Shown piece by piece: positions 1 through 64,000 of a DNA stretch of 64,000 bases. Made by a program: the position numbers and the translations under genes. Below the pieces are notes generated by a model, which saw only the letters and a program-made list of their open reading frames with translations, searched no databases and was not told where the DNA came from. The DNA is from Aliiroseovarius sediminilitoris (GTDB taxonomy: Bacteria; Pseudomonadota; Alphaproteobacteria; Rhodobacterales; Rhodobacteraceae): contig NZ_FOJB01000003.1 of the NCBI RefSeq assembly GCF_900109955.1, forward strand, positions 62,001-126,000, written 5' to 3'. Positions within the stretch are counted from its first letter, which is position 1. Every line of letters starts with the position of its first letter.

Positions 1-598
1 TGGTTTCCCGCTCCTGACTGACATAAGCCAATTGGTCCTGTTTGGCGCTGATCTGTGCTTCAACCCCGGAAATCTGATTGCGGAATTGCAAGATACGTTC
101 CGCCAGTTGTTCCTTGCGACCGTTCAACACCTCGCGTCGGGCCACAAAAATCTCGCGCTGGCCTTTGAAATGCTGGGTCAGGTCGATATCCGGCAGATAA
201 GGGCTGTCAATATTGAAGACGGGCGCTGCGAGTTCCTGATATTCTGCGTCCAGCCGGGCTTCGCGGGTGACAACCTCGGACAGACGGTTGCGATAAATCT
301 CAAGATTGATTTGCAGCAGGCTGGGATCGAGCCGCAGCAGCACGTCGCCCTTGCGCACCACATCGCCGTCTTTGACCAGTATTTCCTGAACCACGCCGCC
401 ATCCAGGCTTTGCACCTGCTTGGGCAGGCCGCGCACGACCACCTTTCCCGGCGCGATCACCGCGCCTGTGATCAGCGTTGTGGACATCCAGACAAAGGCC
501 GAAACCAGCAGTGCCAGACTGGCCAGCGCGCCCAGATAGACGGGAGTCGCCAGACCGGTCTTGATCGGCGCATGAGGGGCGGATACGGGATTGGCCAT
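1..598 (-). CDS. HlyD-family type I secretion membrane fusion protein (partial, C-terminus beyond window)
   Basis: Periplasmic adaptor of a type I secretion system: it would link the inner-membrane ABC exporter (next gene upstream, 602-2344) to a TolC-like outer-membrane channel. Translation from the ATG at 598 starts MANPVSAPHAPIKTG, then has one hydrophobic segment (about residues 19-40), then the biotinyl-lipoyl-like stretch (GAVIAPGKVVVRGLPKQVQ, then an acidic/glycine turn with VVQEILVKDGDVVRKGD) typical of HlyD/PrtE proteins. A charged helical region (EVLNGRKEQLAERILQFR) follows and would form the adaptor coiled coil. The reading frame is open to base 1, so about 200 residues are visible of a usual 400-480. 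It begins 3 bp past the exporter stop, so the two are cotranscribed. No RTX-type substrate is visible in the window. Confidence 0.9.
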   Translation of the reverse strand, partial: MANPVSAPHAPIKTGLATPVYLGALASLALLVSAFVWMSTTLITGAVIAPGKVVVRGLPKQVQSLDGGVVQEILVKDGDVVRKGDVLLRLDPSLLQINLEIYRNRLSEVVTREARLDAEYQELAAPVFNIDSPYLPDIDLTQHFKGQREIFVARREVLNGRKEQLAERILQFRNQISGVEAQISAKQDQLAYVSQERET

Positions 599-601
599 CG
601 C

Positions 602-2344
602 CTATACCTCGAACACAGAGCTGGGGGCGGCAGTGGGCCGCTGTGGTGTGGCGTGTTGCAGCACGTCTTCCTTCAATCCGAACCGGCCGACTTTGCCTTC
701 GTGCAGGATCAAGATCTTGTTCACGGCCTGAATGACACTGGGACGGTGCGCCATCACCAAAACGGTGCAGCCTTTCTTGCGCATGCCGATGACGGCACTG
801 GCCAAAGCCTCGTCCCCTTTCGCGTCGAGGTTGGAGTTCGGCTCGTCCAGCACCAACAGACGCGGGCTTCCGTAAAGCGCGCGCGCCAGGCCAAGACGTT
901 GTGTCTGCCCGCCCGACAAGGGTTGTTCGGTGGTGCCCACATAGGTCGTATAGCCCTGCGGCATCTTCAGGATCATGTCATGCACACCCGCAATCTGCGC
1001 AGCCTCGATGACATCCTCGTCGCGTGCATCAGGGTCAAACCGCGCGATGTTCTCGGCAATGGTGCCGGGCAACATTTCGACCCGTTGCGGCAGATAGCCG
1101 ATATGCCCGCCCAAATCTTCATTGTGCCATTGGTTCAGCGTCGCACCGTCCAACCGAACTTCGCCGTGGTCGGGTTGCCACAAACCCACAAGAAGACGGG
1201 CAAGACTGGATTTGCCCGCCGCACTGCTGCCGACAACACCCAGCCCGTCCCCCGGTTCAAGTTCGAAGCTGATCCGTTCCAGAATGCGGGGCCGGTCGCT
1301 GACCAACGAGTTTTTCGGTGTCAGTTTCGTGACGTTCTTCACCACCAGATGCCCCTTGGGCTCTGGCAGATCGAAACCGCTTTGCGGGTCGGGAATGTAA
1401 TCCATCGCATCTTTCAAACGGCGATGCGCATCGCCCGCCCTGCCGATCGTGCGCCAGTGAGCGATCACCTGATCGACAGGTGCCAATGCGCGCCCGGCGA
1501 CGATCGAGGTCGCGATGATCATCCCGGCCGAGATTTCCTGCGCCAGCGCCAGATAGGCCCCGACGGTCAGCAAAGTGGATTGCAGCAGCAGCCGGAAGGA
1601 CTTGGAAAACGCTGCCACGATCTCGGACCGGTCGCCGCCGGTTTGATAATGGCCCAGGCTGTTTTGATGCAGCCCGCTCCACCGGTCCGTCACCTTGTCC
1701 AGCATCCCAAGGGCCAGGACGGCTTCGGCATTGCGACGCGTGCGTTCCACGAATGACCGCTCGACCCCTTCACTGTTTCCGGCGTTCTTGATGGGATCGC
1801 GCGATGCGAAGCGGTTGATGATTGCCGCAATGATCACGATGATCGCACCCCCAACCGTCAACCAGCCCAGCCACGGGTGGATAAAAAACACGACCGCCAG
1901 AAAAATTGGGATCCACGGCAGATCAAACAGGCCCAGAATGGCGGGGCTGGCCAGAAAGGCACGGATAACGGCCAGATCCTGCACCGGGTTGTAATGTTCC
2001 TTGTTGTCCACAAATCCTGACCGCAGCCAGAAGCCAAAGGCATCAGCACCAACCGCCTGATCCATCCGGTAGCTTGCGCGCGACAAAAGCCGGGCGCGCA
2101 GAAATTCGTAAACACCCAGAAATGCGTAAAGGATCACGACGATGACAAACAGCCCCTGCAACGTGGCAACGGACCCGCTGGACAGCACACGGTCATACAC
2201 CTGAAGCATATAAAGCGGACCCGTCAGCATCAGCAGATTGATCGCGGCACTGAACAAACCAACCGTCAGAAACGCCCGGCGCAGGCGCGAAAGCTCTTTC
2301 TTATAGGGATTTTTCTTGGACTTCACAGAAAACTGTTCTGACAA
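602..2344 (-). CDS. Type I secretion system permease/ATPase (PrtD/HasD family)
   Basis: Inner-membrane ABC exporter that energises one-step secretion of unfolded proteins. It has 580 residues, normal for PrtD-type exporters without an N-terminal C39-like domain. The N-terminal half has several membrane segments (about residues 25-45, 60-80, 140-180, 245-285). The ATPase half has Walker A GVVGSSAAGKSS near residue 370, signature LSGGQTQRLGLARAL near 480, Walker B LLVLDEP followed by the NSNLD D-loop usual in this family, and a switch histidine in VMAHRPS. The HlyD adaptor follows 3 bp later. The substrate is not identifiable here; the neighbouring subtilase and PAP2 genes lack signal peptides, so one of them being the cargo is only a guess. 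Confidence 0.93.
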   Translation of the reverse strand: MSEQFSVKSKKNPYKKELSRLRRAFLTVGLFSAAINLLMLTGPLYMLQVYDRVLSSGSVATLQGLFVIVVILYAFLGVYEFLRARLLSRASYRMDQAVGADAFGFWLRSGFVDNKEHYNPVQDLAVIRAFLASPAILGLFDLPWIPIFLAVVFFIHPWLGWLTVGGAIIVIIAAIINRFASRDPIKNAGNSEGVERSFVERTRRNAEAVLALGMLDKVTDRWSGLHQNSLGHYQTGGDRSEIVAAFSKSFRLLLQSTLLTVGAYLALAQEISAGMIIATSIVAGRALAPVDQVIAHWRTIGRAGDAHRRLKDAMDYIPDPQSGFDLPEPKGHLVVKNVTKLTPKNSLVSDRPRILERISFELEPGDGLGVVGSSAAGKSSLARLLVGLWQPDHGEVRLDGATLNQWHNEDLGGHIGYLPQRVEMLPGTIAENIARFDPDARDEDVIEAAQIAGVHDMILKMPQGYTTYVGTTEQPLSGGQTQRLGLARALYGSPRLLVLDEPNSNLDAKGDEALASAVIGMRKKGCTVLVMAHRPSVIQAVNKILILHEGKVGRFGLKEDVLQHATPQRPTAAPSSVFEV

Positions 2345-2449
2345 TCAATTATCCCCATAGGTATCTGCGTCGATAATGCGACCAGTTTGTTCACATGTTC
2401 GGGGTGATGCAAGAACTGAACAATGGTCGTGGTCAATTAGTCCAGTGTT

Positions 2450-2490
2450 GTGCAAAAAACAACGCGCCGCGGATCATCCGGGGCGCGTTT
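2450..2490. terminator. Bidirectional rho-independent terminator
   Basis: AACGCGCC (2461-2468) pairs with GGCGCGTT (2482-2489). Read on the minus strand the stem is followed by TTTTTT (within 2453-2459), suiting termination of the small membrane-protein gene at 2525-2722. On the plus strand it is followed by TGTTTTG. Confidence 0.75.
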
Positions 2491-2524
2491 GTTTTGAAGG
2501 CCGTTGTGGTTCGAAATCAGACGG

Positions 2525-2722
2525 TCAGCTTTGCGGCTCGTCCGAACCATTCAGGATATAGTCGCGGATCAAACGCAACATGGCGATGCTGACAAGCGCC
2601 GAGGCCGTGCCAACGGAGCTGTAGAACCAAAGCGCCATCCAGATCGAATAGCCGTTCAGAAGGGCGGCGATGGCTGTGCCAAGCCCAACAAGCATTCCAA
2701 GACCAAGAACACCAATTACCAT
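2525..2722 (-). CDS. Small two-helix membrane protein, unknown function
   Basis: About 65 residues with two hydrophobic stretches (IGVLGLGMLVGLGTAIAALL and MALWFYSSVGTASALVSIAML) separated by a short polar loop, then a basic/polar tail ending in DEPQS. The ATG at 2722 is preferred because GGGAG lies 6 nt upstream; an in-frame TTG lies two codons earlier. A terminator follows directly downstream, which supports it being a real transcribed gene. I do not recognise a family. It sits between the type I exporter and the regulator region and is transcribed separately from the exporter. Confidence 0.6.
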   Translation of the reverse strand: MVIGVLGLGMLVGLGTAIAALLNGYSIWMALWFYSSVGTASALVSIAMLRLIRDYILNGSDEPQS

Positions 2723-3547
2723 GTTCAACTCCCGTCCGTGCGGTTGATCGCCAAACTGCGCGACCTCGCAGAGATCATTCCTTCGATTCCATTACGCTCC
2801 ACCCTGCGGAGCATTCGTGGCACAATTAAGGCGCGAGCGCCTGTTCTTCAGGGTTGAAAAACGATAGCCGCGGGTCGCAGGGGTGGCGATGCGCGGCAGT
2901 TTGTTCCGACCTGAGTGGTAACGACACTATACATGAAATCAACCAGTGCGGGAGTCCCGCCAAACAGAAACTTTTAAACAAGCGAGACAGTGCCGATTTG
3001 CCGCGCGCGGTTCATTGACTGCGACCCGCCAGATCGTCGCGCCGAAATATTCGAAAGAATATATCGCAATTCGCCTAGCTGTTGTTTCCACGCGACTTTT
3101 TCCGACGGTTTTTATCGGGTGCTCCTTTGGTCTTTTTGGCAAAAACCTTACCCGCTTTCCTGTTGTCTCGCAGCCACATTCAAAAACAGCATGGTCTGTG
3201 ACCCGCGACACACCCGGTCTGCAAAACCGAATCACTTTGCCGGTTTATGGCGCCGGGAAGCGGTCCTCTTGGGCAGGTTCACGGACCCTGAGCCGCAGCA
3301 AAAAGGTCAAGACATTGCCCTTGAGCCACAGAAATCCGGCCTCTTTCAATCCCCGAATGGCCCTGCCCCGCTGTATTCACGCCCGTTTCACGCTGTGATT
3401 ACGGCTATGGCCCAGTGTGCCATCAGGGTTATCATCCGTGGGAGTGCACAATTGTTATCAGAGCATTTTTTGCAAGAAATGCCGAGTTTGGGTAGTATTT
3501 CGAAACAATCTTTTGTGCTTGCCACAAAGGTTTCCGAAGGAACACCA
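2723..3547. other. Gene-free region upstream of the SARP-like regulator
   Basis: About 820 bp with no convincing gene. Reading frames are open on both strands, but their translations are rich in Arg/Pro/Cys and match no family I know. The regulator frame is open back to 2990, yet translation before 3548 looks non-coding and the only good ribosome site is at 3548. The region is less GC-rich and more variable than its neighbours; it probably holds the regulator promoter and long leader. Confidence 0.5.
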
Positions 3548-5332
3548 ATGGACGCTGATCATTCCCGCCAACACGACCTGGACATCTTCTTGTTCGGGCC
3601 TCTGGCCGTGCAAGATGGGGCTGGCAACCACTTCACCCCGAAAAACCAGAAATCCAAGGCTGTTCTGGCCATGTTGGCCCTTGCCCCGCGCGGGTCGCGG
3701 TCACGCGTCTGGTTGCGCGACAAGTTGTGGAGCGACCGGGGCGAGGATCAGGCATCAGCCAGTCTGCGTCAGGCGCTGCTCGACATTCGTAAATGCTTCG
3801 GCGCGGATAAGAAGGACATTCTCAGCGCCGATAAATACTCCGTCTCGCTGGACCTGTCGCGCATCCGCGTTGATGCCATCGACCTGATGGACAAGGTGGA
3901 ACAGGGCGAAGTGACACCGCCCGTCGGTCTCGAAGCGGTTTCGGAGCATTTTCTGGAAGGGTTCGACATCTGCGATCCCGAGTTCGAAAGCTGGCTGACG
4001 TTAGAACGCCAGATTTGGGAACAGCGGCTGGTGGATCACGACAGTGACAACAAAGCCGAAACCCCGCCTGAAATGTCAGCCGATGCTTTGGGCCTGTCGC
4101 GCGGCCCGTCTTCGCCTGATCCCGTGATCAGCGCGCAGATGAACGTCTCGGACCCTACCCAGCCCAAACAGGCGGCCACGTGGGCCATCGGGGTGCAAAG
4201 TGGCATGGCCGGGGATGCACATGCCGGGCTTCTGATTGACAAACTGACCCGAAACCTGCGCGAAATGGGCCGTGTGCCCAGCGTGCGCACCTTTGAAAAC
4301 CAGCCCTTGTCGCAAATGCGCAGCGAGTTTGGCCAGGTCGAAATCCCGTTGGTTCTGCGGGTGACGGAACTTGACCAAGGCCCGTCGGTCCGCCTGTCGG
4401 TCGAGCTTTTGACAGGCAAGGATGGCGTGACCGTCTGGTCGTCCAGTCAGGCTTTCGCCCCCAACGATTTCGCCCAACCCGCCTGCCCGGCCCTGAACGG
4501 GCTTGTATCGCACGCGGTGATCCAGATCGGGCGTCATTTGCAAATGCACGCAACCAGCCCGCAAATGGCAGGCGCCGGGCAATTGATCGAATGTATCTAT
4601 CAGATGTTCGGGCTTTCGGTGAACGAGCTGTCCAGCGCCGAGGACAAACTGGCGCATCTTTTGAAGGTGCAACCCAACGCGCAAACCTATGCGTGGATGG
4701 CCTTTGCCAAGTCTTTTCAGGTTGGCCAACGGTTCACGCCCGACGCCGCCGCGCAGATTTCCGAAGCGCAGTATTACGCGACCCGCGCGCTGGAAGAAGA
4801 CGAGTTCGACCCGCTCGTGCTGTCCCTCGCCGCGCATATCCATTCCTATCTGTTCAGCGAATTTGACATGGCCGCGTCACTGTTCGAACGCGCATTGAAG
4901 ATCGACCCCGAACAGGCGATCGGCTGGGATCTTTACGCCACGATGAACGCCTATGCAGGCGACACGCGGAAATCTCTGGCCATGGCATCCTGGGCGCAGC
5001 ATTTAGGGTCTAACACGCCGATCAGTTACTATTTCGACACCACGAAATGTATCGCCGCCGCCCTGGCGGGCGATCATACCGCCGCCATAGAAGCGGGCGA
5101 AAAGGCGCTGGTGCAACGACCCAAGTTCAATTCGATCCTGCGCTATCTGATTTCCAGTCACGCCCATCTTGGCAACGTCCAGATGGTCGAAAGCCTGCGC
5201 CACAAACTGGTCGAAATCGAACCTGATTTCTCGACCGGAGTGCTGCGCGGATCGGGCTATCCGGGGCTGGCCACGGAGGGCGGTCGCCAGTTTCTTCTGG
5301 GGCTGAGCAAGGCCGGATTTGACCGTGATTAA
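3548..5332 (+). CDS. SARP/BTAD-like transcriptional regulator with TPR region
   Basis: Predicted cytoplasmic DNA-binding regulator of 594 residues. The N-terminal ~90 residues (LDIFLFGPLAVQDGAG, then KAVLAMLALAPRGSRSR, RDKLWSDRGEDQASASLRQAL) match the OmpR-type winged helix of SARP/BTAD activators, followed by a bacterial transcriptional activation-like segment (EHFLEGFDICDPEFESWL, ERQIWEQRL). Residues about 210-340 resemble the adenylate-cyclase/TolB-like middle domain seen in alphaproteobacterial members. The C-terminal half has TPR-like helices (ATRALEEDEFDPLVLSLAAHIH, ASLFERALKIDPEQAIGWDLY). The ATG at 3548 follows GAAGGAA. It lies 15 bp upstream of the PAP2 gene in the same direction, so it probably heads and controls the 3.5-8.4 kb cluster. 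Confidence 0.8.
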   Translation: MDADHSRQHDLDIFLFGPLAVQDGAGNHFTPKNQKSKAVLAMLALAPRGSRSRVWLRDKLWSDRGEDQASASLRQALLDIRKCFGADKKDILSADKYSVSLDLSRIRVDAIDLMDKVEQGEVTPPVGLEAVSEHFLEGFDICDPEFESWLTLERQIWEQRLVDHDSDNKAETPPEMSADALGLSRGPSSPDPVISAQMNVSDPTQPKQAATWAIGVQSGMAGDAHAGLLIDKLTRNLREMGRVPSVRTFENQPLSQMRSEFGQVEIPLVLRVTELDQGPSVRLSVELLTGKDGVTVWSSSQAFAPNDFAQPACPALNGLVSHAVIQIGRHLQMHATSPQMAGAGQLIECIYQMFGLSVNELSSAEDKLAHLLKVQPNAQTYAWMAFAKSFQVGQRFTPDAAAQISEAQYYATRALEEDEFDPLVLSLAAHIHSYLFSEFDMAASLFERALKIDPEQAIGWDLYATMNAYAGDTRKSLAMASWAQHLGSNTPISYYFDTTKCIAAALAGDHTAAIEAGEKALVQRPKFNSILRYLISSHAHLGNVQMVESLRHKLVEIEPDFSTGVLRGSGYPGLATEGGRQFLLGLSKAGFDRD

Positions 5333-5347
5333 CAAACAGGGGATGAC

Positions 5348-6298
5348 ATGATGAAAGACCGGGCCGACACTATCCATGAATGTGGCTCTATCGCTGAATT
5401 TCTGAGCCTTGCGCAGATCACCGTAGGCCCAAATGGCCTTCAGTTTGATGATGCCACCGACAAGATCGCCGAGATCTCGGTCGAAAGCCGCACAGGCGCG
5501 CAGGGCGCAGGCGGCGTCAGCGCAGTCAGGATGGTTCTGAACAAATCCGCCTTCAACAAATCGGCGCTGAACAAGAACAAAAACAAGAATAAAAACAAGA
5601 ACAAGAACAAACTTCAGGCCCCAAGCGCCCAAGGGGCCAGCGGCGCCTTGATGCCCACGGACGCCCTGTTGCGTCTGCACCGTGCTGGTGCTGCCGATCT
5701 GGGCGCACGACTGCCGGATGAATGGACCAACATCACCCTGCCGCCGCCGCCCGGCCCGGATCACAGTCGGTTGGAAACTCTGCTGCTCTTGGCCATGCAG
5801 CGCAATATCGACGAACGCAAAATGCGTATTCCCGATATCATACAAGAAGCTACGCTGGATCTGACCGCCTTCACCCGCCCGCTTGGCATTGACGGGCTGT
5901 CGGGGTTTGAAAACACCGAGGCGCTGTTTCTGGAACTTTTGACCGTCACTGAATATATCGGGCTTTATTACAAGGGTCTCTTCGGGCGGCTTCGACCCAA
6001 CCAGATTGAACCGCGCCTGCGTCCCGTCCTGCCCAACCCGGCGCACGAGGCCTATCCCAGCAACCATTCCTTCCAGTGTCACACGCTGGCCTTCGCGTTC
6101 AACACGATCCTGCCGGAACATCCCGCCACGCAGGTCTTGTCCGAAGCCGCGTTGAACGTGGCGCAAAACCGGGAATGGGCCGGGCTGCATTATCCCAGCG
6201 ATACGGCTGCCGGACTGCTTCTGGCGAAACGATTTGCACCCCTGTTCGCCGAGGCTTTCGCCGACCGCTATCAGACCGTGCAGCAAGAATGGATCTGA
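5348..6298 (+). CDS. Vanadium-haloperoxidase/PAP2-fold protein with an (Asn-Lys) repeat
   Basis: 316 residues. The C-terminal half carries all three PAP2/haloperoxidase motifs: K209..R216-P217 (YYKGLFGRLRP), PSNH at 237-240 in place of PSGH, and R275-x5-H281-x3-D285 (REWAGLHYPSD). These residues bind phosphate or vanadate, so the enzyme is either an acid phosphatase or a haloperoxidase-like oxidase. It has no signal peptide and no obvious set of membrane helices, unlike lipid PAP2 phosphatases, which favours a soluble enzyme. Residues 65-88 hold NKSAFNKSAL followed by seven Asn-Lys dipeptides, likely a disordered cationic linker. AGGGG at 5338-5342 fits the starts at 5348 or 5351. It is flanked closely by the regulator and the subtilase. 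Confidence 0.8.
   Translation: MMKDRADTIHECGSIAEFLSLAQITVGPNGLQFDDATDKIAEISVESRTGAQGAGGVSAVRMVLNKSAFNKSALNKNKNKNKNKNKNKLQAPSAQGASGALMPTDALLRLHRAGAADLGARLPDEWTNITLPPPPGPDHSRLETLLLLAMQRNIDERKMRIPDIIQEATLDLTAFTRPLGIDGLSGFENTEALFLELLTVTEYIGLYYKGLFGRLRPNQIEPRLRPVLPNPAHEAYPSNHSFQCHTLAFAFNTILPEHPATQVLSEAALNVAQNREWAGLHYPSDTAAGLLLAKRFAPLFAEAFADRYQTVQQEWI
5570..5611 (+). repeat. Hexanucleotide (AACAAG)7 tandem tract coding (Asn-Lys)7
   Basis: Seven imperfect copies of AACAAG, with AAC/AAT and AAG/AAA swaps, lie in frame in the PAP2-fold gene. The unit is six bases, so copy-number change would alter linker length and not the frame. Synonymous divergence between copies suggests the dipeptide is kept at protein level. 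Confidence 0.9.
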
Positions 6299-6311
6299 GG
6301 GGCCGAAGAAT

Positions 6312-7868
6312 ATGAACACCGCAATCTCAAAATGCGCCGGGGCAGAGCAAGTCGAGGAAAGCAGCTATTATTACCTGTGGCACCTTGTGTCGCTGGGCGT
6401 GCTGACGCCCGACAAGGCGCAGACGGGTTTTGCCGATACGCTGTGGGACACTCTGGCGGCCAGGGCCGAGGCGACGCCTTCGACCGTTGTTCTGATCGAT
6501 GTCGGATGCAGCTTTGCCCACCCGAACCTGAAAGACCGGGTCGATGCAGCGCGCTCGCTCGACTTCACCGGAACGCCCTATGGGGCGCGTCTGGCGACTG
6601 GGTCGAGTGGCGAGCAGAAGAACTTTGCCGGGTTGTCGGTCGATGGCTTGCATCTTGACGGGCTGGACGCTGATGAACGCGCGATGTTCGATGAGGTGGT
6701 CCAGCATCTGACCGACAGCACCGGCGAGCTGCGCCCCTTTGGCGACACCGAAGCCAGATTTGCGTCGCATGGCACCGCCGTCAGCGGACTGATCGTCGGC
6801 GGGCCGGAACATTGCTACGCGAAGGACGATAATCCCTCGGTCGGGGTGATCCCTTATTTCGGGGTCGATCCGTTTTCAACCCTGATTTCGCTGCGCACCG
6901 GGTTTGACAATGACCCGCTGCAATTCATCGCAGCCCTGCTTTATGCCTGGCACCAAAAGCCCGACGTGATCGTGATGCCGCGCGGCTTGCCGGACCCTGA
7001 CGCCTCGGTCGTGACACCCAAGGACGATTTCAAGGCCGAGCTGCAAAGTTGGGCCAATCGCGAAGCCGCCGACCTTCTGCACCGGATCGAAGTGTTGACC
7101 GCCAAAGCCTCGCCCCATGATCCCACCGCGCCACAAGTGTCCGAAACCGGGCGCCACCTGTGGCATGTGGTGCAGGCGCTGTTCATCGCGATCAGCAAAC
7201 ACGTTCCCATTGTCTGCGCCGCTGGAAATGAAGGCGAAAGCCAATTGCTGTTCCCCGCCAATCTTGCAAATCGTGAAAACGGCATCATCGCCGTGGGGGC
7301 TGTGTCGGGTCAGGGCTATCGCTCTGGCTATTCCAATTACGGTGACGGCCTGACGCTGGTTGCCCCGTCAGATGATATGGAGGTCTTCAACCGCCACCAA
7401 TTGCGGGAAACGCCAAAACGGGTGGACAAGATCGGGTATCTGAAACCCGACAGCGCGATGGCAGTGTCCTATAGCCGCAAGGGATTGCTGAGCACCGACA
7501 TTCCCGGAAGTTTCGGATATGACGGGGCAGGAAGCGAAGATCCAGACATGCCAGTCGAGCTGGCGAAGAGCGGGTTCTACACTCAGTTTGGCGGCACCTC
7601 TGGCGCCTCGGCGCTGGTCGGCGGCGTGGTGGCGCTGGTGCGCCGGGCCGAACGGTTGTCGGGCAGCGGCAAGGGTCCACGCGACGGGTGCGATCTGAAA
7701 ACGCTTCTGATGACCACTGCGCGTCGTGACATGCCGATGATGGGCACAACGTTGCCCCTGAAATCCGACTGCATGAATGTTGCCAATGAAGACGCCGACG
7801 CGTTCGAGACTTTTTTTGGCGCCGGGCTGATTGACGCCAAAGCCGCCGTGACCGCCGCGCTGAACTGA
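6312..7868 (+). CDS. Subtilisin-like serine protease (S8), no signal peptide or propeptide
   Basis: 518 residues with a complete subtilase centre: Asp63 (VVLIDVG, where D-T/S-G is usual), His153 (SHGTAVSGLIVGG), oxyanion Asn306 (CAAGNEGES) and Ser430 (GGTSGASALVGG, with Leu where Pro is usual). The catalytic Asp lies only 63 residues from the start. The N-terminus is polar with no signal peptide, so there is no room for the usual ~80-residue I9 propeptide. Insertions between His and Asn (about residues 160-290) are longer than in secreted subtilisins. The ATG at 6312 lies 13 bp after the PAP2-fold gene. A strong terminator follows at 7886. The stand-alone I9-like gene at 8177 may supply the missing chaperone/inhibitor; that is inference. 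Confidence 0.88.
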   Translation: MNTAISKCAGAEQVEESSYYYLWHLVSLGVLTPDKAQTGFADTLWDTLAARAEATPSTVVLIDVGCSFAHPNLKDRVDAARSLDFTGTPYGARLATGSSGEQKNFAGLSVDGLHLDGLDADERAMFDEVVQHLTDSTGELRPFGDTEARFASHGTAVSGLIVGGPEHCYAKDDNPSVGVIPYFGVDPFSTLISLRTGFDNDPLQFIAALLYAWHQKPDVIVMPRGLPDPDASVVTPKDDFKAELQSWANREAADLLHRIEVLTAKASPHDPTAPQVSETGRHLWHVVQALFIAISKHVPIVCAAGNEGESQLLFPANLANRENGIIAVGAVSGQGYRSGYSNYGDGLTLVAPSDDMEVFNRHQLRETPKRVDKIGYLKPDSAMAVSYSRKGLLSTDIPGSFGYDGAGSEDPDMPVELAKSGFYTQFGGTSGASALVGGVVALVRRAERLSGSGKGPRDGCDLKTLLMTTARRDMPMMGTTLPLKSDCMNVANEDADAFETFFGAGLIDAKAAVTAALN

Positions 7869-7885
7869 GCCGCGACAAGCCGCCA

Positions 7886-7919
7886 AAGCCGCCGGCCATG
7901 ACCCCGGCGGCTTTTTCTT
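7886..7919 (+). terminator. Rho-independent terminator after the subtilase
   Basis: AAGCCGCCGG (7886-7895) pairs perfectly with CCGGCGGCTT (7904-7913) around an 8-nt loop, followed by TTTCTTG. It ends the regulator/PAP2/subtilase transcript, so the I9-like gene at 8177 must have its own promoter in 7920-8170. Confidence 0.85.
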
Positions 7920-8176
7920 GCGCGCGTCCCGCTGAATTCACGCAAATCTGCCCGAAATTCACGTTTAATAACGCAATATTCACGCCACCCTTTCGCCCCG
8001 TTTATGCCCCGGCGTCATATTATACAGGCGTTCTGAGGAACCCGTTTGGCGAAAGCCATTTTTATCACCTGTTCCTTTCCAAACCCCAGGCTGGTTTCTC
8101 AGTTCGCACCAGAGATTCAGACCCAAGACCCGATGATACCAACCCGATAACCGACCTGATGAACCGAGGTATGACC

Positions 8177-8434
8177 ATGCAAAAACTGGACCCGAAACTG
8201 AAAGACCGGATGGAAAGTCTGACAGGAAATTCTCATCCCGTGCTGATCACCTGCCATGATGATTGCGATCTTCTGATGGATCACCTGAACAAGAACGGTG
8301 TCATGGTCGACGACAATATGGCCGAGATCCAGTTGCTTGTGGCGGATCTGACATCGCGACAGATCGAAGATCTGCTCAACCATGATACGGTCGCCCAGAT
8401 CGCACTGGACGATGATGGTAGCGTGTTCCAGTAA
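8177..8434 (+). CDS. Stand-alone I9/subtilisin-propeptide-like small protein
   Basis: 85 residues, MQKLDPKLKDRMES at the start. The middle and end read HPVLITCHDDCDLLMDHL, then a Gly turn, AEIQLLVADLTSRQIEDLL and VAQIALDDDGSVFQ. This is the I9 propeptide pattern: a strand, a helix with a Gly-containing turn, a strand, 'lt..qi..L' helix, and 'V..IelD' strand. Such domains fold and then inhibit subtilases. There is no signal peptide. The ATG at 8177 sits 6 nt after GAGGT; an ATG at 8171 touches that site and is less likely. It lies 308 bp after the subtilase, beyond a terminator and before its own terminator. The I9 assignment is by pattern only. Confidence 0.65.
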   Translation: MQKLDPKLKDRMESLTGNSHPVLITCHDDCDLLMDHLNKNGVMVDDNMAEIQLLVADLTSRQIEDLLNHDTVAQIALDDDGSVFQ

Positions 8435-8507
8435 CCTTCGCCGTGCGGCCGTCATCGGCAATGCCGGTGCCGGTGGGCCGCACAACGCAGGCGATGGAAC
8501 ACACGTA

Positions 8508-8541
8508 AACGGGTCGGTTTCTCCCGCCGACCCGTTTTCTT
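8508..8541 (+). terminator. Rho-independent terminator after the I9-like gene
   Basis: AACGGGTCGG (8508-8517) pairs with CCGACCCGTT (8527-8536), followed by TTCTTG. The convergent ProC-like gene ends at 8543, so the hairpin sits between the two 3' ends. Confidence 0.8.
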
Positions 8542-8542
8542 G

Positions 8543-9325
8543 TTACCGCAGCATGGGTGTCTGATCCGTCAGACCCAGACGCGGTTTCAACGCGTCCAAC
8601 CCATCGGCCAATGCGTCAACCACCCCGGCTTCGCGCATATGGGCGCGCATCGCGGCGTTCAGCCCGCCTTCGGTCGCAAGACTGTCCAGCAGATCGGTAA
8701 AGGACGTTTCCGGGTTCTCGGTCATACTGCGCAGAAAGCCTGCAAACACCGTCGCCAAATACTGCTCCGACGCCGTTTGATCGCCCGTCAGCGCCGCCAG
8801 CCAACGCGCCCCTTCACGCATCTGATCCAGGATCGGCGATGCCAGCGCCGTGGCCGCGAAATGCGCGTTCAACGCAACCTCGGACTGGCAGGGTATGATC
8901 ATGTCGGTATCCGCAAACAGACTGCGCAACGCCATGCTGTCAGGATAGACCGGCAAGGCCGAGCCGCCCACCGCTATCGACGGCAGCGGGATCGTGATCG
9001 CGATTTCGTTCACCGGTGCGCACAGCATCCTTAGATCGGCCAACGGGACATCCACCATCACCGAAATCACCCGGTGATCGTCGCGGAAGGGCAGATCGGG
9101 CACGACCTTTCGTGCCACGTCTGCCAGCAGACACAGAAAGACGGTGTCGCTGTCTGCAACCACCTGATCGTTCGGGGCGATGGTCACATCGCTGAACTGT
9201 GCGGCCAGCGCCGCCGCCATCGCGCCGTTCCGTTCGGACACGAGGATCTGATGCCCGCGCCCGGTCAACCCGGCCACCATCGCCGCCGCGATCTCGCCCG
9301 TGCCGATGAATCCTATGCGTTCCAT
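8543..9325 (-). CDS. ProC-like NAD(P)-dependent reductase
   Basis: 260 residues beginning MERIGFIGTGEIAAAMVAGL, a Rossmann dinucleotide-binding GxGxxA/G pattern. The rest resembles the pyrroline-5-carboxylate reductase family (F420/NADP oxidoreductase-like N-terminal half, all-helical dimerisation C-terminal half). The conserved ProC signature near the C-terminus is only weakly met, and the helical domain ends LGLTDQTPMLR, so the substrate may not be pyrroline-5-carboxylate. It starts 12 bp after the GAPDH stop and is probably cotranscribed with it. A proline-synthesis role is a family-level guess. Confidence 0.7.
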   Translation of the reverse strand: MERIGFIGTGEIAAAMVAGLTGRGHQILVSERNGAMAAALAAQFSDVTIAPNDQVVADSDTVFLCLLADVARKVVPDLPFRDDHRVISVMVDVPLADLRMLCAPVNEIAITIPLPSIAVGGSALPVYPDSMALRSLFADTDMIIPCQSEVALNAHFAATALASPILDQMREGARWLAALTGDQTASEQYLATVFAGFLRSMTENPETSFTDLLDSLATEGGLNAAMRAHMREAGVVDALADGLDALKPRLGLTDQTPMLR

Positions 9326-9337
9326 GCGTCGTCCTTC

Positions 9338-10348
9338 CTAAGCGGGCGCGTCCTGCGCGATCATCCGCGCCACGTCCAGCATCCGGTGCGAAAAGCCCCA
9401 TTCATTGTCATACCAGCCAAAGACCCGAAGCAGCCCCCCTTGCGACACCGAGGTTTCTGGCCCCGACAGAACAAGGCTTTCCGGCCGCATCCGCAGATCG
9501 CTGGACACGAGCGGCTCGTCCGTCCAGCCCAGAACATGCCCGCCCGCGGCTGTTTTCAGAACCGCGCGCGCTTCGGCCACCGATACCTCGCGCCCGGTGC
9601 GAACAGTCAGGTCAATGGCTGAAACACTGGCGGTCGGCACACGGATCGCCCGCGCCTCGACCCGCCCGGCCAGATGGGGCAACACCTCGCCCACCAGTTC
9701 ATGGGCGCTGGTGGTGGTTGGCACCATGGACAGCGCGGCTGCCCGCGACCGCGCCGGATCGGCACGGGGCTTGTCCACTGTCGGCTGACTGCCAGTGTAA
9801 CAATGCACCGTGGTCATATGCCCGCCAATCACGCCCAGTTCGTCATCAAGCAGTTTCAGCAGCGGGGCCAGCGCGTTCGTCGTGCAAGACGCGTTTGACA
9901 CGATTCTCTGCCCCGTCAGCTTTTCCTCGTTCGCGCCCAGAACGATGGTCACATCCGCCTCGTTCGACGGGCCGGAAATCAGCACATTGCGCGCCCCTGC
10001 CTGAAGTCCACGTTCCGCCACCGCCCGTTTGCCCGCCATGCCGGTGCATTCCAGCACCACATCCACATCCGACAGGTCCATTGTGCTGATGTCAGACAGT
10101 CCGTGAAACGGAATCACCGTGCCGTTGATCGACAACCCGCCTTCCGATGCCTCGACCTGCCCCGCGAAGGGGCCAAATACGCTGTCATATTTGAACAGAT
10201 AGGCGCAGGTGTCCAAGGACTCGATATCATTGATGAACGCGACCTCGAAATCCGACGGCGCCGCAGACAGGATCCGCAGGATCGACCGGCCAATGCGGCC
10301 AAAGCCGTTCAGGCCAATACGCGTTTTGCGCGGGGAGGAGGGGGACAT
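9338..10348 (-). CDS. gap: Type I glyceraldehyde-3-phosphate dehydrogenase
   Basis: 336 residues, the usual length. It oxidises glyceraldehyde-3-phosphate to 1,3-bisphosphoglycerate with NAD. Visible motifs are the NAD site GLNGFGRIGRSILR at the N-terminus, catalytic Cys in NASCTTNALAP, and the C-terminal FGWYDNEWGFSHRMLD. The stretch after the active site (VHCYTGSQPTVDKPRADPARSRAAALSM) departs from the common 'VHAYTNDQ..D..H.DLRRARAAA' form, so this is a divergent paralogue, perhaps an accessory copy on this replicon. An erythrose-4-phosphate dehydrogenase activity cannot be excluded. Confidence 0.88.
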   Translation of the reverse strand: MSPSSPRKTRIGLNGFGRIGRSILRILSAAPSDFEVAFINDIESLDTCAYLFKYDSVFGPFAGQVEASEGGLSINGTVIPFHGLSDISTMDLSDVDVVLECTGMAGKRAVAERGLQAGARNVLISGPSNEADVTIVLGANEEKLTGQRIVSNASCTTNALAPLLKLLDDELGVIGGHMTTVHCYTGSQPTVDKPRADPARSRAAALSMVPTTTSAHELVGEVLPHLAGRVEARAIRVPTASVSAIDLTVRTGREVSVAEARAVLKTAAGGHVLGWTDEPLVSSDLRMRPESLVLSGPETSVSQGGLLRVFGWYDNEWGFSHRMLDVARMIAQDAPA

Positions 10349-10543
10349 CTGAACCTCGTCATCTGGGTGATGGGTCCACAGAACGCGAAAGCCGGGTCAG
10401 GTGCAAGGGGCGGTGTGAAATCTGCGGGCGTTGACGAATGCTCACGTTTGCGTTTGCCGGATGGACGAAGGCGGCGCATCCGGGTCAAATGGCAAAAAGC
10501 CCGATCAGAGGGCAAGGGGAATGGGAGAGGGAAAGGTTCGACG

Positions 10544-11176
10544 ATGTTGGACGCCTATGCACGCAAACTGATTGACCCGCCGCTGAACGTGGCCGGGCGG
10601 GGTTTGGCACAGCTGGGCATAGGAGCAAACGCGGTGACGCTTGCCGGGTTGGGTTTTGGTCTGGCAGCGGCAGGGGCCGTTGCGATGGGTGCGTTTACGG
10701 TGGGTTTGGGCCTGATTCTGGCCTCGCGCCTTTCCGATGGGTTGGACGGAGCCGTGGCGCGCGCGACCCACAGAACCGACTTTGGCGGCTATCTGGATAT
10801 CACCTCGGACTTTCTGTTCTACGGTGCGGTGCCGTTGGGGTTCGTGCTGTATGATCCGCAGACCAACGGAATCGCAGGCGCGGTCCTTCTTTTGTCCTTC
10901 TACGTCAACGGGGCGAGCTTTCTGGGCTATGCCATTCTGGCCGAGCGGAAGGGCATCGGCACCCAGGCCCAGGGCGTCAAATCGCTTCACTATTCGAACG
11001 GTTTGCTGGAGGGGACCGAAACCATCGTCTTCTTCATCCTTCTCTGCCTTCTGCCCACATATTTCGCGCCGCTCGCGTATCTGTTCGGCGCACTTTGTTT
11101 TGCCACTGCGATCTTGCGCGTCTGGGGCGCGTATCAGGCGTTTGGCGACATCACAACCGACCGACAGGAGACCTGA
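10544..11176 (+). CDS. CDP-alcohol phosphatidyltransferase (YnjF-like)
   Basis: 210 residues with about five to six membrane segments. It carries the family metal/CDP site DGLDGAVARATHRTDFGG followed by YLDITSD, the DGxxAR...G...D...D signature in which the Asp residues bind two metal ions. It would transfer a phosphatidyl or similar head group onto an alcohol. The frame is open well upstream, but the ATG at 10544 follows GGGAAAGG and begins the conserved region. Its stop overlaps the start of the ynjB-like gene (TGATG). E. coli has the same neighbourhood (ynjBCD with ynjF), so this is a conserved link between an unknown ABC importer and a lipid-type transferase. Confidence 0.85.
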   Translation: MLDAYARKLIDPPLNVAGRGLAQLGIGANAVTLAGLGFGLAAAGAVAMGAFTVGLGLILASRLSDGLDGAVARATHRTDFGGYLDITSDFLFYGAVPLGFVLYDPQTNGIAGAVLLLSFYVNGASFLGYAILAERKGIGTQAQGVKSLHYSNGLLEGTETIVFFILLCLLPTYFAPLAYLFGALCFATAILRVWGAYQAFGDITTDRQET

Positions 11177-12381
11177 TGAAACACCTTGCCCTTGCCGCCA
11201 GCCTGACCTTGGGCGCGTTGACGCACCCGGCCCTATCAGACCCTAACCCAGCCGATTGGGACGCGATCGAGACCGAAGCCCGTGGCCAGACCGTTTATTG
11301 GAACGCCTGGGGTGGCTCGCCCACCACCAATGCGTTTATCGACTGGGTCGGCGACCAGGTCAGCGGACGGTTCGGTGTGACGCTGGAGCATGTGAAACTG
11401 ACCGACACCGCCGATGCCGTCACCCGCGTGCTGTCCGAAAAGCAGGTGGGCAAGGACACGGACGGTGCCATTGACCTGATCTGGATCAACGGGGCAAATT
11501 TCGCGTCGATGAAAGAAAACGGCCTGCTGTTCGGCCCGTTCGCGGAAGACCTGCCCAACTGGCAATTTGTCGATGTCGAAGGCAAGACCGTGCGCACCGA
11601 TTTCACCGTTCCGGTTGCGGGGTATGAGGCCCCATGGGCGATGGCGCAGGTCGTGTTCATGTATGACACGGCGGACATTCCGACCCCCCTGCCCTCGGCC
11701 GCTGAAATTCTGGACTGGTCCCAGGCAAATCCCGGCCGCTTCACCTATCCCCAGCCGCCCGATTTTCTGGGCACAACGTTTCTGAAGCAAATGCTTGTGG
11801 AACTGGCTGACGATCCTGCGGTGCTGGCTCAGCCCGTCACGGACGACACCTATGACACCGTCACCGCGCCGCTCTGGGACTTCCTCGAAGACCTCACGCC
11901 GACCCTGTGGCGTCAGGGCCGCGCCTATCCCGCCAACGGCCCGCGCCAGATCCAGTTGATGAATGACAACGAGATCGACCTCGCGATCAGTTTCTCACCT
12001 TCCGAGGCTTCGACCGCCATAGCCAACTATGAATTGCCTGCCACAGTGCGAACTTTCGTTTTGGACAAGGGCACGATCGGCAACGCGTCCTTCGTGGCGA
12101 TCCCCTATAATTCAGGCTCCAAGGCAGGTGCGATGGTGGTTGCCAACTTCCTGATGTCGCCCATCGCGCAAGCCCACGCGCAAGACCCCGAGGTGCTGGG
12201 CTATGGCACCGTCCTCCATGTCGGTGCCCTGCCGCCCGAGGACCGCGCGCAGTTTGACGCGCTTGACCTTGGCATCGCGACGCTGACGCCCCAGCAACTG
12301 GGCGATGTGCAGGACGAACCGCACCCCAGCTGGATGACCCGCATTGCCGAGGATTGGCAGGTTCGATACGGCGTGCAATAG
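11176..12381 (+). CDS. ynjB: ABC transporter periplasmic substrate-binding protein (YnjB-like)
   Basis: 401 residues with a signal peptide (MKHLALAASLTLGALTHPALS). The mature part starts with a conserved aromatic stretch (GQTVYWNAWGGSPTTNAFIDWV) and has extracellular-solute-binding family 1 features. It is the binding subunit for the fused permease and ATPase that follow. Gene order matches E. coli ynjB-ynjC-ynjD. The substrate is unknown; thiamine-like compounds have been suggested for related systems, but no thiamine-riboswitch motif was seen upstream. Spacing to the permease is 8 bp. Confidence 0.87.
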   Translation: MKHLALAASLTLGALTHPALSDPNPADWDAIETEARGQTVYWNAWGGSPTTNAFIDWVGDQVSGRFGVTLEHVKLTDTADAVTRVLSEKQVGKDTDGAIDLIWINGANFASMKENGLLFGPFAEDLPNWQFVDVEGKTVRTDFTVPVAGYEAPWAMAQVVFMYDTADIPTPLPSAAEILDWSQANPGRFTYPQPPDFLGTTFLKQMLVELADDPAVLAQPVTDDTYDTVTAPLWDFLEDLTPTLWRQGRAYPANGPRQIQLMNDNEIDLAISFSPSEASTAIANYELPATVRTFVLDKGTIGNASFVAIPYNSGSKAGAMVVANFLMSPIAQAHAQDPEVLGYGTVLHVGALPPEDRAQFDALDLGIATLTPQQLGDVQDEPHPSWMTRIAEDWQVRYGVQ

Positions 12382-12389
12382 ACCCTGAC

Positions 12390-14093
12390 ATGGCCCAAAC
12401 CCGAAAGTTCCTTCACCTTCCCTTGTTCCCGGTGCTGACCGTTCTGGTTCTGCTGGGGCCGGTGGCGGCAGGGCTGTGGGGCACTTTGCTTCCGGCCTTC
12501 GGGCATCTTCCGACAACAGGCCGGACGGGGCTGACGCTCGATATATTTCGCACGCTGTTCGACTGGCCCGGCTTTGGCCCGGCGGTGCGCCTGTCGGTGG
12601 TCACGGGGCTGACCGCCGCAATCCTGTCGCTGACGATCACCGCGCTGATCCTCGCTGGTTGGGCGGGCACACAGGGCTTTCGCGTTCTGGAACGTCTTCT
12701 GTCCCCTTTCCTGTCTGTCCCCCACGCCGCCGCTGCCTTTGGGCTGGCTTTCCTTATCGCCCCGTCCGGCTGGATCGTGCGGCTGTTTTCGCCGTGGCTG
12801 ACCGGCTGGGACCGCCCCCCCGACCTGTTGATCCTGAACGACCCGTGGGGGATATCGCTGATTCTGGGTATGGTGATGAAAGAGGTGCCGTTTCTGCTTC
12901 TCATGTCCATCGCGGCATTGGGCCAGATCGACGACCGCCGCCGCTTGGCTCTGTGCCAAAGCATGGGCTATGGCCGCATCCTTGCCTGGCTTGTCGCGGT
13001 GTTTCCCGCCGTCTATGGTCGCATCCGCCTGCCTGTGCTGGTGGTGCTGACATGGTCCATGTCGGTCGTTGACGTGGCGGTGATCCTTGGTCCGTCCACA
13101 CCACCGACCCTTTCTGTGCAAATCGTGCGTTGGATGTCGGACCCCGACCTTGTCTTCCGCCTGCAAGCCGCCGCTGCGGCGCTGGTTCAACTGGCGCTGG
13201 TCATCGGTGTGGTCGGGTTCTGGTTTCTGGGTGAAAAACTGGTGGCGCATCTGGTCTGTATGCGGATCGAGACGGGGCGACGGGGACACCGCGACCGCCC
13301 CTTGCGCATGGCGGGCTTTGCGGCTGGCACAGCGATCTCAGGCGTTTTGCTTTTGGGGCTTCTCAGCCTCGCCATCTGGTCCGTTGCCGGGTTCTGGACC
13401 TTCCCCGACCTGACCCCCGACCAATTCACCACGCGCAACTGGATGCGGCACAAATCCGGCAGTCTGGATGCATTTTTCGAAACGATGCTGATTGCCGGCA
13501 TCGCGGTTGCCATCGGCATGGTCCTGACCATCGGCTGTCTTGAAACCGAGCACCGCCGCAATCTCCGTCTGACCCAGCGGGGGATGTGGCTGATCTATCT
13601 GCCCCTGATCGTGCCGCAAACCGCGTTTCTTCCGGGGCTGCAAACCTTGTTTCTGTCGCTTGGCCTGGATATGGGGCGCGGGCCTGTCGTTCTGGCGCAT
13701 CTGGTCTTCGTGCTGCCCTATCTGCGCCTGTCGTTGGACGGCCCTTGGCAGGCATGGGACAACCGCCAAGCCACTGTCGCTGCCGCCCTTGGGTCCGGCC
13801 CCAACCGCGTGCTGTGGTACATTCGTCTGCCGATGCTGCTGGCGCCCCTGCTGACGGCCATCGCCGTCGGGGTCGCGGTGTCCGTCGGGCAATATCTGCC
13901 GACGCTGCTGGTCGGAGGTGGCCGCATCGAGACGCTGACCACAGAGGCCGTCGCGCTGGCCTCGGGCGGCGATCGGCGTGCGATCGGCGTATTTGGCCTG
14001 ATGCAGACCGCCGCAGCTCTGGTGCCCTTCGCTCTGGCTTTGACTCTGCCCGCCCTGATATGGCGAAACCGAAAAGGGCTGTTGCATGGCTGA
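12390..14093 (+). CDS. ynjC: ABC transporter fused permease (YnjC-like)
   Basis: 567 residues, two binding-protein-dependent permease halves in one chain, each with about six membrane helices (first half roughly residues 10-300, second 310-560). Each half has a cytoplasmic coupling loop (GQIDDRRRLALCQSMGYGR in the first; a WDNRQATVAAALGSGPNRV stretch in the second). The single-chain layout is typical of YnjC. The ATG at 12390 is chosen because it begins the first membrane segment; the open frame upstream overlaps ynjB. The 3' end overlaps the ATPase start by 8 bp, indicating translational coupling. Confidence 0.87.
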   Translation: MAQTRKFLHLPLFPVLTVLVLLGPVAAGLWGTLLPAFGHLPTTGRTGLTLDIFRTLFDWPGFGPAVRLSVVTGLTAAILSLTITALILAGWAGTQGFRVLERLLSPFLSVPHAAAAFGLAFLIAPSGWIVRLFSPWLTGWDRPPDLLILNDPWGISLILGMVMKEVPFLLLMSIAALGQIDDRRRLALCQSMGYGRILAWLVAVFPAVYGRIRLPVLVVLTWSMSVVDVAVILGPSTPPTLSVQIVRWMSDPDLVFRLQAAAAALVQLALVIGVVGFWFLGEKLVAHLVCMRIETGRRGHRDRPLRMAGFAAGTAISGVLLLGLLSLAIWSVAGFWTFPDLTPDQFTTRNWMRHKSGSLDAFFETMLIAGIAVAIGMVLTIGCLETEHRRNLRLTQRGMWLIYLPLIVPQTAFLPGLQTLFLSLGLDMGRGPVVLAHLVFVLPYLRLSLDGPWQAWDNRQATVAAALGSGPNRVLWYIRLPMLLAPLLTAIAVGVAVSVGQYLPTLLVGGGRIETLTTEAVALASGGDRRAIGVFGLMQTAAALVPFALALTLPALIWRNRKGLLHG

Positions 14094-14718
14094 CGGACTG
14101 CATCTGAATCAAATCGGTATCAGACATTCGGGTCACCGCCTGATGTCGATCAACACCCATGTCGCCCCCGGCGAAGTCGTGACCCTTATGGGACCGTCGG
14201 GCGTGGGCAAATCCATTCTACTTTCCGCTGTGATAGGCACTCTTTCACCCGAATTCACACTATCCGGGCAAATCCATCTGAACGGGCGCGACCTGACCGG
14301 ACTGCCACCTGATGAACGCTGTGTCGGCATCCTGTTTCAGGACGCGCTGTTGTTCCCGCATCTGTCGGTGGGGGCAAACCTTGCCTTTGGTCTGGCCCAG
14401 GGTGGAACGCGGGCGGAACGACGCGCAAAGATCGACGCCGCGCTGGCCGAGGTGGGGCTGGGAGGCTTTGCAGATCGTGATCCCGCCACCCTCTCCGGCG
14501 GGCAGCGCGCGCGGGTTGCCCTGATGCGGATGCTGTTGTCCGAGCCGCACGCGCTGCTGCTGGACGAGCCGTTTTCCGGGCTGGACGCTGAACTTCGCGG
14601 TCAAGTGCGGCAGTTGGTGTTCGATCACGCCAAGGCGCGGGCCTTGCCGGTGCTATTGGTCACGCATGACGCCGAGGATGCTGACGCGGCAGGCGGAAAG
14701 GTAATTGTGCTGGAATAG
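14086..14718 (+). CDS. ynjD: ABC transporter ATPase (YnjD-like)
   Basis: 210 residues, a compact single nucleotide-binding domain. Walker A MGPSGVGKSILL near residue 38, signature LSGGQRARVALMRML, Walker B LLLDEPFSGLD and switch histidine in LVTHDAEDAD are all intact. It powers import through the fused permease. It ends the four-gene ynjF-B-C-D-like operon. Confidence 0.9.
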   Translation: MADGLHLNQIGIRHSGHRLMSINTHVAPGEVVTLMGPSGVGKSILLSAVIGTLSPEFTLSGQIHLNGRDLTGLPPDERCVGILFQDALLFPHLSVGANLAFGLAQGGTRAERRAKIDAALAEVGLGGFADRDPATLSGGQRARVALMRMLLSEPHALLLDEPFSGLDAELRGQVRQLVFDHAKARALPVLLVTHDAEDADAAGGKVIVLE

Positions 14719-15330
14719 GGTCTGGCATGTCCGGAACACCGACCGGCGCAATTACGGTGCGGTACACCGGGTCATGGTGGTCCAGAAAGTTCGTCTGATC
14801 CGGCCCTGTCAAGATTGCCTGCACCCGTGCTTGGGCCTCAGCGTTCCCGCGTATGGCCCTTCGCCATCGGCTTCATTCAGCCCAGCATGGTGAATGACGA
14901 GAATGCAGAATTCGGACTGCGTGATCCGGGAATATGTCCTGATTGATTCTTGGGCGTAATCGCCCCACTGTGCGCGTTCAAACGATACTGGACCGCCGAA
15001 GGACACCGATGTCACATCTCGATCTTCACGATCCTGTCCCGAACGTCGAATGCTTGATCGTGATTGCGTCGATCCGGACCGAAGAGGAATGCAGACTGTT
15101 CCGGTGTGGGCGTTTCGGCTCGGGCGCGGGGCAAAGGCGACGATCCGGACGTCCACACCGCTGCAATAATGACGATCTTTGTCACTCCGACCACCGGATG
15201 GTCGCATGTCGACCCGACGAACGGCACTCTCGGAGTATTGGCCAATATGTGGCTCTGACCCGGCACTTCGTCACTGTTTCCTCACGTTGGACCCACCGCA
15301 TCGTCACGGTGCAACACCGCAAGGTTATCC
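14719..15330. other. Gene-free region between ynjD and the MFS gene
   Basis: About 610 bp. Short open frames exist on both strands (for example 15012-15266 minus), but none has a clear ribosome site together with a recognisable protein family, and their composition differs from the flanking genes. It could be a decayed gene plus the MFS promoter. No convincing terminator hairpin was found. Confidence 0.4.
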
Positions 15331-16503
15331 ATGCCTGACACCCCTGCCCCCACCGTTCTGGCCGCCCGCAATGCGGTGATCGCGATGTTCGTTCTGAACG
15401 GCACGCTGTTTGGCCTCTGGGCGTCGCGTATCCCCACCGTCTCGGTCAAGCTGTCGCTGGACCCCGGCGCGCTGGGGTTGCTTCTGCTCTTGATGGGTGG
15501 CGGTGCGATTGCGGCATTTCCGCTGGCAGGCCGCTGGGTGGACCGCCATGGCGCGGCCACCACCACCGTCTGGGTCGGCGCCATTCACGCGCTGTCAATC
15601 CTTGGCATCGGGTTGGCCCCGACGGTTTCAACCCTCGCTGCCGCGCTGTTCTTTTTTGGCGCAACACATGGCGCGATGGATGTGGCGATGAACTCTTGGG
15701 CAGGTGCGGTCGAACGACGCCTTCCCCGCCCGATGATGTCACGCTTCCATGCCTCTTGGTCCGTGGGCGCGGGGCTTGGGGCGGCGTCAGGCTTCGTCGC
15801 GATCAAACTGGGACTGCCGCTGCTGGCCCACGGCGTGTTGGTGATCGGCGTGGTGGCCGCCGTCTGCCTGTGGCTGGCCGTTCCGCCCGCCACGTCGCCC
15901 CTTTGGGCGCCGGCACCGCGTATTGATGCGCCGCATGCACCGCTGTTCACCTTGCCCAAGGGCCAGCTCGTGCTGGTCGGCCTGATCGCCATGTGTGCGT
16001 CACTGGGCGAAGGCGCGATGGCGGATTGGGGCGCGATTTTCCTGATGACCACGACTGGCGTTTCCGAGGCGTCGGCCGCCATCGGGTATGCTGTCTTTTC
16101 CGTGGCGATGGTGATCATGCGATTGGGCGGAGATAGGGTCACATATCGCCTTGGGCCGATGCGCACCGCACGGCTTGCCGGTGGCACCGCCGCGCTTGGG
16201 GCCGGGTTGGCCGTCGGCATCGCCACCTATCCGGTCGCACTGGTCGGCTTTGCGCTGATGGGCATCGGCTATGCGGTGATCATGCCACTGGCCTTCAGCC
16301 GCGCCACCAACGACCCCATTCTGTCGCCCGGCAAGGCGGTTGCCAGCCTCGCCACGCTTGGTTACGGCGGGCTTTTGATGGGGCCACCGGTCATCGGCTT
16401 CATTGCCGAAGTCAGCTCGATCCGGGTCAGCTTCGCCTTGCTGATGGCTTTGGCGGTGCTGATGGCGTCGCTGGCTCCGGCGCTTAGACAGCCCGACCCT
16501 TAA
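15331..16503 (+). CDS. MFS transporter (YbjJ-like)
   Basis: 390 residues, about twelve hydrophobic segments. The first reads ARNAVIAMFVLNGTLFGLWASRIP, with the ASRIP loop often seen in YbjJ-type major facilitator proteins, followed by the loop-2/3 motif GRWVDRHGAATT. The second half repeats the pattern with GDRVTYRLGPMRTARL. The substrate is unknown. The gene converges on the RND permease and the stop codons overlap by 4 bp (16500-16503), leaving no room for a terminator between them. Confidence 0.87.
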   Translation: MPDTPAPTVLAARNAVIAMFVLNGTLFGLWASRIPTVSVKLSLDPGALGLLLLLMGGGAIAAFPLAGRWVDRHGAATTTVWVGAIHALSILGIGLAPTVSTLAAALFFFGATHGAMDVAMNSWAGAVERRLPRPMMSRFHASWSVGAGLGAASGFVAIKLGLPLLAHGVLVIGVVAAVCLWLAVPPATSPLWAPAPRIDAPHAPLFTLPKGQLVLVGLIAMCASLGEGAMADWGAIFLMTTTGVSEASAAIGYAVFSVAMVIMRLGGDRVTYRLGPMRTARLAGGTAALGAGLAVGIATYPVALVGFALMGIGYAVIMPLAFSRATNDPILSPGKAVASLATLGYGGLLMGPPVIGFIAEVSSIRVSFALLMALAVLMASLAPALRQPDP

Positions 16504-19500
16504 TCATCCTCCGACACGATCGCAGGCCGATAGGGTTGATCCGCCTTCTTGAACAGCACGTAAATCGCCGGGATCACCAGAACCGTCAGCAAGGTCGACG
16601 ATGCCAGCCCGAACAGAAGCGAGATCGCAAGCCCCTGAAAGATCGGGTCGGTCAGGATCACCGATGCCCCGATCATCGCGGCAATCGCGGTCAACAGGAT
16701 CGGCTTGAACCGGATCGCACCGGCGCGCAGCAGGGTTTCGCGCAGGGGTTCGTCCCCTTCGGCCCCGTGCCGTATGAAATCTACCAACAGGATCGAGTTG
16801 CGCACGATAATCCCCGCCAGCGCAATGAATCCGATCATCGAAGTTGCGGTGAACGCGGCATCGAACACCCAATGTCCGAACACGATCCCGATGAAGGTCA
16901 GCGGAATGGGCGTCAGGATGATCAACGGCACCCGGAACGACCCGAATTGCGCCACCACCAGCACATAGATCGCCAGGATCGCCACCCCGAACGCCGCGCC
17001 CATGTCGCGGAAGGTGACATATGTGACTTCCCATTCGCCGTCCCACAACAGGGTGGGGGTGGCATCGCTGTCGGGCTGACCATAAAGACTGATTTCGGGC
17101 TTTGGCACCTCGGCACTCCAGGGCCGGTCGTCCAGCGCGTTTTGCACAGCGATCATTCCGTAGATCGGCGCTTCGAAATCACCCGCCATTTCGGCCATCA
17201 CCATTTCGGCAAAACGGCCATTGTGTCGAAAGATCGGATAGTTTCCGGCCTCTTCCGTGACCGTCACAAGATCGCCCAGCTCGACCACGCCCCGGTCGCC
17301 CGGCAACAGGTTTGCGGGCACAGGGGTGGACGCCAGTCGCTCGGACCAGCTCAGCTCGCCCCGCGGCAGGGCCACACGGATTTCGGTCGGGTCGCGCCCC
17401 TCGCCGCGATGGGAATAGCCTACGGGCATCCCGTCGAACAACACGCGGATCGTGTCATAGACATCGCTTTGCAGGACGTTGAAATATTCCAGACTGTCCT
17501 GATCAATCGCCAATCGCAGACGCGGGCGGGGTTGGCCGAAGCTGTCTTCGACATCCACCACATAGGGCACGGCGGCGAAGGCTTCGCGCACCTCGCGCGC
17601 CACCGCCCGCCGGGTGTCGGCATCGGGGCCGTAAATCTCGGCCAGCAAGGTCGCCAGAACCGGTGGCCCCGGCGGGATTTCAGCAATCTGGATCGAGCCG
17701 CCTTCGGGCAGGTCCATATCCGCCAGCATTTCACGTGCCGCCAGGGCGATTTCGTGGGACGAGCGGTCGCGGTGACTCTTTTCTTCAAGATTAACCTGTA
17801 AATCGCCCAGTTCGGGCTGTTTGCGCAAGTAGTAGTGCCGCACAAGCCCGTTGAAGTTGAAGGGTGCCGCCGTCCCCGCATGAAGCTGGATCGAGGTTGC
17901 TTCGGGCAAGGCGGCCAACCGCTCCGCCGCTTCGGTCAGCACACGCTCGGTCCGTTCTAGGCTGGTGCCTTCGGGCATGTCCAGAATGACCTGAAACTCG
18001 GATTTGTTGTCAAAAGGCAGCAGCTTCACGACCACGGTGCGGTCGAAGAAGAAGGTCATCGAGCCGCCGGTCAGAACCAGCACCACGACCAGGAACACAC
18101 CTGCCCGCCAGCGGCTGGCAATCACAGGCGCGGCAATCCGGCGGAACAGACGTCCCAGCACGCCTTCGCTGTCGTGGCCATGCCCGCCAGCCTCTGCACC
18201 GCCGCGCCCGGCGATCTTCAGCATCAGCCACGGGGTCAGGATCACGGCAACGAAGAAGGAAAAGATCATCGCAGCCGACGCATTGACAGGGATCGGCCCC
18301 ATATACGGCCCCATCAGGCCCGACACGAACAGCATCGGCAAAAGTGCAGCCACCACGGTCAGGGTGGCGACGATGGTGGGGTTGCCCACCTCGGCCACAG
18401 CCTCGATCGCGGCGGTCACGCGCGAGCGCCCGTCACGCATCGCCCAGTGTCGCGCGATGTTTTCAATCACCACGATGGCGTCATCAACCAGAATACCGAT
18501 GGAAAAGATCAGCGCGAACAGTGACACCCTGTTGATCGTATAGCCCATCATGTTGGACGCAAACAACGTCAGCAGAATGGTGGTCGGAATAACGATGGCG
18601 ACCACGATACCTTCACGCCATCCAATGACAAGCGTCACAAGCAGCACGATCGAGACCGTGGCAAGGCCAAGGTGAAACAGCAGTTCATCGGCCTTCTCAT
18701 CGGCTGATTGACCATAGTTTCGGGTGACTTCGACCGCGATATCCTCGGGGATCAGACTGCCACGCAGAAGCTCCAGCCGCTCCAGCACATGTTCGGCAAC
18801 CAATACGGCGTTGGCGCCTTCGCGCTTGGCAATTGCCAGCGTCACGGCGGGCAGGCGCGTCCAGGCTGCCGCGGGATCGTCGCGGGTCATCGTCCAGGTG
18901 CGCGCGTCTACGGGTGCGCCACCAACGACGATATCTGCCACATCGCGCACATAGACGGGACGTCCGTCGCGGGTGGTCAGTTGCAACAGGCCAATATCCG
19001 AAGGGCCGCGCAAGGTCTGTCCCGCCGTCACCGTCAGGCTGCGGTCCAGTGTGGTAACGGTGCCTGCCGGGAAGGCCTGGTTGGCTTCGCCCACGCGCGC
19101 GGCCAGTTGTTGCAGTGTGACACCATAAAGGGCCAGCCGTTCGGGATCCGGTTCAATGCGGATCTGGTCCGTGCGCCCGCCAACGATATAGGTCAGCCCT
19201 ACATCCTCGACCGACATAAGCGAGGCGCGCAACTCCTCGACCAGAGAATACAGCGCACGATCGTCCCAATACTCGGCCGCGTCCGGCCTGGGCGACAGGG
19301 TCAGCGCGACAATCGCCACGTCATTGATACCGCGCCCGACAATCAAGGGCTGCGATATGCCCTGCGGGATGCGGTCCATATTGGCCATGATCCGTTCGTT
19401 CACACGCAGGATTGCGTCATCTGGGTCGGTGCCCACGTCAAACCGGGCAGTGACCATCACGCTGTCATCCGCCGTCTGGGAATAGACATGTTCAACCGCA

Positions 19501-19739
19501 TTGATCGAGCCTAGAATCGCCTCAAGCGGTTCTGTCACCAGTTCGACCGCATCGGGCGCGTGCAGCCCGTCGGTGCGCAGCATCACATCGACCATGGGGA
19601 CCGAGATTTGCGGCTCTTCTTCACGTGGGATGACCGCCAGTGCAATCAATCCCATCGCCAGCGAAGCCAACAGCAAAAGCGGCGTCAAGGGCGAGCGGAT
19701 GAACGCCTTGGTCAGACGCCCGGAAATACCCAGCTTCAT
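16500..19739 (-). CDS. RND efflux transporter permease (AcrB superfamily)
   Basis: 1079 residues, the normal length of a proton-driven RND pump subunit. It starts MKLGISGRLTKAFIRSPL with TM1, has a large periplasmic loop, then the TM4 proton-relay segment FSIGILVDDAIVVIENIARHW with the paired Asp residues, a second large loop, and the C-terminal TM10-12 region (TTSMIGFIALAGIIVRNSILLVDF). It would export drugs or hydrophobic compounds from the inner membrane/periplasm in complex with the adaptor gene upstream and an outer-membrane channel not present here. Its start overlaps the adaptor stop by 4 bp. Confidence 0.93.
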   Translation of the reverse strand: MKLGISGRLTKAFIRSPLTPLLLLASLAMGLIALAVIPREEEPQISVPMVDVMLRTDGLHAPDAVELVTEPLEAILGSINAVEHVYSQTADDSVMVTARFDVGTDPDDAILRVNERIMANMDRIPQGISQPLIVGRGINDVAIVALTLSPRPDAAEYWDDRALYSLVEELRASLMSVEDVGLTYIVGGRTDQIRIEPDPERLALYGVTLQQLAARVGEANQAFPAGTVTTLDRSLTVTAGQTLRGPSDIGLLQLTTRDGRPVYVRDVADIVVGGAPVDARTWTMTRDDPAAAWTRLPAVTLAIAKREGANAVLVAEHVLERLELLRGSLIPEDIAVEVTRNYGQSADEKADELLFHLGLATVSIVLLVTLVIGWREGIVVAIVIPTTILLTLFASNMMGYTINRVSLFALIFSIGILVDDAIVVIENIARHWAMRDGRSRVTAAIEAVAEVGNPTIVATLTVVAALLPMLFVSGLMGPYMGPIPVNASAAMIFSFFVAVILTPWLMLKIAGRGGAEAGGHGHDSEGVLGRLFRRIAAPVIASRWRAGVFLVVVLVLTGGSMTFFFDRTVVVKLLPFDNKSEFQVILDMPEGTSLERTERVLTEAAERLAALPEATSIQLHAGTAAPFNFNGLVRHYYLRKQPELGDLQVNLEEKSHRDRSSHEIALAAREMLADMDLPEGGSIQIAEIPPGPPVLATLLAEIYGPDADTRRAVAREVREAFAAVPYVVDVEDSFGQPRPRLRLAIDQDSLEYFNVLQSDVYDTIRVLFDGMPVGYSHRGEGRDPTEIRVALPRGELSWSERLASTPVPANLLPGDRGVVELGDLVTVTEEAGNYPIFRHNGRFAEMVMAEMAGDFEAPIYGMIAVQNALDDRPWSAEVPKPEISLYGQPDSDATPTLLWDGEWEVTYVTFRDMGAAFGVAILAIYVLVVAQFGSFRVPLIILTPIPLTFIGIVFGHWVFDAAFTATSMIGFIALAGIIVRNSILLVDFIRHGAEGDEPLRETLLRAGAIRFKPILLTAIAAMIGASVILTDPIFQGLAISLLFGLASSTLLTVLVIPAIYVLFKKADQPYRPAIVSEDD

Positions 19740-20695
19740 GGCTGCACCAGTTTGTCGCCTGCCGACAATCCTGCAAGAATTTCAACACCGTCGCCGGTTT
19801 CCTCGCCCAACAGAACCACCACGTCGCGCGTGCCGTCAGAGGTTTGCAGGGTCACAAAATCATTGCCGAACCGGGTGGAGACAAGGTCGCGGGGAATGAC
19901 AATGCCCTGCCGCGTATCGACGGTCACATAGACCCGCACGCGTTCGCCCACAAAGAAGCTGCCCAGCCCGTCCACCTCGGCATCTGCCGTGATGCGGCCA
20001 TTGGTGATCTGGGGATAGACCTGCCGGATCACGCCGGTCTGGGCGACTTCGCCCCCAAGTGCGGCCCCGGCGATTTCGATCAGGTTGCCTTCGGCGATGG
20101 ATCGGGCATGGCGTTCGGGCACGTTCAGGCGCAACAGATAGTGATCTGATGCGATGATCGCCACCGGCTCGCCCGGCAACATGACGCTGCCGCGCGGGGC
20201 CAACACGTTCAGCACACGACCTGCGCCGGGGGCCAGCACCTCGCCTTCCCGCTGTTGCTGCACCAACACGTCGCGCGATTGGCGGGCCGAAGCCAACCGC
20301 CCCTCAAGCACCGCCACAGCGGTTTGCGCCTGATCCACGCGGGTTTGGGCGATGATGCCACGCGCCAGCAAGTCCTCGGCCCGCCGCAGGTCGTCACGTG
20401 CCTGTGCCAGTTCCGCCTCAAGCGATGTGGCCTGCGAAGTGGCCGCCGCAATCTGCGGTTCCATCTGTTCGTTGACCACCCGCGCCAGAACGTCACCTGC
20501 CGCAACCATGTCGCCTTCGTCAACCATCAGATCAACAATCGTGCCGCCGATCCGGGTCCGCGCGGTCAACGTATCGACGCTTTCCACCGTGGCGAACACC
20601 GCCTTGCGGTCTGACAGATCGGTGGCCGTCACCTCGTAAGTCTGGGCCATCACCGGCCCGGCAAGAAAAAGGGAAAGAAGCAGTGGTTTTAACAT
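19736..20695 (-). CDS. RND efflux periplasmic adaptor (membrane fusion protein)
   Basis: 319 residues. The ATG at 20695 gives a signal peptide (MLKPLLLSLFLAGPVMA); an upstream open frame exists but overlaps the divergent ArsR gene. The lipoyl-like half-motifs (IGGTIVDLMVDEGDMVAAGDVLA and EVLAPGAGRVLNV) flank a coiled-coil hairpin rich in Ala/Glu/Gln (ATSQATSLEAELAQARDDL). It links the RND pump to an outer-membrane channel. It is divergently transcribed from the ArsR regulator with 145 bp between starts that contain AT-rich inverted repeats. Confidence 0.9.
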   Translation of the reverse strand: MLKPLLLSLFLAGPVMAQTYEVTATDLSDRKAVFATVESVDTLTARTRIGGTIVDLMVDEGDMVAAGDVLARVVNEQMEPQIAAATSQATSLEAELAQARDDLRRAEDLLARGIIAQTRVDQAQTAVAVLEGRLASARQSRDVLVQQQREGEVLAPGAGRVLNVLAPRGSVMLPGEPVAIIASDHYLLRLNVPERHARSIAEGNLIEIAGAALGGEVAQTGVIRQVYPQITNGRITADAEVDGLGSFFVGERVRVYVTVDTRQGIVIPRDLVSTRFGNDFVTLQTSDGTRDVVVLLGEETGDGVEILAGLSAGDKLVQP

Positions 20696-20768
20696 ATCGA
20701 CGCCTTTGGTTTGGGCGGGTTTCTGTCTGCGTCCGGCATTAGGCAGCCAGTTGCGCTTGACTTTCATA

Positions 20769-20797
20769 TTAGCAAAAACTAAATTAGTAAACACTAA
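20769..20797. promoter_or_regulatory. Candidate ArsR operator between the RND adaptor and arsR-type gene
   Basis: Overlapping inverted repeats of TTAGT/ACTAA: TTAGC-AAAA-ACTAA (20769-20782), ACTAA-A-TTAGT (20778-20788, perfect) and TTAGT-AAAC-ACTAA (20784-20797, perfect arms). They lie midway between the two divergent starts, where the adaptor promoter should be. Confidence 0.6.
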
Positions 20798-20840
20798 AAT
20801 ATTGTCAAGTCGGACACGCCTTCCAAAGCAAGGGGAAAAG

Positions 20841-21152
20841 ATGACGCCTGCCAGCACAGACCCGATGGCCGATCTTCTGGCCCGTGCAAATGAGGTCGCG
20901 ACCTTGTTGAAGCAATTGGCCAATACGCGTCGGCTTATGATCCTGTGTCGCCTGGCCGCAGGTCGCGCAACCGTGTCCGAACTGTGCACGGTCGCCGACC
21001 TCTCGCAATCGGCAATCTCGCAGCATCTTGCAAAGATGCGGTCCGAAGGTTTGGTGAAAGGCGAAAAAGAGGGATTGCAGATCTATTACACGATCTCGGA
21101 CCCGCGCTGCCTTGACGTGCTGGGACATCTGAAAGCCAGCTTCTGCGATTGA
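20841..21152 (+). CDS. ArsR-family repressor of SqrR/BigR (persulfide-sensing) type
   Basis: 103 residues, winged-helix ArsR fold. The recognition helix lies in DLSQSAISQHLAKMRSEGLV and the wing in KEGLQIYYTI. Cysteines are at 36, 49, 90 and 102. Cys36 and Cys102 are 66 residues apart, the same spacing as the redox pair of SqrR (Cys41/Cys107) and BigR, which form a polysulfide bridge on exposure to reactive sulfur. No metal-binding ELCVCDL motif is present, so arsenic sensing is unlikely. AGGGGAAAAG precedes the ATG at 20841. It probably represses the divergent RND efflux pair. The sulfur-sensing role is inferred from cysteine spacing. Confidence 0.8.
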   Translation: MTPASTDPMADLLARANEVATLLKQLANTRRLMILCRLAAGRATVSELCTVADLSQSAISQHLAKMRSEGLVKGEKEGLQIYYTISDPRCLDVLGHLKASFCD

Positions 21153-21194
21153 TCGGCTGGTTTGCCCACCCACGCCGAACGGTCAAGACCATAG

Positions 21195-21824
21195 TCAAAC
21201 TGTAATAGTAATGTCGGCTTTCAGGGATGCAGCGGCGACGCGTTCCGCGTTTCGCAGATCATTGTCCGCCGTGCGGGCGCGCGCCTGATCCAGCGTAAGC
21301 CCATGTGCCAGCCACCGATCCACAAGGCGCTGCTCCAGCACCTCTGGCGGCACGTCCAGCCGGACAGATATGTCCCACCAGTCGTTCAGGTCACGCCACC
21401 CCGGCGCGTCAAACAGCAGATAATTGCCCTCGATGATGATGGTGTCGCAGGTCTCGGGCACCACGCCCGCCCCTGCAATGGCGATATCACGATCACGATC
21501 GAAGATCGGAAAATATACGATGTCTGCGTTGGGAAGGGCGCCGACGAGTCGCCGCAGGCCTTCGACATCAAATGTCTCGGGCGCGCCCTTTCGGGCCAGC
21601 AGCCCGCGTGCGGTCAAGACACGATTATCAAGGTGAAAGCCATCCATTGGAACGACCAATGCGTTGCACCCTGCCCCCACCATCAGTTCGGCCAGAACGC
21701 TGGACAGGGTCGTCTTGCCAGAGGCAGGCGGCCCGGCAAGGGCAACAAGCCTGCGCCGTCCGGCACGAGGCGCTGCCAGAATGCGATCCAGCAGCGCCTT
21801 TGCAAGGTCATTTACATCATTCAC
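21195..21824 (-). CDS. frcK: Fructose-operon kinase FrcK (uridine-kinase-like P-loop)
   Basis: 209 residues. P-loop LAGPPASGKTT near residue 30, substrate loop VVPMDGFHLDN and Walker-B-like DTIIIEGNYLLFD mark the nucleoside/pantothenate kinase family. The start is a GTG at 21824 overlapping the ATPase stop (GTGA); no in-frame ATG lies nearby. In Sinorhizobium the fourth gene of frcBCAK is this kinase. Its substrate is presumed to be the imported sugar or a derivative, but that is not certain from sequence. Confidence 0.82.
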   Translation of the reverse strand: MNDVNDLAKALLDRILAAPRAGRRRLVALAGPPASGKTTLSSVLAELMVGAGCNALVVPMDGFHLDNRVLTARGLLARKGAPETFDVEGLRRLVGALPNADIVYFPIFDRDRDIAIAGAGVVPETCDTIIIEGNYLLFDAPGWRDLNDWWDISVRLDVPPEVLEQRLVDRWLAHGLTLDQARARTADNDLRNAERVAAASLKADITITV

Positions 21825-22603
21825 GCAGCATCCTCGGCCGGTGGTTCCTTCGCGCCCGTCATGAACGCGACGGCGTCGGACATGGTATAATCTTTCGGGT
21901 CGATGGTGCAAAGCCGCTTGCCCAGCCGGTGAATGTGAATGCGGTCTGCGACCTCGAACACGTGGGGCATGTTGTGGCTGATCAGGATGATCGGAATACC
22001 ACGGGCGCGCACGTCCTGGATCAGCTCCAGCACCTTGCGGCTTTCCTTGACGCCCAACGCTGCCGTCGGTTCATCCATGATGATGAACTTGGTGGCGAAG
22101 GCGGCAGCGCGTGCGACGGCGACGCCCTGACGCTGACCCCCTGACAAGGTCTCGACCGGTTGTTTGATCGACTGGACTGTCATCAGCCCAAGCTCGGTCA
22201 GCTTGTCACGGGCAAATTTCTCCATCGCTGGTTGGTCCAGCATGCGCAGATATTTCCCCATCCAGCCTTCCTTGCGAATCTCGCGACCGGTGAACATGTT
22301 GTCGGCAATCGACAGCGCGGGGGACAGGGCGAGGTTCTGATACACGATCTCGATCCCCATATCCCGTGCCTCGATGGGCGAATTGAACCTGACCGGCTTG
22401 CCTTCGATCAGGATCTCGCCTTCGTCCGGCATGGTCGCCCCGCAGATCGCCTTGACGATCGACGACTTTCCCGCACCGTTGTCACCGATGACGGCAAGAA
22501 CCTCGCCCGCGCGCAGTTCGAAATCCGAGTGGTCAATCGCGGTCACGTGGCCATAGCGCTTCACGACACCGCGGGCCTGAACGACAGGAGTTGCGTTTTC
22601 CAT
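21821..22603 (-). CDS. frcA: Fructose ABC importer ATPase FrcA
   Basis: 260 residues, a single ATPase domain and not the double domain of ribose/xylose importers, which matches FrcA. Walker A GDNGAGKSSIVKAI, signature LSGGQRQGVAVARA, Walker B FIIMDEPTAALG and switch His in LISHNMPHV are intact. The start at 22603 (MENATPV) overlaps the permease stop in a TAATG junction. It energises sugar uptake with FrcC and FrcB. Confidence 0.9.
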   Translation of the reverse strand: MENATPVVQARGVVKRYGHVTAIDHSDFELRAGEVLAVIGDNGAGKSSIVKAICGATMPDEGEILIEGKPVRFNSPIEARDMGIEIVYQNLALSPALSIADNMFTGREIRKEGWMGKYLRMLDQPAMEKFARDKLTELGLMTVQSIKQPVETLSGGQRQGVAVARAAAFATKFIIMDEPTAALGVKESRKVLELIQDVRARGIPIILISHNMPHVFEVADRIHIHRLGKRLCTIDPKDYTMSDAVAFMTGAKEPPAEDAA

Positions 22604-23685
22604 TATGCCGATACCCTTCTGATCCATTGGTCAATTGCGACCGCAATGATGATAAGCCAGCCGATGGCAAAGACCTGCCACAACACATCCACGCCTGACA
22701 GGCGCAAACCCGACCGGAAGACGCCGACGATCAACGCGCCGAACAGCGCCCCCATGATCGACCCGCGCCCACCGAACAGCGAAATGCCCCCGATGACAAC
22801 GGCGGTGATGGAATCCAGATTGCCTTCGTAAAACGACTGCGGCGAAATTGACCCGACACGCCCAATCGACGCCCAGCCCGCCAGTGCACAGATGAACCCG
22901 GCCACGCCATAGACCGACAACAGCGTGCGGTCGGTGCGGATGCCGGACAGATCGGCCGCTTCCTTGTCGTCACCGATGGCATAGACATGACGACCCCATG
23001 CGGTCTTGTTCAGCATATACCACAGCACGATGAAGACGACGATCATCAAAAGCGCGCTGAGCGTGATCCGGGCACCGCCGATGCTGAAGGATTCGCCAAA
23101 GAATTTCAGAAACGGGGCTTCGGCGTCGATATCCTGTCCGCGAATGGACTGCGCCCCGGACAGCCACAACAGCAGCGCATAAAAGATCGACCAGGTGCCA
23201 AGGGTCGTGATGAACGGCGGCAGCTTGATCCGGGTGATGAACCAGCCGTTCAACGCCCCCGCGCCAACGCCACCCATCAGGCCGATCACAATCGCGATCA
23301 GAGTGGGCACGCCCGAAAATACAGCAAGGTTGCCCATAACAACTGACATCAGAACCATGATGGCCGCGACCGACAGATCAATGCCCGCCGTGATGATGAT
23401 CAACGACTGGGCGGCGGCCAGAATGCCGATGATCGACACCTGTTGCAGGATCAGGCTGAGGTTGAAGGCCGAGAAGAACTTGCCCCCGGCGATCAGACCG
23501 AAAGCAATCAGGCTCAGCACCAGCACGATCACGGGAACCAGCGTGGGGTTGTTGTGAAGCAGGTGCTGAATCCGTTCCAGCACCGTATGATGTTTGACAT
23601 TGAACGCGGCGACACTTGCATCGCTCTGGTCCAAAGCGTGTTCAAAGTCCTGGCCTTTTTTGGCCGGTGTTGTCGGATCAGACAT
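22603..23685 (-). CDS. frcC: Fructose ABC importer permease FrcC
   Basis: 360 residues, about ten membrane helices, of the RbsC/AraH branched sugar permease family (for example VVIGGISLFGGRGSIMGALFGA, the conserved cytoplasmic motif near the C-terminus, and ITAGIDLSVAAIMVLMSVV). A ~50-residue polar N-terminal extension precedes the first helix. It lies between frcB (111 bp upstream, with a stable hairpin in the gap) and frcA. Confidence 0.9.
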   Translation of the reverse strand: MSDPTTPAKKGQDFEHALDQSDASVAAFNVKHHTVLERIQHLLHNNPTLVPVIVLVLSLIAFGLIAGGKFFSAFNLSLILQQVSIIGILAAAQSLIIITAGIDLSVAAIMVLMSVVMGNLAVFSGVPTLIAIVIGLMGGVGAGALNGWFITRIKLPPFITTLGTWSIFYALLLWLSGAQSIRGQDIDAEAPFLKFFGESFSIGGARITLSALLMIVVFIVLWYMLNKTAWGRHVYAIGDDKEAADLSGIRTDRTLLSVYGVAGFICALAGWASIGRVGSISPQSFYEGNLDSITAVVIGGISLFGGRGSIMGALFGALIVGVFRSGLRLSGVDVLWQVFAIGWLIIIAVAIDQWIRRVSA

Positions 23686-23756
23686 GACTCTCTCCCTTAC
23701 CGGTCAGCGTAACTGCGGCATCAGATTCCGTCAAAATTGACAAGGCGAATGGGAGA

Positions 23757-23778
23757 GCGGGGCGTAATGACGCCCCGC
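23757..23778 (-). promoter_or_regulatory. Intercistronic hairpin between frcB and frcC
   Basis: GCGGGGCGT (23757-23765) pairs perfectly with ACGCCCCGC (23770-23778) around an AATG tetraloop. On the minus strand no U-run follows, so it is more likely an mRNA-stabilising or partial-attenuation element that raises binding-protein yield over permease. Confidence 0.6.
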
Positions 23779-23796
23779 CCGGAAGATTGGTTGGGG

Positions 23797-24807
23797 TTAG
23801 CCCCAGCACTTCTCCAGACCTTCAGCAGACGTGATCGACGGAACGCCTTCGACGGGTTGGTCGGTGATCAGCTCGACACCGGTGTTGAAGAAGTCCAGCC
23901 CTTCGCTGTTCTGCGGCTTCTCGCCGGTTTCCGCGAAGGTCTTGATCGCTTCGATCCCCTTCGAGGCCATCAGCAGCGGAAACTGCATCGCGGTCGCGCC
24001 GATCACGCCATCGGCCACGTCCTGCACGCCGGGGCAACCGCCATCGACGGACACGATCGTAACACCTTCGTCCTTGCCGAACGACTTGAGCGCCTCGTAG
24101 GCTCCGGCCGCAGCGGGTTCGTTGATCGTATAGACAAGGTTGATGTCCGGGTCGATCTGCAACAGGTTTTCCATCGCGGTGCGACCGCCATCGGGGGAAC
24201 CATCCGTCACGTCGTTGCCAACAATGCGCGGATCGTCTTCGTCGCCAATGTCGGTCGGGTCCTTGATGTCGATGCCGAAGCCTTGCAGGAACCCGTTGTC
24301 ACGCTGGTAATCCACCGAAACTTCGGATGCGTTCAGGTCCAGCAGCGCGATTTTCGCGTTGGCAGCATCGTCGCCCATCTTCGCCTTGGCCCACTGGCCG
24401 ATCAGAACACCGGCCTTGAAATTGTCGGTGGCGAAGGTCGCGTCTGCCGCGTCGGCGGGCTCAAACTGGGTGTCCAACGCGATCACAAGCGCACCGGCTT
24501 CACGCGCCTGAGTGATCACCGGAACCAGCGCGCGGCTGTCGGTCGGCGTTATCAGAATACCCTTGGCACCTGAAGCGATGCAGGTCTCAACCGCGGCAAC
24601 CTGAGTTTCCACATCGCCGTCGTATTTTCCCGCATAGGTCGACAGGCTGATGCCATTCGCTTCAGCCGCTGCCGATGCCCCTTCTTTCATTTTTACGAAG
24701 AACGGGTTGGTGTCGGTCTTGGTGATCAGACAGGCATTGGTTTCCGCATAGGCTGCACCAGCCATAAGGGTCATCGCCAAAGTCGAAGTGGTCATTAGGG
24801 TTTTCAT
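23797..24807 (-). CDS. frcB: Fructose-binding periplasmic protein FrcB
   Basis: 336 residues with a signal peptide ([21 protein letters not shown]). The mature part is a periplasmic-binding-protein-like I (ribose-type) fold: [31 protein letters not shown] and [21 protein letters not shown] are the standard hinge and sugar-contact stretches. GGGAGGAAAAC precedes the ATG at 24807. It is first in the operon and divergent from the ROK regulator. The fructose assignment rests on family resemblance plus the frcR-frcBCAK gene order. Confidence 0.9.
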
Positions 24808-24924
24808 GTTTTCCTCCCACAAGAAACAGTTTCTGGATTTGGACAAGGCTCCTCCCCCATCCAAGCCTGCATAGGTTGAACAGCAGGTCTGACCCTAAAA
24901 AGCCCGATTCCCCTGCTCGTGTCA

Positions 24925-24951
24925 ATTAGTTTGTTAACTTTACTTACTAAT
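24925..24951. promoter_or_regulatory. Candidate FrcR operator
   Basis: ATTAGT (24925-24930) and ACTAAT (24946-24951) form an inverted repeat around the palindrome GTTAAC (24933-24938), between the divergent starts of frcB (24807) and frcR (24990). Long AT-rich inverted repeats are typical ROK operators. Confidence 0.5.
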
Positions 24952-24989
24952 GGATTGGGTTTATCTTTTATTCCATACGGGAGGCAACT

Positions 24990-26201
24990 ATGGTCCGCGT
25001 CATGAGCGAAGATGGCATCAGAATGCGAAGCGCAGGCGTGAACCAAAGTGGTATCCGCGACCATAACGAACGCCTGATCCTGTCCATTCTGCAACGCCAC
25101 CGTGCCGTGCCCGCCGCCGAACTGGCACGCAGGACCGGACTGTCCAAACCAACCGTGTCGACCATCCTGCGAAACCTCGAAAACGATGGGCTGGTACGGC
25201 GGGGCGATCCGGTGCGGGGAAAGATCGGCAAACCCTCGATCCCGATGGAACTGGAACCCGACGGCGTATTGTCCATCGGCTTGAAAATCGGGCGCAGAAG
25301 CGCCGATCTGTTGTTGCTTGATTTTTCTGGCACGGTGCGCGGACAGTTGCGTTCGACCTATGATTATCCAATGCCCGATGCGGTGTTCGGGTTTCTCAAA
25401 CAAGGGCTGGAGACACTGCTGGGCCAACTGCCCGTTGCGTTGCGCGACCGGGTGTGCGGGATCGGGATAGGAACGCCATTCGAGCTTTGGAAATGGCACG
25501 ATCTGGTCGGCATCGCCGCTGAAAGCTTTCGGTCATGGAAAGACATCAGTTTCGCCGCCGAAGTCGCCAAGTTCAGCGATCTGCCCGTCGCGGTTGTGAA
25601 CGATTCCACAGCCGCTTGTCATGCCGAACGGCTATATGGCCAGAACACCGTCTTTCGCGATTACGCTTATTTCTTCATCGGGTCTTTCATCGGTGGCGGT
25701 GTGGTCCTGAACGGCACTGTCTTCGAAGGAAACCAAGGCAATGCCGGGGCGCTTGGCTCGATGCGCAGCACGGGACCGTTGGGCGAGGCGCAACAACTGA
25801 TAGATGTTGCCTCGATCCACCTTCTTGAATCACGACTGGTTGAAACCGGGGTCGATCCGTCGATCATCTGGCAACAACCACAGGGTTGGAGCAACCTGTC
25901 CCGCCATGTCGACCCATGGATCGGTCAAACCGCACAGGAACTGGCCAAAGCGTCCCTGTCAATCTGTTCGGTCATTGATTTCGAGGCGGTGCTGATCGAC
26001 GGTGCGTTCCCGACGGACGTGCGGATGAAACTGGTCGAACGAACGCGTCGGTATCTGGTCAATCAGGACAAACGAGGTTTGATCGAGCCGCGGATCGAAG
26101 CGGGCAGCATCGGCCACAACGCCCGTGCCATCGGGGCCGCCAGCAGCCCGATCTTTTCACAGTTTCTGCTGAACACCAATGCAGGGTTGTCAGGTATTTG
26201 A
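24990..26201 (+). CDS. frcR: ROK-family transcriptional regulator FrcR
   Basis: 403 residues. The N-terminal winged helix reads NERLILSILQRHRAVPAAEL then ARRTGLSKPTVSTILRNLEN. The ROK sugar-kinase-like domain follows (GIGIGTPFELW, VAVVNDSTAACHAERL, FIGSFIGGGVVLNG), but the catalytic and zinc-binding cysteine cluster of active glucokinases is not evident, so it should act as a sugar-sensing repressor. GGGAGGCAACT precedes the ATG. It is divergent from frcBCAK, the arrangement known in Sinorhizobium. Confidence 0.88.
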   Translation: MVRVMSEDGIRMRSAGVNQSGIRDHNERLILSILQRHRAVPAAELARRTGLSKPTVSTILRNLENDGLVRRGDPVRGKIGKPSIPMELEPDGVLSIGLKIGRRSADLLLLDFSGTVRGQLRSTYDYPMPDAVFGFLKQGLETLLGQLPVALRDRVCGIGIGTPFELWKWHDLVGIAAESFRSWKDISFAAEVAKFSDLPVAVVNDSTAACHAERLYGQNTVFRDYAYFFIGSFIGGGVVLNGTVFEGNQGNAGALGSMRSTGPLGEAQQLIDVASIHLLESRLVETGVDPSIIWQQPQGWSNLSRHVDPWIGQTAQELAKASLSICSVIDFEAVLIDGAFPTDVRMKLVERTRRYLVNQDKRGLIEPRIEAGSIGHNARAIGAASSPIFSQFLLNTNAGLSGI

Positions 26202-26373
26202 GGTCACGCTGACAAAACAGGGCGCTGATCGTTTGGTGGGCGTCTGAGATGTGGCAACCCAGAAGCAATCCTGTCTGAGTGTGACGGCTTGTCCGATCTG
26301 GATTTGCCGTGCTTACTCAAACGTATTGATGCTACGCTTCGTGGCAGCAGCCCCCTGCCCGACGAGGACATCC

Positions 26374-27000
26374 ATGGACCAGATCGCAAATCTTAACTGG
26401 ATCGAAGGAATTGGCTGGCTGGCCTCTTTGATCACGATTGCCTCCTATTCGGTCAGCACCATGCTGCCGCTTCGGTTTCTTGCAATCACGTCATCGCTTT
26501 GTTTTGCCACGTATGCCTTCATCCTGCACCTGTGGCCGCTTCTGGCGATGGAGCTTATCTTGCTTCCCATAAACCTTTACCGGTTCTGGCAGGTGCTGTC
26601 TCTGCGCAGAAAGGTAAGCACGGCATCCGGCGCCAAACAGGCCGATTTTTCAGTCATCAAAACTTATGGAAAGCGGTCGCGGTTTGATGCAGGCTCGGCG
26701 GTCTTTGAACGCGGTGATCTGGTGGACCAGCTTTATTACCTGGCAAAAGGTCGGATCAAGATCGAAGACTTCGGCATCGACTTGGCACCCGGCGATGTCT
26801 TTGGCGAGATTGCATTCTTCGCCGATGCCGCCACGCGCACCGCGACCGCCCGCTGCACCGAGGATGCCGAGGTTTATGGCATCAATGAAAAGCAGTTCAT
26901 GCGATTGCAGTTCGAAGACCCGAGTTTTGGGTTGGCGATCATGCGAACGATGACCCGTCGCCTGATGGCTAATGTGAACAGTGCATCGGGCACGTCCTGA
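26374..27000 (+). CDS. Membrane-anchored cyclic-nucleotide-binding protein
   Basis: 208 residues. The N-terminal ~85 residues hold about three hydrophobic segments (GIGWLASLITIASYSVSTML, FLAITSSLCFATYAFIL, LWPLLAMELILLPINLY). Residues 90-200 form a Crp-type cyclic-nucleotide-binding domain (SAVFERGDLVDQLYYLAKGR, phosphate-binding cassette GEIAFFADAATRTATAR with the usual Gly-Glu and Arg-Thr). No DNA-binding helix follows, so it is not a Crp regulator. It probably senses a cyclic nucleotide at the membrane; output unknown. The ATG at 26374 follows GAGGACATCC. Confidence 0.78.
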   Translation: MDQIANLNWIEGIGWLASLITIASYSVSTMLPLRFLAITSSLCFATYAFILHLWPLLAMELILLPINLYRFWQVLSLRRKVSTASGAKQADFSVIKTYGKRSRFDAGSAVFERGDLVDQLYYLAKGRIKIEDFGIDLAPGDVFGEIAFFADAATRTATARCTEDAEVYGINEKQFMRLQFEDPSFGLAIMRTMTRRLMANVNSASGTS

Positions 27001-27138
27001 AAACCTCGTCTTGCCCGACCGTTCCTGGGCGCGCGCAATCTGGTATCGAAATTGCTGTCGGTTTTGCCTATGCAGGAACAATGCGGCCCCCAGATTCTTG
27101 AGGGCCACAGGCTTTATTTCGGAAAATTGTCCGTCCGA

Positions 27139-28863
27139 TCAGTGGCCCAAGGTTGCCGCATCCACCCGACGTGGATCGGATGCCCCAAACAAAAGCCCGG
27201 AGTCCGCGTCAACCATGATGGACTGGGTGGACCCCATGACTGATTGCTCGCTGACCGAATGGCCGCGTTGTTCCAGTATGCGGATCGTGTCTTTGCTGAT
27301 GCCGTCCTCGATCCTGATTTCATCAGGCAGCCATTGGTGGTGGATACGCGGGGCAACCGATGCTTCGGCGATGTTCATGCCGTGGTCGATGACGTTCATG
27401 ATGATCTGCAACGTGGTGGTGATGATGCGCGAGCCACCGGGGCTTCCCGTCACCAGGAACACATCATCGTCTTTCATGACAATGGTGGGCGACATTGACG
27501 ACAGCGGACGCTTGCCGGGTTCCACTGCGTTCGCGTCGCCACCAATCAGACCATAGGCATTTGCAACGCCAGATTTGGCTGAAAAGTCATCCATCTCGTT
27601 GTTCATCAGAACACCTGTGCCATCGGCCACCATGCCAGTGCCGTATGAGAAGTTGATCGTGTAGGTGTTCGACACCGCGTTGCCCCACTGATCCACGATC
27701 GAGAAATGGGTGGTCTCGTTGCTTTCATATGGCGCAAGATCACCCGGTTTGATCGTTTCCGACGGGGTCGCCACGTTCAGGCTGATCTGTTTTCTGATAT
27801 CCGCCGCATAGTCTTTCGACGTGATCTGATCCAGCGGGACGTCAACGAAATCGCTGTCGCCAAGATATTCGGAACGGTCGGCATAGGCGCGTTTCATCGC
27901 CTCGGACATCAGGTGGATCGTGTCGGCCGAGTTGTGACCAAGGAACCCGATGGGATAGTCTTCCAGGATGTTCAGGATCTGCACGATATGCGCACCGCCC
28001 GAACTGGGTGGGGGCATCGAAACGATCTTGTACCCACGATACTCGCCGGTCACAGGTTCGCGCAGAACGGGCATATAGGCCGCCATGTCTTCGACGGTGA
28101 TCCGCCCGCCTGCCGCTTGCACGGATGTGGAAATCTGTTCGGCCACGCTGCCTTTGTAAAACCCGTCAGTGCCTTCATCGGCGATCTTTTGCAGGGTGTT
28201 GGCCAGATCGGCCTGAACCAGAAGATCGCCCGGTTCATAGAAGCTGCCATCTTCCTTATAGAAAATCTTTTCCGAGGACGGCCATTTCCTAAGTCGCTCA
28301 TCCAGACCTTTCAGGCTGTCGGCCAATCCCGGCGTGACCGCAATGCCGTCGCGGGCCAGCGCAATGGCCGGTTGGACAACCTCTTCCCACGACATGGATC
28401 CATATTCATCCAACGCCATCTTCATACCCGCAACGGTGCCCGGCACACCCGAGGCCAGGCCGGTGAAGCGTGACAGGTTGCTGTCGGCATTGCCATCCGC
28501 ATCCAGAAACATGTCCCGTTCTGCGCCTGACGGGGCCATTTCGCGATAATCAATCGCACGCGTTTCATTGGCTTCGGCGTCATGCACCAACATGAAGCCA
28601 CCGCCACCAAGATTGCCCGCGCGTGGCAGTGTAACGGCCAGTGCGAACGCAACGGCAATGCCCGCGTCAATCGCGTTGCCGCCCGCTTCAAGAATATCCA
28701 GACCAACCTGCGCCGCCACCGCTTCCTGCGCCGCGACCATGCCGTTTTCGGCATAGACCGGATGCACGCGATCGTCGCCCGAGAAAATGGCAGCTTGTTG
28801 TGCGTAAGATGTTTGGACAGTGATCAACGATGCGCAGAGCGCACCGATACATAAATGTTTCAC
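27139..28863 (-). CDS. ggt: Gamma-glutamyltranspeptidase
   Basis: 574 residues with a signal peptide (MKHLCIGALCASLITVQTSYA), so periplasmic. It hydrolyses glutathione or transfers its gamma-glutamyl group. The self-cleaving junction and nucleophile Thr are in ESNETTHFSIVDQWGNAV, and the gamma-glutamyl-binding stretch is in LSSMSPTIVMKDDDVFLVTGSPGGSRI. Length and motifs are those of intact GGT. The start is a GTG at 28863 with GGGGGATATACC upstream. It stands alone. Confidence 0.93.
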   Translation of the reverse strand: MKHLCIGALCASLITVQTSYAQQAAIFSGDDRVHPVYAENGMVAAQEAVAAQVGLDILEAGGNAIDAGIAVAFALAVTLPRAGNLGGGGFMLVHDAEANETRAIDYREMAPSGAERDMFLDADGNADSNLSRFTGLASGVPGTVAGMKMALDEYGSMSWEEVVQPAIALARDGIAVTPGLADSLKGLDERLRKWPSSEKIFYKEDGSFYEPGDLLVQADLANTLQKIADEGTDGFYKGSVAEQISTSVQAAGGRITVEDMAAYMPVLREPVTGEYRGYKIVSMPPPSSGGAHIVQILNILEDYPIGFLGHNSADTIHLMSEAMKRAYADRSEYLGDSDFVDVPLDQITSKDYAADIRKQISLNVATPSETIKPGDLAPYESNETTHFSIVDQWGNAVSNTYTINFSYGTGMVADGTGVLMNNEMDDFSAKSGVANAYGLIGGDANAVEPGKRPLSSMSPTIVMKDDDVFLVTGSPGGSRIITTTLQIIMNVIDHGMNIAEASVAPRIHHQWLPDEIRIEDGISKDTIRILEQRGHSVSEQSVMGSTQSIMVDADSGLLFGASDPRRVDAATLGH

Positions 28864-29363
28864 GGTATATCCCCCAAAAAATGTTCAAGAAAGCAAGGGA
28901 AGCGTCTGGCACCACGACCGGCTGGTCAAGCGGGGTGGTGGCGGCACGCGGATTTTCGCGCAACTTACAGTAGATTTATGACCTTGGGTAATTCTACATT
29001 CGAGAGATCGCCCCTTGTCCCGGCTCTGTTGGTTGACGATGCAGCGAGGCGCTGGGTCGTGAGACGCCGCTGATCAGCGAACTGAAAAGCGGGCTGAGCG
29101 CCATAAGCCGTGTGGCCCCGGCGTCTCTAAGCATATTGCGGATGGCAGCCCGTGGCACGACCATCAACACAGCGCCGCCAGGACCTTGCCGGAACCGCTA
29201 TGCCGACACTTCAGGTTGCAAACTCGTCGGTCCGGCACAACGAATTGCCCGAGGCAACTTGTGTGACAGGGCCAAAGACCAATCTTCGCGCAAAGGCTGC
29301 CTTGTTTCGTGTCTGGCCCTTCAAGTCATCCCGGTGTGTTGCCCGATTGTTATTCAGTTGGCC
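28864..29363. other. Gene-free region between ggt and the DUF481 gene
   Basis: About 500 bp. It should contain the ggt promoter near 28870-28980. Open frames here have no ribosome site or recognisable product. Nothing else seen. Confidence 0.5.
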
Positions 29364-29389
29364 AAAAAAAAGGGCGGATTGCTCCGCCC
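29364..29389 (-). terminator. Rho-independent terminator of the DUF481 gene
   Basis: On the minus strand GGGCGGA (complement of 29383-29389) and TCCGCCC (complement of 29372-29378) form a 7-bp GC stem with a tetraloop followed by eight T residues (29364-29371). Confidence 0.92.
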
Positions 29390-29415
29390 CAGGTCTTGAG
29401 GGAATTCAGGCTGGC

Positions 29416-30237
29416 TCAGAAGCCATACACCAGCGACACACCCAACGAGTTGTCGGCATTGCTAAAGCCGGGCTGCGGGTCGCTGTTCCAATCCGTGCGG
29501 TAAGACACACGTGTCGAAATACGATCGGTGACTTTGAAGTTCACACCCAGATCGTTGTAAATCGTGGTGTCTGCGTCAGAGAAAAGCACATCCGTGTCCA
29601 TCGACAGAGAGACGGTTTCCGTAATGTCCGTATAGAAACGTGACGACAGGATTCCAGCGACTTCGGTCGAGCCTACGCCCGCTTGGTTTTCGACATAACG
29701 CGCGCCGGGGCCGGCTTGGACGCGCCAGCTCATGTTGGGTTCGTTGATCACACGGTAGCCAGGGCCAAAGCCAAGGAACGCGTCGATCTTGTTGGCGTCG
29801 AAATTGTCATAACGGACCGAACCCAGACCAAACAGATAGAACTGTTCGTTGAAGTAACGGTTCACGTCATAGGTTGCGTAGATTTCTTCCTTGTTGCGCA
29901 CGCCATTGTCTTCAGCGAACTCAGCCGCAAAGCCAAAAGTTTGGTTCCAAGGGCCGTTGCCATAGCGGAAACGACCAGCAAGATCCAGGTCGGCAGTGTC
30001 AGTGTTGCCTGCCGTCGCCGTAAAGCCAAGCGCGACGCTACCGGTCCAACCTTGTGCGTATTGGTTGCTCAGACGGTCGCGTTTATCTGCGTTGTTCAGA
30101 TCATCTGTGACATCTTCCTGAATGTCGTCGATACGATCATCAAGGGTGTCAACGCCAACCAAAGCGCCCTGCGCAAATACAGGGGCAGCCACGAGAAGCG
30201 CCAGGGCCGATGCGGCCAGCACATTACGTTTTTTCAT
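29416..30237 (-). CDS. DUF481 outer-membrane beta-barrel protein
   Basis: 273 residues with a signal peptide (MKKRNVLAASALALLVAAPVFA). A short acidic/coiled region (LDDRIDDIQEDVTDDL) follows, then repeated amphipathic strands (GWTGSVALGFTATAGNTDTADLDL, LFGLGSVRYDNFDANKIDAFLGFGPGYR) ending in VSLVYGF, a C-terminal Phe typical of BAM-inserted barrels. DUF481 proteins such as YdiY are outer-membrane proteins of unknown function, often induced by acid or salt. GGAAAGGATAGACCC precedes the ATG at 30237, and a strong terminator follows. Confidence 0.87.
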   Translation of the reverse strand: MKKRNVLAASALALLVAAPVFAQGALVGVDTLDDRIDDIQEDVTDDLNNADKRDRLSNQYAQGWTGSVALGFTATAGNTDTADLDLAGRFRYGNGPWNQTFGFAAEFAEDNGVRNKEEIYATYDVNRYFNEQFYLFGLGSVRYDNFDANKIDAFLGFGPGYRVINEPNMSWRVQAGPGARYVENQAGVGSTEVAGILSSRFYTDITETVSLSMDTDVLFSDADTTIYNDLGVNFKVTDRISTRVSYRTDWNSDPQPGFSNADNSLGVSLVYGF

Positions 30238-30362
30238 GGGTCTATCCTTTCCCCAAAAAAGTATGACCCGACCTGAAAGGGCGGGAGCATTCCTGCTGGG
30301 AGAGCAGATAGATCGCCACTTGACATAAGAACAATTCAAAATAATCAGGTATAAAACGATAT

Positions 30363-31316
30363 CTACTTATAGATAGGAAGGTCCTCTTTCTTTCCAAGGA
30401 CTTCGACGCTTTCGCTCTCGTTGATCTGAGCCAGTTCGGCGATAACAGCGTCTTGATCGGCGTCAATCTGTGACCGGATTGCAACAAGTGCGTTTTCAGC
30501 GACAGCCCGAATGCCGTCTTCAAGGTCGTCGCGCCAGACCGACCAGACAGGAAACGGAAAGATCGGCGCGTCCGGCACCAGATGCAATTCGCCCCGGTCG
30601 AGATAGCGTTTGATATAGCGCGCTGGCAGATAGGCTGCCGCCTTGCGCATCCGGACATAATCCGCCGCCAAGGCACCAAGCGACAGTGTCATTCCGGGGT
30701 TGGTCAGTTGCGGCAATTCAAGCGCGTGGGCGTGGACAAATTCGGGGCCCCAGTCCACAAACACATAACGATCCGCTATGTCGTCAAGACCGGCCTCCCA
30801 CGACGCTGCAAGGACAAGCTCTTCGTCATATATCTTGCGCGCGGTCAGTCCTGGGCGCAGTTGTGGGCTGTACATCAGGCCAATCTGGACGATCCCTTCG
30901 ACAAGAAACCGCATGATGCGGTCAGGCATGCCAAGTTCCGCACGAATATTGAGGGTCGGCATGGCGTCCTGCATACGGTCAATCCAACGAAACCCCAGTC
31001 GCGGCCATAACGAATATTGGGCACCGATGCTAAGCGACTTGCTATAGCCCTCGGGCACCCCAATCTGCTGGCGCGCTTCTTCCCAAATCTTGACAAGTGA
31101 CAAAGCGTAGCGTTCGAACTCGCGCCCGGCGGGCGTAAGTTCAGCACCCGCTTTGGAGCGCAAGAAAAGCTGCTTTCCCAAACTTTCTTCCAACCGGGCC
31201 ACGCGCAAACTGACAGCTGATTGTGTCACCAGAAGGCGTTCGCTGGCATTCACGAAAGAACCGCTTGCGGCAACCTCCAGAAAGGTACGAATGAGAGTGA
31301 TATCCATGCGAGACAT
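30363..31316 (-). CDS. LysR-family regulator
   Basis: 317 residues. The N-terminal winged helix is MDITLIRTFLEVAASGSF then ASERLLVTQSAVSLRVARLEESLG, the standard LysR DNA-binding domain; the effector domain follows. It is divergent from the nitrilase operon with 287 bp between starts, so it most likely controls that operon. A second start three codons in (31307) is possible. The effector is unknown; an amino acid or polyamine-like compound would fit the operon content. Confidence 0.88.
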   Translation of the reverse strand: MSRMDITLIRTFLEVAASGSFVNASERLLVTQSAVSLRVARLEESLGKQLFLRSKAGAELTPAGREFERYALSLVKIWEEARQQIGVPEGYSKSLSIGAQYSLWPRLGFRWIDRMQDAMPTLNIRAELGMPDRIMRFLVEGIVQIGLMYSPQLRPGLTARKIYDEELVLAASWEAGLDDIADRYVFVDWGPEFVHAHALELPQLTNPGMTLSLGALAADYVRMRKAAAYLPARYIKRYLDRGELHLVPDAPIFPFPVWSVWRDDLEDGIRAVAENALVAIRSQIDADQDAVIAELAQINESESVEVLGKKEDLPIYK

Positions 31317-31603
31317 CCATAAGAAATACTGCGATCAGCCATGAGTGTAGCCAGTATTCGTCATTCTGTCTGTATCTCTTGATGCCCGATTCAGATGGCG
31401 AATGCCCGCCATTTCTTTCCTTGGGGAATATTCCGAAGGGCGTTTCGAAACCGCATGGTTTGCGAGCTGTTGGTGCTTGTTCAAATCCGGACATTCCGAC
31501 CTATTCTCAACCCAGATGTCCCGGCCAGGACACTCCACTGTTCTTCCCTTCAAAAGCAGAGTAGTCTGACCTGAAGCTGATGTTTTAACGGAGATCGACC
31601 TGA

Positions 31604-32575
31604 ATGACGCCATTCGCTATTGCCGGCGTGCAAATGTATGTGAACGCATTGCAACCAAACGTGGATGGGATGATCCATCGACTTGACGTTCTCATGGCAC
31701 GCTTCCCCTGGACCCAGATGGTATTGTTCAGCGAACTGGCCGCATACGGACCACTGAACAAATTTGCCTTGCCGCTTCAAAACGAAGCAATAGACCGGTT
31801 TCGAGACGCCGCGATAAAACACAAAATCTGGCTGATACCCGGGTCGATGTTTGAAAAAACCGAAGATGGTAAAATCTATAACACGTCGACGGTCATCAAC
31901 CCGCAAGGCGAAACAGTTGCGACCTATCGCAAGATGTTCCCCTTCCGCCCATACGAAGCTGGCGTCGAGGCTGGAACCGGGTTTTGCGTGTTCGACGTGC
32001 CCGAAGTTGGCCGGTTTGGATTGTCGATCTGCTATGACATCTGGTTCCCGGAAACGACCCGACAGCTTACCAGCCAAGGCGTCGAAGTCTTGCTGCACCC
32101 GGTTCTGACCGGCACCACCGACCGCGACGCGGAACTGGCCATTGCGCGTGCCACCGCCGCCCAATTTCAGTGCTATGTGATCGACGTCAATGGTCTGGGC
32201 GCTGGCGGCGTTGGCAAGTCCTGCGTGATCGACCCGTCGTCAATGGTTCTGCATCAGTCCGCTGGACAAGAGGACATGTTCCCGATTGAATTGGATCTGG
32301 ACCAGGTTCGCCGACAACGCGAAACCGGAATGAAAGGACTGGGTCAGGTTTTGAAAAGTTTCCGCGACCGATCTGTCGACTTTTCCATCTATGACCGCGA
32401 CAGCGGTGCCGACGCCTATCTGAAAACTCTTGGGCCTTTGGAAATTCCGACGCAAGGGTCGCGCGCCGGGCTGCATGTTGACGTTCCCGGCCAAACGACA
32501 CCTGCCTTGGGCGAAGACACTGCACCGACGCAGGATACACCACCGCAATATCCTGCAAAGATTTACAGCAGCTAA
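31604..32575 (+). CDS. Carbon-nitrogen hydrolase (nitrilase superfamily)
   Basis: 323 residues. The catalytic triad is visible: Glu44 (LFSELAAYG), Lys110 (TYRKMFPF) and Cys143 (SICYDIWFPE). Such enzymes hydrolyse amides or carbamoyl groups (for example omega-amidases, N-carbamoylputrescine amidase). The C-terminal ~60 residues (rich in Pro, Thr and Gln) extend past the usual ~270-residue fold and are probably disordered. It is first in a four-gene operon with a PLP decarboxylase (71 bp downstream), an ATP-grasp ligase and a C45 hydrolase, so it may remove an amide from a pathway intermediate. The substrate cannot be told from sequence. Confidence 0.87.
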   Translation: MTPFAIAGVQMYVNALQPNVDGMIHRLDVLMARFPWTQMVLFSELAAYGPLNKFALPLQNEAIDRFRDAAIKHKIWLIPGSMFEKTEDGKIYNTSTVINPQGETVATYRKMFPFRPYEAGVEAGTGFCVFDVPEVGRFGLSICYDIWFPETTRQLTSQGVEVLLHPVLTGTTDRDAELAIARATAAQFQCYVIDVNGLGAGGVGKSCVIDPSSMVLHQSAGQEDMFPIELDLDQVRRQRETGMKGLGQVLKSFRDRSVDFSIYDRDSGADAYLKTLGPLEIPTQGSRAGLHVDVPGQTTPALGEDTAPTQDTPPQYPAKIYSS

Positions 32576-32646
32576 GACAGGCGCCCTGACGACTAACGAT
32601 TGCGCTTCAGTCTGCTCTGCATCCGATTAAGAAGGGGAGACATTCG

Positions 32647-35403
32647 ATGCAATCAGTGAGCGACTATTACTCCGCGCTTCAACTACGGTCTGACCGCTGG
32701 AGCGCCTTGCGCGACGCCACCGCTGCCCTTTCGCGGGATGCCGAGGGTGAAAAATCAAAGCAGTTGATCGGAAAGATTGGACAGCTTTTTGACTCGCTGT
32801 CCTTGATCGAAGCCTATTGGGCTTTCCCTGGCATGCAGGCGTTTGACGTCATTCGCCGCCAGTTCGAACATCGGAAATATGACGACGTTGCCTTTTCGGT
32901 TCAGCGCATAACCCGGGCCCTGACGACGGGCGCATATCGGCGCAGGCAAGTTCCGCTGGAACGCGACAGCGTGGACGCCGACGAACATGAAGACGAGGTC
33001 GTCCAGTCTTTGGAAGCGCGGGCGTTGACCAAGCCCTATTTCGAGGTTCTGGTCGTCGATGACCTGAATGAACATCAGGAACGCTGGCTAAAAAACAGCT
33101 TTTCGCGAATGCGGCGCGATGAAGACCCGTTTCACTATGAAATCGTGGTGGTTCCCAGCCTGCAAGATGCGTTGATCGGGGTGCTGTTCAACCACAACAT
33201 TCAGGCCATCGTCGTGCGCCCCGGTTTGAAGATGGATTCACAGGTCGAACTGGCCATTCTGACACGCTATCTGAACCGCGCTGGCGGGATCGAGGATATC
33301 GAGGCGCTAGAGCCTGAAAGCTACGGACCGGAACTGTGCCGGTTGGTTGCAAAGGTCCGCCCTGAACTTGATGCCTATCTGGTCACGGATCGTTCGGTCG
33401 AAGATATCGCCGGGCTGGATCTGGGAATTTGTCGCCGAGTTTTCTATAATCAGGAAGATTTTCTTGAGCTTCATCTGAACATCCTGCGCGGCGTTCAGGC
33501 GCGGTATAAAACACCGTTTTTCACCGCACTGGTCGAATATTCAAAGCAACCCACCGGTGTGTTCCATGCCCTGCCCATCAGCCGCGGGAAATCCATTTCA
33601 CGCAGCCATTGGATTCAGGATATGGGCGCGTTTTACGGCCCCAACATCTTCATGGCCGAGACTTCGGCCACATCGGGCGGTCTGGACAGTTTGCTGGAAC
33701 CCCACGGCCCGATCAAAGAGGCGCAGGAACTGGCAAGTCGTGCGTTTGGCTCTAAGCAGACATTCTTTGCCACCAATGGCACGTCAACCTGCAATAAAAT
33801 CGTTGTGCAGGCTCTGGTTCGGCCGGGCGACATTGTTCTGGTCGATCGTGATTGCCACAAATCGCACCATTACGGCATGGTTCTGGCCGGGGCGCAGGTT
33901 GTCTATCTCGATAGCTATCCATTGAATGAATATTCGATGTATGGCGCGGTGCCATTGCGTGAGATCAAGCATCAACTGCTCAAACTCAAGGCCGAGGGCA
34001 AGCTGGAACGCGTGCGGATGCTGTTGCTGACGAACTGCACGTTCGATGGCATCGTTTACAACGTCGAGCGGGTGATGGAAGAATGTCTGGCGATCAAACC
34101 CGACCTTGTTTTCCTGTGGGATGAGGCCTGGTTCGCCTTTGCCCGGTTTGGGCCGACCTATCGTCAGCGCACCGCCATGAATGCCGCAAACAACCTGCGT
34201 GACCGACTGCGCACCAAGGATCACGAACGGGCTTATCTTGAACAGCAAAAGCAGCTTGAGAAAGCCGATGATGAAACCATCCTGAACACGCACCTCATCC
34301 CGCCGCCGGATGCCAGAATTCGTGTCTATGCAACCCATTCAACCCACAAGACCCTGACCTCGTTACGGCAAGGGTCGATGATCCATGTCAACGATCAGGA
34401 CTTCAAAGGCGAGGTCGAGGCCAGCTTCCGCGAAGCCTATATGACCCATACGTCAACGTCGCCAAATTACCAGATCATCGCCTCTTTGGATGTCGGCAGA
34501 CGGCAGGTAGAGCTTGAAGGCTTTGAATTTGTTCAGCGACAGGTTGAGGCCGCGATGTCGATGCGCCGGGCGATTTCGACCCATCCAAAATTGCAGAAAT
34601 ACTTCAAGGTTTTGACGGCGGGCGACATGATCCCCGAACAACATCGTGAAAGTGGCGTTCAAAGCTATTATGATTCCGAACAAGGTTGGACCGACATCTG
34701 GGATTGTTGGGAAAAGGACGAGTTCGTGCTTGATGCCACCCGCGTCACCCTTGCCGTGGGAGGCACCGGTTGGGACGGGGACACGTTCAAGACAAAGATC
34801 CTGATGGATAAATACGGAATTCAGATCAACAAGACCTCGCGCAACACGGTTTTGTTCATGACCAATATCGGCACAACCCGATCATCCGTCGCCTATCTGA
34901 TCGAGGTTCTGGTCGAAATTGCCTCAGACCTTGATGACCTGCTTGATGATGCGTCGATCATGGAACGGCGCGGATTTGAAAAGCGGGTCAACAATCTGAT
35001 GCATGATTTGCCGCCCCTGCCTGATTTCAGCCGGTTCCACGACAGTTTCCGCACGGACCAGACAACATCCGAAGGCGATATCCGTTCGGCGTTTTTTCTA
35101 AGTTATGATGAAAAGAACTGTGATTATCTGGAGCTTGATGGATCGTTGATATCCGCCGAGGAAGGCGGCGAGGATGTGGTGTCGGCCTCGTTCATCATTC
35201 CCTACCCCCCAGGCTTTCCGATCCTGGTGCCGGGGCAGGTCGTCAGCGCTGAAATCCTGGCCTTCATGCGCGCGCTGGATGTGAGCGAGATCCACGGATA
35301 CCGCGAAGACCTGGGGCTGCGGGTGTTTACCCAGGATGCTCTGAAGCAGCAGATGAAGACAAATACGGCCCGACTGAAACTGAATGCCGCGCGAAATAAA
35401 TAA
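32647..35403 (+). CDS. Large PLP-dependent Orn/Lys/Arg-decarboxylase-family enzyme
   Basis: 918 residues, longer than the ~710-760 of LdcC/AdiA. Residues about 130-200 resemble the receiver-like wing domain of inducible decarboxylases (FEVLVVDDLNEHQERWLKNS). The core has the PLP-phosphate site ATNGTSTCNKIVVQALVRPGD, the cofactor Asp in LVFLWDEAWFAFARF and the Schiff-base Lys568 in ATHSTHKTLTSLRQGS. The extra length includes a ~140-residue N-terminal helical region. A coiled, Lys/Glu-rich insertion (LRDRLRTKDHERAYLEQQKQ) sits before the PLP lysine. It should decarboxylate a basic or related amino acid to an amine. The ATP-grasp gene follows after 22 bp. Confidence 0.85.
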   Translation: MQSVSDYYSALQLRSDRWSALRDATAALSRDAEGEKSKQLIGKIGQLFDSLSLIEAYWAFPGMQAFDVIRRQFEHRKYDDVAFSVQRITRALTTGAYRRRQVPLERDSVDADEHEDEVVQSLEARALTKPYFEVLVVDDLNEHQERWLKNSFSRMRRDEDPFHYEIVVVPSLQDALIGVLFNHNIQAIVVRPGLKMDSQVELAILTRYLNRAGGIEDIEALEPESYGPELCRLVAKVRPELDAYLVTDRSVEDIAGLDLGICRRVFYNQEDFLELHLNILRGVQARYKTPFFTALVEYSKQPTGVFHALPISRGKSISRSHWIQDMGAFYGPNIFMAETSATSGGLDSLLEPHGPIKEAQELASRAFGSKQTFFATNGTSTCNKIVVQALVRPGDIVLVDRDCHKSHHYGMVLAGAQVVYLDSYPLNEYSMYGAVPLREIKHQLLKLKAEGKLERVRMLLLTNCTFDGIVYNVERVMEECLAIKPDLVFLWDEAWFAFARFGPTYRQRTAMNAANNLRDRLRTKDHERAYLEQQKQLEKADDETILNTHLIPPPDARIRVYATHSTHKTLTSLRQGSMIHVNDQDFKGEVEASFREAYMTHTSTSPNYQIIASLDVGRRQVELEGFEFVQRQVEAAMSMRRAISTHPKLQKYFKVLTAGDMIPEQHRESGVQSYYDSEQGWTDIWDCWEKDEFVLDATRVTLAVGGTGWDGDTFKTKILMDKYGIQINKTSRNTVLFMTNIGTTRSSVAYLIEVLVEIASDLDDLLDDASIMERRGFEKRVNNLMHDLPPLPDFSRFHDSFRTDQTTSEGDIRSAFFLSYDEKNCDYLELDGSLISAEEGGEDVVSASFIIPYPPGFPILVPGQVVSAEILAFMRALDVSEIHGYREDLGLRVFTQDALKQQMKTNTARLKLNAARNK

Positions 35404-35425
35404 TACAAGAACAGGGAGAACGATA

Positions 35426-36886
35426 ATGCCAACAGCTGTCTTGAAGAACATATCCGAGATCAGACGCCATTTTCACCGCAATGAGGATCCGATCTATTTT
35501 ATTTCAGCGACCAATTTCAACCTGTTGGGCCTGGACGAATGGTGCAAGAACTTCAAATACATATGCTATATCGACTGCTACGATGGCAAGCATCCCAACG
35601 TGTTCTGTCCGTCCGAACAACCTCATGCGGAATTCCAATCAATCGAAGATATCAACAACTACCTTCTTCAGCACAAGGAAGTGATCGACCTTGTGAAACG
35701 GCGTGGCGGCAAGCCAAAGTTTGTGTTTCTGATGTTCGATGAAGAAACCGAGCGTTTGGCCAAAGAACTGGGCGCCGAAGTGTGGTTTCCCAAGGCCAAG
35801 CTGCGCACCAAGATGGACAACAAGATCGAAACCGTGCGCATCGGCAACAAAGCCGGGGTTCCGTCGGTGCCCAACGTCCTGGCCGAAGTCAAAGACTATG
35901 ACGATCTGCGCAAGACCTGCGAGAAAGCAGGCATTGGTCACGATCTGGTCTTGCAGTCGGCCTTTGGGGACAGCGGGCACACGACGTTCTTCATCAAATC
36001 CGAGGCTGATTTCCGCCGCCACGAGCATGAAATCGTAGGCGAAGGCGAGATCAAGATCATGAAACGGATCGACTGCCGCGGCTCTGCGATTGAAGCCTGT
36101 GCCACCAGGCAAGGCACGATTGTCGGCCCGCTGATGACCGAGCTTGTCGGCTTCAAGGAACTGACCCCCTATCGTGGCGGCTGGTGTGGCAACGAAATCC
36201 TGTCCACCGCGTTCCCGCCCAAAGTGCGCCAGAAAGCCCGTGAACTGACCTTCAAATTCGGTGAGCAGTTGCGAAAAGAAGGCTATCGCGGCTATTTCGA
36301 GCTGGATTTCCTGATCGACAAAAAAACTGGTGACATCTGGTTGGGAGAGTTGAACCCGCGCATTACCGGCGCGTCTTCCATGACCAACCACGCCGCTTTT
36401 GCGCATGCCGACGCCCCTTTGTTTCTGTTCCATCTGCTTGAGTTTTCGAAAAAGAAATTCGAGCTGGATGTGAACGAGTTGAACAATCGCTGGGCCGACC
36501 CCGCGATGATCGACAGTTGGTCACAGATGGTTATCAAACACACGGAAGATAACGTCGATATTGCGACCGAAGTGCCCGAAACCGGCATTTACAGGATGCG
36601 CGAAGACGGCAGCATCAATTTTGACCGTTTCGACTATCACCGTCGTGCCGTGGAAAGCGAGAACGAGGCGTTTTTCCTGCGCATTCTACAGCCGGGTGAC
36701 TATCGATACGAGGGGGCCGACATCGGCATTCTTGTGACCCGTGGCCGTTCGATGACGCCGGGGTTCAAGTTGAACGAACGCGGCAAGCGCTGGATTCACG
36801 GCATCAAGCAAGGCGTGTCAGGCCGCCCCCTCCCGGTGGTCGAGGCGGGACCCGCGCTTGCCGATCCAGCCTTCAAAATACTGTAG
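35426..36886 (+). CDS. ATP-grasp ligase (biotin-carboxylase-like fold)
   Basis: 486 residues. An N-terminal pre-ATP-grasp region (EDPIYFISATNFNLLGLDEW) precedes the nucleotide-binding core: KLRTKMDNKIETVRIGNKAGVPSVP, the glycine-rich loop QSAFGDSGHTTFFIKS, and the metal-binding end GYFELDFLIDKKTGDIWLGE followed by LNPRITGASSMTN. ATP-grasp enzymes activate a carboxylate as acyl-phosphate and join it to an amine. Here the amine could be the decarboxylase product. No biotin-carrier gene is nearby, so a biotin carboxylase role is unlikely. The ATG at 35426 follows AGGGAGAACG. Confidence 0.83.
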   Translation: MPTAVLKNISEIRRHFHRNEDPIYFISATNFNLLGLDEWCKNFKYICYIDCYDGKHPNVFCPSEQPHAEFQSIEDINNYLLQHKEVIDLVKRRGGKPKFVFLMFDEETERLAKELGAEVWFPKAKLRTKMDNKIETVRIGNKAGVPSVPNVLAEVKDYDDLRKTCEKAGIGHDLVLQSAFGDSGHTTFFIKSEADFRRHEHEIVGEGEIKIMKRIDCRGSAIEACATRQGTIVGPLMTELVGFKELTPYRGGWCGNEILSTAFPPKVRQKARELTFKFGEQLRKEGYRGYFELDFLIDKKTGDIWLGELNPRITGASSMTNHAAFAHADAPLFLFHLLEFSKKKFELDVNELNNRWADPAMIDSWSQMVIKHTEDNVDIATEVPETGIYRMREDGSINFDRFDYHRRAVESENEAFFLRILQPGDYRYEGADIGILVTRGRSMTPGFKLNERGKRWIHGIKQGVSGRPLPVVEAGPALADPAFKIL

Positions 36887-36898
36887 GTCCCTGCACCC

Positions 36899-37879
36899 AT
36901 GCGACTGAATTGGCGCGCCATTTCCGAAGCTGAACCCGGTCCTAAATGGGCCGGGTTGTTTGAAGAATACTGGCCCGCCTATCATCGTTGGTGGATGAGC
37001 GAAGGCGCAGAAGCCCGACCCGGATATTGGGACAGCCTGCAAGCCTTGAAAAAGCATATGCCCGAAATGCTGCCGCTTTATGGAGAGCTTTGTGAACTGG
37101 CGGGCGGTTCTGACCACGCCGCGCGATTTCTGAGCTTTTATTGCCCGCCTGCCTATTTGTCCGGCTGTTCGCAGGCAATCTGGCCGGGGGCAGAGCCGGT
37201 TCTGGTGCGCAACTATGATTATAGCCCGCACGCCTTTGACAGCCTGATCCTGCACACCAGATGGAAAGGCAGAACCGTAATGGGCACCAGTGACGGTTTG
37301 TGGGGACTTGTGGATGGTGTGAACGACGCGGGTCTTGCGATCTCGCTTACGTTTGGCGGGCGTCGGGTGGTGGGTGACGGCTTTGGCGTGCCATTGATCC
37401 TGCGCTATGTTTTGCAAACCTGCGAGACTGCGGCAGAGGCCGGTAAAGTGCTGGCGCGTGTGCCCACGCATATGAGCTATAACGTCACCGTGGTGGATGC
37501 AAAACGCCGCTATCTGACGGCTTTGATGGCACCGGATCGGGCGACGCTCATTACCCATGCGGCTGTTGCAACAAATCATCAGGAAAAGGTCGAATGGGCA
37601 AGCCACGCGCGGCTTACCGCGACAGTCGAGCGCGAACGTTTCTTACTTCAGCGCCTCACCCTGCACACCGAACCCGAAGAAAAATTCATCGGTGCCTTTT
37701 TGAAACCACCGTTGTACTCGTCCGCTTTCGATCATGGTTTCGGCACGCTTTACACCGCAGTCTATCGACCGAGAAAACTGGAAATGGAAGTTTACTGGCC
37801 GAAAGCACGTTGGCGGCTGGACCTTCGGAAATTCCAGGAAGGTGAACAACAGATTTTCACGCCAACACTTGCGGTCTAA
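36899..37879 (+). CDS. C45-family Ntn-hydrolase / acyltransferase
   Basis: 326 residues of the acyl-CoA:6-aminopenicillanate acyltransferase (IAT)-like family. The nucleophile is Cys90 in YLSGCSQAIWPG, preceded by Gly89, so autocleavage at Gly89-Cys90 is expected, as at Gly102-Cys103 of the fungal enzyme. The following RNYDYSP stretch is the conserved partner motif. No signal peptide is seen. It starts 12 bp after the ATP-grasp gene. It would cleave or transfer an amide-linked group, a plausible final or recycling step for a product of the ATP-grasp ligase. Confidence 0.83.
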   Translation: MRLNWRAISEAEPGPKWAGLFEEYWPAYHRWWMSEGAEARPGYWDSLQALKKHMPEMLPLYGELCELAGGSDHAARFLSFYCPPAYLSGCSQAIWPGAEPVLVRNYDYSPHAFDSLILHTRWKGRTVMGTSDGLWGLVDGVNDAGLAISLTFGGRRVVGDGFGVPLILRYVLQTCETAAEAGKVLARVPTHMSYNVTVVDAKRRYLTALMAPDRATLITHAAVATNHQEKVEWASHARLTATVERERFLLQRLTLHTEPEEKFIGAFLKPPLYSSAFDHGFGTLYTAVYRPRKLEMEVYWPKARWRLDLRKFQEGEQQIFTPTLAV

Positions 37880-37908
37880 GACTCCGCCGATTTCGTCAAG
37901 CCAATACA

Positions 37909-38415
37909 TCATCCGCTGTGTGGTGGGACGTAAGGTTGGACCTTCGGGATCCAGCGCGGCACCGAGGCTTTGTAATCCAGGTATTCCTTGCCAAATCGCC
38001 GCGCCAGGCCAGGTTCTTCCACGAAGGCAAAATAGATGGTGTTGAGTATAAAGAACCCCACGCCCCACCCCAACAGCGCCAAGCTGCCTAACGCAACTGC
38101 TTCCGCAATGATGATCAAAATGACCGACGTGAGCATTGGGTTGCGCATATGACGGTAAGGTCCGCTGACGACAAACTTTTTCGGCGGATCCCAGGGCGCG
38201 GGCGTTCCTTCGCCCTCGTGCAAGAACTGCGTCATCGTCTTGATGGCAAGCGCAAATGCCGGTGCGGCCAAGATCGCGGCCATCACCCATGCCAGCGCGC
38301 CACTCTGCAACCGGTTGAAGGGCCAGCCATCGCCAAGCCATTGGATGAATAACGGAACATAGATCAAGGCCGTCCCCGGCAGGATCAAAACCGCTTTGGT
38401 CATTCGCCAGAACAT
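37909..38415 (-). CDS. Isoprenylcysteine carboxylmethyltransferase-like membrane protein
   Basis: 168 residues with about four membrane segments. The C-terminal half carries the ICMT/phospholipid methyltransferase signature (FVVSGPYRHMRNPMLTSV and EEPGLARRFGKEYLDYKASVPRWIP), which binds S-adenosylmethionine. Bacterial members act on unknown lipids or small molecules. It converges on the C45 gene with 29 bp between stops and lies 61 bp downstream of the Fe-alcohol dehydrogenase on the same strand. Confidence 0.82.
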   Translation of the reverse strand: MFWRMTKAVLILPGTALIYVPLFIQWLGDGWPFNRLQSGALAWVMAAILAAPAFALAIKTMTQFLHEGEGTPAPWDPPKKFVVSGPYRHMRNPMLTSVILIIIAEAVALGSLALLGWGVGFFILNTIYFAFVEEPGLARRFGKEYLDYKASVPRWIPKVQPYVPPHSG

Positions 38416-38476
38416 ACCGATATCCTATCACAACTGTCCTGCCACGGCAGTCCGGTTCTGGACATATCCGCTTGGC

Positions 38477-39631
38477 TTACCCGCGCGGCACGCCGTTTTG
38501 CAATATTGTCATCACGTCAGGTGCAGTCAGTTGGACAGGGTTGGCCTTCATCGAACTGGATTTCAGTGCATCGTGTATCAGTGCGTCCGCTTGTGTCTGG
38601 TCGGCCAATAGATCAACCAAGTCCGGGATACCCTGCAAGTCAAACACGTCTGAAAGTTCGGTGAAACTCCGATCACCCCAACCATCAAACACCGCCACGA
38701 TTTTGCGCTTCAGAAAGTCGTATCTTTCCAAACTGCCCCCTTCGGCTTTCGTGCGTTGAAAATTCACATCCAGCGACGGGCCAAGAAGGTTCGCGCAAAT
38801 CATTCCGTGCGCAAGGTTGGTTTTCCCACCAATCACACCGGCAAGCCCGTGGACCGCACCAAGACCAGCGTTTGCAAGCGCGATGCCGCTGATCATGCTG
38901 ACATAGGCCAACGCGTCGCGTGCATCTGGGTCCTCGCACCTCATCAACGTCGCCACGGCTTGCAACCCCATCGGGATAGCAGGTCGACACAGCGCATCGG
39001 TCAACGGGTTCGCCCGGCAGGACAGAAATGGCTCGATCACCTGTGTGACCGCATCCAGACCCGACGACACAGTGACCTGTCTCGGCGCGTTGTCGGTCAG
39101 GGCGGGATCGACGATGGCCATTGTCGGATACATGCGATCATCGCGCAGGCTGACCTTCAGGGCGGCATCGGGCACGCTGATCACGGCATTTCTGGTCATT
39201 TCGGCGCCCGTCCCTGCCGTCGTGGGCACAGCGACAAGCGGCAGCGGTTGTGCGCCAAGTGGCAGGCCTGCCCCGACCACTTCCAGATGGTCCATCAGAT
39301 CGCTGCCCGATGGGATCAGCGCCGCTGCCGCCTTGCCCAGATCAATCGCCGAGCCGCCACCAATGGCCAGCACCGCCTGAACCTGATGTGCACGCCCTGC
39401 GTTCACCGCCAGTTCCACTTGCGACACCGTTGGCTCGCCCTTAGCGAAAACCGTTTCAAGCGTTGCACCTTTTTGGACAAGGTCATGGGCGATGTCGTCA
39501 ACCCGATCGACCGAGCGCCCGCGCACCAAAAGAATGCGTTCTCCAAAACTCAGCACGTGGTCGCAGACGGTGTCCGCCTGTCCACGGCCAAACAGGGTTT
39601 TTCCCGGTGTTTTGAAACCAAAGGGCGTCAT
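38477..39631 (-). CDS. Iron-containing alcohol dehydrogenase
   Basis: 384 residues, usual length. NAD site GGGSAIDLGKAAA, substrate/metal stretch PTTAGTGAEMTRNAVIS, and metal-binding His in LGAVHGLAGVIGGKTNLAHGMICA are present. It starts 15 bp after glpK on the same strand, so it is probably the last or next-to-last gene of the glycerol operon. It could act on glycerol-derived or related short alcohols. The exact substrate is not clear. Confidence 0.85.
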   Translation of the reverse strand: MTPFGFKTPGKTLFGRGQADTVCDHVLSFGERILLVRGRSVDRVDDIAHDLVQKGATLETVFAKGEPTVSQVELAVNAGRAHQVQAVLAIGGGSAIDLGKAAAALIPSGSDLMDHLEVVGAGLPLGAQPLPLVAVPTTAGTGAEMTRNAVISVPDAALKVSLRDDRMYPTMAIVDPALTDNAPRQVTVSSGLDAVTQVIEPFLSCRANPLTDALCRPAIPMGLQAVATLMRCEDPDARDALAYVSMISGIALANAGLGAVHGLAGVIGGKTNLAHGMICANLLGPSLDVNFQRTKAEGGSLERYDFLKRKIVAVFDGWGDRSFTELSDVFDLQGIPDLVDLLADQTQADALIHDALKSSSMKANPVQLTAPDVMTILQNGVPRG

Positions 39632-39646
39632 GTCATGCCGTGCGTT

Positions 39647-41125
39647 CTAGAAAGAAAGTGTCGCCGCGACGGCGCGTTTCCAAGCCGCGTATTTTCTGTC
39701 GCGATCCGCACTCGCCATGGTCGGAGTGAATTGATGTTCAAGCGCCCAGGTGCGGGCAAATTCTGCCTGTCCGGGATAAACACCGGCGCGCTGTCCGGCC
39801 AACCAGGCTGCACCCATTGCCGTGGTTTCCAGCACTGCGGGGCGGTCGACTGCGGCTCCGATGATATCGGCCAAGAACTGCATCGTGAAATCCGAGGCGC
39901 TCATCCCGCCATCGACGCGCAGGGTCGCGGTCTCGGCGTCGCCCATGTCAGCCTGCATCGCCTCAAGCAAATCGCGGGTTTGGAAGCCAATGCTTTCCAG
40001 CGCCGCACGGGCAAATTCGGCGGGCCCGGAATTGCGGGTCAGGCCAAACACTGCGCCGCGACATTCGGCATTCCAGTAAGGCGCACCCAGGCCGGTAAAG
40101 GCGGGAACCAGCACAAGCGATTGCGCCGGATCGGCGGCTTCGGCCAGTGGCTGGGTCTCGGGCGCGCTGGTAATGATTTGCAACCCATCGCGCAGCCATT
40201 GCACCACCGCCCCGGCGATAAAGATAGACCCTTCCAGCGCATAGGTCGGTTTGCCGTCAAGCTGATAGGCGATGGTGGTCAGCAGCCGGTTCTGGCTGAC
40301 GACCGGCGCATCACCGGTATTGAGCAGCGCAAAACACCCGGTGCCATAGGTCGATTTCAGCATGCCCGGTTCGAAACACGCCTGCCCCACCGTCGCCGCC
40401 TGTTGATCGCCTGCGACACCAAGGATCGGGATCGGCGCCCCAAAGGTCTTGGTCACGCCGAAATCTGCGGCGCAATCCAGCACTTCGGGCAACAGCGCCA
40501 TCGGGATGTCCAGCATCTTGCACATGGTGGCCGACCAGCGCCCCTTGCGGATGTCGTAAAGCATTGTGCGTGCGGCATTTGTGGCGTCGGTCACATGGCG
40601 CTGGCCGTCAGTCAGGTTCCATATCATCCAGCTGTCCACTGTGCCAAAAGCAAGCTCTCCGGCCTCGGCTTGCGCGCGCGCGCCGTCAACATTGTCCAGC
40701 AGCCAGCGCACTTTGGTGGCACTGAAATAGGGGTCCAGCAACAATCCGGTTCTGTCGCGCACAGTTGCTTCATGACCCTGTTCTTTCAGCGATTGGCACA
40801 GGTCTGATGTGCGGCGGTCCTGCCAGACAATCGCATTGTGGATCGGCTTGCCGGTGGCGCGGTCCCAGATCAGGGTGGTTTCACGCTGGTTGGTAATTCC
40901 CAAGGCGGTGATGTCAGCGGCGCTTAGCCCGCCCTTGTCCAGTGCTGCACGACAGGTTGACAGGGTGGTGGACCACAGGTCGCCGGCATCGTGTTCAACC
41001 CAACCGGATGCCGGAAAATGTTGTGGAAATTCCTCTTGGGCGCTGGCGACAATTTTCATGTCTGCATCGAAAACAAGCGCGCGACTGGACGTTGTGCCCT
41101 GGTCGATAGCGAGGATATGGGTCAT
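39647..41125 (-). CDS. glpK: Glycerol kinase
   Basis: 492 residues, usual length. It phosphorylates glycerol to glycerol-3-phosphate. FGGY-kinase motifs are visible: the N-terminal phosphate loop [17 protein letters not shown], the substrate site [15 protein letters not shown], and the signature [19 protein letters not shown]. It follows glpV with an 88-bp gap that holds a strong hairpin. The ATG at 41125 is chosen since the extended frame upstream overlaps that hairpin. Confidence 0.95.
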
Positions 41126-41181
41126 GGCGCGTCTCCTCGTCTGGATGATAGCCAAGTGAAACTTCTTGAAATTCAAAGGGT

Positions 41182-41205
41182 GGTCGGGGCCTTCTGGCCC
41201 CGACC
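41182..41205 (-). promoter_or_regulatory. Intercistronic hairpin between glpV and glpK
   Basis: GGTCGGGGCC (41182-41191) pairs perfectly with GGCCCCGACC (41196-41205) around TTCT. The minus-strand sequence after it (ACCCTTTGAATTT) lacks a strong U-run, so it is probably an mRNA-stabilising or partial-termination element that boosts the binding protein over the kinase. Confidence 0.6.
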
Positions 41206-41213
41206 GGGAACGA

Positions 41214-42935
41214 TCAGTTCCAGGACGCAATCAGCTCGTCATAGCTGACCGTCTTGGGCTCTTCGTCTTCGTTGGCAAGTTTGGCCTTGGGCGAACCCGG
41301 CTGGCTCAGCCAGTATTCCGGATCCTGTTCTTCGTTCATCTTCGGGCCAATATCGCCCTGGATGCCGGCGCGTTCAAGACGCTCCAGAACCCGTTCCTGG
41401 TCAGCACACAGACTGTCCAGAGCTTCCTGCGGAGTTTTCGCACCGGACATAGCGTCGCCGATATTCTGCCACCACAGTTGCGCGAGCTTCGGATAATCCG
41501 GAACGTTGGTGCCGGTCGGCGACCATGCAACACGGGCCGGCGAACGATAGAACTCGATCAGACCGCCAAGTTTGTCGGCACGCTCGGTGAAGCTCTCATG
41601 CTGGATTGTGCTTTCACGGATAAACGTCAGACCCACATGCGCTTTCTTCACGTCCACAGTCTTGGATGTGACGAACTGGGCATAGAGCCACGCCGCCTTG
41701 GCACGATCAACCGGGGTCGACTTCATCAGCGTCCAGGATCCAACGTCCTGATAGCCGATCTTGGTGCCTTCGGTCCAATACGCGCCATGCGGTGACGGCG
41801 CCATGCGCCATTTCGGCGTGCCGTCCTCGTTCATCACCGGCAGGTCGGGAATGACCGTTGCGGCGGTAAACGCGGTGTACCAGAACATCTGCTGGGCGAC
41901 GTTACCCTGCGCAGGAATTGGGCCTGCCTCAGAGAAGGTCATACCAGCCGCCGCAGGGGGCGAGTACTTCTCAAGCCACTCGATGGCCTTGGTCACGGCG
42001 TAGACGGCAGCGGGGCCATTGGTAGCACCCCCACGCGCGACGCACGAGCCGACGGGCTGCGAGTTCTCGTTCACGCGAATGCCCCATTCGTCAACCGGCA
42101 ACCCGTTCGGCTCACCCTTGTCGCCCGCACCGGCCATGGACAGCCACGCATCGGTGTAGCGCCAGCCAAGCGATGGGTCTTTCTTGCCATAGTCCATATT
42201 GCCAAAGACTTCGCCCTCGACGCCCATATGCGACAGGTCGCGACCGGTGAAGAATTCGGCAATGTCCTCGTATGCGGACCAGTTGACCGGAACGCCAAGG
42301 TCGTAGCCATAGGCTTCCTTGAAGTCGGCCTTGTTCTTGTCGTCATTGAACCAATCGTAGCGGAACCAATACAGGTTGGCGAACTGCTGATCAGGTAACT
42401 GATAAAGCTTGCCATCGGGCGCGGTCGTAAACTGCAGGCCGATGAAATCATCAAGATCAAGTCCGGGGTTGGTCACGTCCGCGCCTTCGCCGGCCATCCA
42501 GTCGGTCAGGTTGCGGGCTTGCTGATAGCGCCAGTGGGTGCCGATCAGATCGCTGTCATTGATATAGGCGTCATAGATATTCTCGCCCGACTGCATCTGG
42601 GTTTGCAGCTTTTCCACCACATCGCCTTCGCCGATCAGGTCATGTGTGACCTTGATGCCGGTGATTGCCGTGAAGGCCGGGGCAAGAACCTGGCTTTCGT
42701 ATTCGTGGGTGGTGATGGTTTCCGAGACAACCTTGATTTCCATACCAGTAAACGGAGCGGCAGCATCGATGAAGAACTGCATCTCGGCTTCTTGCGCGGC
42801 ACGGTCAAGCGACGAAAGATCGCCGATTTCAGCATCGAGAAAGGCCTGCGCCTCCTCCATGCCCGCAAAAGCGGTACTTCCCAGCAAGGTCAAGGCCATT
42901 GCCAGGGATGTGGTTGATTTCAACGTCAAGTTCAT
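41214..42935 (-). CDS. glpV: Glycerol ABC importer substrate-binding protein GlpV
   Basis: 573 residues with a signal peptide ([24 protein letters not shown]). Family-1 solute-binding protein, longer than most sugar-binding proteins, as known for GlpV. Visible stretches are [38 protein letters not shown] and a C-terminal [20 protein letters not shown]. Gene order glpD-S-T-P-Q-x-V-K matches the Rhizobium glycerol importer. It lies 94 bp after the DUF2160 gene. Confidence 0.93.
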
Positions 42936-43029
42936 GTGGATCCTCCCAATTGTAGGAACTTGGTTGCGACGAAGGCGGCGCCCGTTTCGGTTTCTCAGGC
43001 CCTGTCGGGTGTCGCCGGTTTGCCATTTG

Positions 43030-43302
43030 CTACACCCAGCGGAAGACCGCCGCGGCGTAGATCAGGCAGACGATCAGTGCAAAAGGTTGGTTTGCGCCGA
43101 CCAATCCAAGCCAGGCCAAATTGATAAAGGCCGAGCCGAGAAGGGTAATGAAGAGGCGGTCGCCTCTGGTGGTTTCGATCCGCAAAACGCCAACGCGCGG
43201 CGTTTCGGGGAATCTGATTGCCAGCACCGTGAACGTGATCAGCAGACTCGCGATGACCATGAAGAAAATCGCGGTCGGCCATGTCCATGCCATCCATTCC
43301 AT
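43030..43302 (-). CDS. DUF2160 small membrane protein of the glycerol importer locus
   Basis: 90 residues with three hydrophobic segments (TAIFFMVIASLLITFTVLAI, ITLLGSAFINLAWLGLVGA, ALIVCLIYAAAVF). It starts 24 bp after glpQ, inside the importer operon. Proteins of this type (DUF2160) accompany glycerol ABC importers in alphaproteobacteria. Its role is unknown; it might be a transporter-associated small subunit. Confidence 0.85.
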   Translation of the reverse strand: MEWMAWTWPTAIFFMVIASLLITFTVLAIRFPETPRVGVLRIETTRGDRLFITLLGSAFINLAWLGLVGANQPFALIVCLIYAAAVFRWV

Positions 43303-43326
43303 AATACAGCCCTCCTTGATTCAGGC

Positions 43327-44175
43327 TTACACGCGACCCAGGGCAAAGCCCTTGGCGATGTAGTTGCGGACAAAATAGATCACCAGCGCACCGGGCACGA
43401 TGGTCAGCACCCCGGCAGCCGCCAGCACGCCCCAGTCGATACCCGCGGCACCCTGCGTCCGTGTCATGATTGCGGAAATCGGCTTGGCATCCACCGTGGT
43501 CAGGGTGCGGCTGAGCAGCAGTTCGACCCACGAGAACATGAAGCAGAAAAACGCGGCCACCCCGATCCCACTGGCAATCAGCGGCGTGAAGATTTTCACG
43601 AAGAACCTGCCGAAGCTGTAGCCGTCGATATAGGCCGTCTCGTCGATCTCTTTCGGCACGCCACGCATGAACCCTTCCAGGATCCACACCGCCAGCGGCA
43701 CGTTGAAAAGCGTATGCGCCAGTGCGACCGCGATGTGCGTGTCGAACAACCCGACCGAGCTGTAGAGCTGGAAGAACGGCAAGGCAAAGACCGCGGGCGG
43801 CGCCATCCGGTTGGTCAGCAGCCAGAAGAACAGATGCTTGTCACCCATGAAGTGGTAACGGCTGAACGCATAGGCCGCCGGCAGCGCCACCGCCAAGCTG
43901 ATCACGGTGTTGATGGTCACATAGATGATCGAGTTGACATACCCCATATACCAAGCCGGATCGGTCAATATCGTCCGGTAGTTCGACAGCGTCAGATCCT
44001 TGGGAAACAGGGTGAACTGGTTCAGGATCTCGGTGTTGGTCTTCAGGCTCATGTTCAACAGCCAATAGATCGGCAGCAGCAGGAAAACGAGATAAAGGGT
44101 CATTACAACTGTGCGGCTGTTGATCCAGCTCAGGCCGAAACCGCCTTTTGATTTGGTCGCTGTCATATCGGTCAT
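43327..44175 (-). CDS. glpQ: Glycerol ABC importer permease GlpQ
   Basis: 282 residues, six membrane helices, MalG-type permease. The EAA coupling loop reads GVPKEIDETAYIDGYSFGRFFVKIFTP. It pairs with GlpP. AGGAGGGCTGAACA precedes the ATG at 44175; its start lies 3 bp after the glpP stop. Confidence 0.93.
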   Translation of the reverse strand: MTDMTATKSKGGFGLSWINSRTVVMTLYLVFLLLPIYWLLNMSLKTNTEILNQFTLFPKDLTLSNYRTILTDPAWYMGYVNSIIYVTINTVISLAVALPAAYAFSRYHFMGDKHLFFWLLTNRMAPPAVFALPFFQLYSSVGLFDTHIAVALAHTLFNVPLAVWILEGFMRGVPKEIDETAYIDGYSFGRFFVKIFTPLIASGIGVAAFFCFMFSWVELLLSRTLTTVDAKPISAIMTRTQGAAGIDWGVLAAAGVLTIVPGALVIYFVRNYIAKGFALGRV

Positions 44176-44178
44176 TGT

Positions 44179-45047
<869 letters not shown>

Positions 45048-45048
<1 letters not shown>

Positions 45049-46151
45049 CAGACGGCCCCTCCCACGGGTTCGTTTTGTGCACCAGACGGCGCGACGCGCC
45101 AGTCATTCGCATAGACGTTGACACGACCGGCATCGAAGGTGATGCGGTTCATATCCGCGCCGATCTCTTCGCCTTCATTGGCAATGATATTGATGTCACG
45201 ACCGAAAAATTCGGCGCGAACGATCTTGTGACGACCCACATCCTCGACCCGGTTCAGCTTGACCGGAAGGCCGCCTTCGGACACCAGTCTTGTGTATTCC
45301 GGGCGCACGCCGATCTCGACCTTGCCGCTTTGCGGCGCGTATCCGGCACCAAGCGGGATCTCGACCCCGTCGATCACCGCCGTGTCGCCCCGGACCGACG
45401 CTTCCAGCAGGTTCATTCCGGGCGAGCCGATGAAGAAGCCAACGAAGGTGTGCGCGGGCCGCTCGAACAATTCCTCGGGTGTGCCGATCTGCACAACCCG
45501 GCCATCATACATCACCACCACCTTGTCCGCGAAGGTCAAGGCTTCGGTCTGGTCGTGGGTGACATAGATCATCGTGTGACCAAATTCGTGGTGCAGTGAT
45601 TTCAACTGCGTGCGCAATTCCCACTTCATATGCGGGTCGATCACCGTCAGCGGTTCATCAAACAACAGCGCGTTCACGTCCTCGCGCACCATGCCCCGGC
45701 CAAGGCTGATCTTCTGTTTGGCATCGGCGGTCAGGCCGCGCGCCTTGCGATCCAGCTCGGCCTCCATGCCGATCATCTTGCCGATCTGCTGAACCCGCTG
45801 GGCGACATAACTGGCATCCGCGCCTCGGTTCTTCAGCGGAAACGCCAGATTTTCGCGCACCGTCATGGTGTCATAGACCACCGGGAACTGGAACACCTGG
45901 GCGATGTTTCGCTCTGCGGTGGGCGCATAGGTGACATCGCGGTCATTGAACAGGATGCGGCCCTGACTGGGATGCAACAGGCCCGAGATGATGTTCAGCA
46001 ACGTGGACTTGCCACAACCGGATGACCCCAGCAAGGCATAAGCCTCGCCATCCACCCAGTCATGGTTCAGCTCTTTCAACGCGAAGTCATCTTCGCTGGT
46101 CGGGTTGGGCAGATAGGAATGCGCCAGATTATCAAGGGTGATCTTTGCCAT
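45048..46151 (-). CDS. glpT: Glycerol ABC importer ATPase GlpT (degenerate signature motif)
   Basis: 367 residues: ATPase domain plus a C-terminal TOBE-type regulatory domain. Walker A GSSGCGKSTLLNII, Walker B ALLFDEPLTVID and switch His in YVTHDQTEALT are normal. The signature that should read LSGGQ is replaced by GLTADAKQKISLGRGMV. Its partner GlpS has a normal signature but no switch histidine, so the heterodimer should have one competent and one degenerate ATP site. Not the antiporter GlpT of E. coli; the symbol follows the glpSTPQV naming. Confidence 0.92.
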
Positions 46152-46164
46152 GGGTCAGGTCTCC

Positions 46165-47253
46165 TCAGGCGGCCATTGCGTAGGACGCGGGCGCAACCAG
46201 TTTGCCGCTTTCATCGAACACATAGACATGAGCCGGGTCGAGATAGACGCTTAGATCGGCACCCAGTTTCAGGTCATGCACGCCATGGATCAAACCGACC
46301 CAGCGCTCTCCGTGGTGATCAAGGTGAATAAACGTCTCTGATCCCGTCAGTTCGGTCACAACAAGCCGCGTTGCGAATTGCAATGCGTCAGAAGAATGAC
46401 TTTGGATCTCCAGATGGTTCGGGCGGAATCCGGCGGTGTATTTGCCGTCGTCAAGATCGGCCAGGCTTCCGCTCGCGGTTGCTGACTGGCCTTCGCCGAA
46501 CATAAGCTTGTCGCCTGCCTTTGTGACCGGCAGAAAATTCATCGGCGGATCGCTGAACACGCGGGCTGTGGTTGCATCCACCGGCTTGCGATAGACGGTT
46601 GGCGTCGGCCCGAACTGCGTCACCCGACCTTCCCACAACGTCGCGGTATTGCCACCCAACAAAAGCGCCTCTTCCGGTTCCGTGGTGGCATAGACAAAAA
46701 TGCTGCCCGCCTCTTCGAATATCTTGGGAATTTCGATGCGCATTTCCTCGCGCAGCTTGTAATCCAGGTTGGCCAGAGGTTCGTCCAGCAAAACCAGCCC
46801 CGCGTCCTTGACCAACGCCCGCGCCAGCGCGCAGCGCTGTTGCTGGCCGCCCGACAATTCCAGAGGTTTGCGGTCAAGCAGCGGCGTCAATTGCATCATG
46901 TCAGCGGACTTTTTCACGGCGGCGTCAATCTCGCTCGTGCTCTTGCCCAGAAGTCGCAAGGGCGAGGCGATGTTGTCGTAAACCGTCATCGAGGGGTAAT
47001 TGATGAACTGCTGGTAAACCATGGCGACCTTGCGATCCTGCACCCGCATACCGGTCACATCCTCGCCATTCCAAAGAATGCGACCGTCGTTGGGCACATC
47101 CAGTCCAGCCATCAGACGCATCAAGCTGGTCTTGCCCGACAGCGTCGGCCCAAGCAGCACATTCATCGTGCCGCTCTGTAACTCCAGGTCAGTGGGATGG
47201 ATGTGCACCTGCCCATCCATTCGTTTGGTGACGCCGTCTAGCATCAAAGTCAT
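46165..47253 (-). CDS. glpS: Glycerol ABC importer ATPase GlpS (no switch histidine)
   Basis: 362 residues: ATPase domain plus C-terminal TOBE-type domain. Walker A is GPTLSGKTSLMRL, signature LELSGGQQQRCALARAL and Walker B LVLLDEPLANLD are canonical. The switch region reads VYATTEPEEALL, with Thr where His is usual (THD). With the degenerate signature of GlpT this gives an asymmetric pair. It lies 27 bp after glpD and 13 bp before glpT. Confidence 0.92.
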   Translation of the reverse strand: MTLMLDGVTKRMDGQVHIHPTDLELQSGTMNVLLGPTLSGKTSLMRLMAGLDVPNDGRILWNGEDVTGMRVQDRKVAMVYQQFINYPSMTVYDNIASPLRLLGKSTSEIDAAVKKSADMMQLTPLLDRKPLELSGGQQQRCALARALVKDAGLVLLDEPLANLDYKLREEMRIEIPKIFEEAGSIFVYATTEPEEALLLGGNTATLWEGRVTQFGPTPTVYRKPVDATTARVFSDPPMNFLPVTKAGDKLMFGEGQSATASGSLADLDDGKYTAGFRPNHLEIQSHSSDALQFATRLVVTELTGSETFIHLDHHGERWVGLIHGVHDLKLGADLSVYLDPAHVYVFDESGKLVAPASYAMAA

Positions 47254-47280
47254 TTTCGTCCTCCGCTAACGCAAAGCCCC

Positions 47281-48882
47281 CTATCCGGTGGCCCGCGCCT
47301 CCCCATTCGTGTCGGCTTTGGCCATCCAGTCGTCCAAGGCCAGTATTTGTTCGGCGGTCATCCGCAGACCCAACTTGCTGCGCCGCCAGACCACATCCCC
47401 GGCCTGTCGGGCGAATTCCCTGGTCATCAGCCAGCGCAGCTCTGCTTCGGTCAGCGTGGCGCCAAAGTCGTGACCCAAATCCGAAACCGATCGCGCCGTT
47501 TTCAAAATCTTCCAGGCATCAGTCCCATATGCGCGGATCATGCGTTCGGCCCAAAAGGTGTCAAGAAAGCCGTACTCCCGCTGCAACCGGGCCACCAGAT
47601 CCGGCTTCTCACTCACTTTGAAATCACCGCCCGCCAGCGTCACACCCGCTGTCCATTGGCCCGGCAATTCCGGAAAAAACCGACCGATCCTATCCATCGC
47701 CGATTCCGCAAGACGGCGATAGGTGGTGATCTTTCCGCCAAACACATTGAGCAGCGGCGCACCACCTTCCGTATCCACCTTCAGCGTATAGTCACGCGTT
47801 GCTGCGGTGGCCGAACTTGCCCCGTCGTCGTAAAGCGGGCGCACACCGGAATAGGTCCAGACGATATCATCGCGGCTGATATCCCGCTTGAAATACTGAT
47901 TGGCGAACGCGATCAGATAATCCTGTTCAGCCTCGGTGCAGACCGGTTCGATCGACGGGTCCTCATGATCCTGATCGGTGGTGCCGATCAGCGTGAAATC
48001 CTGTTCATAGGGAATGGCGAAGATAATCCGCCCGTCCGTGCCCTGGAAAAAATAGCATTTGTCGTGATCGTAAAGCCGCCGGGTCACAATATGGCTGCCG
48101 CGCACCAGCCTTACGCCATCTTGCGCTTTGCTGCGCACAGCGTTCTTGATGATATCACCCACCCAAGGCCCGCCTGCATTGACAAGCATACGCGCATGGA
48201 ACAGCGATGTCTCACCCGTTGTGCGATTTTCCGTCTCGATCCGCCAATGATCGCCCTCGCGCCTTGCCGAGGTAACTTTGGTGCCAACCATGATCCTGGC
48301 GCCGCGCTCTGCCGCGTCGCGGGCGTTCAACGCCACAAGCCGCGCATCATCGACCCAGCAATCTGAATATTCATACGCTTTCACAAAGCGGTCGTCCAAT
48401 GGCGCACCTTCCGGTCCGGCGCTCAGGTCAACCGTCGTTGTGCCCGGCAGGAGCTTTCGCCCGCCAAGATGGTCATACATGAAAAGACCCAGACGGATCA
48501 GCCATGCCGGGCGTCGCCCACGCAGCCAGGGCATGAAGATCTTCAGCAATTTCGAGGTCGGCGTCTCCCCTTCGAACCGCATATCCTTGTGATACGGCAG
48601 CACGAAGCGCATTGGCCAACTGATATGCGGCATTGCCTGAAGCAGCGTTTCACGCTCCATCAACGCTTCGCGCACCAGACGAAACTCAAAATATTCCAGA
48701 TACCGCAACCCGCCATGAAACAGCTTTGTTGATGCCGACGACGTAGCCGACGCCAGGTCTTCCATCTCGGCCAAAGCGACGGACATCCCACGTCCAGAGG
48801 CATCCCGCGCGATGCCGCACCCATTGATTCCGCCACCGATGATGAAAAGATCGAAGGCATTATCGGTGGCAGCAGCCGGCAT
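47281..48882 (-). CDS. glpD: Glycerol-3-phosphate dehydrogenase (FAD-dependent)
   Basis: 533 residues. It oxidises glycerol-3-phosphate to dihydroxyacetone phosphate and passes electrons to quinone at the inner membrane. The FAD loop is LFIIGGGINGCGIARDASGRG; the DAO-fold stretches (STKLFHGGLRYLEYFEF, RGSHIVTRRL) and the C-terminal DAO domain (WLMTREFARQAGDVVWRRSKLG) are present. GGGGGGA lies 5 nt before the ATG at 48882. It is the first gene of the glp operon and divergent from glpR. Confidence 0.95.
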   Translation of the reverse strand: MPAAATDNAFDLFIIGGGINGCGIARDASGRGMSVALAEMEDLASATSSASTKLFHGGLRYLEYFEFRLVREALMERETLLQAMPHISWPMRFVLPYHKDMRFEGETPTSKLLKIFMPWLRGRRPAWLIRLGLFMYDHLGGRKLLPGTTTVDLSAGPEGAPLDDRFVKAYEYSDCWVDDARLVALNARDAAERGARIMVGTKVTSARREGDHWRIETENRTTGETSLFHARMLVNAGGPWVGDIIKNAVRSKAQDGVRLVRGSHIVTRRLYDHDKCYFFQGTDGRIIFAIPYEQDFTLIGTTDQDHEDPSIEPVCTEAEQDYLIAFANQYFKRDISRDDIVWTYSGVRPLYDDGASSATAATRDYTLKVDTEGGAPLLNVFGGKITTYRRLAESAMDRIGRFFPELPGQWTAGVTLAGGDFKVSEKPDLVARLQREYGFLDTFWAERMIRAYGTDAWKILKTARSVSDLGHDFGATLTEAELRWLMTREFARQAGDVVWRRSKLGLRMTAEQILALDDWMAKADTNGEARATG

Positions 48883-48947
48883 GGTTCCCCCCAAGGTTAG
48901 CGCTCGATACTGTTTTAACAGCTCACCTATAAAAAGAAAGTTGTTTG

Positions 48948-48963
48948 TTTTCGTTTATTTTCG
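48948..48963. promoter_or_regulatory. Candidate GlpR (DeoR-type) operator
   Basis: Two TTTTCG hexamers (48948-48953 and 48958-48963) lie 10 bp apart, one helical turn, in an AT-rich stretch between glpD (48882) and glpR (49192). TTTTCG-type half-sites are known for GlpR/DeoR proteins. Position fits repression of the glp operon. Confidence 0.5.
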
Positions 48964-49191
48964 ATTTTTGTAGGAATATGAAATTTAAGAACAATTTACT
49001 GCATTCAACGGAATGAATTGATCGTTCTGGCTCCGATTTGATCAGAATCGCGGTCTGAAAAGAAAAATTTCACTCGAATCGGGCAGGCTCTTTCAGCGCC
49101 TCTGTGCAAAAAGAGCGCAAGGCAATTGCGGCTTCGTTCGTTTTCTTGTAATTTCCTTTGGAAACAGCAGGAAGCGCATGCGCCCGACCAT

Positions 49192-49959
49192 ATGTCCCAA
49201 GTTTTCCGTCACACAGAAATTCTGACCATCGCGCGCCGCGAGGGGAAAGTGACGGTCGAAGATCTGGCGGAACAGTTCGGTGTGACACTGCAAACAATCC
49301 GCCGCGATTTGACCGACCTTGCCGATGCGGGCCGGTTGGAGCGGGTGCATGGCGGCGCCGTCCTGCCCTCCGGGACCACCAATATCGGCTATGAAGAACG
49401 GCGCGCCCTGAACGCAGAGGTCAAGCGGAACATCGCGGTGTCCTGTGCTGCGCAGATCCCCGATGACGCATCGGTGTTTTTGAACATCGGCACCAGCACC
49501 GAAGCGGTGGCGACGGAGCTTCTGGGCCACAAGAACCTGATGGTCGTGACCAACAACATGAACGTCGCCAATATCCTGGTGGCCAATCCCGACTGCGAGA
49601 TTGTGGTGGTCGGCGGCACCCTGCGCAGGTCAGATGGCGGGTTGGTCGGCAGCCTGACCACGGCAGCCATCAGTCGGTTCAAATTCGACATCGCGGTGAT
49701 CGGGTGCTCGGCGATGGACATTGACGGCGACCTGCTGGATTTCGACCTTCAGGAAGTCGGTGTCAGCCAATCCATTATCCGGCAGTCACGTCGGGCCTTT
49801 CTGGTTGCCGATGTCTCCAAACTGACCCGGAAGGCCCCGGCGAAGATTGCGTCCCTTTCCGAATTGGATGCCTTTTTCACAGATCAGCCCCTGCCCCCCA
49901 GCTTGGCCGAAAAATGCCGCAACTGGGGCGTCAATGTCGTGGTGGCTGGCCGATCATAG
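49192..49959 (+). CDS. glpR: DeoR-family regulator GlpR
   Basis: 255 residues. The N-terminal winged helix is VFRHTEILTIARREGKVTVEDLAEQFGVTL, then QTIRRDLTDLADAGRLERVHGGAV, the classic DeoR signature. The sugar-phosphate-binding domain follows (NIGTSTEAVATEL, VTNNMNVANIL, VVGGTLRRSDGGLVG, KFDIAVIGCSAMD). It should respond to glycerol-3-phosphate and repress the divergent glp operon. The ATG at 49192 has only a weak, distant AGGAAG; an upstream TTG at 49126 is less likely. Confidence 0.9.
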   Translation: MSQVFRHTEILTIARREGKVTVEDLAEQFGVTLQTIRRDLTDLADAGRLERVHGGAVLPSGTTNIGYEERRALNAEVKRNIAVSCAAQIPDDASVFLNIGTSTEAVATELLGHKNLMVVTNNMNVANILVANPDCEIVVVGGTLRRSDGGLVGSLTTAAISRFKFDIAVIGCSAMDIDGDLLDFDLQEVGVSQSIIRQSRRAFLVADVSKLTRKAPAKIASLSELDAFFTDQPLPPSLAEKCRNWGVNVVVAGRS

Positions 49960-50110
49960 GTCGCAGGCCATGGCCTGCTTGCAGCGGTGTATCATCTGAA
50001 CGCTCCTTGGAATTGCTGCATTTTTCACGCACCCATCCCGTTCAGTTTTTCAGCACTGCCATATTGTCGGCGCGTCAGCCGATCCAGACCGGATCGCTGC
50101 CGAGCGGACC

Positions 50111-50821
50111 GTTGCATTAATCGGATTAGGCTGAGTTGATTTTTGAGGCGGGGCACTCTGTTATGCGGTGGGCTCAAACAGCTCTCTGATGAACTCGATT
50201 TCGCCCTTGGTGCCTTGTTGTTTGCGATGGATGTGGCCGCGTTTGATGGTCCTGATGGTCTCGATCCCGCTCAGGGCTGCTTTGGCGGCACCCCAAGAGC
50301 CGCTGCAGCGCGACATCGTCGCTCTCGATCCGAATGTTTTGCCATTTTCTGTCGATGTGCCTGATGCTGTTGAAATGTGGGTCATATCGGTGATTGATCT
50401 CGCGGATGACGCGCCGATAGCCGTGGGCTTTGTTGGTTCAGATCGTGACCGGCCGATGCAGCCGAACGCGTTCAATCACCTTGCGCACGAAGGCCTTGGC
50501 AGCTTTAGCGTGCCGCCGACACGGATATAGGTTTCATCCACATGCCAATCGACGCTTGCGCGGCGCAGAGGTTGCTCGGTTCGCTTTGTCAACTCAGGTT
50601 CAAACTTCTGAACCCAACGATACACCGTCGATCGGTCGATCGTGACACCGCGCTCTTCCAGTAGATCTGCGAGATCTAGATTGGGCAGCGTATAACGCAG
50701 ATACCGCGGCTCGGCACATAGAATAATGTCTCGCGCGAAGCGGTCGTGTTTGAATGGCGATTTACGTGGCATGAGCAACCTCAAAAACATGATCGGGGCC
50801 AAATGGCATGGTTAATGCAAC
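50111..50821. mobile_element. Inactive IS6-family insertion sequence
   Basis: GTTGCATTAA (50111-50120) and its inverse TTAATGCAAC (50812-50821) bound a damaged IS6-type transposase gene. Total length is about 710 bp against ~800 for intact elements. No flanking target duplication was identified by eye. Confidence 0.78.
50161..50772 (-). pseudogene. IS6-family transposase, broken
   Basis: The N-terminus is clear (MPRKSPFKHDRFARDIILCA, then the helix-turn-helix ERGVTIDRSTVYRWVQKF and first catalytic Asp in WHVDETYIRVGG). Right after RVGG, near 50515, an internal deletion joins to a shifted frame reading AKAAKAFVRKVIERVRLHRP. A TGA stop then falls in place of Cys in the conserved VTI-x-TNKAHGY segment (near 50436), and a second frame change near 50290 leads to the usual C-terminus (KAALSGIETIRTIKRGHIH). 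It cannot make a working transposase. Confidence 0.85.
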
Positions 50822-51102
50822 AGTCCCTGCGCAAGAGTGTTACCCGACATAAACGCAACATGTTCAACGGTTTCGGAGCTGCGCACCGTGACCCCGGATG
50901 GGATCTGGGATATCCTGTCATTCGTCGCCAGGTGTGGTTGGAAGGTGGTTCGATCGGTCGAGAGCCGTCCGATCCGCCCCTCACAACACGGCGCTTATTG
51001 CCGCAGAGCACCACACAAACCGCCGCGCCTTGCAAGACGTCACCATGTCCAATAAAGCCGCAAATTATCGGACATAACTTACCCAGTGCATGGATGCCGG
51101 AT

Positions 51103-51240
51103 AGTCTCACCAATAGTGGCTCAAATCGGCGTCCAGTCTCACATACCCTGAATCGGTTTCAGAAATGCGACACAGGCAAACCCTTGAAACCAAACGGAAC
51201 GCAGTCTCAGAAAATCCAGAAATCCGACACTGAGACTGGA
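51103..51240. repeat. Cluster of AGTCTCA repeats and a 14-bp direct repeat
   Basis: AGTCTCA occurs at 51103-51109, 51135-51141 and 51203-51209, and inverted within TGAGACTGGA at 51231-51240, whose exact complement TCCAGTCTCA is at 51132-51141. CAGAAAT-G/C-CGACAC occurs at 51160-51173 and 51217-51230. Such packing of direct and inverted repeats next to par genes is typical of plasmid iterons or centromeres. Confidence 0.65.
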
Positions 51241-51311
51241 CATCCAGCCGGATCAAAGGCCGACCAATCTCAAACACCCTCGATCAGAATATCCAGCGCG
51301 CCCTGCCCGGC

Positions 51312-51327
51312 TGTCCCCACGGGGACA
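51312..51327. promoter_or_regulatory. Candidate parS copy 1
   Basis: TGTCCCCACGGGGACA: 7-bp inverted arms around AC, 21 bp past the parB stop. The architecture (16 bp, TGT...ACA ends) parallels known ParB sites. Confidence 0.5.
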
Positions 51328-51347
51328 TGGCAGTCTGGCGCCCGCGC

Positions 51348-52424
51348 CTACCCGTCCAGTTCCTGAAAGAACGCCTTGACCGCATCCTCCAGCCGATGCC
51401 GATCGACGTTGGAAAAGTCGCGCGCAATCCGCATTTCGATCCGCCCTTCCGACGCCGCACAGCGCACGGTGCCGCCTTTGACATCCTGCCGAAAGGTGGT
51501 CTTGGCGGCCCCCACTGGCTTTGCCGTCGCGGGCTTTTTCGGCAGCGGCGCCGGCGTCGCATGTTCGCGCAGCACCGCCAGTTCTGCATCCGGGGTCGAA
51601 ACAAAGGCGGCCGCCAGTGCTGACCTGACTTTGGCAGCCAGCCCCGGTTCGGATACCAGTCGTTTCTCCAATGACAGACCCAGAGCCCGCGGGATTGCTT
51701 CGGGGAATTTCAGATGTGACCCGATGGCGTCCAGCAGCACCATGAAATGCTTGATGTAGCTTCGCTTCTGCCGCGACAAAGACCCGAACAGGGCGGTCAG
51801 CGCCTCGTCTGAATCTTGCGCCGATGTCTCGGGATCCGCCACATAGCCCCGCGCAAGCTCGGCCATTTCGGCAAAGGAAATATCGCGGCGCACAAGGTTT
51901 TCATCGACCATGCGACGATAAAGCAATTCAAGCTCTTCCCCATGCGCGATCAGCCCGGCGGGGATGCGAGCGAAAGCGTCGTCGCCGGTTTCGTCATACA
52001 GTTCCTGAAACGCGGTCAGACGGCGGAAGCCCTGGACGAGCTCATAGACCCCCTCGCCCACCTGCTCGATCCGGATCGGGTTCGACAACCCCACGTCACG
52101 GATCGAAGCCTTCAGCTCATCCAGATCCTCATCCCGTCCCGGCTTGCGGTCACGGGTAAGTTTGTCGGCTCGGATCGCGGTCAACGGGATCAGATCGGTG
52201 ATCAGCCCGGCTTTTTTCAGCCGCACATGCTCGTGCGCCAGCCGATCGTTCTCGGCGCGGATGCTTGCCTCGACCGCTTTCCGCTCTTCCAGCGCAGCGG
52301 CGTTTTCCGAAATCGCGGATGCCATCGGACCGCGTCGGTGTTCGACCACAGGCTCCGCAGGCGGTGCTGCCGCCGGCGTATCGGTTTCCGGGAAGTCGAT
52401 GTCAAAAACGCGACGTTTGCTCAT
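51348..52424 (-). CDS. parB: Plasmid partition protein ParB
   Basis: 358 residues. It would bind centromere sites and activate ParA for segregation. The ParB core has IPLTAIRADKLTRDRKPGRDE, the spacing residues of the ParB/Srx fold, and the CTP-binding-type GFRRLTAFQEL box (VYELVQGFRRLTAF). The helix-turn-helix region is around NLVRRDISFAEMAELARGY and SLSRQKRSYIKHFMVLL. The N-terminal ~80 residues are charged and coiled. Its start overlaps the parA stop by 4 bp (ATGA), so translation is coupled. Confidence 0.88.
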   Translation of the reverse strand: MSKRRVFDIDFPETDTPAAAPPAEPVVEHRRGPMASAISENAAALEERKAVEASIRAENDRLAHEHVRLKKAGLITDLIPLTAIRADKLTRDRKPGRDEDLDELKASIRDVGLSNPIRIEQVGEGVYELVQGFRRLTAFQELYDETGDDAFARIPAGLIAHGEELELLYRRMVDENLVRRDISFAEMAELARGYVADPETSAQDSDEALTALFGSLSRQKRSYIKHFMVLLDAIGSHLKFPEAIPRALGLSLEKRLVSEPGLAAKVRSALAAAFVSTPDAELAVLREHATPAPLPKKPATAKPVGAAKTTFRQDVKGGTVRCAASEGRIEMRIARDFSNVDRHRLEDAVKAFFQELDG

Positions 52425-53725
52425 GCTCTATCCTCCAGCTTGTCCCAGGCGGTCAGCAGGTTGTCCCTGAACTCTTCATACGCGGTGTCAAACGACCCGC
52501 GTGCGCGCCGCCAGGTTTCCCGCGTCATATCGCGGTAATCAATTTCATAGATCGAGCTGAGGAAACGGCCGGATTGTTCGACGGCGCGCGTCATCTCGAT
52601 CGGGTGGTCTGCCAGTCTTTCCCCAAAAACCTTACCAAAAGCCGTGCGCATCGCACGGTGCAATTCATTCGACGCTTCATAGCGCGTGAGCAGGAACCGC
52701 ACATCGGCAAACACCTTGGGCAGCGACATTGTCCCCGCGGGGACAGAGTTGGTGAAGCGCGCCAGATCCTCCAGCGCCTCGGACAGCTGACCGATGAAAG
52801 ATGTGGTGCTGTCATATTCCCAGTAACCGGGGCCGGACGGGATATAGAGAACATCCGCCGCAAACACCGCGTTCATTGATTGGTAACCGATTGCGGGGGG
52901 GCAATCGAAGATGATCATGTCATAGGCATCATCCGCCAGACCATCCAGAAAACGTGACACGGCGGCAAAGAACGACCATTCGGGGTTCACATGCCGATAC
53001 TGGGCAGACGCAAATTCGACAAACGCCGCGTTGGCGCAACTGGGTATGATGTCGATCGTCGGCCAGCAGGTCGGCTTGATGAAATCCGAATTGCGCAGAT
53101 CGGAAAGGCCCATATCGGTGATCGCGGCCGGCAGGCGGCGTTGGGGCAGGGCGGTGCCGCTTTCGGCCCCAGCAACCGCGCTGTTCATCCGCTGCGTTTC
53201 CTGGATCAGGTCGCGCGCCATGACGCCCCAGACGGTGTATTCCTCGGCCACATCCGTCAGACCCATCGAGTGGCTGAGCGTCGCCTGCGGGTCGAAATCA
53301 ACGCAGAGCACGCGGTAGCCATCAAGGGCTGCGGCATGGGCAAAGTGCAGCGCGACAGTGGACTTGCCCGCGCCGCCCTTGAAGTTCGCGATGGCTGCCC
53401 GAATCGCGCGCTTGCCCGTCGGACGCACGGGCATCATGGATTTGCGGTTGATCCGAATGCGGCGGCGCAACTCGTTGATCTCGTCCAACGTATACCAGCG
53501 CTGCCGCCCGTCACCTTCAACCAGACCCTGGGGCAGGGAGGGGTCAGCCGCCAAACGCCCACGCAGGGTGGATTGGTTGACCTTGAAGATCAACTCCGCC
53601 ACCTCCCAGGATGAAAAGCGGCGCAGCGTCTTCTCCATCTCGGGCGAATATGTCTGCTGCCTGATCCATCCCTGCATTTTCAGCGATTGCGCCTGTAGCT
53701 GCGCCAAATCTTCGTGGGTAAACAT
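52421..53725 (-). CDS. parA: Plasmid partition ATPase ParA
   Basis: 434 residues, type Ia ParA with an N-terminal DNA-binding extension. Residues 1-100 hold a MerR-like helix-turn-helix (SSWEVAELIFKVNQSTLRGRL, WYTLDEINELRRRI). Walker A is FKGGAGKST (residues 115-123) with the two signature lysines at 116 and 121, then VDFDPQATLSHSMG, and Walker B DMIIFDCPPAIG. It positions replicon copies with ParB and probably autoregulates. The ATG at 53725 is followed by the conserved N-terminus; an upstream extension is non-conserved. Confidence 0.92.
   Translation of the reverse strand: MFTHEDLAQLQAQSLKMQGWIRQQTYSPEMEKTLRRFSSWEVAELIFKVNQSTLRGRLAADPSLPQGLVEGDGRQRWYTLDEINELRRRIRINRKSMMPVRPTGKRAIRAAIANFKGGAGKSTVALHFAHAAALDGYRVLCVDFDPQATLSHSMGLTDVAEEYTVWGVMARDLIQETQRMNSAVAGAESGTALPQRRLPAAITDMGLSDLRNSDFIKPTCWPTIDIIPSCANAAFVEFASAQYRHVNPEWSFFAAVSRFLDGLADDAYDMIIFDCPPAIGYQSMNAVFAADVLYIPSGPGYWEYDSTTSFIGQLSEALEDLARFTNSVPAGTMSLPKVFADVRFLLTRYEASNELHRAMRTAFGKVFGERLADHPIEMTRAVEQSGRFLSSIYEIDYRDMTRETWRRARGSFDTAYEEFRDNLLTAWDKLEDRA
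52730..52745. promoter_or_regulatory. Candidate parS copy 2 (inside parA)
   Basis: TGTCCCCGCGGGGACA, a perfect 16-bp palindrome, same arms as copy 1. It lies within the parA coding region. Confidence 0.5.
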
Positions 53726-54208
53726 CCTGACTCCTGCTCTTATAGGACGTAAATTATCTGTGCTTTCTGATTTACGCGGAATTTGGGAAAAATGCAAAAG
53801 GGAAATCCAAATCAACGGTGAAAGCACCGCCCCAAGGGGACACCATTGTTTTCAAACGGTTTTCTTATTTTCTGCGCCATAGGCAGGCCAATAAAGGGAC
53901 ACAAGATGTTCGATTGGAATAGATTGGGGGACATATATCTCGTATTAAGGGACAGACAGCATGTCCCCCTATACCAATAAACCCTTTTTCTTTTTGATTT
54001 GAAAAGGTTTTGGGGCACATACCTGCAAGGGCTTGACAGAATCGCAGCCAAGGACGCTAATCAGAGCAGTGTTGGCAAAAGCGTTGAGTTCAGCGTAGAC
54101 TGCCTTCAAATGACCGGGCGCCAGATTCGGTATTTGATAACACACCCCGGATATCACCGGGATCGAGGCAACCGCGAAAGCGGGCAGAACAGGCAAGCTG
54201 GGGGCAGT
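53726..54208. other. Presumed replication origin region between parA and the initiator
   Basis: About 480 bp between divergent parA and the DnaA-like initiator, AT-rich (53770-54000) compared with its surroundings. It carries a set of GGG(G)ACA elements listed separately. The layout matches DnaA-like replicons of Rhodobacterales, where the origin lies by the initiator gene. It also must hold both promoters. Confidence 0.6.
53836..53968. repeat. GGGGACA iteron-like elements
   Basis: GGGGACA at 53836-53842 and 53927-53933, GGGACA at 53896-53901 and 53949-53954, and inverted TGTCCCC at 53962-53968. The same heptamer makes the arms of the three 16-bp palindromes in the par/rep genes. Confidence 0.6.
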
Positions 54209-54925
54209 ATGCAGCAGCTCAGGGCGACCGGTCGCAATGCGGCCGCGTTGAAATACGATCTTCTCACGGCCATGGGCGCCTACGCCCTGGCCGAAGGGAA
54301 AGGGCCGCAGCGGTTGGTGTTGCGACTGATGACCTTGGTCACGGCGCGCTACAACTGGGTGCGCAATGAACTGACCGTCGGCCAGCGCGAGATTGCGAGA
54401 CTTTGGTCCGTTGATGAACGCACGGTGAAACGCGAGATGGCAAAGCTGCGCGCGATGGGCTGGCTGGTCGTCAAGCGACAGGGCGCGCGCGGACGCGTCA
54501 CCCAATATCAGATGGATATCGAGAAGATCCTGCGGACCACTCAGGGCAGTTGGGCTGCAATAGGGCCTGATTACGAACAGCGCATGACCCGAGACGAGGT
54601 CAAGGACGACAATGTTGTGCCACTGCCGGTCGGATTATCGCGCGGTGGTGCGACCGGGGCAGGAGCGGGCGAAACCCCGCCGCCGGATATGACAGACGGA
54701 ACCGAATGGACGATGGTCCAGACCTTGCTGCACGGCGAGGATCAGACCTTGTTCAACGCATGGTTCCGCGCCCTGTCCCGGCGGGGACGCGAAGGCAGCA
54801 AGCTGATCCTGCACGCACCCAGCCGGTTTCATGCCGATTATGTCGATACACATTTCCGCAATCGAATACTCTATGCCTGCCAATCCGTGGACAAATCCGT
54901 GGATGAGGTGGTGATCAGGCACTAA
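54209..54925 (+). CDS. DnaA-like plasmid replication initiator
   Basis: 238 residues. Residues about 1-110 hold a helical region and a winged helix (VGQREIARLWSVDERTVKRE, then GWLVVKRQGARGRV). A proline/glycine-rich linker follows (about 135-165). The C-terminal domain (TEWTMVQTLLHGEDQTLFNAW then FRALSRRGREGSKLILHAPS and FHADYVDTHFRNRILYA) resembles DnaA domain I, including the W-F and 'l.aPs.F....v...y...i' pattern, but there is no AAA+ ATPase. This architecture defines the DnaA-like replicon class of Rhodobacterales plasmids. The ATG at 54209 starts the conserved part; the frame is open upstream to 53999. Confidence 0.8.
   Translation: MQQLRATGRNAAALKYDLLTAMGAYALAEGKGPQRLVLRLMTLVTARYNWVRNELTVGQREIARLWSVDERTVKREMAKLRAMGWLVVKRQGARGRVTQYQMDIEKILRTTQGSWAAIGPDYEQRMTRDEVKDDNVVPLPVGLSRGGATGAGAGETPPPDMTDGTEWTMVQTLLHGEDQTLFNAWFRALSRRGREGSKLILHAPSRFHADYVDTHFRNRILYACQSVDKSVDEVVIRH
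54774..54789. promoter_or_regulatory. Candidate parS copy 3, near match (inside initiator gene)
   Basis: TGTCCCGGCGGGGACG matches the perfect 16-bp palindrome at 52730 in 14 of 16 positions. It lies in the part of the initiator gene that codes the DnaA-domain-I-like end. Confidence 0.35.
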
Positions 54926-54955
54926 TCCTGCACAAATGGTCAATCTTGACCGGGT

Positions 54956-56751
<1,796 letters not shown>

Positions 56752-56773
56752 TTAGACGAAACGTCCCTGAGGC

Positions 56774-57649
56774 ATGGGTTGGCTTATGGTAAAAACACCG
56801 CTTTCAAATCTGCCCCTCGATTGGGTCCGCGCGTTCGAGGCCGCGGGACGCACCGGCAGTTTCACCGCCGCCGCAGCGGAAACGGGTCTGACGCAAGCCG
56901 CGATCAGCCAGCGGATCGGCAATCTTGAGACGCGTCTGGGTGCGACCCTGTTCATCCGCCAGCCGCGCGGCGTCATCCTGTCGGTCGAGGGCGAAGCCTG
57001 GTTGCCCTATGTCACCCATGCGTTGGGGACGCTGCGCCAAAGTTCGGAGGAGTTGTTCGGCATTCAACGGCGGCGGGTGACGGTTTGGGCCAGTGCGTCG
57101 GTCTTGCAATTGTGGATCGCGCCGCGCCTGTCCGGGCTGTCGCTTGGTGACGAGGTGGAGCTGAGCTTCAAGACGCTGGTTCTGGCGTCCGAGGATGGAC
57201 CGGGCGCGTCGGGCGTGCGCATCCGATATGGCAACGGCGATTGGGACATCGCGCGGCGCGCGCGGCTGTATGACGAGGCGCTGACGCCGGTGGCCGCACC
57301 CGCACTGCTGACATCGGCAGGGCAGGGGGGGTGGCAGGGTTTGCCACGCCTTGGCTTGTCGGGGCCGCGCGGGGGTTGGCACGACTGGGCGCGCGCGACG
57401 GGGGATGCGCCGACGCCGGTGCCGTTGTTGCGGTTTGACACGTTCACCGCCGCACTGTCGGCGGCTGAGGCCGGGGCTGGTGTGCTTCTCGCCTCGTTGC
57501 CTTTGGTGCAGGGCGCGATCGAGGCAGGGCGGCTTGCGCGCCTGTCCGAGGCGGTGCTGCCATCGGAAAACTCCTATTGGATGGTGGCCGAAGATCGCGA
57601 CGTGACCCGCCGCCAGTGGGAGGCGCTGACCCGTCAATTCTGCGCTTGA
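56774..57649 (+). CDS. LysR-family regulator of tmpAB
   Basis: 291 residues, LysR with DNA-binding stretch PLDWVRAFEAAGRTGSFTAA then AAETGLTQAAISQRIGNLET, GcvA-like in its 'L.WVRAFEAAGR' start. Effector-binding domain follows. It is divergent from tmpA with 85 bp between starts and probably controls tmpAB. Two starts, 56774 and 56786, fit similarly. Confidence 0.85.
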   Translation: MGWLMVKTPLSNLPLDWVRAFEAAGRTGSFTAAAAETGLTQAAISQRIGNLETRLGATLFIRQPRGVILSVEGEAWLPYVTHALGTLRQSSEELFGIQRRRVTVWASASVLQLWIAPRLSGLSLGDEVELSFKTLVLASEDGPGASGVRIRYGNGDWDIARRARLYDEALTPVAAPALLTSAGQGGWQGLPRLGLSGPRGGWHDWARATGDAPTPVPLLRFDTFTAALSAAEAGAGVLLASLPLVQGAIEAGRLARLSEAVLPSENSYWMVAEDRDVTRRQWEALTRQFCA

Positions 57650-57662
57650 CCTTACGTAAGGT
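57649..57662. promoter_or_regulatory. 14-bp perfect palindrome upstream of bioM
   Basis: ACCTTACGTAAGGT, overlapping the last base of the LysR stop codon and about 90 bp before the bioM start. It does not match the BioR consensus (TTATMKATAA). Could be an operator for the biotin-uptake operon or a chance palindrome. Confidence 0.4.
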
Positions 57663-57751
57663 AAAAGCGCGAGAAACACATTTTCTTGCGGCATTCCGTT
57701 GCATCCCCCGTTAAAAGGCGCGTGATAGGTGACGAAAGGGACGGAGTTCGG

Positions 57752-58477
57752 GTGAAAGACACGGGCGTTACGACACAGATTCGCTTTGACGCTGTCGATC
57801 ATGTGATCGACGGACGAACGATTCTGTCTGACGTCTCGGTCAATCTGAGCGCGCGGCGGATCGGGGTGATCGGCCGCAACGGATCGGGCAAGACGACGTT
57901 CGCACGGATCCTGGCCGGCCTGATTGCGCCGAGCGCGGGCAAGGTGACAATCGACGGGATCGACCCGGCGAACGATCGGCGCGCGGCGCTGTCGCTGGTG
58001 GGCATCCTGTTTCAGAACCCCGATCACCAGATCATCTTTCCGACCGTGATCGAGGAGGTCGCCTTTGGCCTGCGCCAACAGGGCGTGGATGACCCTGATG
58101 CCCGCGCCGCGGCTGTCTTGACGCAATTCGGCAAGGCCCATTGGCGCGAGGCCCATGTGCACAGCCTGTCGCAGGGGCAAAAGCAGCTTGTCTGCCTGAT
58201 GTCGATCCTTGCGATGACGCCACGCATCCTTATCCTGGACGAACCCTTCGCAGGGTTGGACATTCCGACCCGGATGCAGCTGGCCCGGTATCTGAACCAT
58301 TACGACGGCACGCTGGTTCACGTCTCGCACGATCCGCGCGATCTGGCGGGATATGACCATCTGCTCTGGTTGGAACGTGGCGTGCTGCAAGGGCAGGGGG
58401 GTGATGTGCTGGACGATTTCACCAAGGACATGACGCGGCAAGGAGAGAGCGATGATATCTCTGACCTCGCCCGTTAG
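57752..58477 (+). CDS. bioM: Biotin ECF transporter ATPase BioM
   Basis: 241 residues. Walker A GRNGSGKTTFARIL, the Q-loop ILFQNPDHQIIFPTV typical of ECF ATPases, signature SLSQGQKQLVCLMSIL, Walker B ILILDEPFAGLD and switch His in VSHDPRDL are present. The start is a GTG at 57752 with GGAG 5 nt upstream. It overlaps bioN by 26 bp. Confidence 0.87.
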   Translation: MKDTGVTTQIRFDAVDHVIDGRTILSDVSVNLSARRIGVIGRNGSGKTTFARILAGLIAPSAGKVTIDGIDPANDRRAALSLVGILFQNPDHQIIFPTVIEEVAFGLRQQGVDDPDARAAAVLTQFGKAHWREAHVHSLSQGQKQLVCLMSILAMTPRILILDEPFAGLDIPTRMQLARYLNHYDGTLVHVSHDPRDLAGYDHLLWLERGVLQGQGGDVLDDFTKDMTRQGESDDISDLAR

Positions 58478-59063
58478 AACCCGCGCCCATGGCTGGCCCG
58501 CCGGGGTTAAGCTGGCGGCGCTGTGTGTGGCGACGGTGCTGTTGTTCAAAGCGCAAAGCCTGTGGGTTCATGGCGCGGCCTTTGCCGGGATGCTGGTGCT
58601 TTATCGCCTGCCCGGCCGGGTGTTTTTCCGGGCGGGGCTGCGGGCGCTGCGCGTGCTGTGGCCTTTCGTTGTGATGCTAGTGATCTATCACCTTGTGACG
58701 CGCACGCCCTATACGGGTGCGGTGATTGTCTTGCGGATGGTCACGGCGGTCGGTTTGGCGACGCTGGTCACGATGACCACGCAATTGTCCGACCTGATTG
58801 CCGTGGTGCGCTGGCTGGTGACGCCGCTGCGCACCATGGGGCTGAAAACCACCTATCTAGAGACTGCTATTGCGCTGGTCATCCGCTTCACCCCCGTTTT
58901 GCTGACCAAGGGCACCAAGCTGATCGACGCGTGGCGCGCCCGATCGCCGCGCCGCCCCGGTTGGCGGATCATCTTGCCGTTTACGGTCCTTGCGTTGGAT
59001 GACGCGGACCACATCGCCGAGGCGCTGCGCGCGCGTGGCGGATTTGATGCTATGGAGAAGTAA
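58452..59063 (+). CDS. bioN: Biotin ECF transporter T-subunit BioN
   Basis: 203 residues, four to five membrane helices and the CbiQ/EcfT type coupling region (ARSPRRPGWRIILPFTVLALDDADHIAEALRARGGFD, whose A-R-G pattern contacts the ATPase). AAGGAGAGAG precedes the ATG at 58452, a strong ribosome site. It sits 3 bp before bioY. Confidence 0.88.
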   Translation: MISLTSPVRTRAHGWPAGVKLAALCVATVLLFKAQSLWVHGAAFAGMLVLYRLPGRVFFRAGLRALRVLWPFVVMLVIYHLVTRTPYTGAVIVLRMVTAVGLATLVTMTTQLSDLIAVVRWLVTPLRTMGLKTTYLETAIALVIRFTPVLLTKGTKLIDAWRARSPRRPGWRIILPFTVLALDDADHIAEALRARGGFDAMEK

Positions 59064-59066
59064 CGC

Positions 59067-59612
59067 ATGGAAAAGAATGTCACCCTGATTGCCCTGTTTG
59101 CCGCCCTGATTGCGGCGCTGGGTCTGATCCCGCAAATCGCGCTGCCTTTCGGCGTGCCGATCACCGCCCAAAGCCTTGGCATCATGCTGTGCGGCACGGT
59201 GCTGGGCGCGAAACGCGGCGCGCTGGCGGTGCTGTTGTTCCTGCTTCTGGTGGCGCTGGGTTTGCCACTGCTGGCTGGTGGCCGTGGTGGTCTGGGTGTG
59301 TTCACCAGCCCAACGGCCGGGTTCCTTGTGGGCTTCCCGATTGCGGCTTTCGTCACCGGTCTGATCACCGAGACATGGCGCAAGGGGCCGCTGGCGGTCA
59401 GCGCGGGGGTCGCTTCGGTGATTGGCGGGATTGTGGTGCTCTACCTCTTCGGGATATCGGGCTTTGCGCTGGTCACGGGTAAAACCATGGGTGAAGCAAC
59501 CGTGGTCATGGCGGCCTTCATCCCCGGCGACATCCTGAAAGCCGTAATTGCCGGGATGCTGACCGCAGCCCTGGCCAAGGCGCGCCCGGCCAGCGTCTTG
59601 TCGCGTGTCTGA
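59067..59612 (+). CDS. bioY: Biotin-binding membrane protein BioY
   Basis: 181 residues, six membrane helices. The BioY family motifs are visible: GLIPQIALPFGVPITAQSLGIML near the start, LPLLAGGRGGLGVFTSPTAGFLVGFP in the middle (the substrate-binding loop), and PGDILKAVIAGMLT near the end. It captures biotin for BioMN. The alphaproteobacterial order bioMNY is conserved here. Confidence 0.93.
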   Translation: MEKNVTLIALFAALIAALGLIPQIALPFGVPITAQSLGIMLCGTVLGAKRGALAVLLFLLLVALGLPLLAGGRGGLGVFTSPTAGFLVGFPIAAFVTGLITETWRKGPLAVSAGVASVIGGIVVLYLFGISGFALVTGKTMGEATVVMAAFIPGDILKAVIAGMLTAALAKARPASVLSRV

Positions 59613-59621
59613 ACCGGGGGA

Positions 59622-60368
59622 CTAGCCTTTATCAAACAGACGACCCAGCCCAGGGCGTGGGTCGTCGATCCCGGCCAGCCGGAGCATGTGCCACGCCAGC
59701 GCGGGATTGCTGGCGAGCACGGGTTTGCCGGTCACATCTTCGATCGTCGGGATCACGTCCAGACATCTGAGCGCCGTGCAGGACATCACGATCGCGTCGC
59801 AGGGCGCGGCGTCGGCCACTTGACGGGCCGCCGCGATGATGGATGCGGGCGCGATCCGCGACACGATCTGGTCATTGCTTTCCTCAAACGACCCGAAACT
59901 GGCGATCTGAAACCCGGCCTCGGTCAACCGGTCACGCATGGTTTGGGAAACCTCGGCGATATAGGGCGACATAAATCCCAGCCGCGTGACACCCAGATGG
60001 CGGCCGCCTGCGATGATCGCAGTCAGCGGGTCGGTGACGGCAGCACCGGGGCAGACCGACCGGATTGCGGCGGCGACCTTGTCCGGTCCGATGACCGAGG
60101 TGGCCGAGGTGCAGGCATAGCCGATGGCGTCAAAGCTCAGCGCCGGGGGCAGAAGCCGCGCGGCGGCGGGAAGGTCCGCCAACATTTGCGGCAGAGTGTC
60201 GGGGCGAATTTCCGGGCCCATCGGGATGCGCGTGTGGTAAAGTGCGACGCCGGGCACATCCATGATCCGCCGAAACTCGTTTTCCAGCGTTTCGTCGTTT
60301 TCCAGCACGATCACGCCCAGATTGGCGCGGGTGCCGATGCCCTGGTCGGTATCGAAGGAAAGTTTCAT
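59622..60368 (-). CDS. Asp/Glu racemase-superfamily protein (maleate isomerase/EutA-like)
   Basis: 248 residues with the two nucleophilic cysteines of the family: Cys in IGYACTSATSVIG (about residue 85) and Cys in IVMSCTALRCLDVIP (about 195). Relatives are maleate cis-trans isomerase, arylmalonate decarboxylase and EutA of ectoine breakdown. The start codon directly follows the stop of the M24 gene (0 bp gap), so the two are coupled. The M24 plus racemase pair recalls the ectoine-use genes eutD/doeA and eutA, but no other ectoine gene is near; the substrate is open. Confidence 0.75.
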   Translation of the reverse strand: MKLSFDTDQGIGTRANLGVIVLENDETLENEFRRIMDVPGVALYHTRIPMGPEIRPDTLPQMLADLPAAARLLPPALSFDAIGYACTSATSVIGPDKVAAAIRSVCPGAAVTDPLTAIIAGGRHLGVTRLGFMSPYIAEVSQTMRDRLTEAGFQIASFGSFEESNDQIVSRIAPASIIAAARQVADAAPCDAIVMSCTALRCLDVIPTIEDVTGKPVLASNPALAWHMLRLAGIDDPRPGLGRLFDKG

Positions 60369-61532
60369 CTAGATCACCTGAAGGTCATGCGGCGCGCGGG
60401 TGGTCAGAAGCTCAGCCCCTTCGGCCCGCACGACGATGTTTTCTTCATGCACCATGATCCGCCCGTCGCCATAGCCAAGTGACGGCTCGAGCGTCAGAAC
60501 CATGTTTTCTTGCAGCACAGTTTCGTCAAACGCGGCGTGGGACGGCCATTCGGTCAACTGCATCCCCAACCCGTGGCCCAATCGGCCCACATCGCCGCCC
60601 TGGTCGTCCATCTCGGCGATCACCGATTGCATCGCGTGGAACAGATCGCGGCAGGTGTTGCCGGGGCGAGCGGTGTCGATCCCGGCTTGGGTCGCGCGCC
60701 ACAGCACGTCATAGGCGCGGCGGGAAGAGTCATCGGGCTGACCCACCGCCCAATTGCGGTCGAAATCGCAGAAATACCCGTCCCAGGTGGCACCGGTGTC
60801 CAGCATCACGATATCGCCATTCGCGAGCGGGCGCGAAGAGGGGGGTGAGATCACATCGTGATAGCCGCCCTGATCTGCGCCCCCGACCAGATAGGGCACA
60901 TCGTCGGCCCCTTGCGCCAACGCCTCGCGTCGGAAGGCGCGAAACAGCGCGTCCAGCGGCAGGCCCTGATGCGCGATGTCCGGAACCTTGGCGAACGTGC
61001 GTGACCCGATGGCGCAGATATGGGCGATCTTTTCGATCTCGCGCCCGGATTTCACCATGCGCAGGCTGCGGATAATCCCGGTCGCGTCGTTGATGCGCAG
61101 TCCCGGCAGACCCGCCATCAGCCGTTCATAGTCTCCAAGGGGCATGCGCAGCATCGTCTCGTGCCCCTTCAGCACACCGATTACCGCCCCTTCGCGGGCC
61201 ATGGGGCTGAGCAGATCGGTCAACAGGCTGATCCCGTCATCGTCGGGCGCGGGGGCGGACCAAGTGCGAATGTCGTCAAGCCACGTTGTGCGCATCAGCG
61301 CCGCGCCGATTTCGGGGATGATCGCGATGGGCGTGCCGGTGGCGGGCACGAACAGGAACCACGGACGGGTGGGGCTTTGCCAGAACAGCGTGTGAAAGCC
61401 CGAGAAATATCGCACCTCTGGTTCCGTCATCAATAGAAGCCCAGCCAAACCCGCGTCAGCCATCCGGGCCTGCGCGCGGGCGGTGCGGGCCGCAAATTCT
61501 TGCTTTGGAAACCCTCGGGCTGGGTCGGGCAT
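60369..61532 (-). CDS. M24 metallopeptidase (Xaa-Pro dipeptidase / ectoine-hydrolase-like)
   Basis: 387 residues: N-terminal creatinase-like domain (residues about 1-150) and a pita-bread M24 catalytic domain. All five metal ligands are visible: two Asp in MLDTGATWDGYFCDFDRNW, His in GRLGHGLGMQ, Glu in LTLEPSLGYG and Glu in IMVHEENIVV. It should cleave a Pro-type or cyclic amide bond. AAGGACCGTAT precedes the ATG at 61532. It is divergent from the LuxR-hydrolase fusion and coupled to the racemase-family gene. Confidence 0.85.
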   Translation of the reverse strand: MPDPARGFPKQEFAARTARAQARMADAGLAGLLLMTEPEVRYFSGFHTLFWQSPTRPWFLFVPATGTPIAIIPEIGAALMRTTWLDDIRTWSAPAPDDDGISLLTDLLSPMAREGAVIGVLKGHETMLRMPLGDYERLMAGLPGLRINDATGIIRSLRMVKSGREIEKIAHICAIGSRTFAKVPDIAHQGLPLDALFRAFRREALAQGADDVPYLVGGADQGGYHDVISPPSSRPLANGDIVMLDTGATWDGYFCDFDRNWAVGQPDDSSRRAYDVLWRATQAGIDTARPGNTCRDLFHAMQSVIAEMDDQGGDVGRLGHGLGMQLTEWPSHAAFDETVLQENMVLTLEPSLGYGDGRIMVHEENIVVRAEGAELLTTRAPHDLQVI

Positions 61533-61770
61533 ATACGGTCCTTTCGGGCGCAAAAGAGTGCTCCGGCATAGACTAACCACAGATTTGCCCGTGGGAATAA
61601 ATATTTCCACCCGCTCGGCAGACCGTGCATTCGCCAACCCGTTGGGTGGACCCGTTAATTTTGCATCAAATCGGCGAATCTGTCTGGCTTGGCCCTTGGC
61701 GCAAAAGCACATTCTGGCTAACGTAGGACGGTCGGTAAAACCGACAGAGGACATCACCGGGACAAACGCG

Positions 61771-63552
61771 ATGGATCGGAAGAACACGTCCTCTCAGACA
61801 CAGGAAGACAGTCTGACAGGAAGAACACGGGAAGAAGCGATCGAGCGGCTTTATGATGTGGCGCTTGATCCGACGCGGTATGAGACATTGCTGGATGTCT
61901 GGGAAACCGCCATCGCGCCCCTTAGGGAAGGCGCGGATTTCAGCGCGCCGCGCCTGTTGGACGATGCCACCATCTCAAGCCATTTTGAACGCGCGGGGGC
62001 CTTTCTGGATCGGCTGGATCAAAGCAGCACGCAGACCCAGTTAAGCGCGGTTCTGGCCCATTTCGACAAGGTGGCGGCCTTTCTGTTTGACGCAGATCAC
62101 AAGGTGGCTGCGGTGAACCCGGCGGCGCGCGCGCTGTTGGGGCTTGAGGTCGGGGCCGAGCTTGGCTCGATGCTGGTCAACCCGGACGATATCGATAGCA
62201 TCCTGACGACCTCGCACGCGTTGCTGAAAGGGCACGGGGAAAACGCGGCGGTGCTGCGGCTGAGGTCACGCGGCAAGGGGCATTTCATCGTGGTGCGCTT
62301 GCAGGTGCGGCAGGTGAGATCGGGCGAGCGTTATGTGCTGGCGGCCTCGTCCGAGGTCAGTTGCCCGGCGGGGTTTTCCGACATTCTGAAACGCGCCTTT
62401 GATCTGACCACCGCCGAGGCCGACGTGGTGCAAAGCCTTGTCGAATGTTGCTCGGTCAAGGATATCGCGGAACAGCGGGGGCGGTCGATCGACACGGTGC
62501 GGGCGCAGATCAGGTCGATCCTGTCCAAGACGGAAACGCGGTCGCAGGTCGAACTTGTGCGGCTGGCCTTGTCGCTGATGGACATGTCAAACCTGACGAT
62601 CAAGGCGGACCCCGGTCCGCGGCTGTTGAGCCGCGGTTATGCCAGCCTGACGGAACGGCCCTTCAAGACGCTGGTCACGCCGGACGGACGGCGGTTGGAT
62701 TACCTTGTGCTGGGCGCGGCCGACGGTGTGCCGCTGTTGTTTCTGCCGCTGGATTACGGGCTGGTGCGCTGGCCCGCCTCGGCCGAGGCGGAAGCGACCC
62801 GGCGCGGCATTCGCATCATCGTTCCGGTCCGCGCGGGCTATGGCATGTCGGACATGATCGCCAAGGCGCAGGATTACGATACGCTCGCCACGCAGGACAC
62901 GTTGCAGATACTGGATGCCGAAGCGGTCACGCGTTGCCCTGTGATCAGCCTTGGATCGGACAGTTTCTATGCGATGAAACTGGCCACGCACGACCCGCAC
63001 CGGATCAGCGCGATCATCGCCACGGCGGGCATTCTGCCGATGACCCGTCGCGAGCAATACGAGCGGATGGAAAAATGGCACCGGTTCATTCTGGCTGGTG
63101 CGAAATACACTCCGCATTTGCTTCCGTTCATGGTGAAGGCCGGGTTCTATCTGGCGCGCAAGATCGGCAAGCGGGGGTTCATCCATGCGGTCTATGGCAA
63201 TTGTCCGGCGGATGTCGAAACCTTCGAAAATCCCGAAGTGTTCGAAGCCATGGTGACGGGGTCGGAAACCGCGCTGACCGAGGACTTTTCGGCCCACGAG
63301 GCGTTCTCGCGCATGGTGCTGGGCGAACAGAAAAGCGACTGGACCCCAATGGTCAACGCGTTGAGCGGCAGGTTGCCCGTGGTGTTTTTCAACGGCACCC
63401 ACGATCCGCAGGTTCCGGTCGCGTCGCTGGACGAGTTTCGGCAGGACCACGACTGGATTGATTACCGTGTTTACGACGACAGCGGGCAGTTGATCTTTTT
63501 CCGGCATTGGCAAGACGTGCTGGACGAGGCGGAAAAACATCTGGCGCGTTAA
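61771..63552 (+). CDS. LuxR-type regulator fused to an alpha/beta-hydrolase domain
   Basis: 593 residues. An N-terminal PAS-like domain (HFDKVAAFLFDADHKVAAVN, about residues 90-210) is followed by a LuxR/GerE helix-turn-helix (LTTAEADVVQSLVECCSVKD, GRSIDTVRAQIRSILSKTE; about 210-275). The C-terminal ~310 residues have an alpha/beta-hydrolase fold (VLGAADGVPLLFLPLDYGL, ending with an acid Asp in FNGTHDPQVPV and a His in FFRHWQDVL). At the nucleophile elbow, G-x-S-x-G is replaced by G395-S396-D397-S398-F399, so the residue in the nucleophile position is Asp. The hydrolase part may thus bind or process a ligand that controls DNA binding. The ATG at 61771 has a weak ribosome site. Confidence 0.8.
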   Translation: MDRKNTSSQTQEDSLTGRTREEAIERLYDVALDPTRYETLLDVWETAIAPLREGADFSAPRLLDDATISSHFERAGAFLDRLDQSSTQTQLSAVLAHFDKVAAFLFDADHKVAAVNPAARALLGLEVGAELGSMLVNPDDIDSILTTSHALLKGHGENAAVLRLRSRGKGHFIVVRLQVRQVRSGERYVLAASSEVSCPAGFSDILKRAFDLTTAEADVVQSLVECCSVKDIAEQRGRSIDTVRAQIRSILSKTETRSQVELVRLALSLMDMSNLTIKADPGPRLLSRGYASLTERPFKTLVTPDGRRLDYLVLGAADGVPLLFLPLDYGLVRWPASAEAEATRRGIRIIVPVRAGYGMSDMIAKAQDYDTLATQDTLQILDAEAVTRCPVISLGSDSFYAMKLATHDPHRISAIIATAGILPMTRREQYERMEKWHRFILAGAKYTPHLLPFMVKAGFYLARKIGKRGFIHAVYGNCPADVETFENPEVFEAMVTGSETALTEDFSAHEAFSRMVLGEQKSDWTPMVNALSGRLPVVFFNGTHDPQVPVASLDEFRQDHDWIDYRVYDDSGQLIFFRHWQDVLDEAEKHLAR

Positions 63553-63908
63553 CTTTTACCCAATGTTGGGTATGACCTGTGCAGCCAATGCTTCTAACTT
63601 TTAATCTATTGAAACCAAGGATTTTAAGTTGCCAGACGTATTCTCAATTACAGGGATATTCCCGAACTGTTGCTGTGCAGGAGTTCATGGATCATTTGCC
63701 CATTTCGATGGGTTTCGCGTTGATCCGAGAAGGGGGTGGGCGTGTGGTGATGGCGCGGGGCTTTTGCTGTCGGGGATATCGACAGCAACCCCCGTGTTCT
63801 AGACCCATATTCATGCCACCGGACCGCGGACTTCCTGCCGTGGTTTGGTGGCATTTCTTTTTGGGTGATATTGGGGTGCTTTGCCGAGGGGTAGAGTGAT
63901 ACCAAAGG
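63553..63908. other. Gene-free 3' region after the LuxR-hydrolase gene
   Basis: About 350 bp without a convincing gene; short open frames on both strands have no family match. It is followed by a strong plus-strand terminator, so either the mRNA has a long 3' end or a small RNA is made here. Confidence 0.4.
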
Positions 63909-63971
63909 GCAACCCGCCGCTGGGCGCGTCAATTACTGGCTCGGTTTGGCAAGGCGGCGGGTTGCTTTTTA
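63909..63971 (+). terminator. Rho-independent terminator with a long loop
   Basis: GCAACCCGCCGC (63909-63920) pairs perfectly with GCGGCGGGTTGC (63954-63965), a 12-bp stem with a 33-nt loop, followed by TTTTTAC. Confidence 0.8.
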
Positions 63972-64000
63972 CGAGCGCGCCCCAATGACCGGATGAGCCT

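What the first reader, a model, noticed from the sequence alone, without database searches (positions are those of the whole stretch)
30363..37879. Candidate novel pathway: LysR-controlled nitrilase, large decarboxylase, ATP-grasp ligase and C45 hydrolase operon
Four enzymes lie in one operon (gaps 71, 22 and 12 bp) with a divergent LysR. Together they can make an amine by decarboxylation, join it to a carboxylate with ATP, and cleave or rearrange amide bonds with two different amidase folds. All catalytic residues are intact (E44/K110/C143; PLP Lys568; ATP-grasp glycine loop and metal residues; Gly89-Cys90). I know no characterised pathway with this set. The product may be an amino-acid/amine conjugate used as a signal, osmolyte, metal binder or storage compound.
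Basis: partly seen in the sequence, partly recalled or inferred. Interest (0 to 1): 0.78.

Follow-up and report, generated by a model that had tools for sequence, protein, structure and literature searches.

The report
Conserved four-enzyme omega-amino-acid gene cassette
Four neighbouring enzyme genes of a marine bacterium travel together through many proteobacteria as one unit, apparently to handle GABA-like amino acids, by a chemistry that I could not match to any described pathway.

Summary
The four-gene operon is real: nitrilase-fold amidase (NIT), large OKR-fold decarboxylase (DC), ATP-grasp ligase (GRASP), C45 Ntn-hydrolase; gaps 71/22/12 bp. It is a conserved unit. In 80 related loci the order NIT-DC-GRASP-C45 is kept; the 7 missing genes are at contig ends. 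In 292 genomes of the order, GRASP and its C45 occur in the same 59, full-length DC in 57 of those. LysR is not linked elsewhere: a sister genome shows the empty site, with the cassette on another contig. Recurrent neighbours are importers and catabolic genes (GABA aminotransferase; ectoine, arginine or glutarate-type genes). DC is not a typical Lys/Arg decarboxylase: Glu526 of LdcI is Asn, Ser373 Arg, the PGE glutamate Gln; paralogues with this signature sit beside Asp/Ala-type antiporters. I infer an acidic-amino-acid decarboxylase giving GABA or beta-alanine, and a ligase/C45 pair that makes and breaks an amide of that omega-amino acid; the partner is unknown and no reaction is shown. Paper searches of the open-access library listed no description. 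GRASP lacks the biotin-carboxylase motif, although databases use that name.

The parts
31604..32575 (+). NIT: nitrilase-superfamily C-N hydrolase (amidase), E44-K110-E118-C143
   Evidence: best solved relative Nit2 2w1v
32647..35403 (+). DC: large PLP-dependent OKR-fold decarboxylase of the Rv2531c type, PLP Lys568, signature R574/N728/Q864
35426..36886 (+). GRASP: ATP-grasp ligase (NF005096, 'biotin carboxylase' by name only)
   Evidence: model pLDDT 89, Foldseek
36899..37879 (+). C45: Ntn amidohydrolase of the autoproteolytic C45 family, nucleophile Cys90
   Evidence: model pLDDT 94, Foldseek to isopenicillin N acyltransferase
31389..38473 (.). Block of 7085 bp holding the cassette and a PEMT-family methyltransferase gene, absent at the same site of a sister genome (about 40 bp there, L155)
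37909..38415 (-). PEMT/isoprenylcysteine-methyltransferase-like gene inside the inserted block; no relative in the 80 cassette loci
30363..31316 (-). LysR regulator: neighbour of the insertion site, not a linked part of the unit

Best explanation
The operon is a mobile, conserved metabolic cassette for omega-amino acids (GABA, beta-alanine or 5-aminovalerate type) that works mainly in uptake and breakdown. Step 1 (inferred): DC removes the alpha-carboxylate of an acidic amino acid (Glu or Asp type) and so makes the omega-amino acid; in the DC-less arginine type, genes beside the cassette could supply GABA instead. Step 2 (inferred): GRASP uses ATP to make an acyl phosphate and join the omega-amino acid to a partner amine or amino acid as an amide. 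Step 3 (inferred): the C45 hydrolase, found in every GRASP genome of the order sample, cleaves that amide again; NIT cleaves a related primary or omega-amide. The freed omega-amino acid goes to GABA-type aminotransferases and semialdehyde dehydrogenases. The logic resembles transient gamma-glutamylation, or the black-ebony-tan cycle of insects (recalled). Shown: the unit, its co-occurrence, the intact active sites, the altered DC pocket and the gene neighbourhoods. Not shown: any reaction.
For: Unit: 80 of 80 loci have DC and GRASP, 79 C45, 74 NIT, the misses at contig ends; 59 of 292 order genomes have GRASP, the same 59 a strong C45, 57 of them full-length DC. Gene orders differ outside the family while the genes stay together, and pairwise distances of GRASP, C45 and DC correlate at 0.94-0.97 over 88 loci. 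Acidic substrate of DC: R574, N728 and Q864 are invariant in 21 cassette DCs, against Ser, Glu and Glu in LdcI and in an ordinary OKR enzyme of the order; all 3 full-length paralogues listed for the 292 genomes have an AspT-type antiporter directly downstream, and one also GltS. Omega-amino-acid theme: a GABA-aminotransferase-type gene within 11 kb in 35 of 113 loci, a PuuR-like regulator in 19, TAXI and fused TRAP importer genes in 33 each; SDF symporter in Cupriavidus; arginine-to-GABA genes in the DC-less Shinella type; GABA aminotransferase, an acyl-CoA dehydrogenase and a glutarate CoA-transferase-like gene in a DC-less congener. In the window's own genome a related TAXI, fused TRAP, USP and PRK07483 aminotransferase set lies on another contig.
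Against: No substrate or partner is known. The cassette in two genomes sits inside an ectoine/hydroxyectoine cluster (NCBIfam in L119; BLAST labels in L118), which points as much to diaminobutyrate as to Asp. TRAP and SDF transporters are only a rough guide to substrate. The AspT-linked paralogues are about 48% identical and differ from the cassette DCs at positions 580 and 608, so their substrate may differ. No AspT or GltS relative was found beside the cassette loci searched. 78 of 113 loci had no GABA-aminotransferase-type gene within 11 kb, and none was labelled in the window's own flanks. NIT and DC are missing in some variants, so the four need not form one linear route. The beta-keto acid cleavage enzyme beside the own-genome aminotransferase would fit a beta-amino acid instead.
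Confidence: 0.38

Rival explanations
1. Shielded catabolism of a basic amino acid, like gamma-glutamylation: DC makes a diamine from Lys, Orn, Arg or DABA (or from its N-acyl form made first by GRASP), an aminotransferase and an aldehyde dehydrogenase oxidise the free end, C45 and NIT remove the shield, and the omega-amino acid goes to GabT.
For: PuuR-like regulators (149 and 141 bits, below the cut-off 211), class-III aminotransferases next to cassettes, glutarate-type, arginine and ectoine contexts.
Against: The active-site signature of DC departs from the Lys and Arg decarboxylases shown in the alignments; paralogues with the signature pair with Asp/Ala-type antiporters.
Confidence: 0.25
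2. DC and NIT form an amide route: DC turns an amino acid into an amide or an omega-amino amide (oxidative decarboxylation, or decarboxylation of glutamine), and NIT hydrolyses it, as DavB and DavA do for lysine (recalled). GRASP and C45 act on a side branch.
For: NIT matches amidases, Nit2 and N-carbamoylputrescine amidase; Asn and Gln replace Glu in the DC pocket.
Against: The pair most strictly kept is GRASP with C45, not DC with NIT; rhizobial and some other loci (L122, L123, L129, L130) have DC without NIT nearby.
Confidence: 0.13
3. Biosynthesis of an amine or amino-acid conjugate kept as osmolyte, store or signal; C45 and NIT recycle it.
For: A ligase with a matching hydrolase can build and recycle a store; two loci lie within a compatible-solute cluster.
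Against: Recurrent neighbours are importers and catabolic genes of several unrelated kinds; the compatible-solute cluster is the breakdown set (EhuR, DoeA, DoeB, EutB, EutC), not synthesis.
Confidence: 0.14
4. Four unrelated genes that happen to be adjacent.
For: None found; the window's own flanks are not conserved.
Against: Strict co-occurrence and conserved linkage under changed gene order.
Confidence: 0.01

Closest known systems
Rv2531c of Mycobacterium tuberculosis (9N0O named so in PMC12910592; 9N0N and 9N0P have nearly the same sequence)
   Same: Full-length match of the DC profile (1128 bits) with the same R, N and Q signature; also of unknown activity according to PMC12910592 (passages read).
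   Different: Its gene context was not examined here; PMC4569260 (passages read) reports that its deletion mutant grew on arginine like wild type.
Gamma-glutamylation (Puu) pathway of putrescine breakdown
   Same: Idea of making and breaking an amide during amine breakdown; a PuuR-like regulator beside some cassettes.
   Different: ATP-grasp ligase in place of the glutamine-synthetase-type PuuA, and C45 in place of the PuuD hydrolase (the Puu enzymes are recalled).
Black-ebony-tan cycle of Drosophila (recalled)
   Same: PLP decarboxylase giving beta-alanine, ATP-driven amide synthesis, hydrolysis by a protein of the C45 kind.
   Different: Ebony is NRPS-like, not ATP-grasp; the setting is neurotransmitter and pigment metabolism.
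LdcI/AdiA-type Lys and Arg decarboxylases
   Same: OKR fold family, STHK motif with the PLP lysine.
   Different: 918 aa with extra N-terminal sequence; Glu526 to Asn, Ser373 to Arg, PGE to PGQ; far below the NCBIfam cut-offs.
Biotin carboxylase / PurK
   Same: ATP-grasp fold, Foldseek E from 6.5e-18, 11-16% identity in the rows shown.
   Different: The QVEH stretch after the conserved Arg reads TGAS; no carboxyltransferase or biotin carrier recognised beside the cassette, without a dedicated search.
Isopenicillin N acyltransferase (2X1C)
   Same: C45 fold, TM 0.68.
   Different: 12% identity, different context; substrate unknown.

Membership tests
NCBIfam NF005096 (PRK06524, 'biotin carboxylase') | Score above the curated cut-off of 684 bits | tested here: met
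   759.5 bits
Biotin carboxylase (enzyme) | ATP-grasp fold | tested here: met
   Foldseek best hits are biotin carboxylases and PurK
Biotin carboxylase (enzyme) | Bicarbonate/biotin motif R-x-Q-V-E-H (role recalled) | tested here: not met
   Profile alignment: NPRIQVEH of pyruvate carboxylase faces NPRITGAS; G315 and S317 invariant in 33 sequences
Biotin carboxylase (enzyme) | Biotin carrier protein or carboxyltransferase in the locus | tested here: inconclusive
   None recognised by eye; the label set held no such reference and no dedicated search was made
Orn/Lys/Arg decarboxylase (OKR class) | PLP lysine in an STHK motif | tested here: met
   K568 invariant in 21 sequences
Orn/Lys/Arg decarboxylase (OKR class) | Active-site Glu equal to LdcI Glu526 (role recalled) | tested here: not met
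   N728 in all 21 sequences and in Rv2531c; Glu in LdcI 9e0m, in AdiA-type 6q6i and in an ordinary OKR enzyme of the order
Orn/Lys/Arg decarboxylase (OKR class) | Curated cut-off of a Lys, Arg or Orn decarboxylase model | tested here: not met
   Best 212 bits against 968
C45 autoproteolytic acyltransferase/hydrolase | Cut-off of NF040521 and Cys nucleophile with Arg, Asp, Asn, Asn, Arg (roles recalled) | tested here: met
   180.8 against 85 bits; C90, R104, D107, N142, N226, R245 invariant in 31 sequences
C45 autoproteolytic acyltransferase/hydrolase | Autoproteolysis before the Cys | not testable with these tools
   Needs purified protein
Nitrilase superfamily | Glu-Lys-Cys triad | tested here: met
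   E44, K110, C143 invariant in 21 sequences
N-carbamoylputrescine amidase or formamidase | Curated equivalog cut-off | tested here: not met
   70 against 410 and 76 against 406 bits
Puu gamma-glutamylation pathway | Glutamine-synthetase-type ligase and class-I GATase-type hydrolase in the cassette (recalled) | tested here: not met
   The ligase is ATP-grasp, the hydrolase C45; PuuA and PuuD were not searched for elsewhere in the genome
LysR-controlled operon | LysR gene linked to the operon across genomes | tested here: not met
   1 of 80 loci; unlinked in G007 and G011, no match in G006. Against this: in 13 genomes of the genus LysR is in 3 of 4 with the cassette and 0 of 9 without, so control in trans is open

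The most novel reading that the evidence does not exclude
A bacterial counterpart of the black-ebony-tan cycle: a new clade of OKR-fold decarboxylases that act on acidic amino acids (Rv2531c included) feeds an ATP-grasp ligase that couples the omega-amino acid to an amine, and an obligate C45 partner releases it again. This would be an omega-aminoacyl shield for amine breakdown, distinct from gamma-glutamylation.
Probability: 0.22. Interest if true: 0.75.

Novelty: new variant of a known kind. Interest (0 to 1): 0.55.

Why it matters
A four-enzyme unit spread over alphaproteobacteria, Cupriavidus plasmids and other genomes of the phylum has, as far as the searched library shows, no assigned chemistry, and its ligase carries a misleading name (biotin carboxylase). 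The neighbourhood and active-site evidence narrows it to omega-amino-acid metabolism and gives a direct prediction for an orphan decarboxylase clade, including a mycobacterial enzyme with a solved structure and no known activity. Simple assays with laboratory enzymes would decide it.

Tried and rejected
LysR as a linked part: rejected. A link to S. meliloti SMa0680/SMa0682: searched (passages of three papers), not shown to be the same genes. Biotin carboxylase activity: rejected on motif. Distant GRASP relative in G1124 (L139): beside an alpha/beta hydrolase; no cassette gene was found there by tblastn, so not informative. Weaker C45 paralogues, looked at in L142-L147: other neighbourhoods, set aside. 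Paper searches for the gene set or its parts: no paper describing it among those listed. Only titles and starts of abstracts were seen; one search listed 15 of 57 papers and one search listed 10 of 21. My first reading (basic amino acid, gamma-glutamylation-like) was put second.

Limits. The neighbour tally covers 113 loci, not de-duplicated by genome and many cut by contig ends, with my own codon-based gene calls; labels are best BLAST matches to a small set of reference proteins. The window itself is not among the 113. The co-occurrence counts are not corrected for phylogeny, and the genome searches score only a few first-look candidates per genome (up to 3 for DC, 7 for C45), so further paralogues may have been missed. 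Of 288 relatives in genome contigs only the best 80 were kept by the tool, so that set leans to close relatives. The strong/weak cut for DC (above 1100 bits) and C45 (444 bits and more) was set by eye on the listed scores; weaker matches (ordinary OKR enzymes; C45 paralogues, four of them in genomes without GRASP) were left out of the count.
Full report
OBSERVATION. Profiles give CN_hydrolase, OKR_DC_1, NF005096 (ATP-grasp) and C45_proenzyme. Aligned with diverged homologues, the catalytic residues are invariant: E44, K110, E118, C143 in NIT (21 sequences); K568 in DC (21); E308, N310, R312 of the ATP-grasp core in GRASP (33); C90, R104, D107, N142, N226, R245 in C45 (31).

A STRICT UNIT. A scan of species genomes found 288 relatives of GRASP; the tool kept the best 80, nearly all from records named as roseobacters or Rhodobacteraceae, a few only as Alphaproteobacteria. 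In these, DC is present in 80 of 80, C45 in 79, NIT in 74, in the order NIT-DC-GRASP-C45; the seven misses are loci that begin or end inside the cassette at a contig end. In 292 genomes of the order, GRASP is in 59, a C45 of at least 444 bits in exactly those 59, and a full-length DC in 57 of them plus one other genome. The two GRASP genomes without DC carry the GRASP-C45-NIT type. The distribution is patchy: 7 of 21 genomes of the window's own genus, 10 of 398 in a phylum sample, and 6 of 244, 10 of 199, 2 of 48 and 4 of 148 in four further, partly overlapping order samples (one of the last four, G1124, is a weak match without the other genes). Outside the family the gene order changes (NIT-GRASP-C45-DC; C45-NIT apart from DC-GRASP) but the genes stay together. 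Pairwise distances of GRASP, C45 and DC correlate at 0.94-0.97 over 88 loci (0.68-0.77 within 69 close relatives, 0.75-0.90 within the other 19).

LYSR IS NOT LINKED. Only 1 of 80 loci has a LysR relative nearby. Among 21 genomes, the own one included, LysR occurs in three. In G007 it lies on another contig than the cassette, between FeADH and DUF481, as in the window but with no cassette there. BLAST shows that L155 1-9282 matches window 47774-38474 and L155 9323-11346 matches window 31388-29365. So 7085 bp with the cassette and a PEMT gene lie in the window where the sister has about 40 bp. In G011 LysR and GRASP are about 52 kb apart. Against this reading: in 13 genomes of the genus, LysR is in 3 of the 4 with the cassette and in none of the 9 without; shared ancestry or control in trans could explain it.

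SURROUNDINGS. Beyond the four genes no neighbour is constant, but the recurring ones tell a story (113 loci): a GABA-aminotransferase-type gene in 35, TAXI and fused TRAP transporter genes in 33 each, aminotransferase PRK07483 in 26, universal stress protein in 22, PuuR-like regulator in 19, CaiB-type CoA-transferase in 14. Example members were checked with NCBIfam and Pfam. In the window's own genome a PRK07483 aminotransferase, a TAXI protein, a fused TRAP permease and a USP lie together on contig C1 beside a beta-keto acid cleavage enzyme. The aminotransferase is 59-74% identical to its 27 close relatives among the cassette loci, the TAXI protein 58-81% (33 loci), the permease 51-54% (32 loci); the USP only 35-38% (6 loci). 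Other settings: an ectoine/hydroxyectoine breakdown cluster with EhuR, DoeA, DoeB, EutB and EutC (L119; EhuR, DoeA, DoeB and EutB over a curated cut-off, EutC on a truncated ORF below it) and a like cluster in L118 by BLAST labels; arginine breakdown with 5-guanidino-2-oxopentanoate decarboxylase and agmatinase family genes, without DC (L113, L131); GABA aminotransferase, acyl-CoA dehydrogenase and a CoA-transferase nearest to succinate-glutarate CoA-transferase (540 bits, cut-off 750), without DC, in a genome of the window's own genus (L127); rhizobial plasmids with DC-GRASP-C45, one near nif genes and broken. Several variants have an importer of their own next to them: TAXI-TRAP, DctP-TRAP, amino acid permease, SDF symporter, peptide-type ABC transporter.

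THE DECARBOXYLASE. Its only full-length solved relatives are the 9N0N, 9N0O and 9N0P chains, at about 1128 bits; 9N0O is Rv2531c, whose activity is not known (PMC12910592, passages). Against LdcI and an AdiA-type enzyme the alignments show Asn728 for Glu526, Arg574 for Ser373 and Gln864 for the PGE glutamate (residue numbers counted by me from the printed rows; the role of Glu526 is recalled). The three residues are invariant in 21 cassette DCs and present in two paralogues, while an ordinary OKR enzyme of the same order has Ser, Glu, Glu; the paralogues differ at positions 580 and 608. The three full-length paralogues listed for the 292 genomes each have an aspartate-alanine-type antiporter directly downstream (NCBIfam over cut-off in L148 and L149; by BLAST in L167); L148 also has a sodium/glutamate symporter (312 bits, cut-off 311). 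I infer that this clade decarboxylates acidic amino acids.

LIGASE AND HYDROLASE. The GRASP model (pLDDT 89) is nearest to biotin carboxylases and PurK, but the carboxylase motif QVEH is TGAS, so an amide ligase is likelier. The C45 model (pLDDT 94) matches isopenicillin N acyltransferase. The co-occurrence of the two suggests one amide, made and broken.

MECHANISM. The theme common to the settings is an omega-amino acid: GABA from Glu by DC, GABA from Arg in one DC-less type, and GABA aminotransferases nearby. I propose that DC supplies the omega-amino acid, GRASP couples it to a partner, and C45 and NIT hydrolyse such amides, within uptake and breakdown. The reactions and the partner are inference. 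Rivals are a shielded route for basic amino acids, an amide route through DC and NIT, and a stored conjugate.

NOVELTY. None of the eight paper searches aimed at the set or its parts listed a paper that describes it; the library holds open-access papers only, listings of two searches were partial, and only titles and starts of abstracts were seen. The enzyme families are known; the combination and its substrate are not assigned there. I file it as a new variant of a known kind, amino-acid breakdown by way of a transient amide.

Noticed in passing
window 31389-38473; L155 (G007:C2): The cassette is a clean insertion between FeADH and LysR; the sister species has it on another contig, so it moves between sites.
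   Followed up: yes
L148, L149, L167: Rv2531c-type decarboxylase paralogues beside one or two AspT-type antiporters and a calcium/proton exchanger, which looks like a pH or proton-motive-force system.
   Followed up: partly
L111, L112, L115 (Rhizobium and Sinorhizobium plasmids): DC-GRASP-C45 on rhizobial plasmids, in L112 in the same stretch as nif genes; in L112 C45 is cut short before transposase genes and DC is split; the seven S. medicae records listed hold only part of GRASP.
   Followed up: partly
L143-L147: A second, weaker-scoring C45 type; by eye it recurs beside a short RHH-like protein and a protein of about 360 aa; function unknown. In L142 it lies beside an ordinary OKR decarboxylase.
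   Followed up: no
L126, L135, L136, L150, L151: A glyoxalase/VOC-family gene recurs beside several cassettes (by eye also in L127 and L134).
   Followed up: no
L166:8428-9192 (-): Beta-keto acid cleavage enzyme overlapping the end of the PRK07483 aminotransferase gene in the window's own genome; another BKACE follows the aminotransferase in L033.
   Followed up: partly
L139 (G1124): Distant ATP-grasp relative of GRASP beside an alpha/beta hydrolase, without the cassette.
   Followed up: no
plasmid records H1, H3, H4, H10, H12 and others: GRASP is annotated as 'biotin carboxylase', and DC as a class I/II aminotransferase or beta-eliminating lyase; these names mislead.
   Followed up: yes
genus of the window (G000-G012): LysR relatives occur in 3 of 4 genomes with the cassette and 0 of 9 without, though unlinked in two.
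   Followed up: partly
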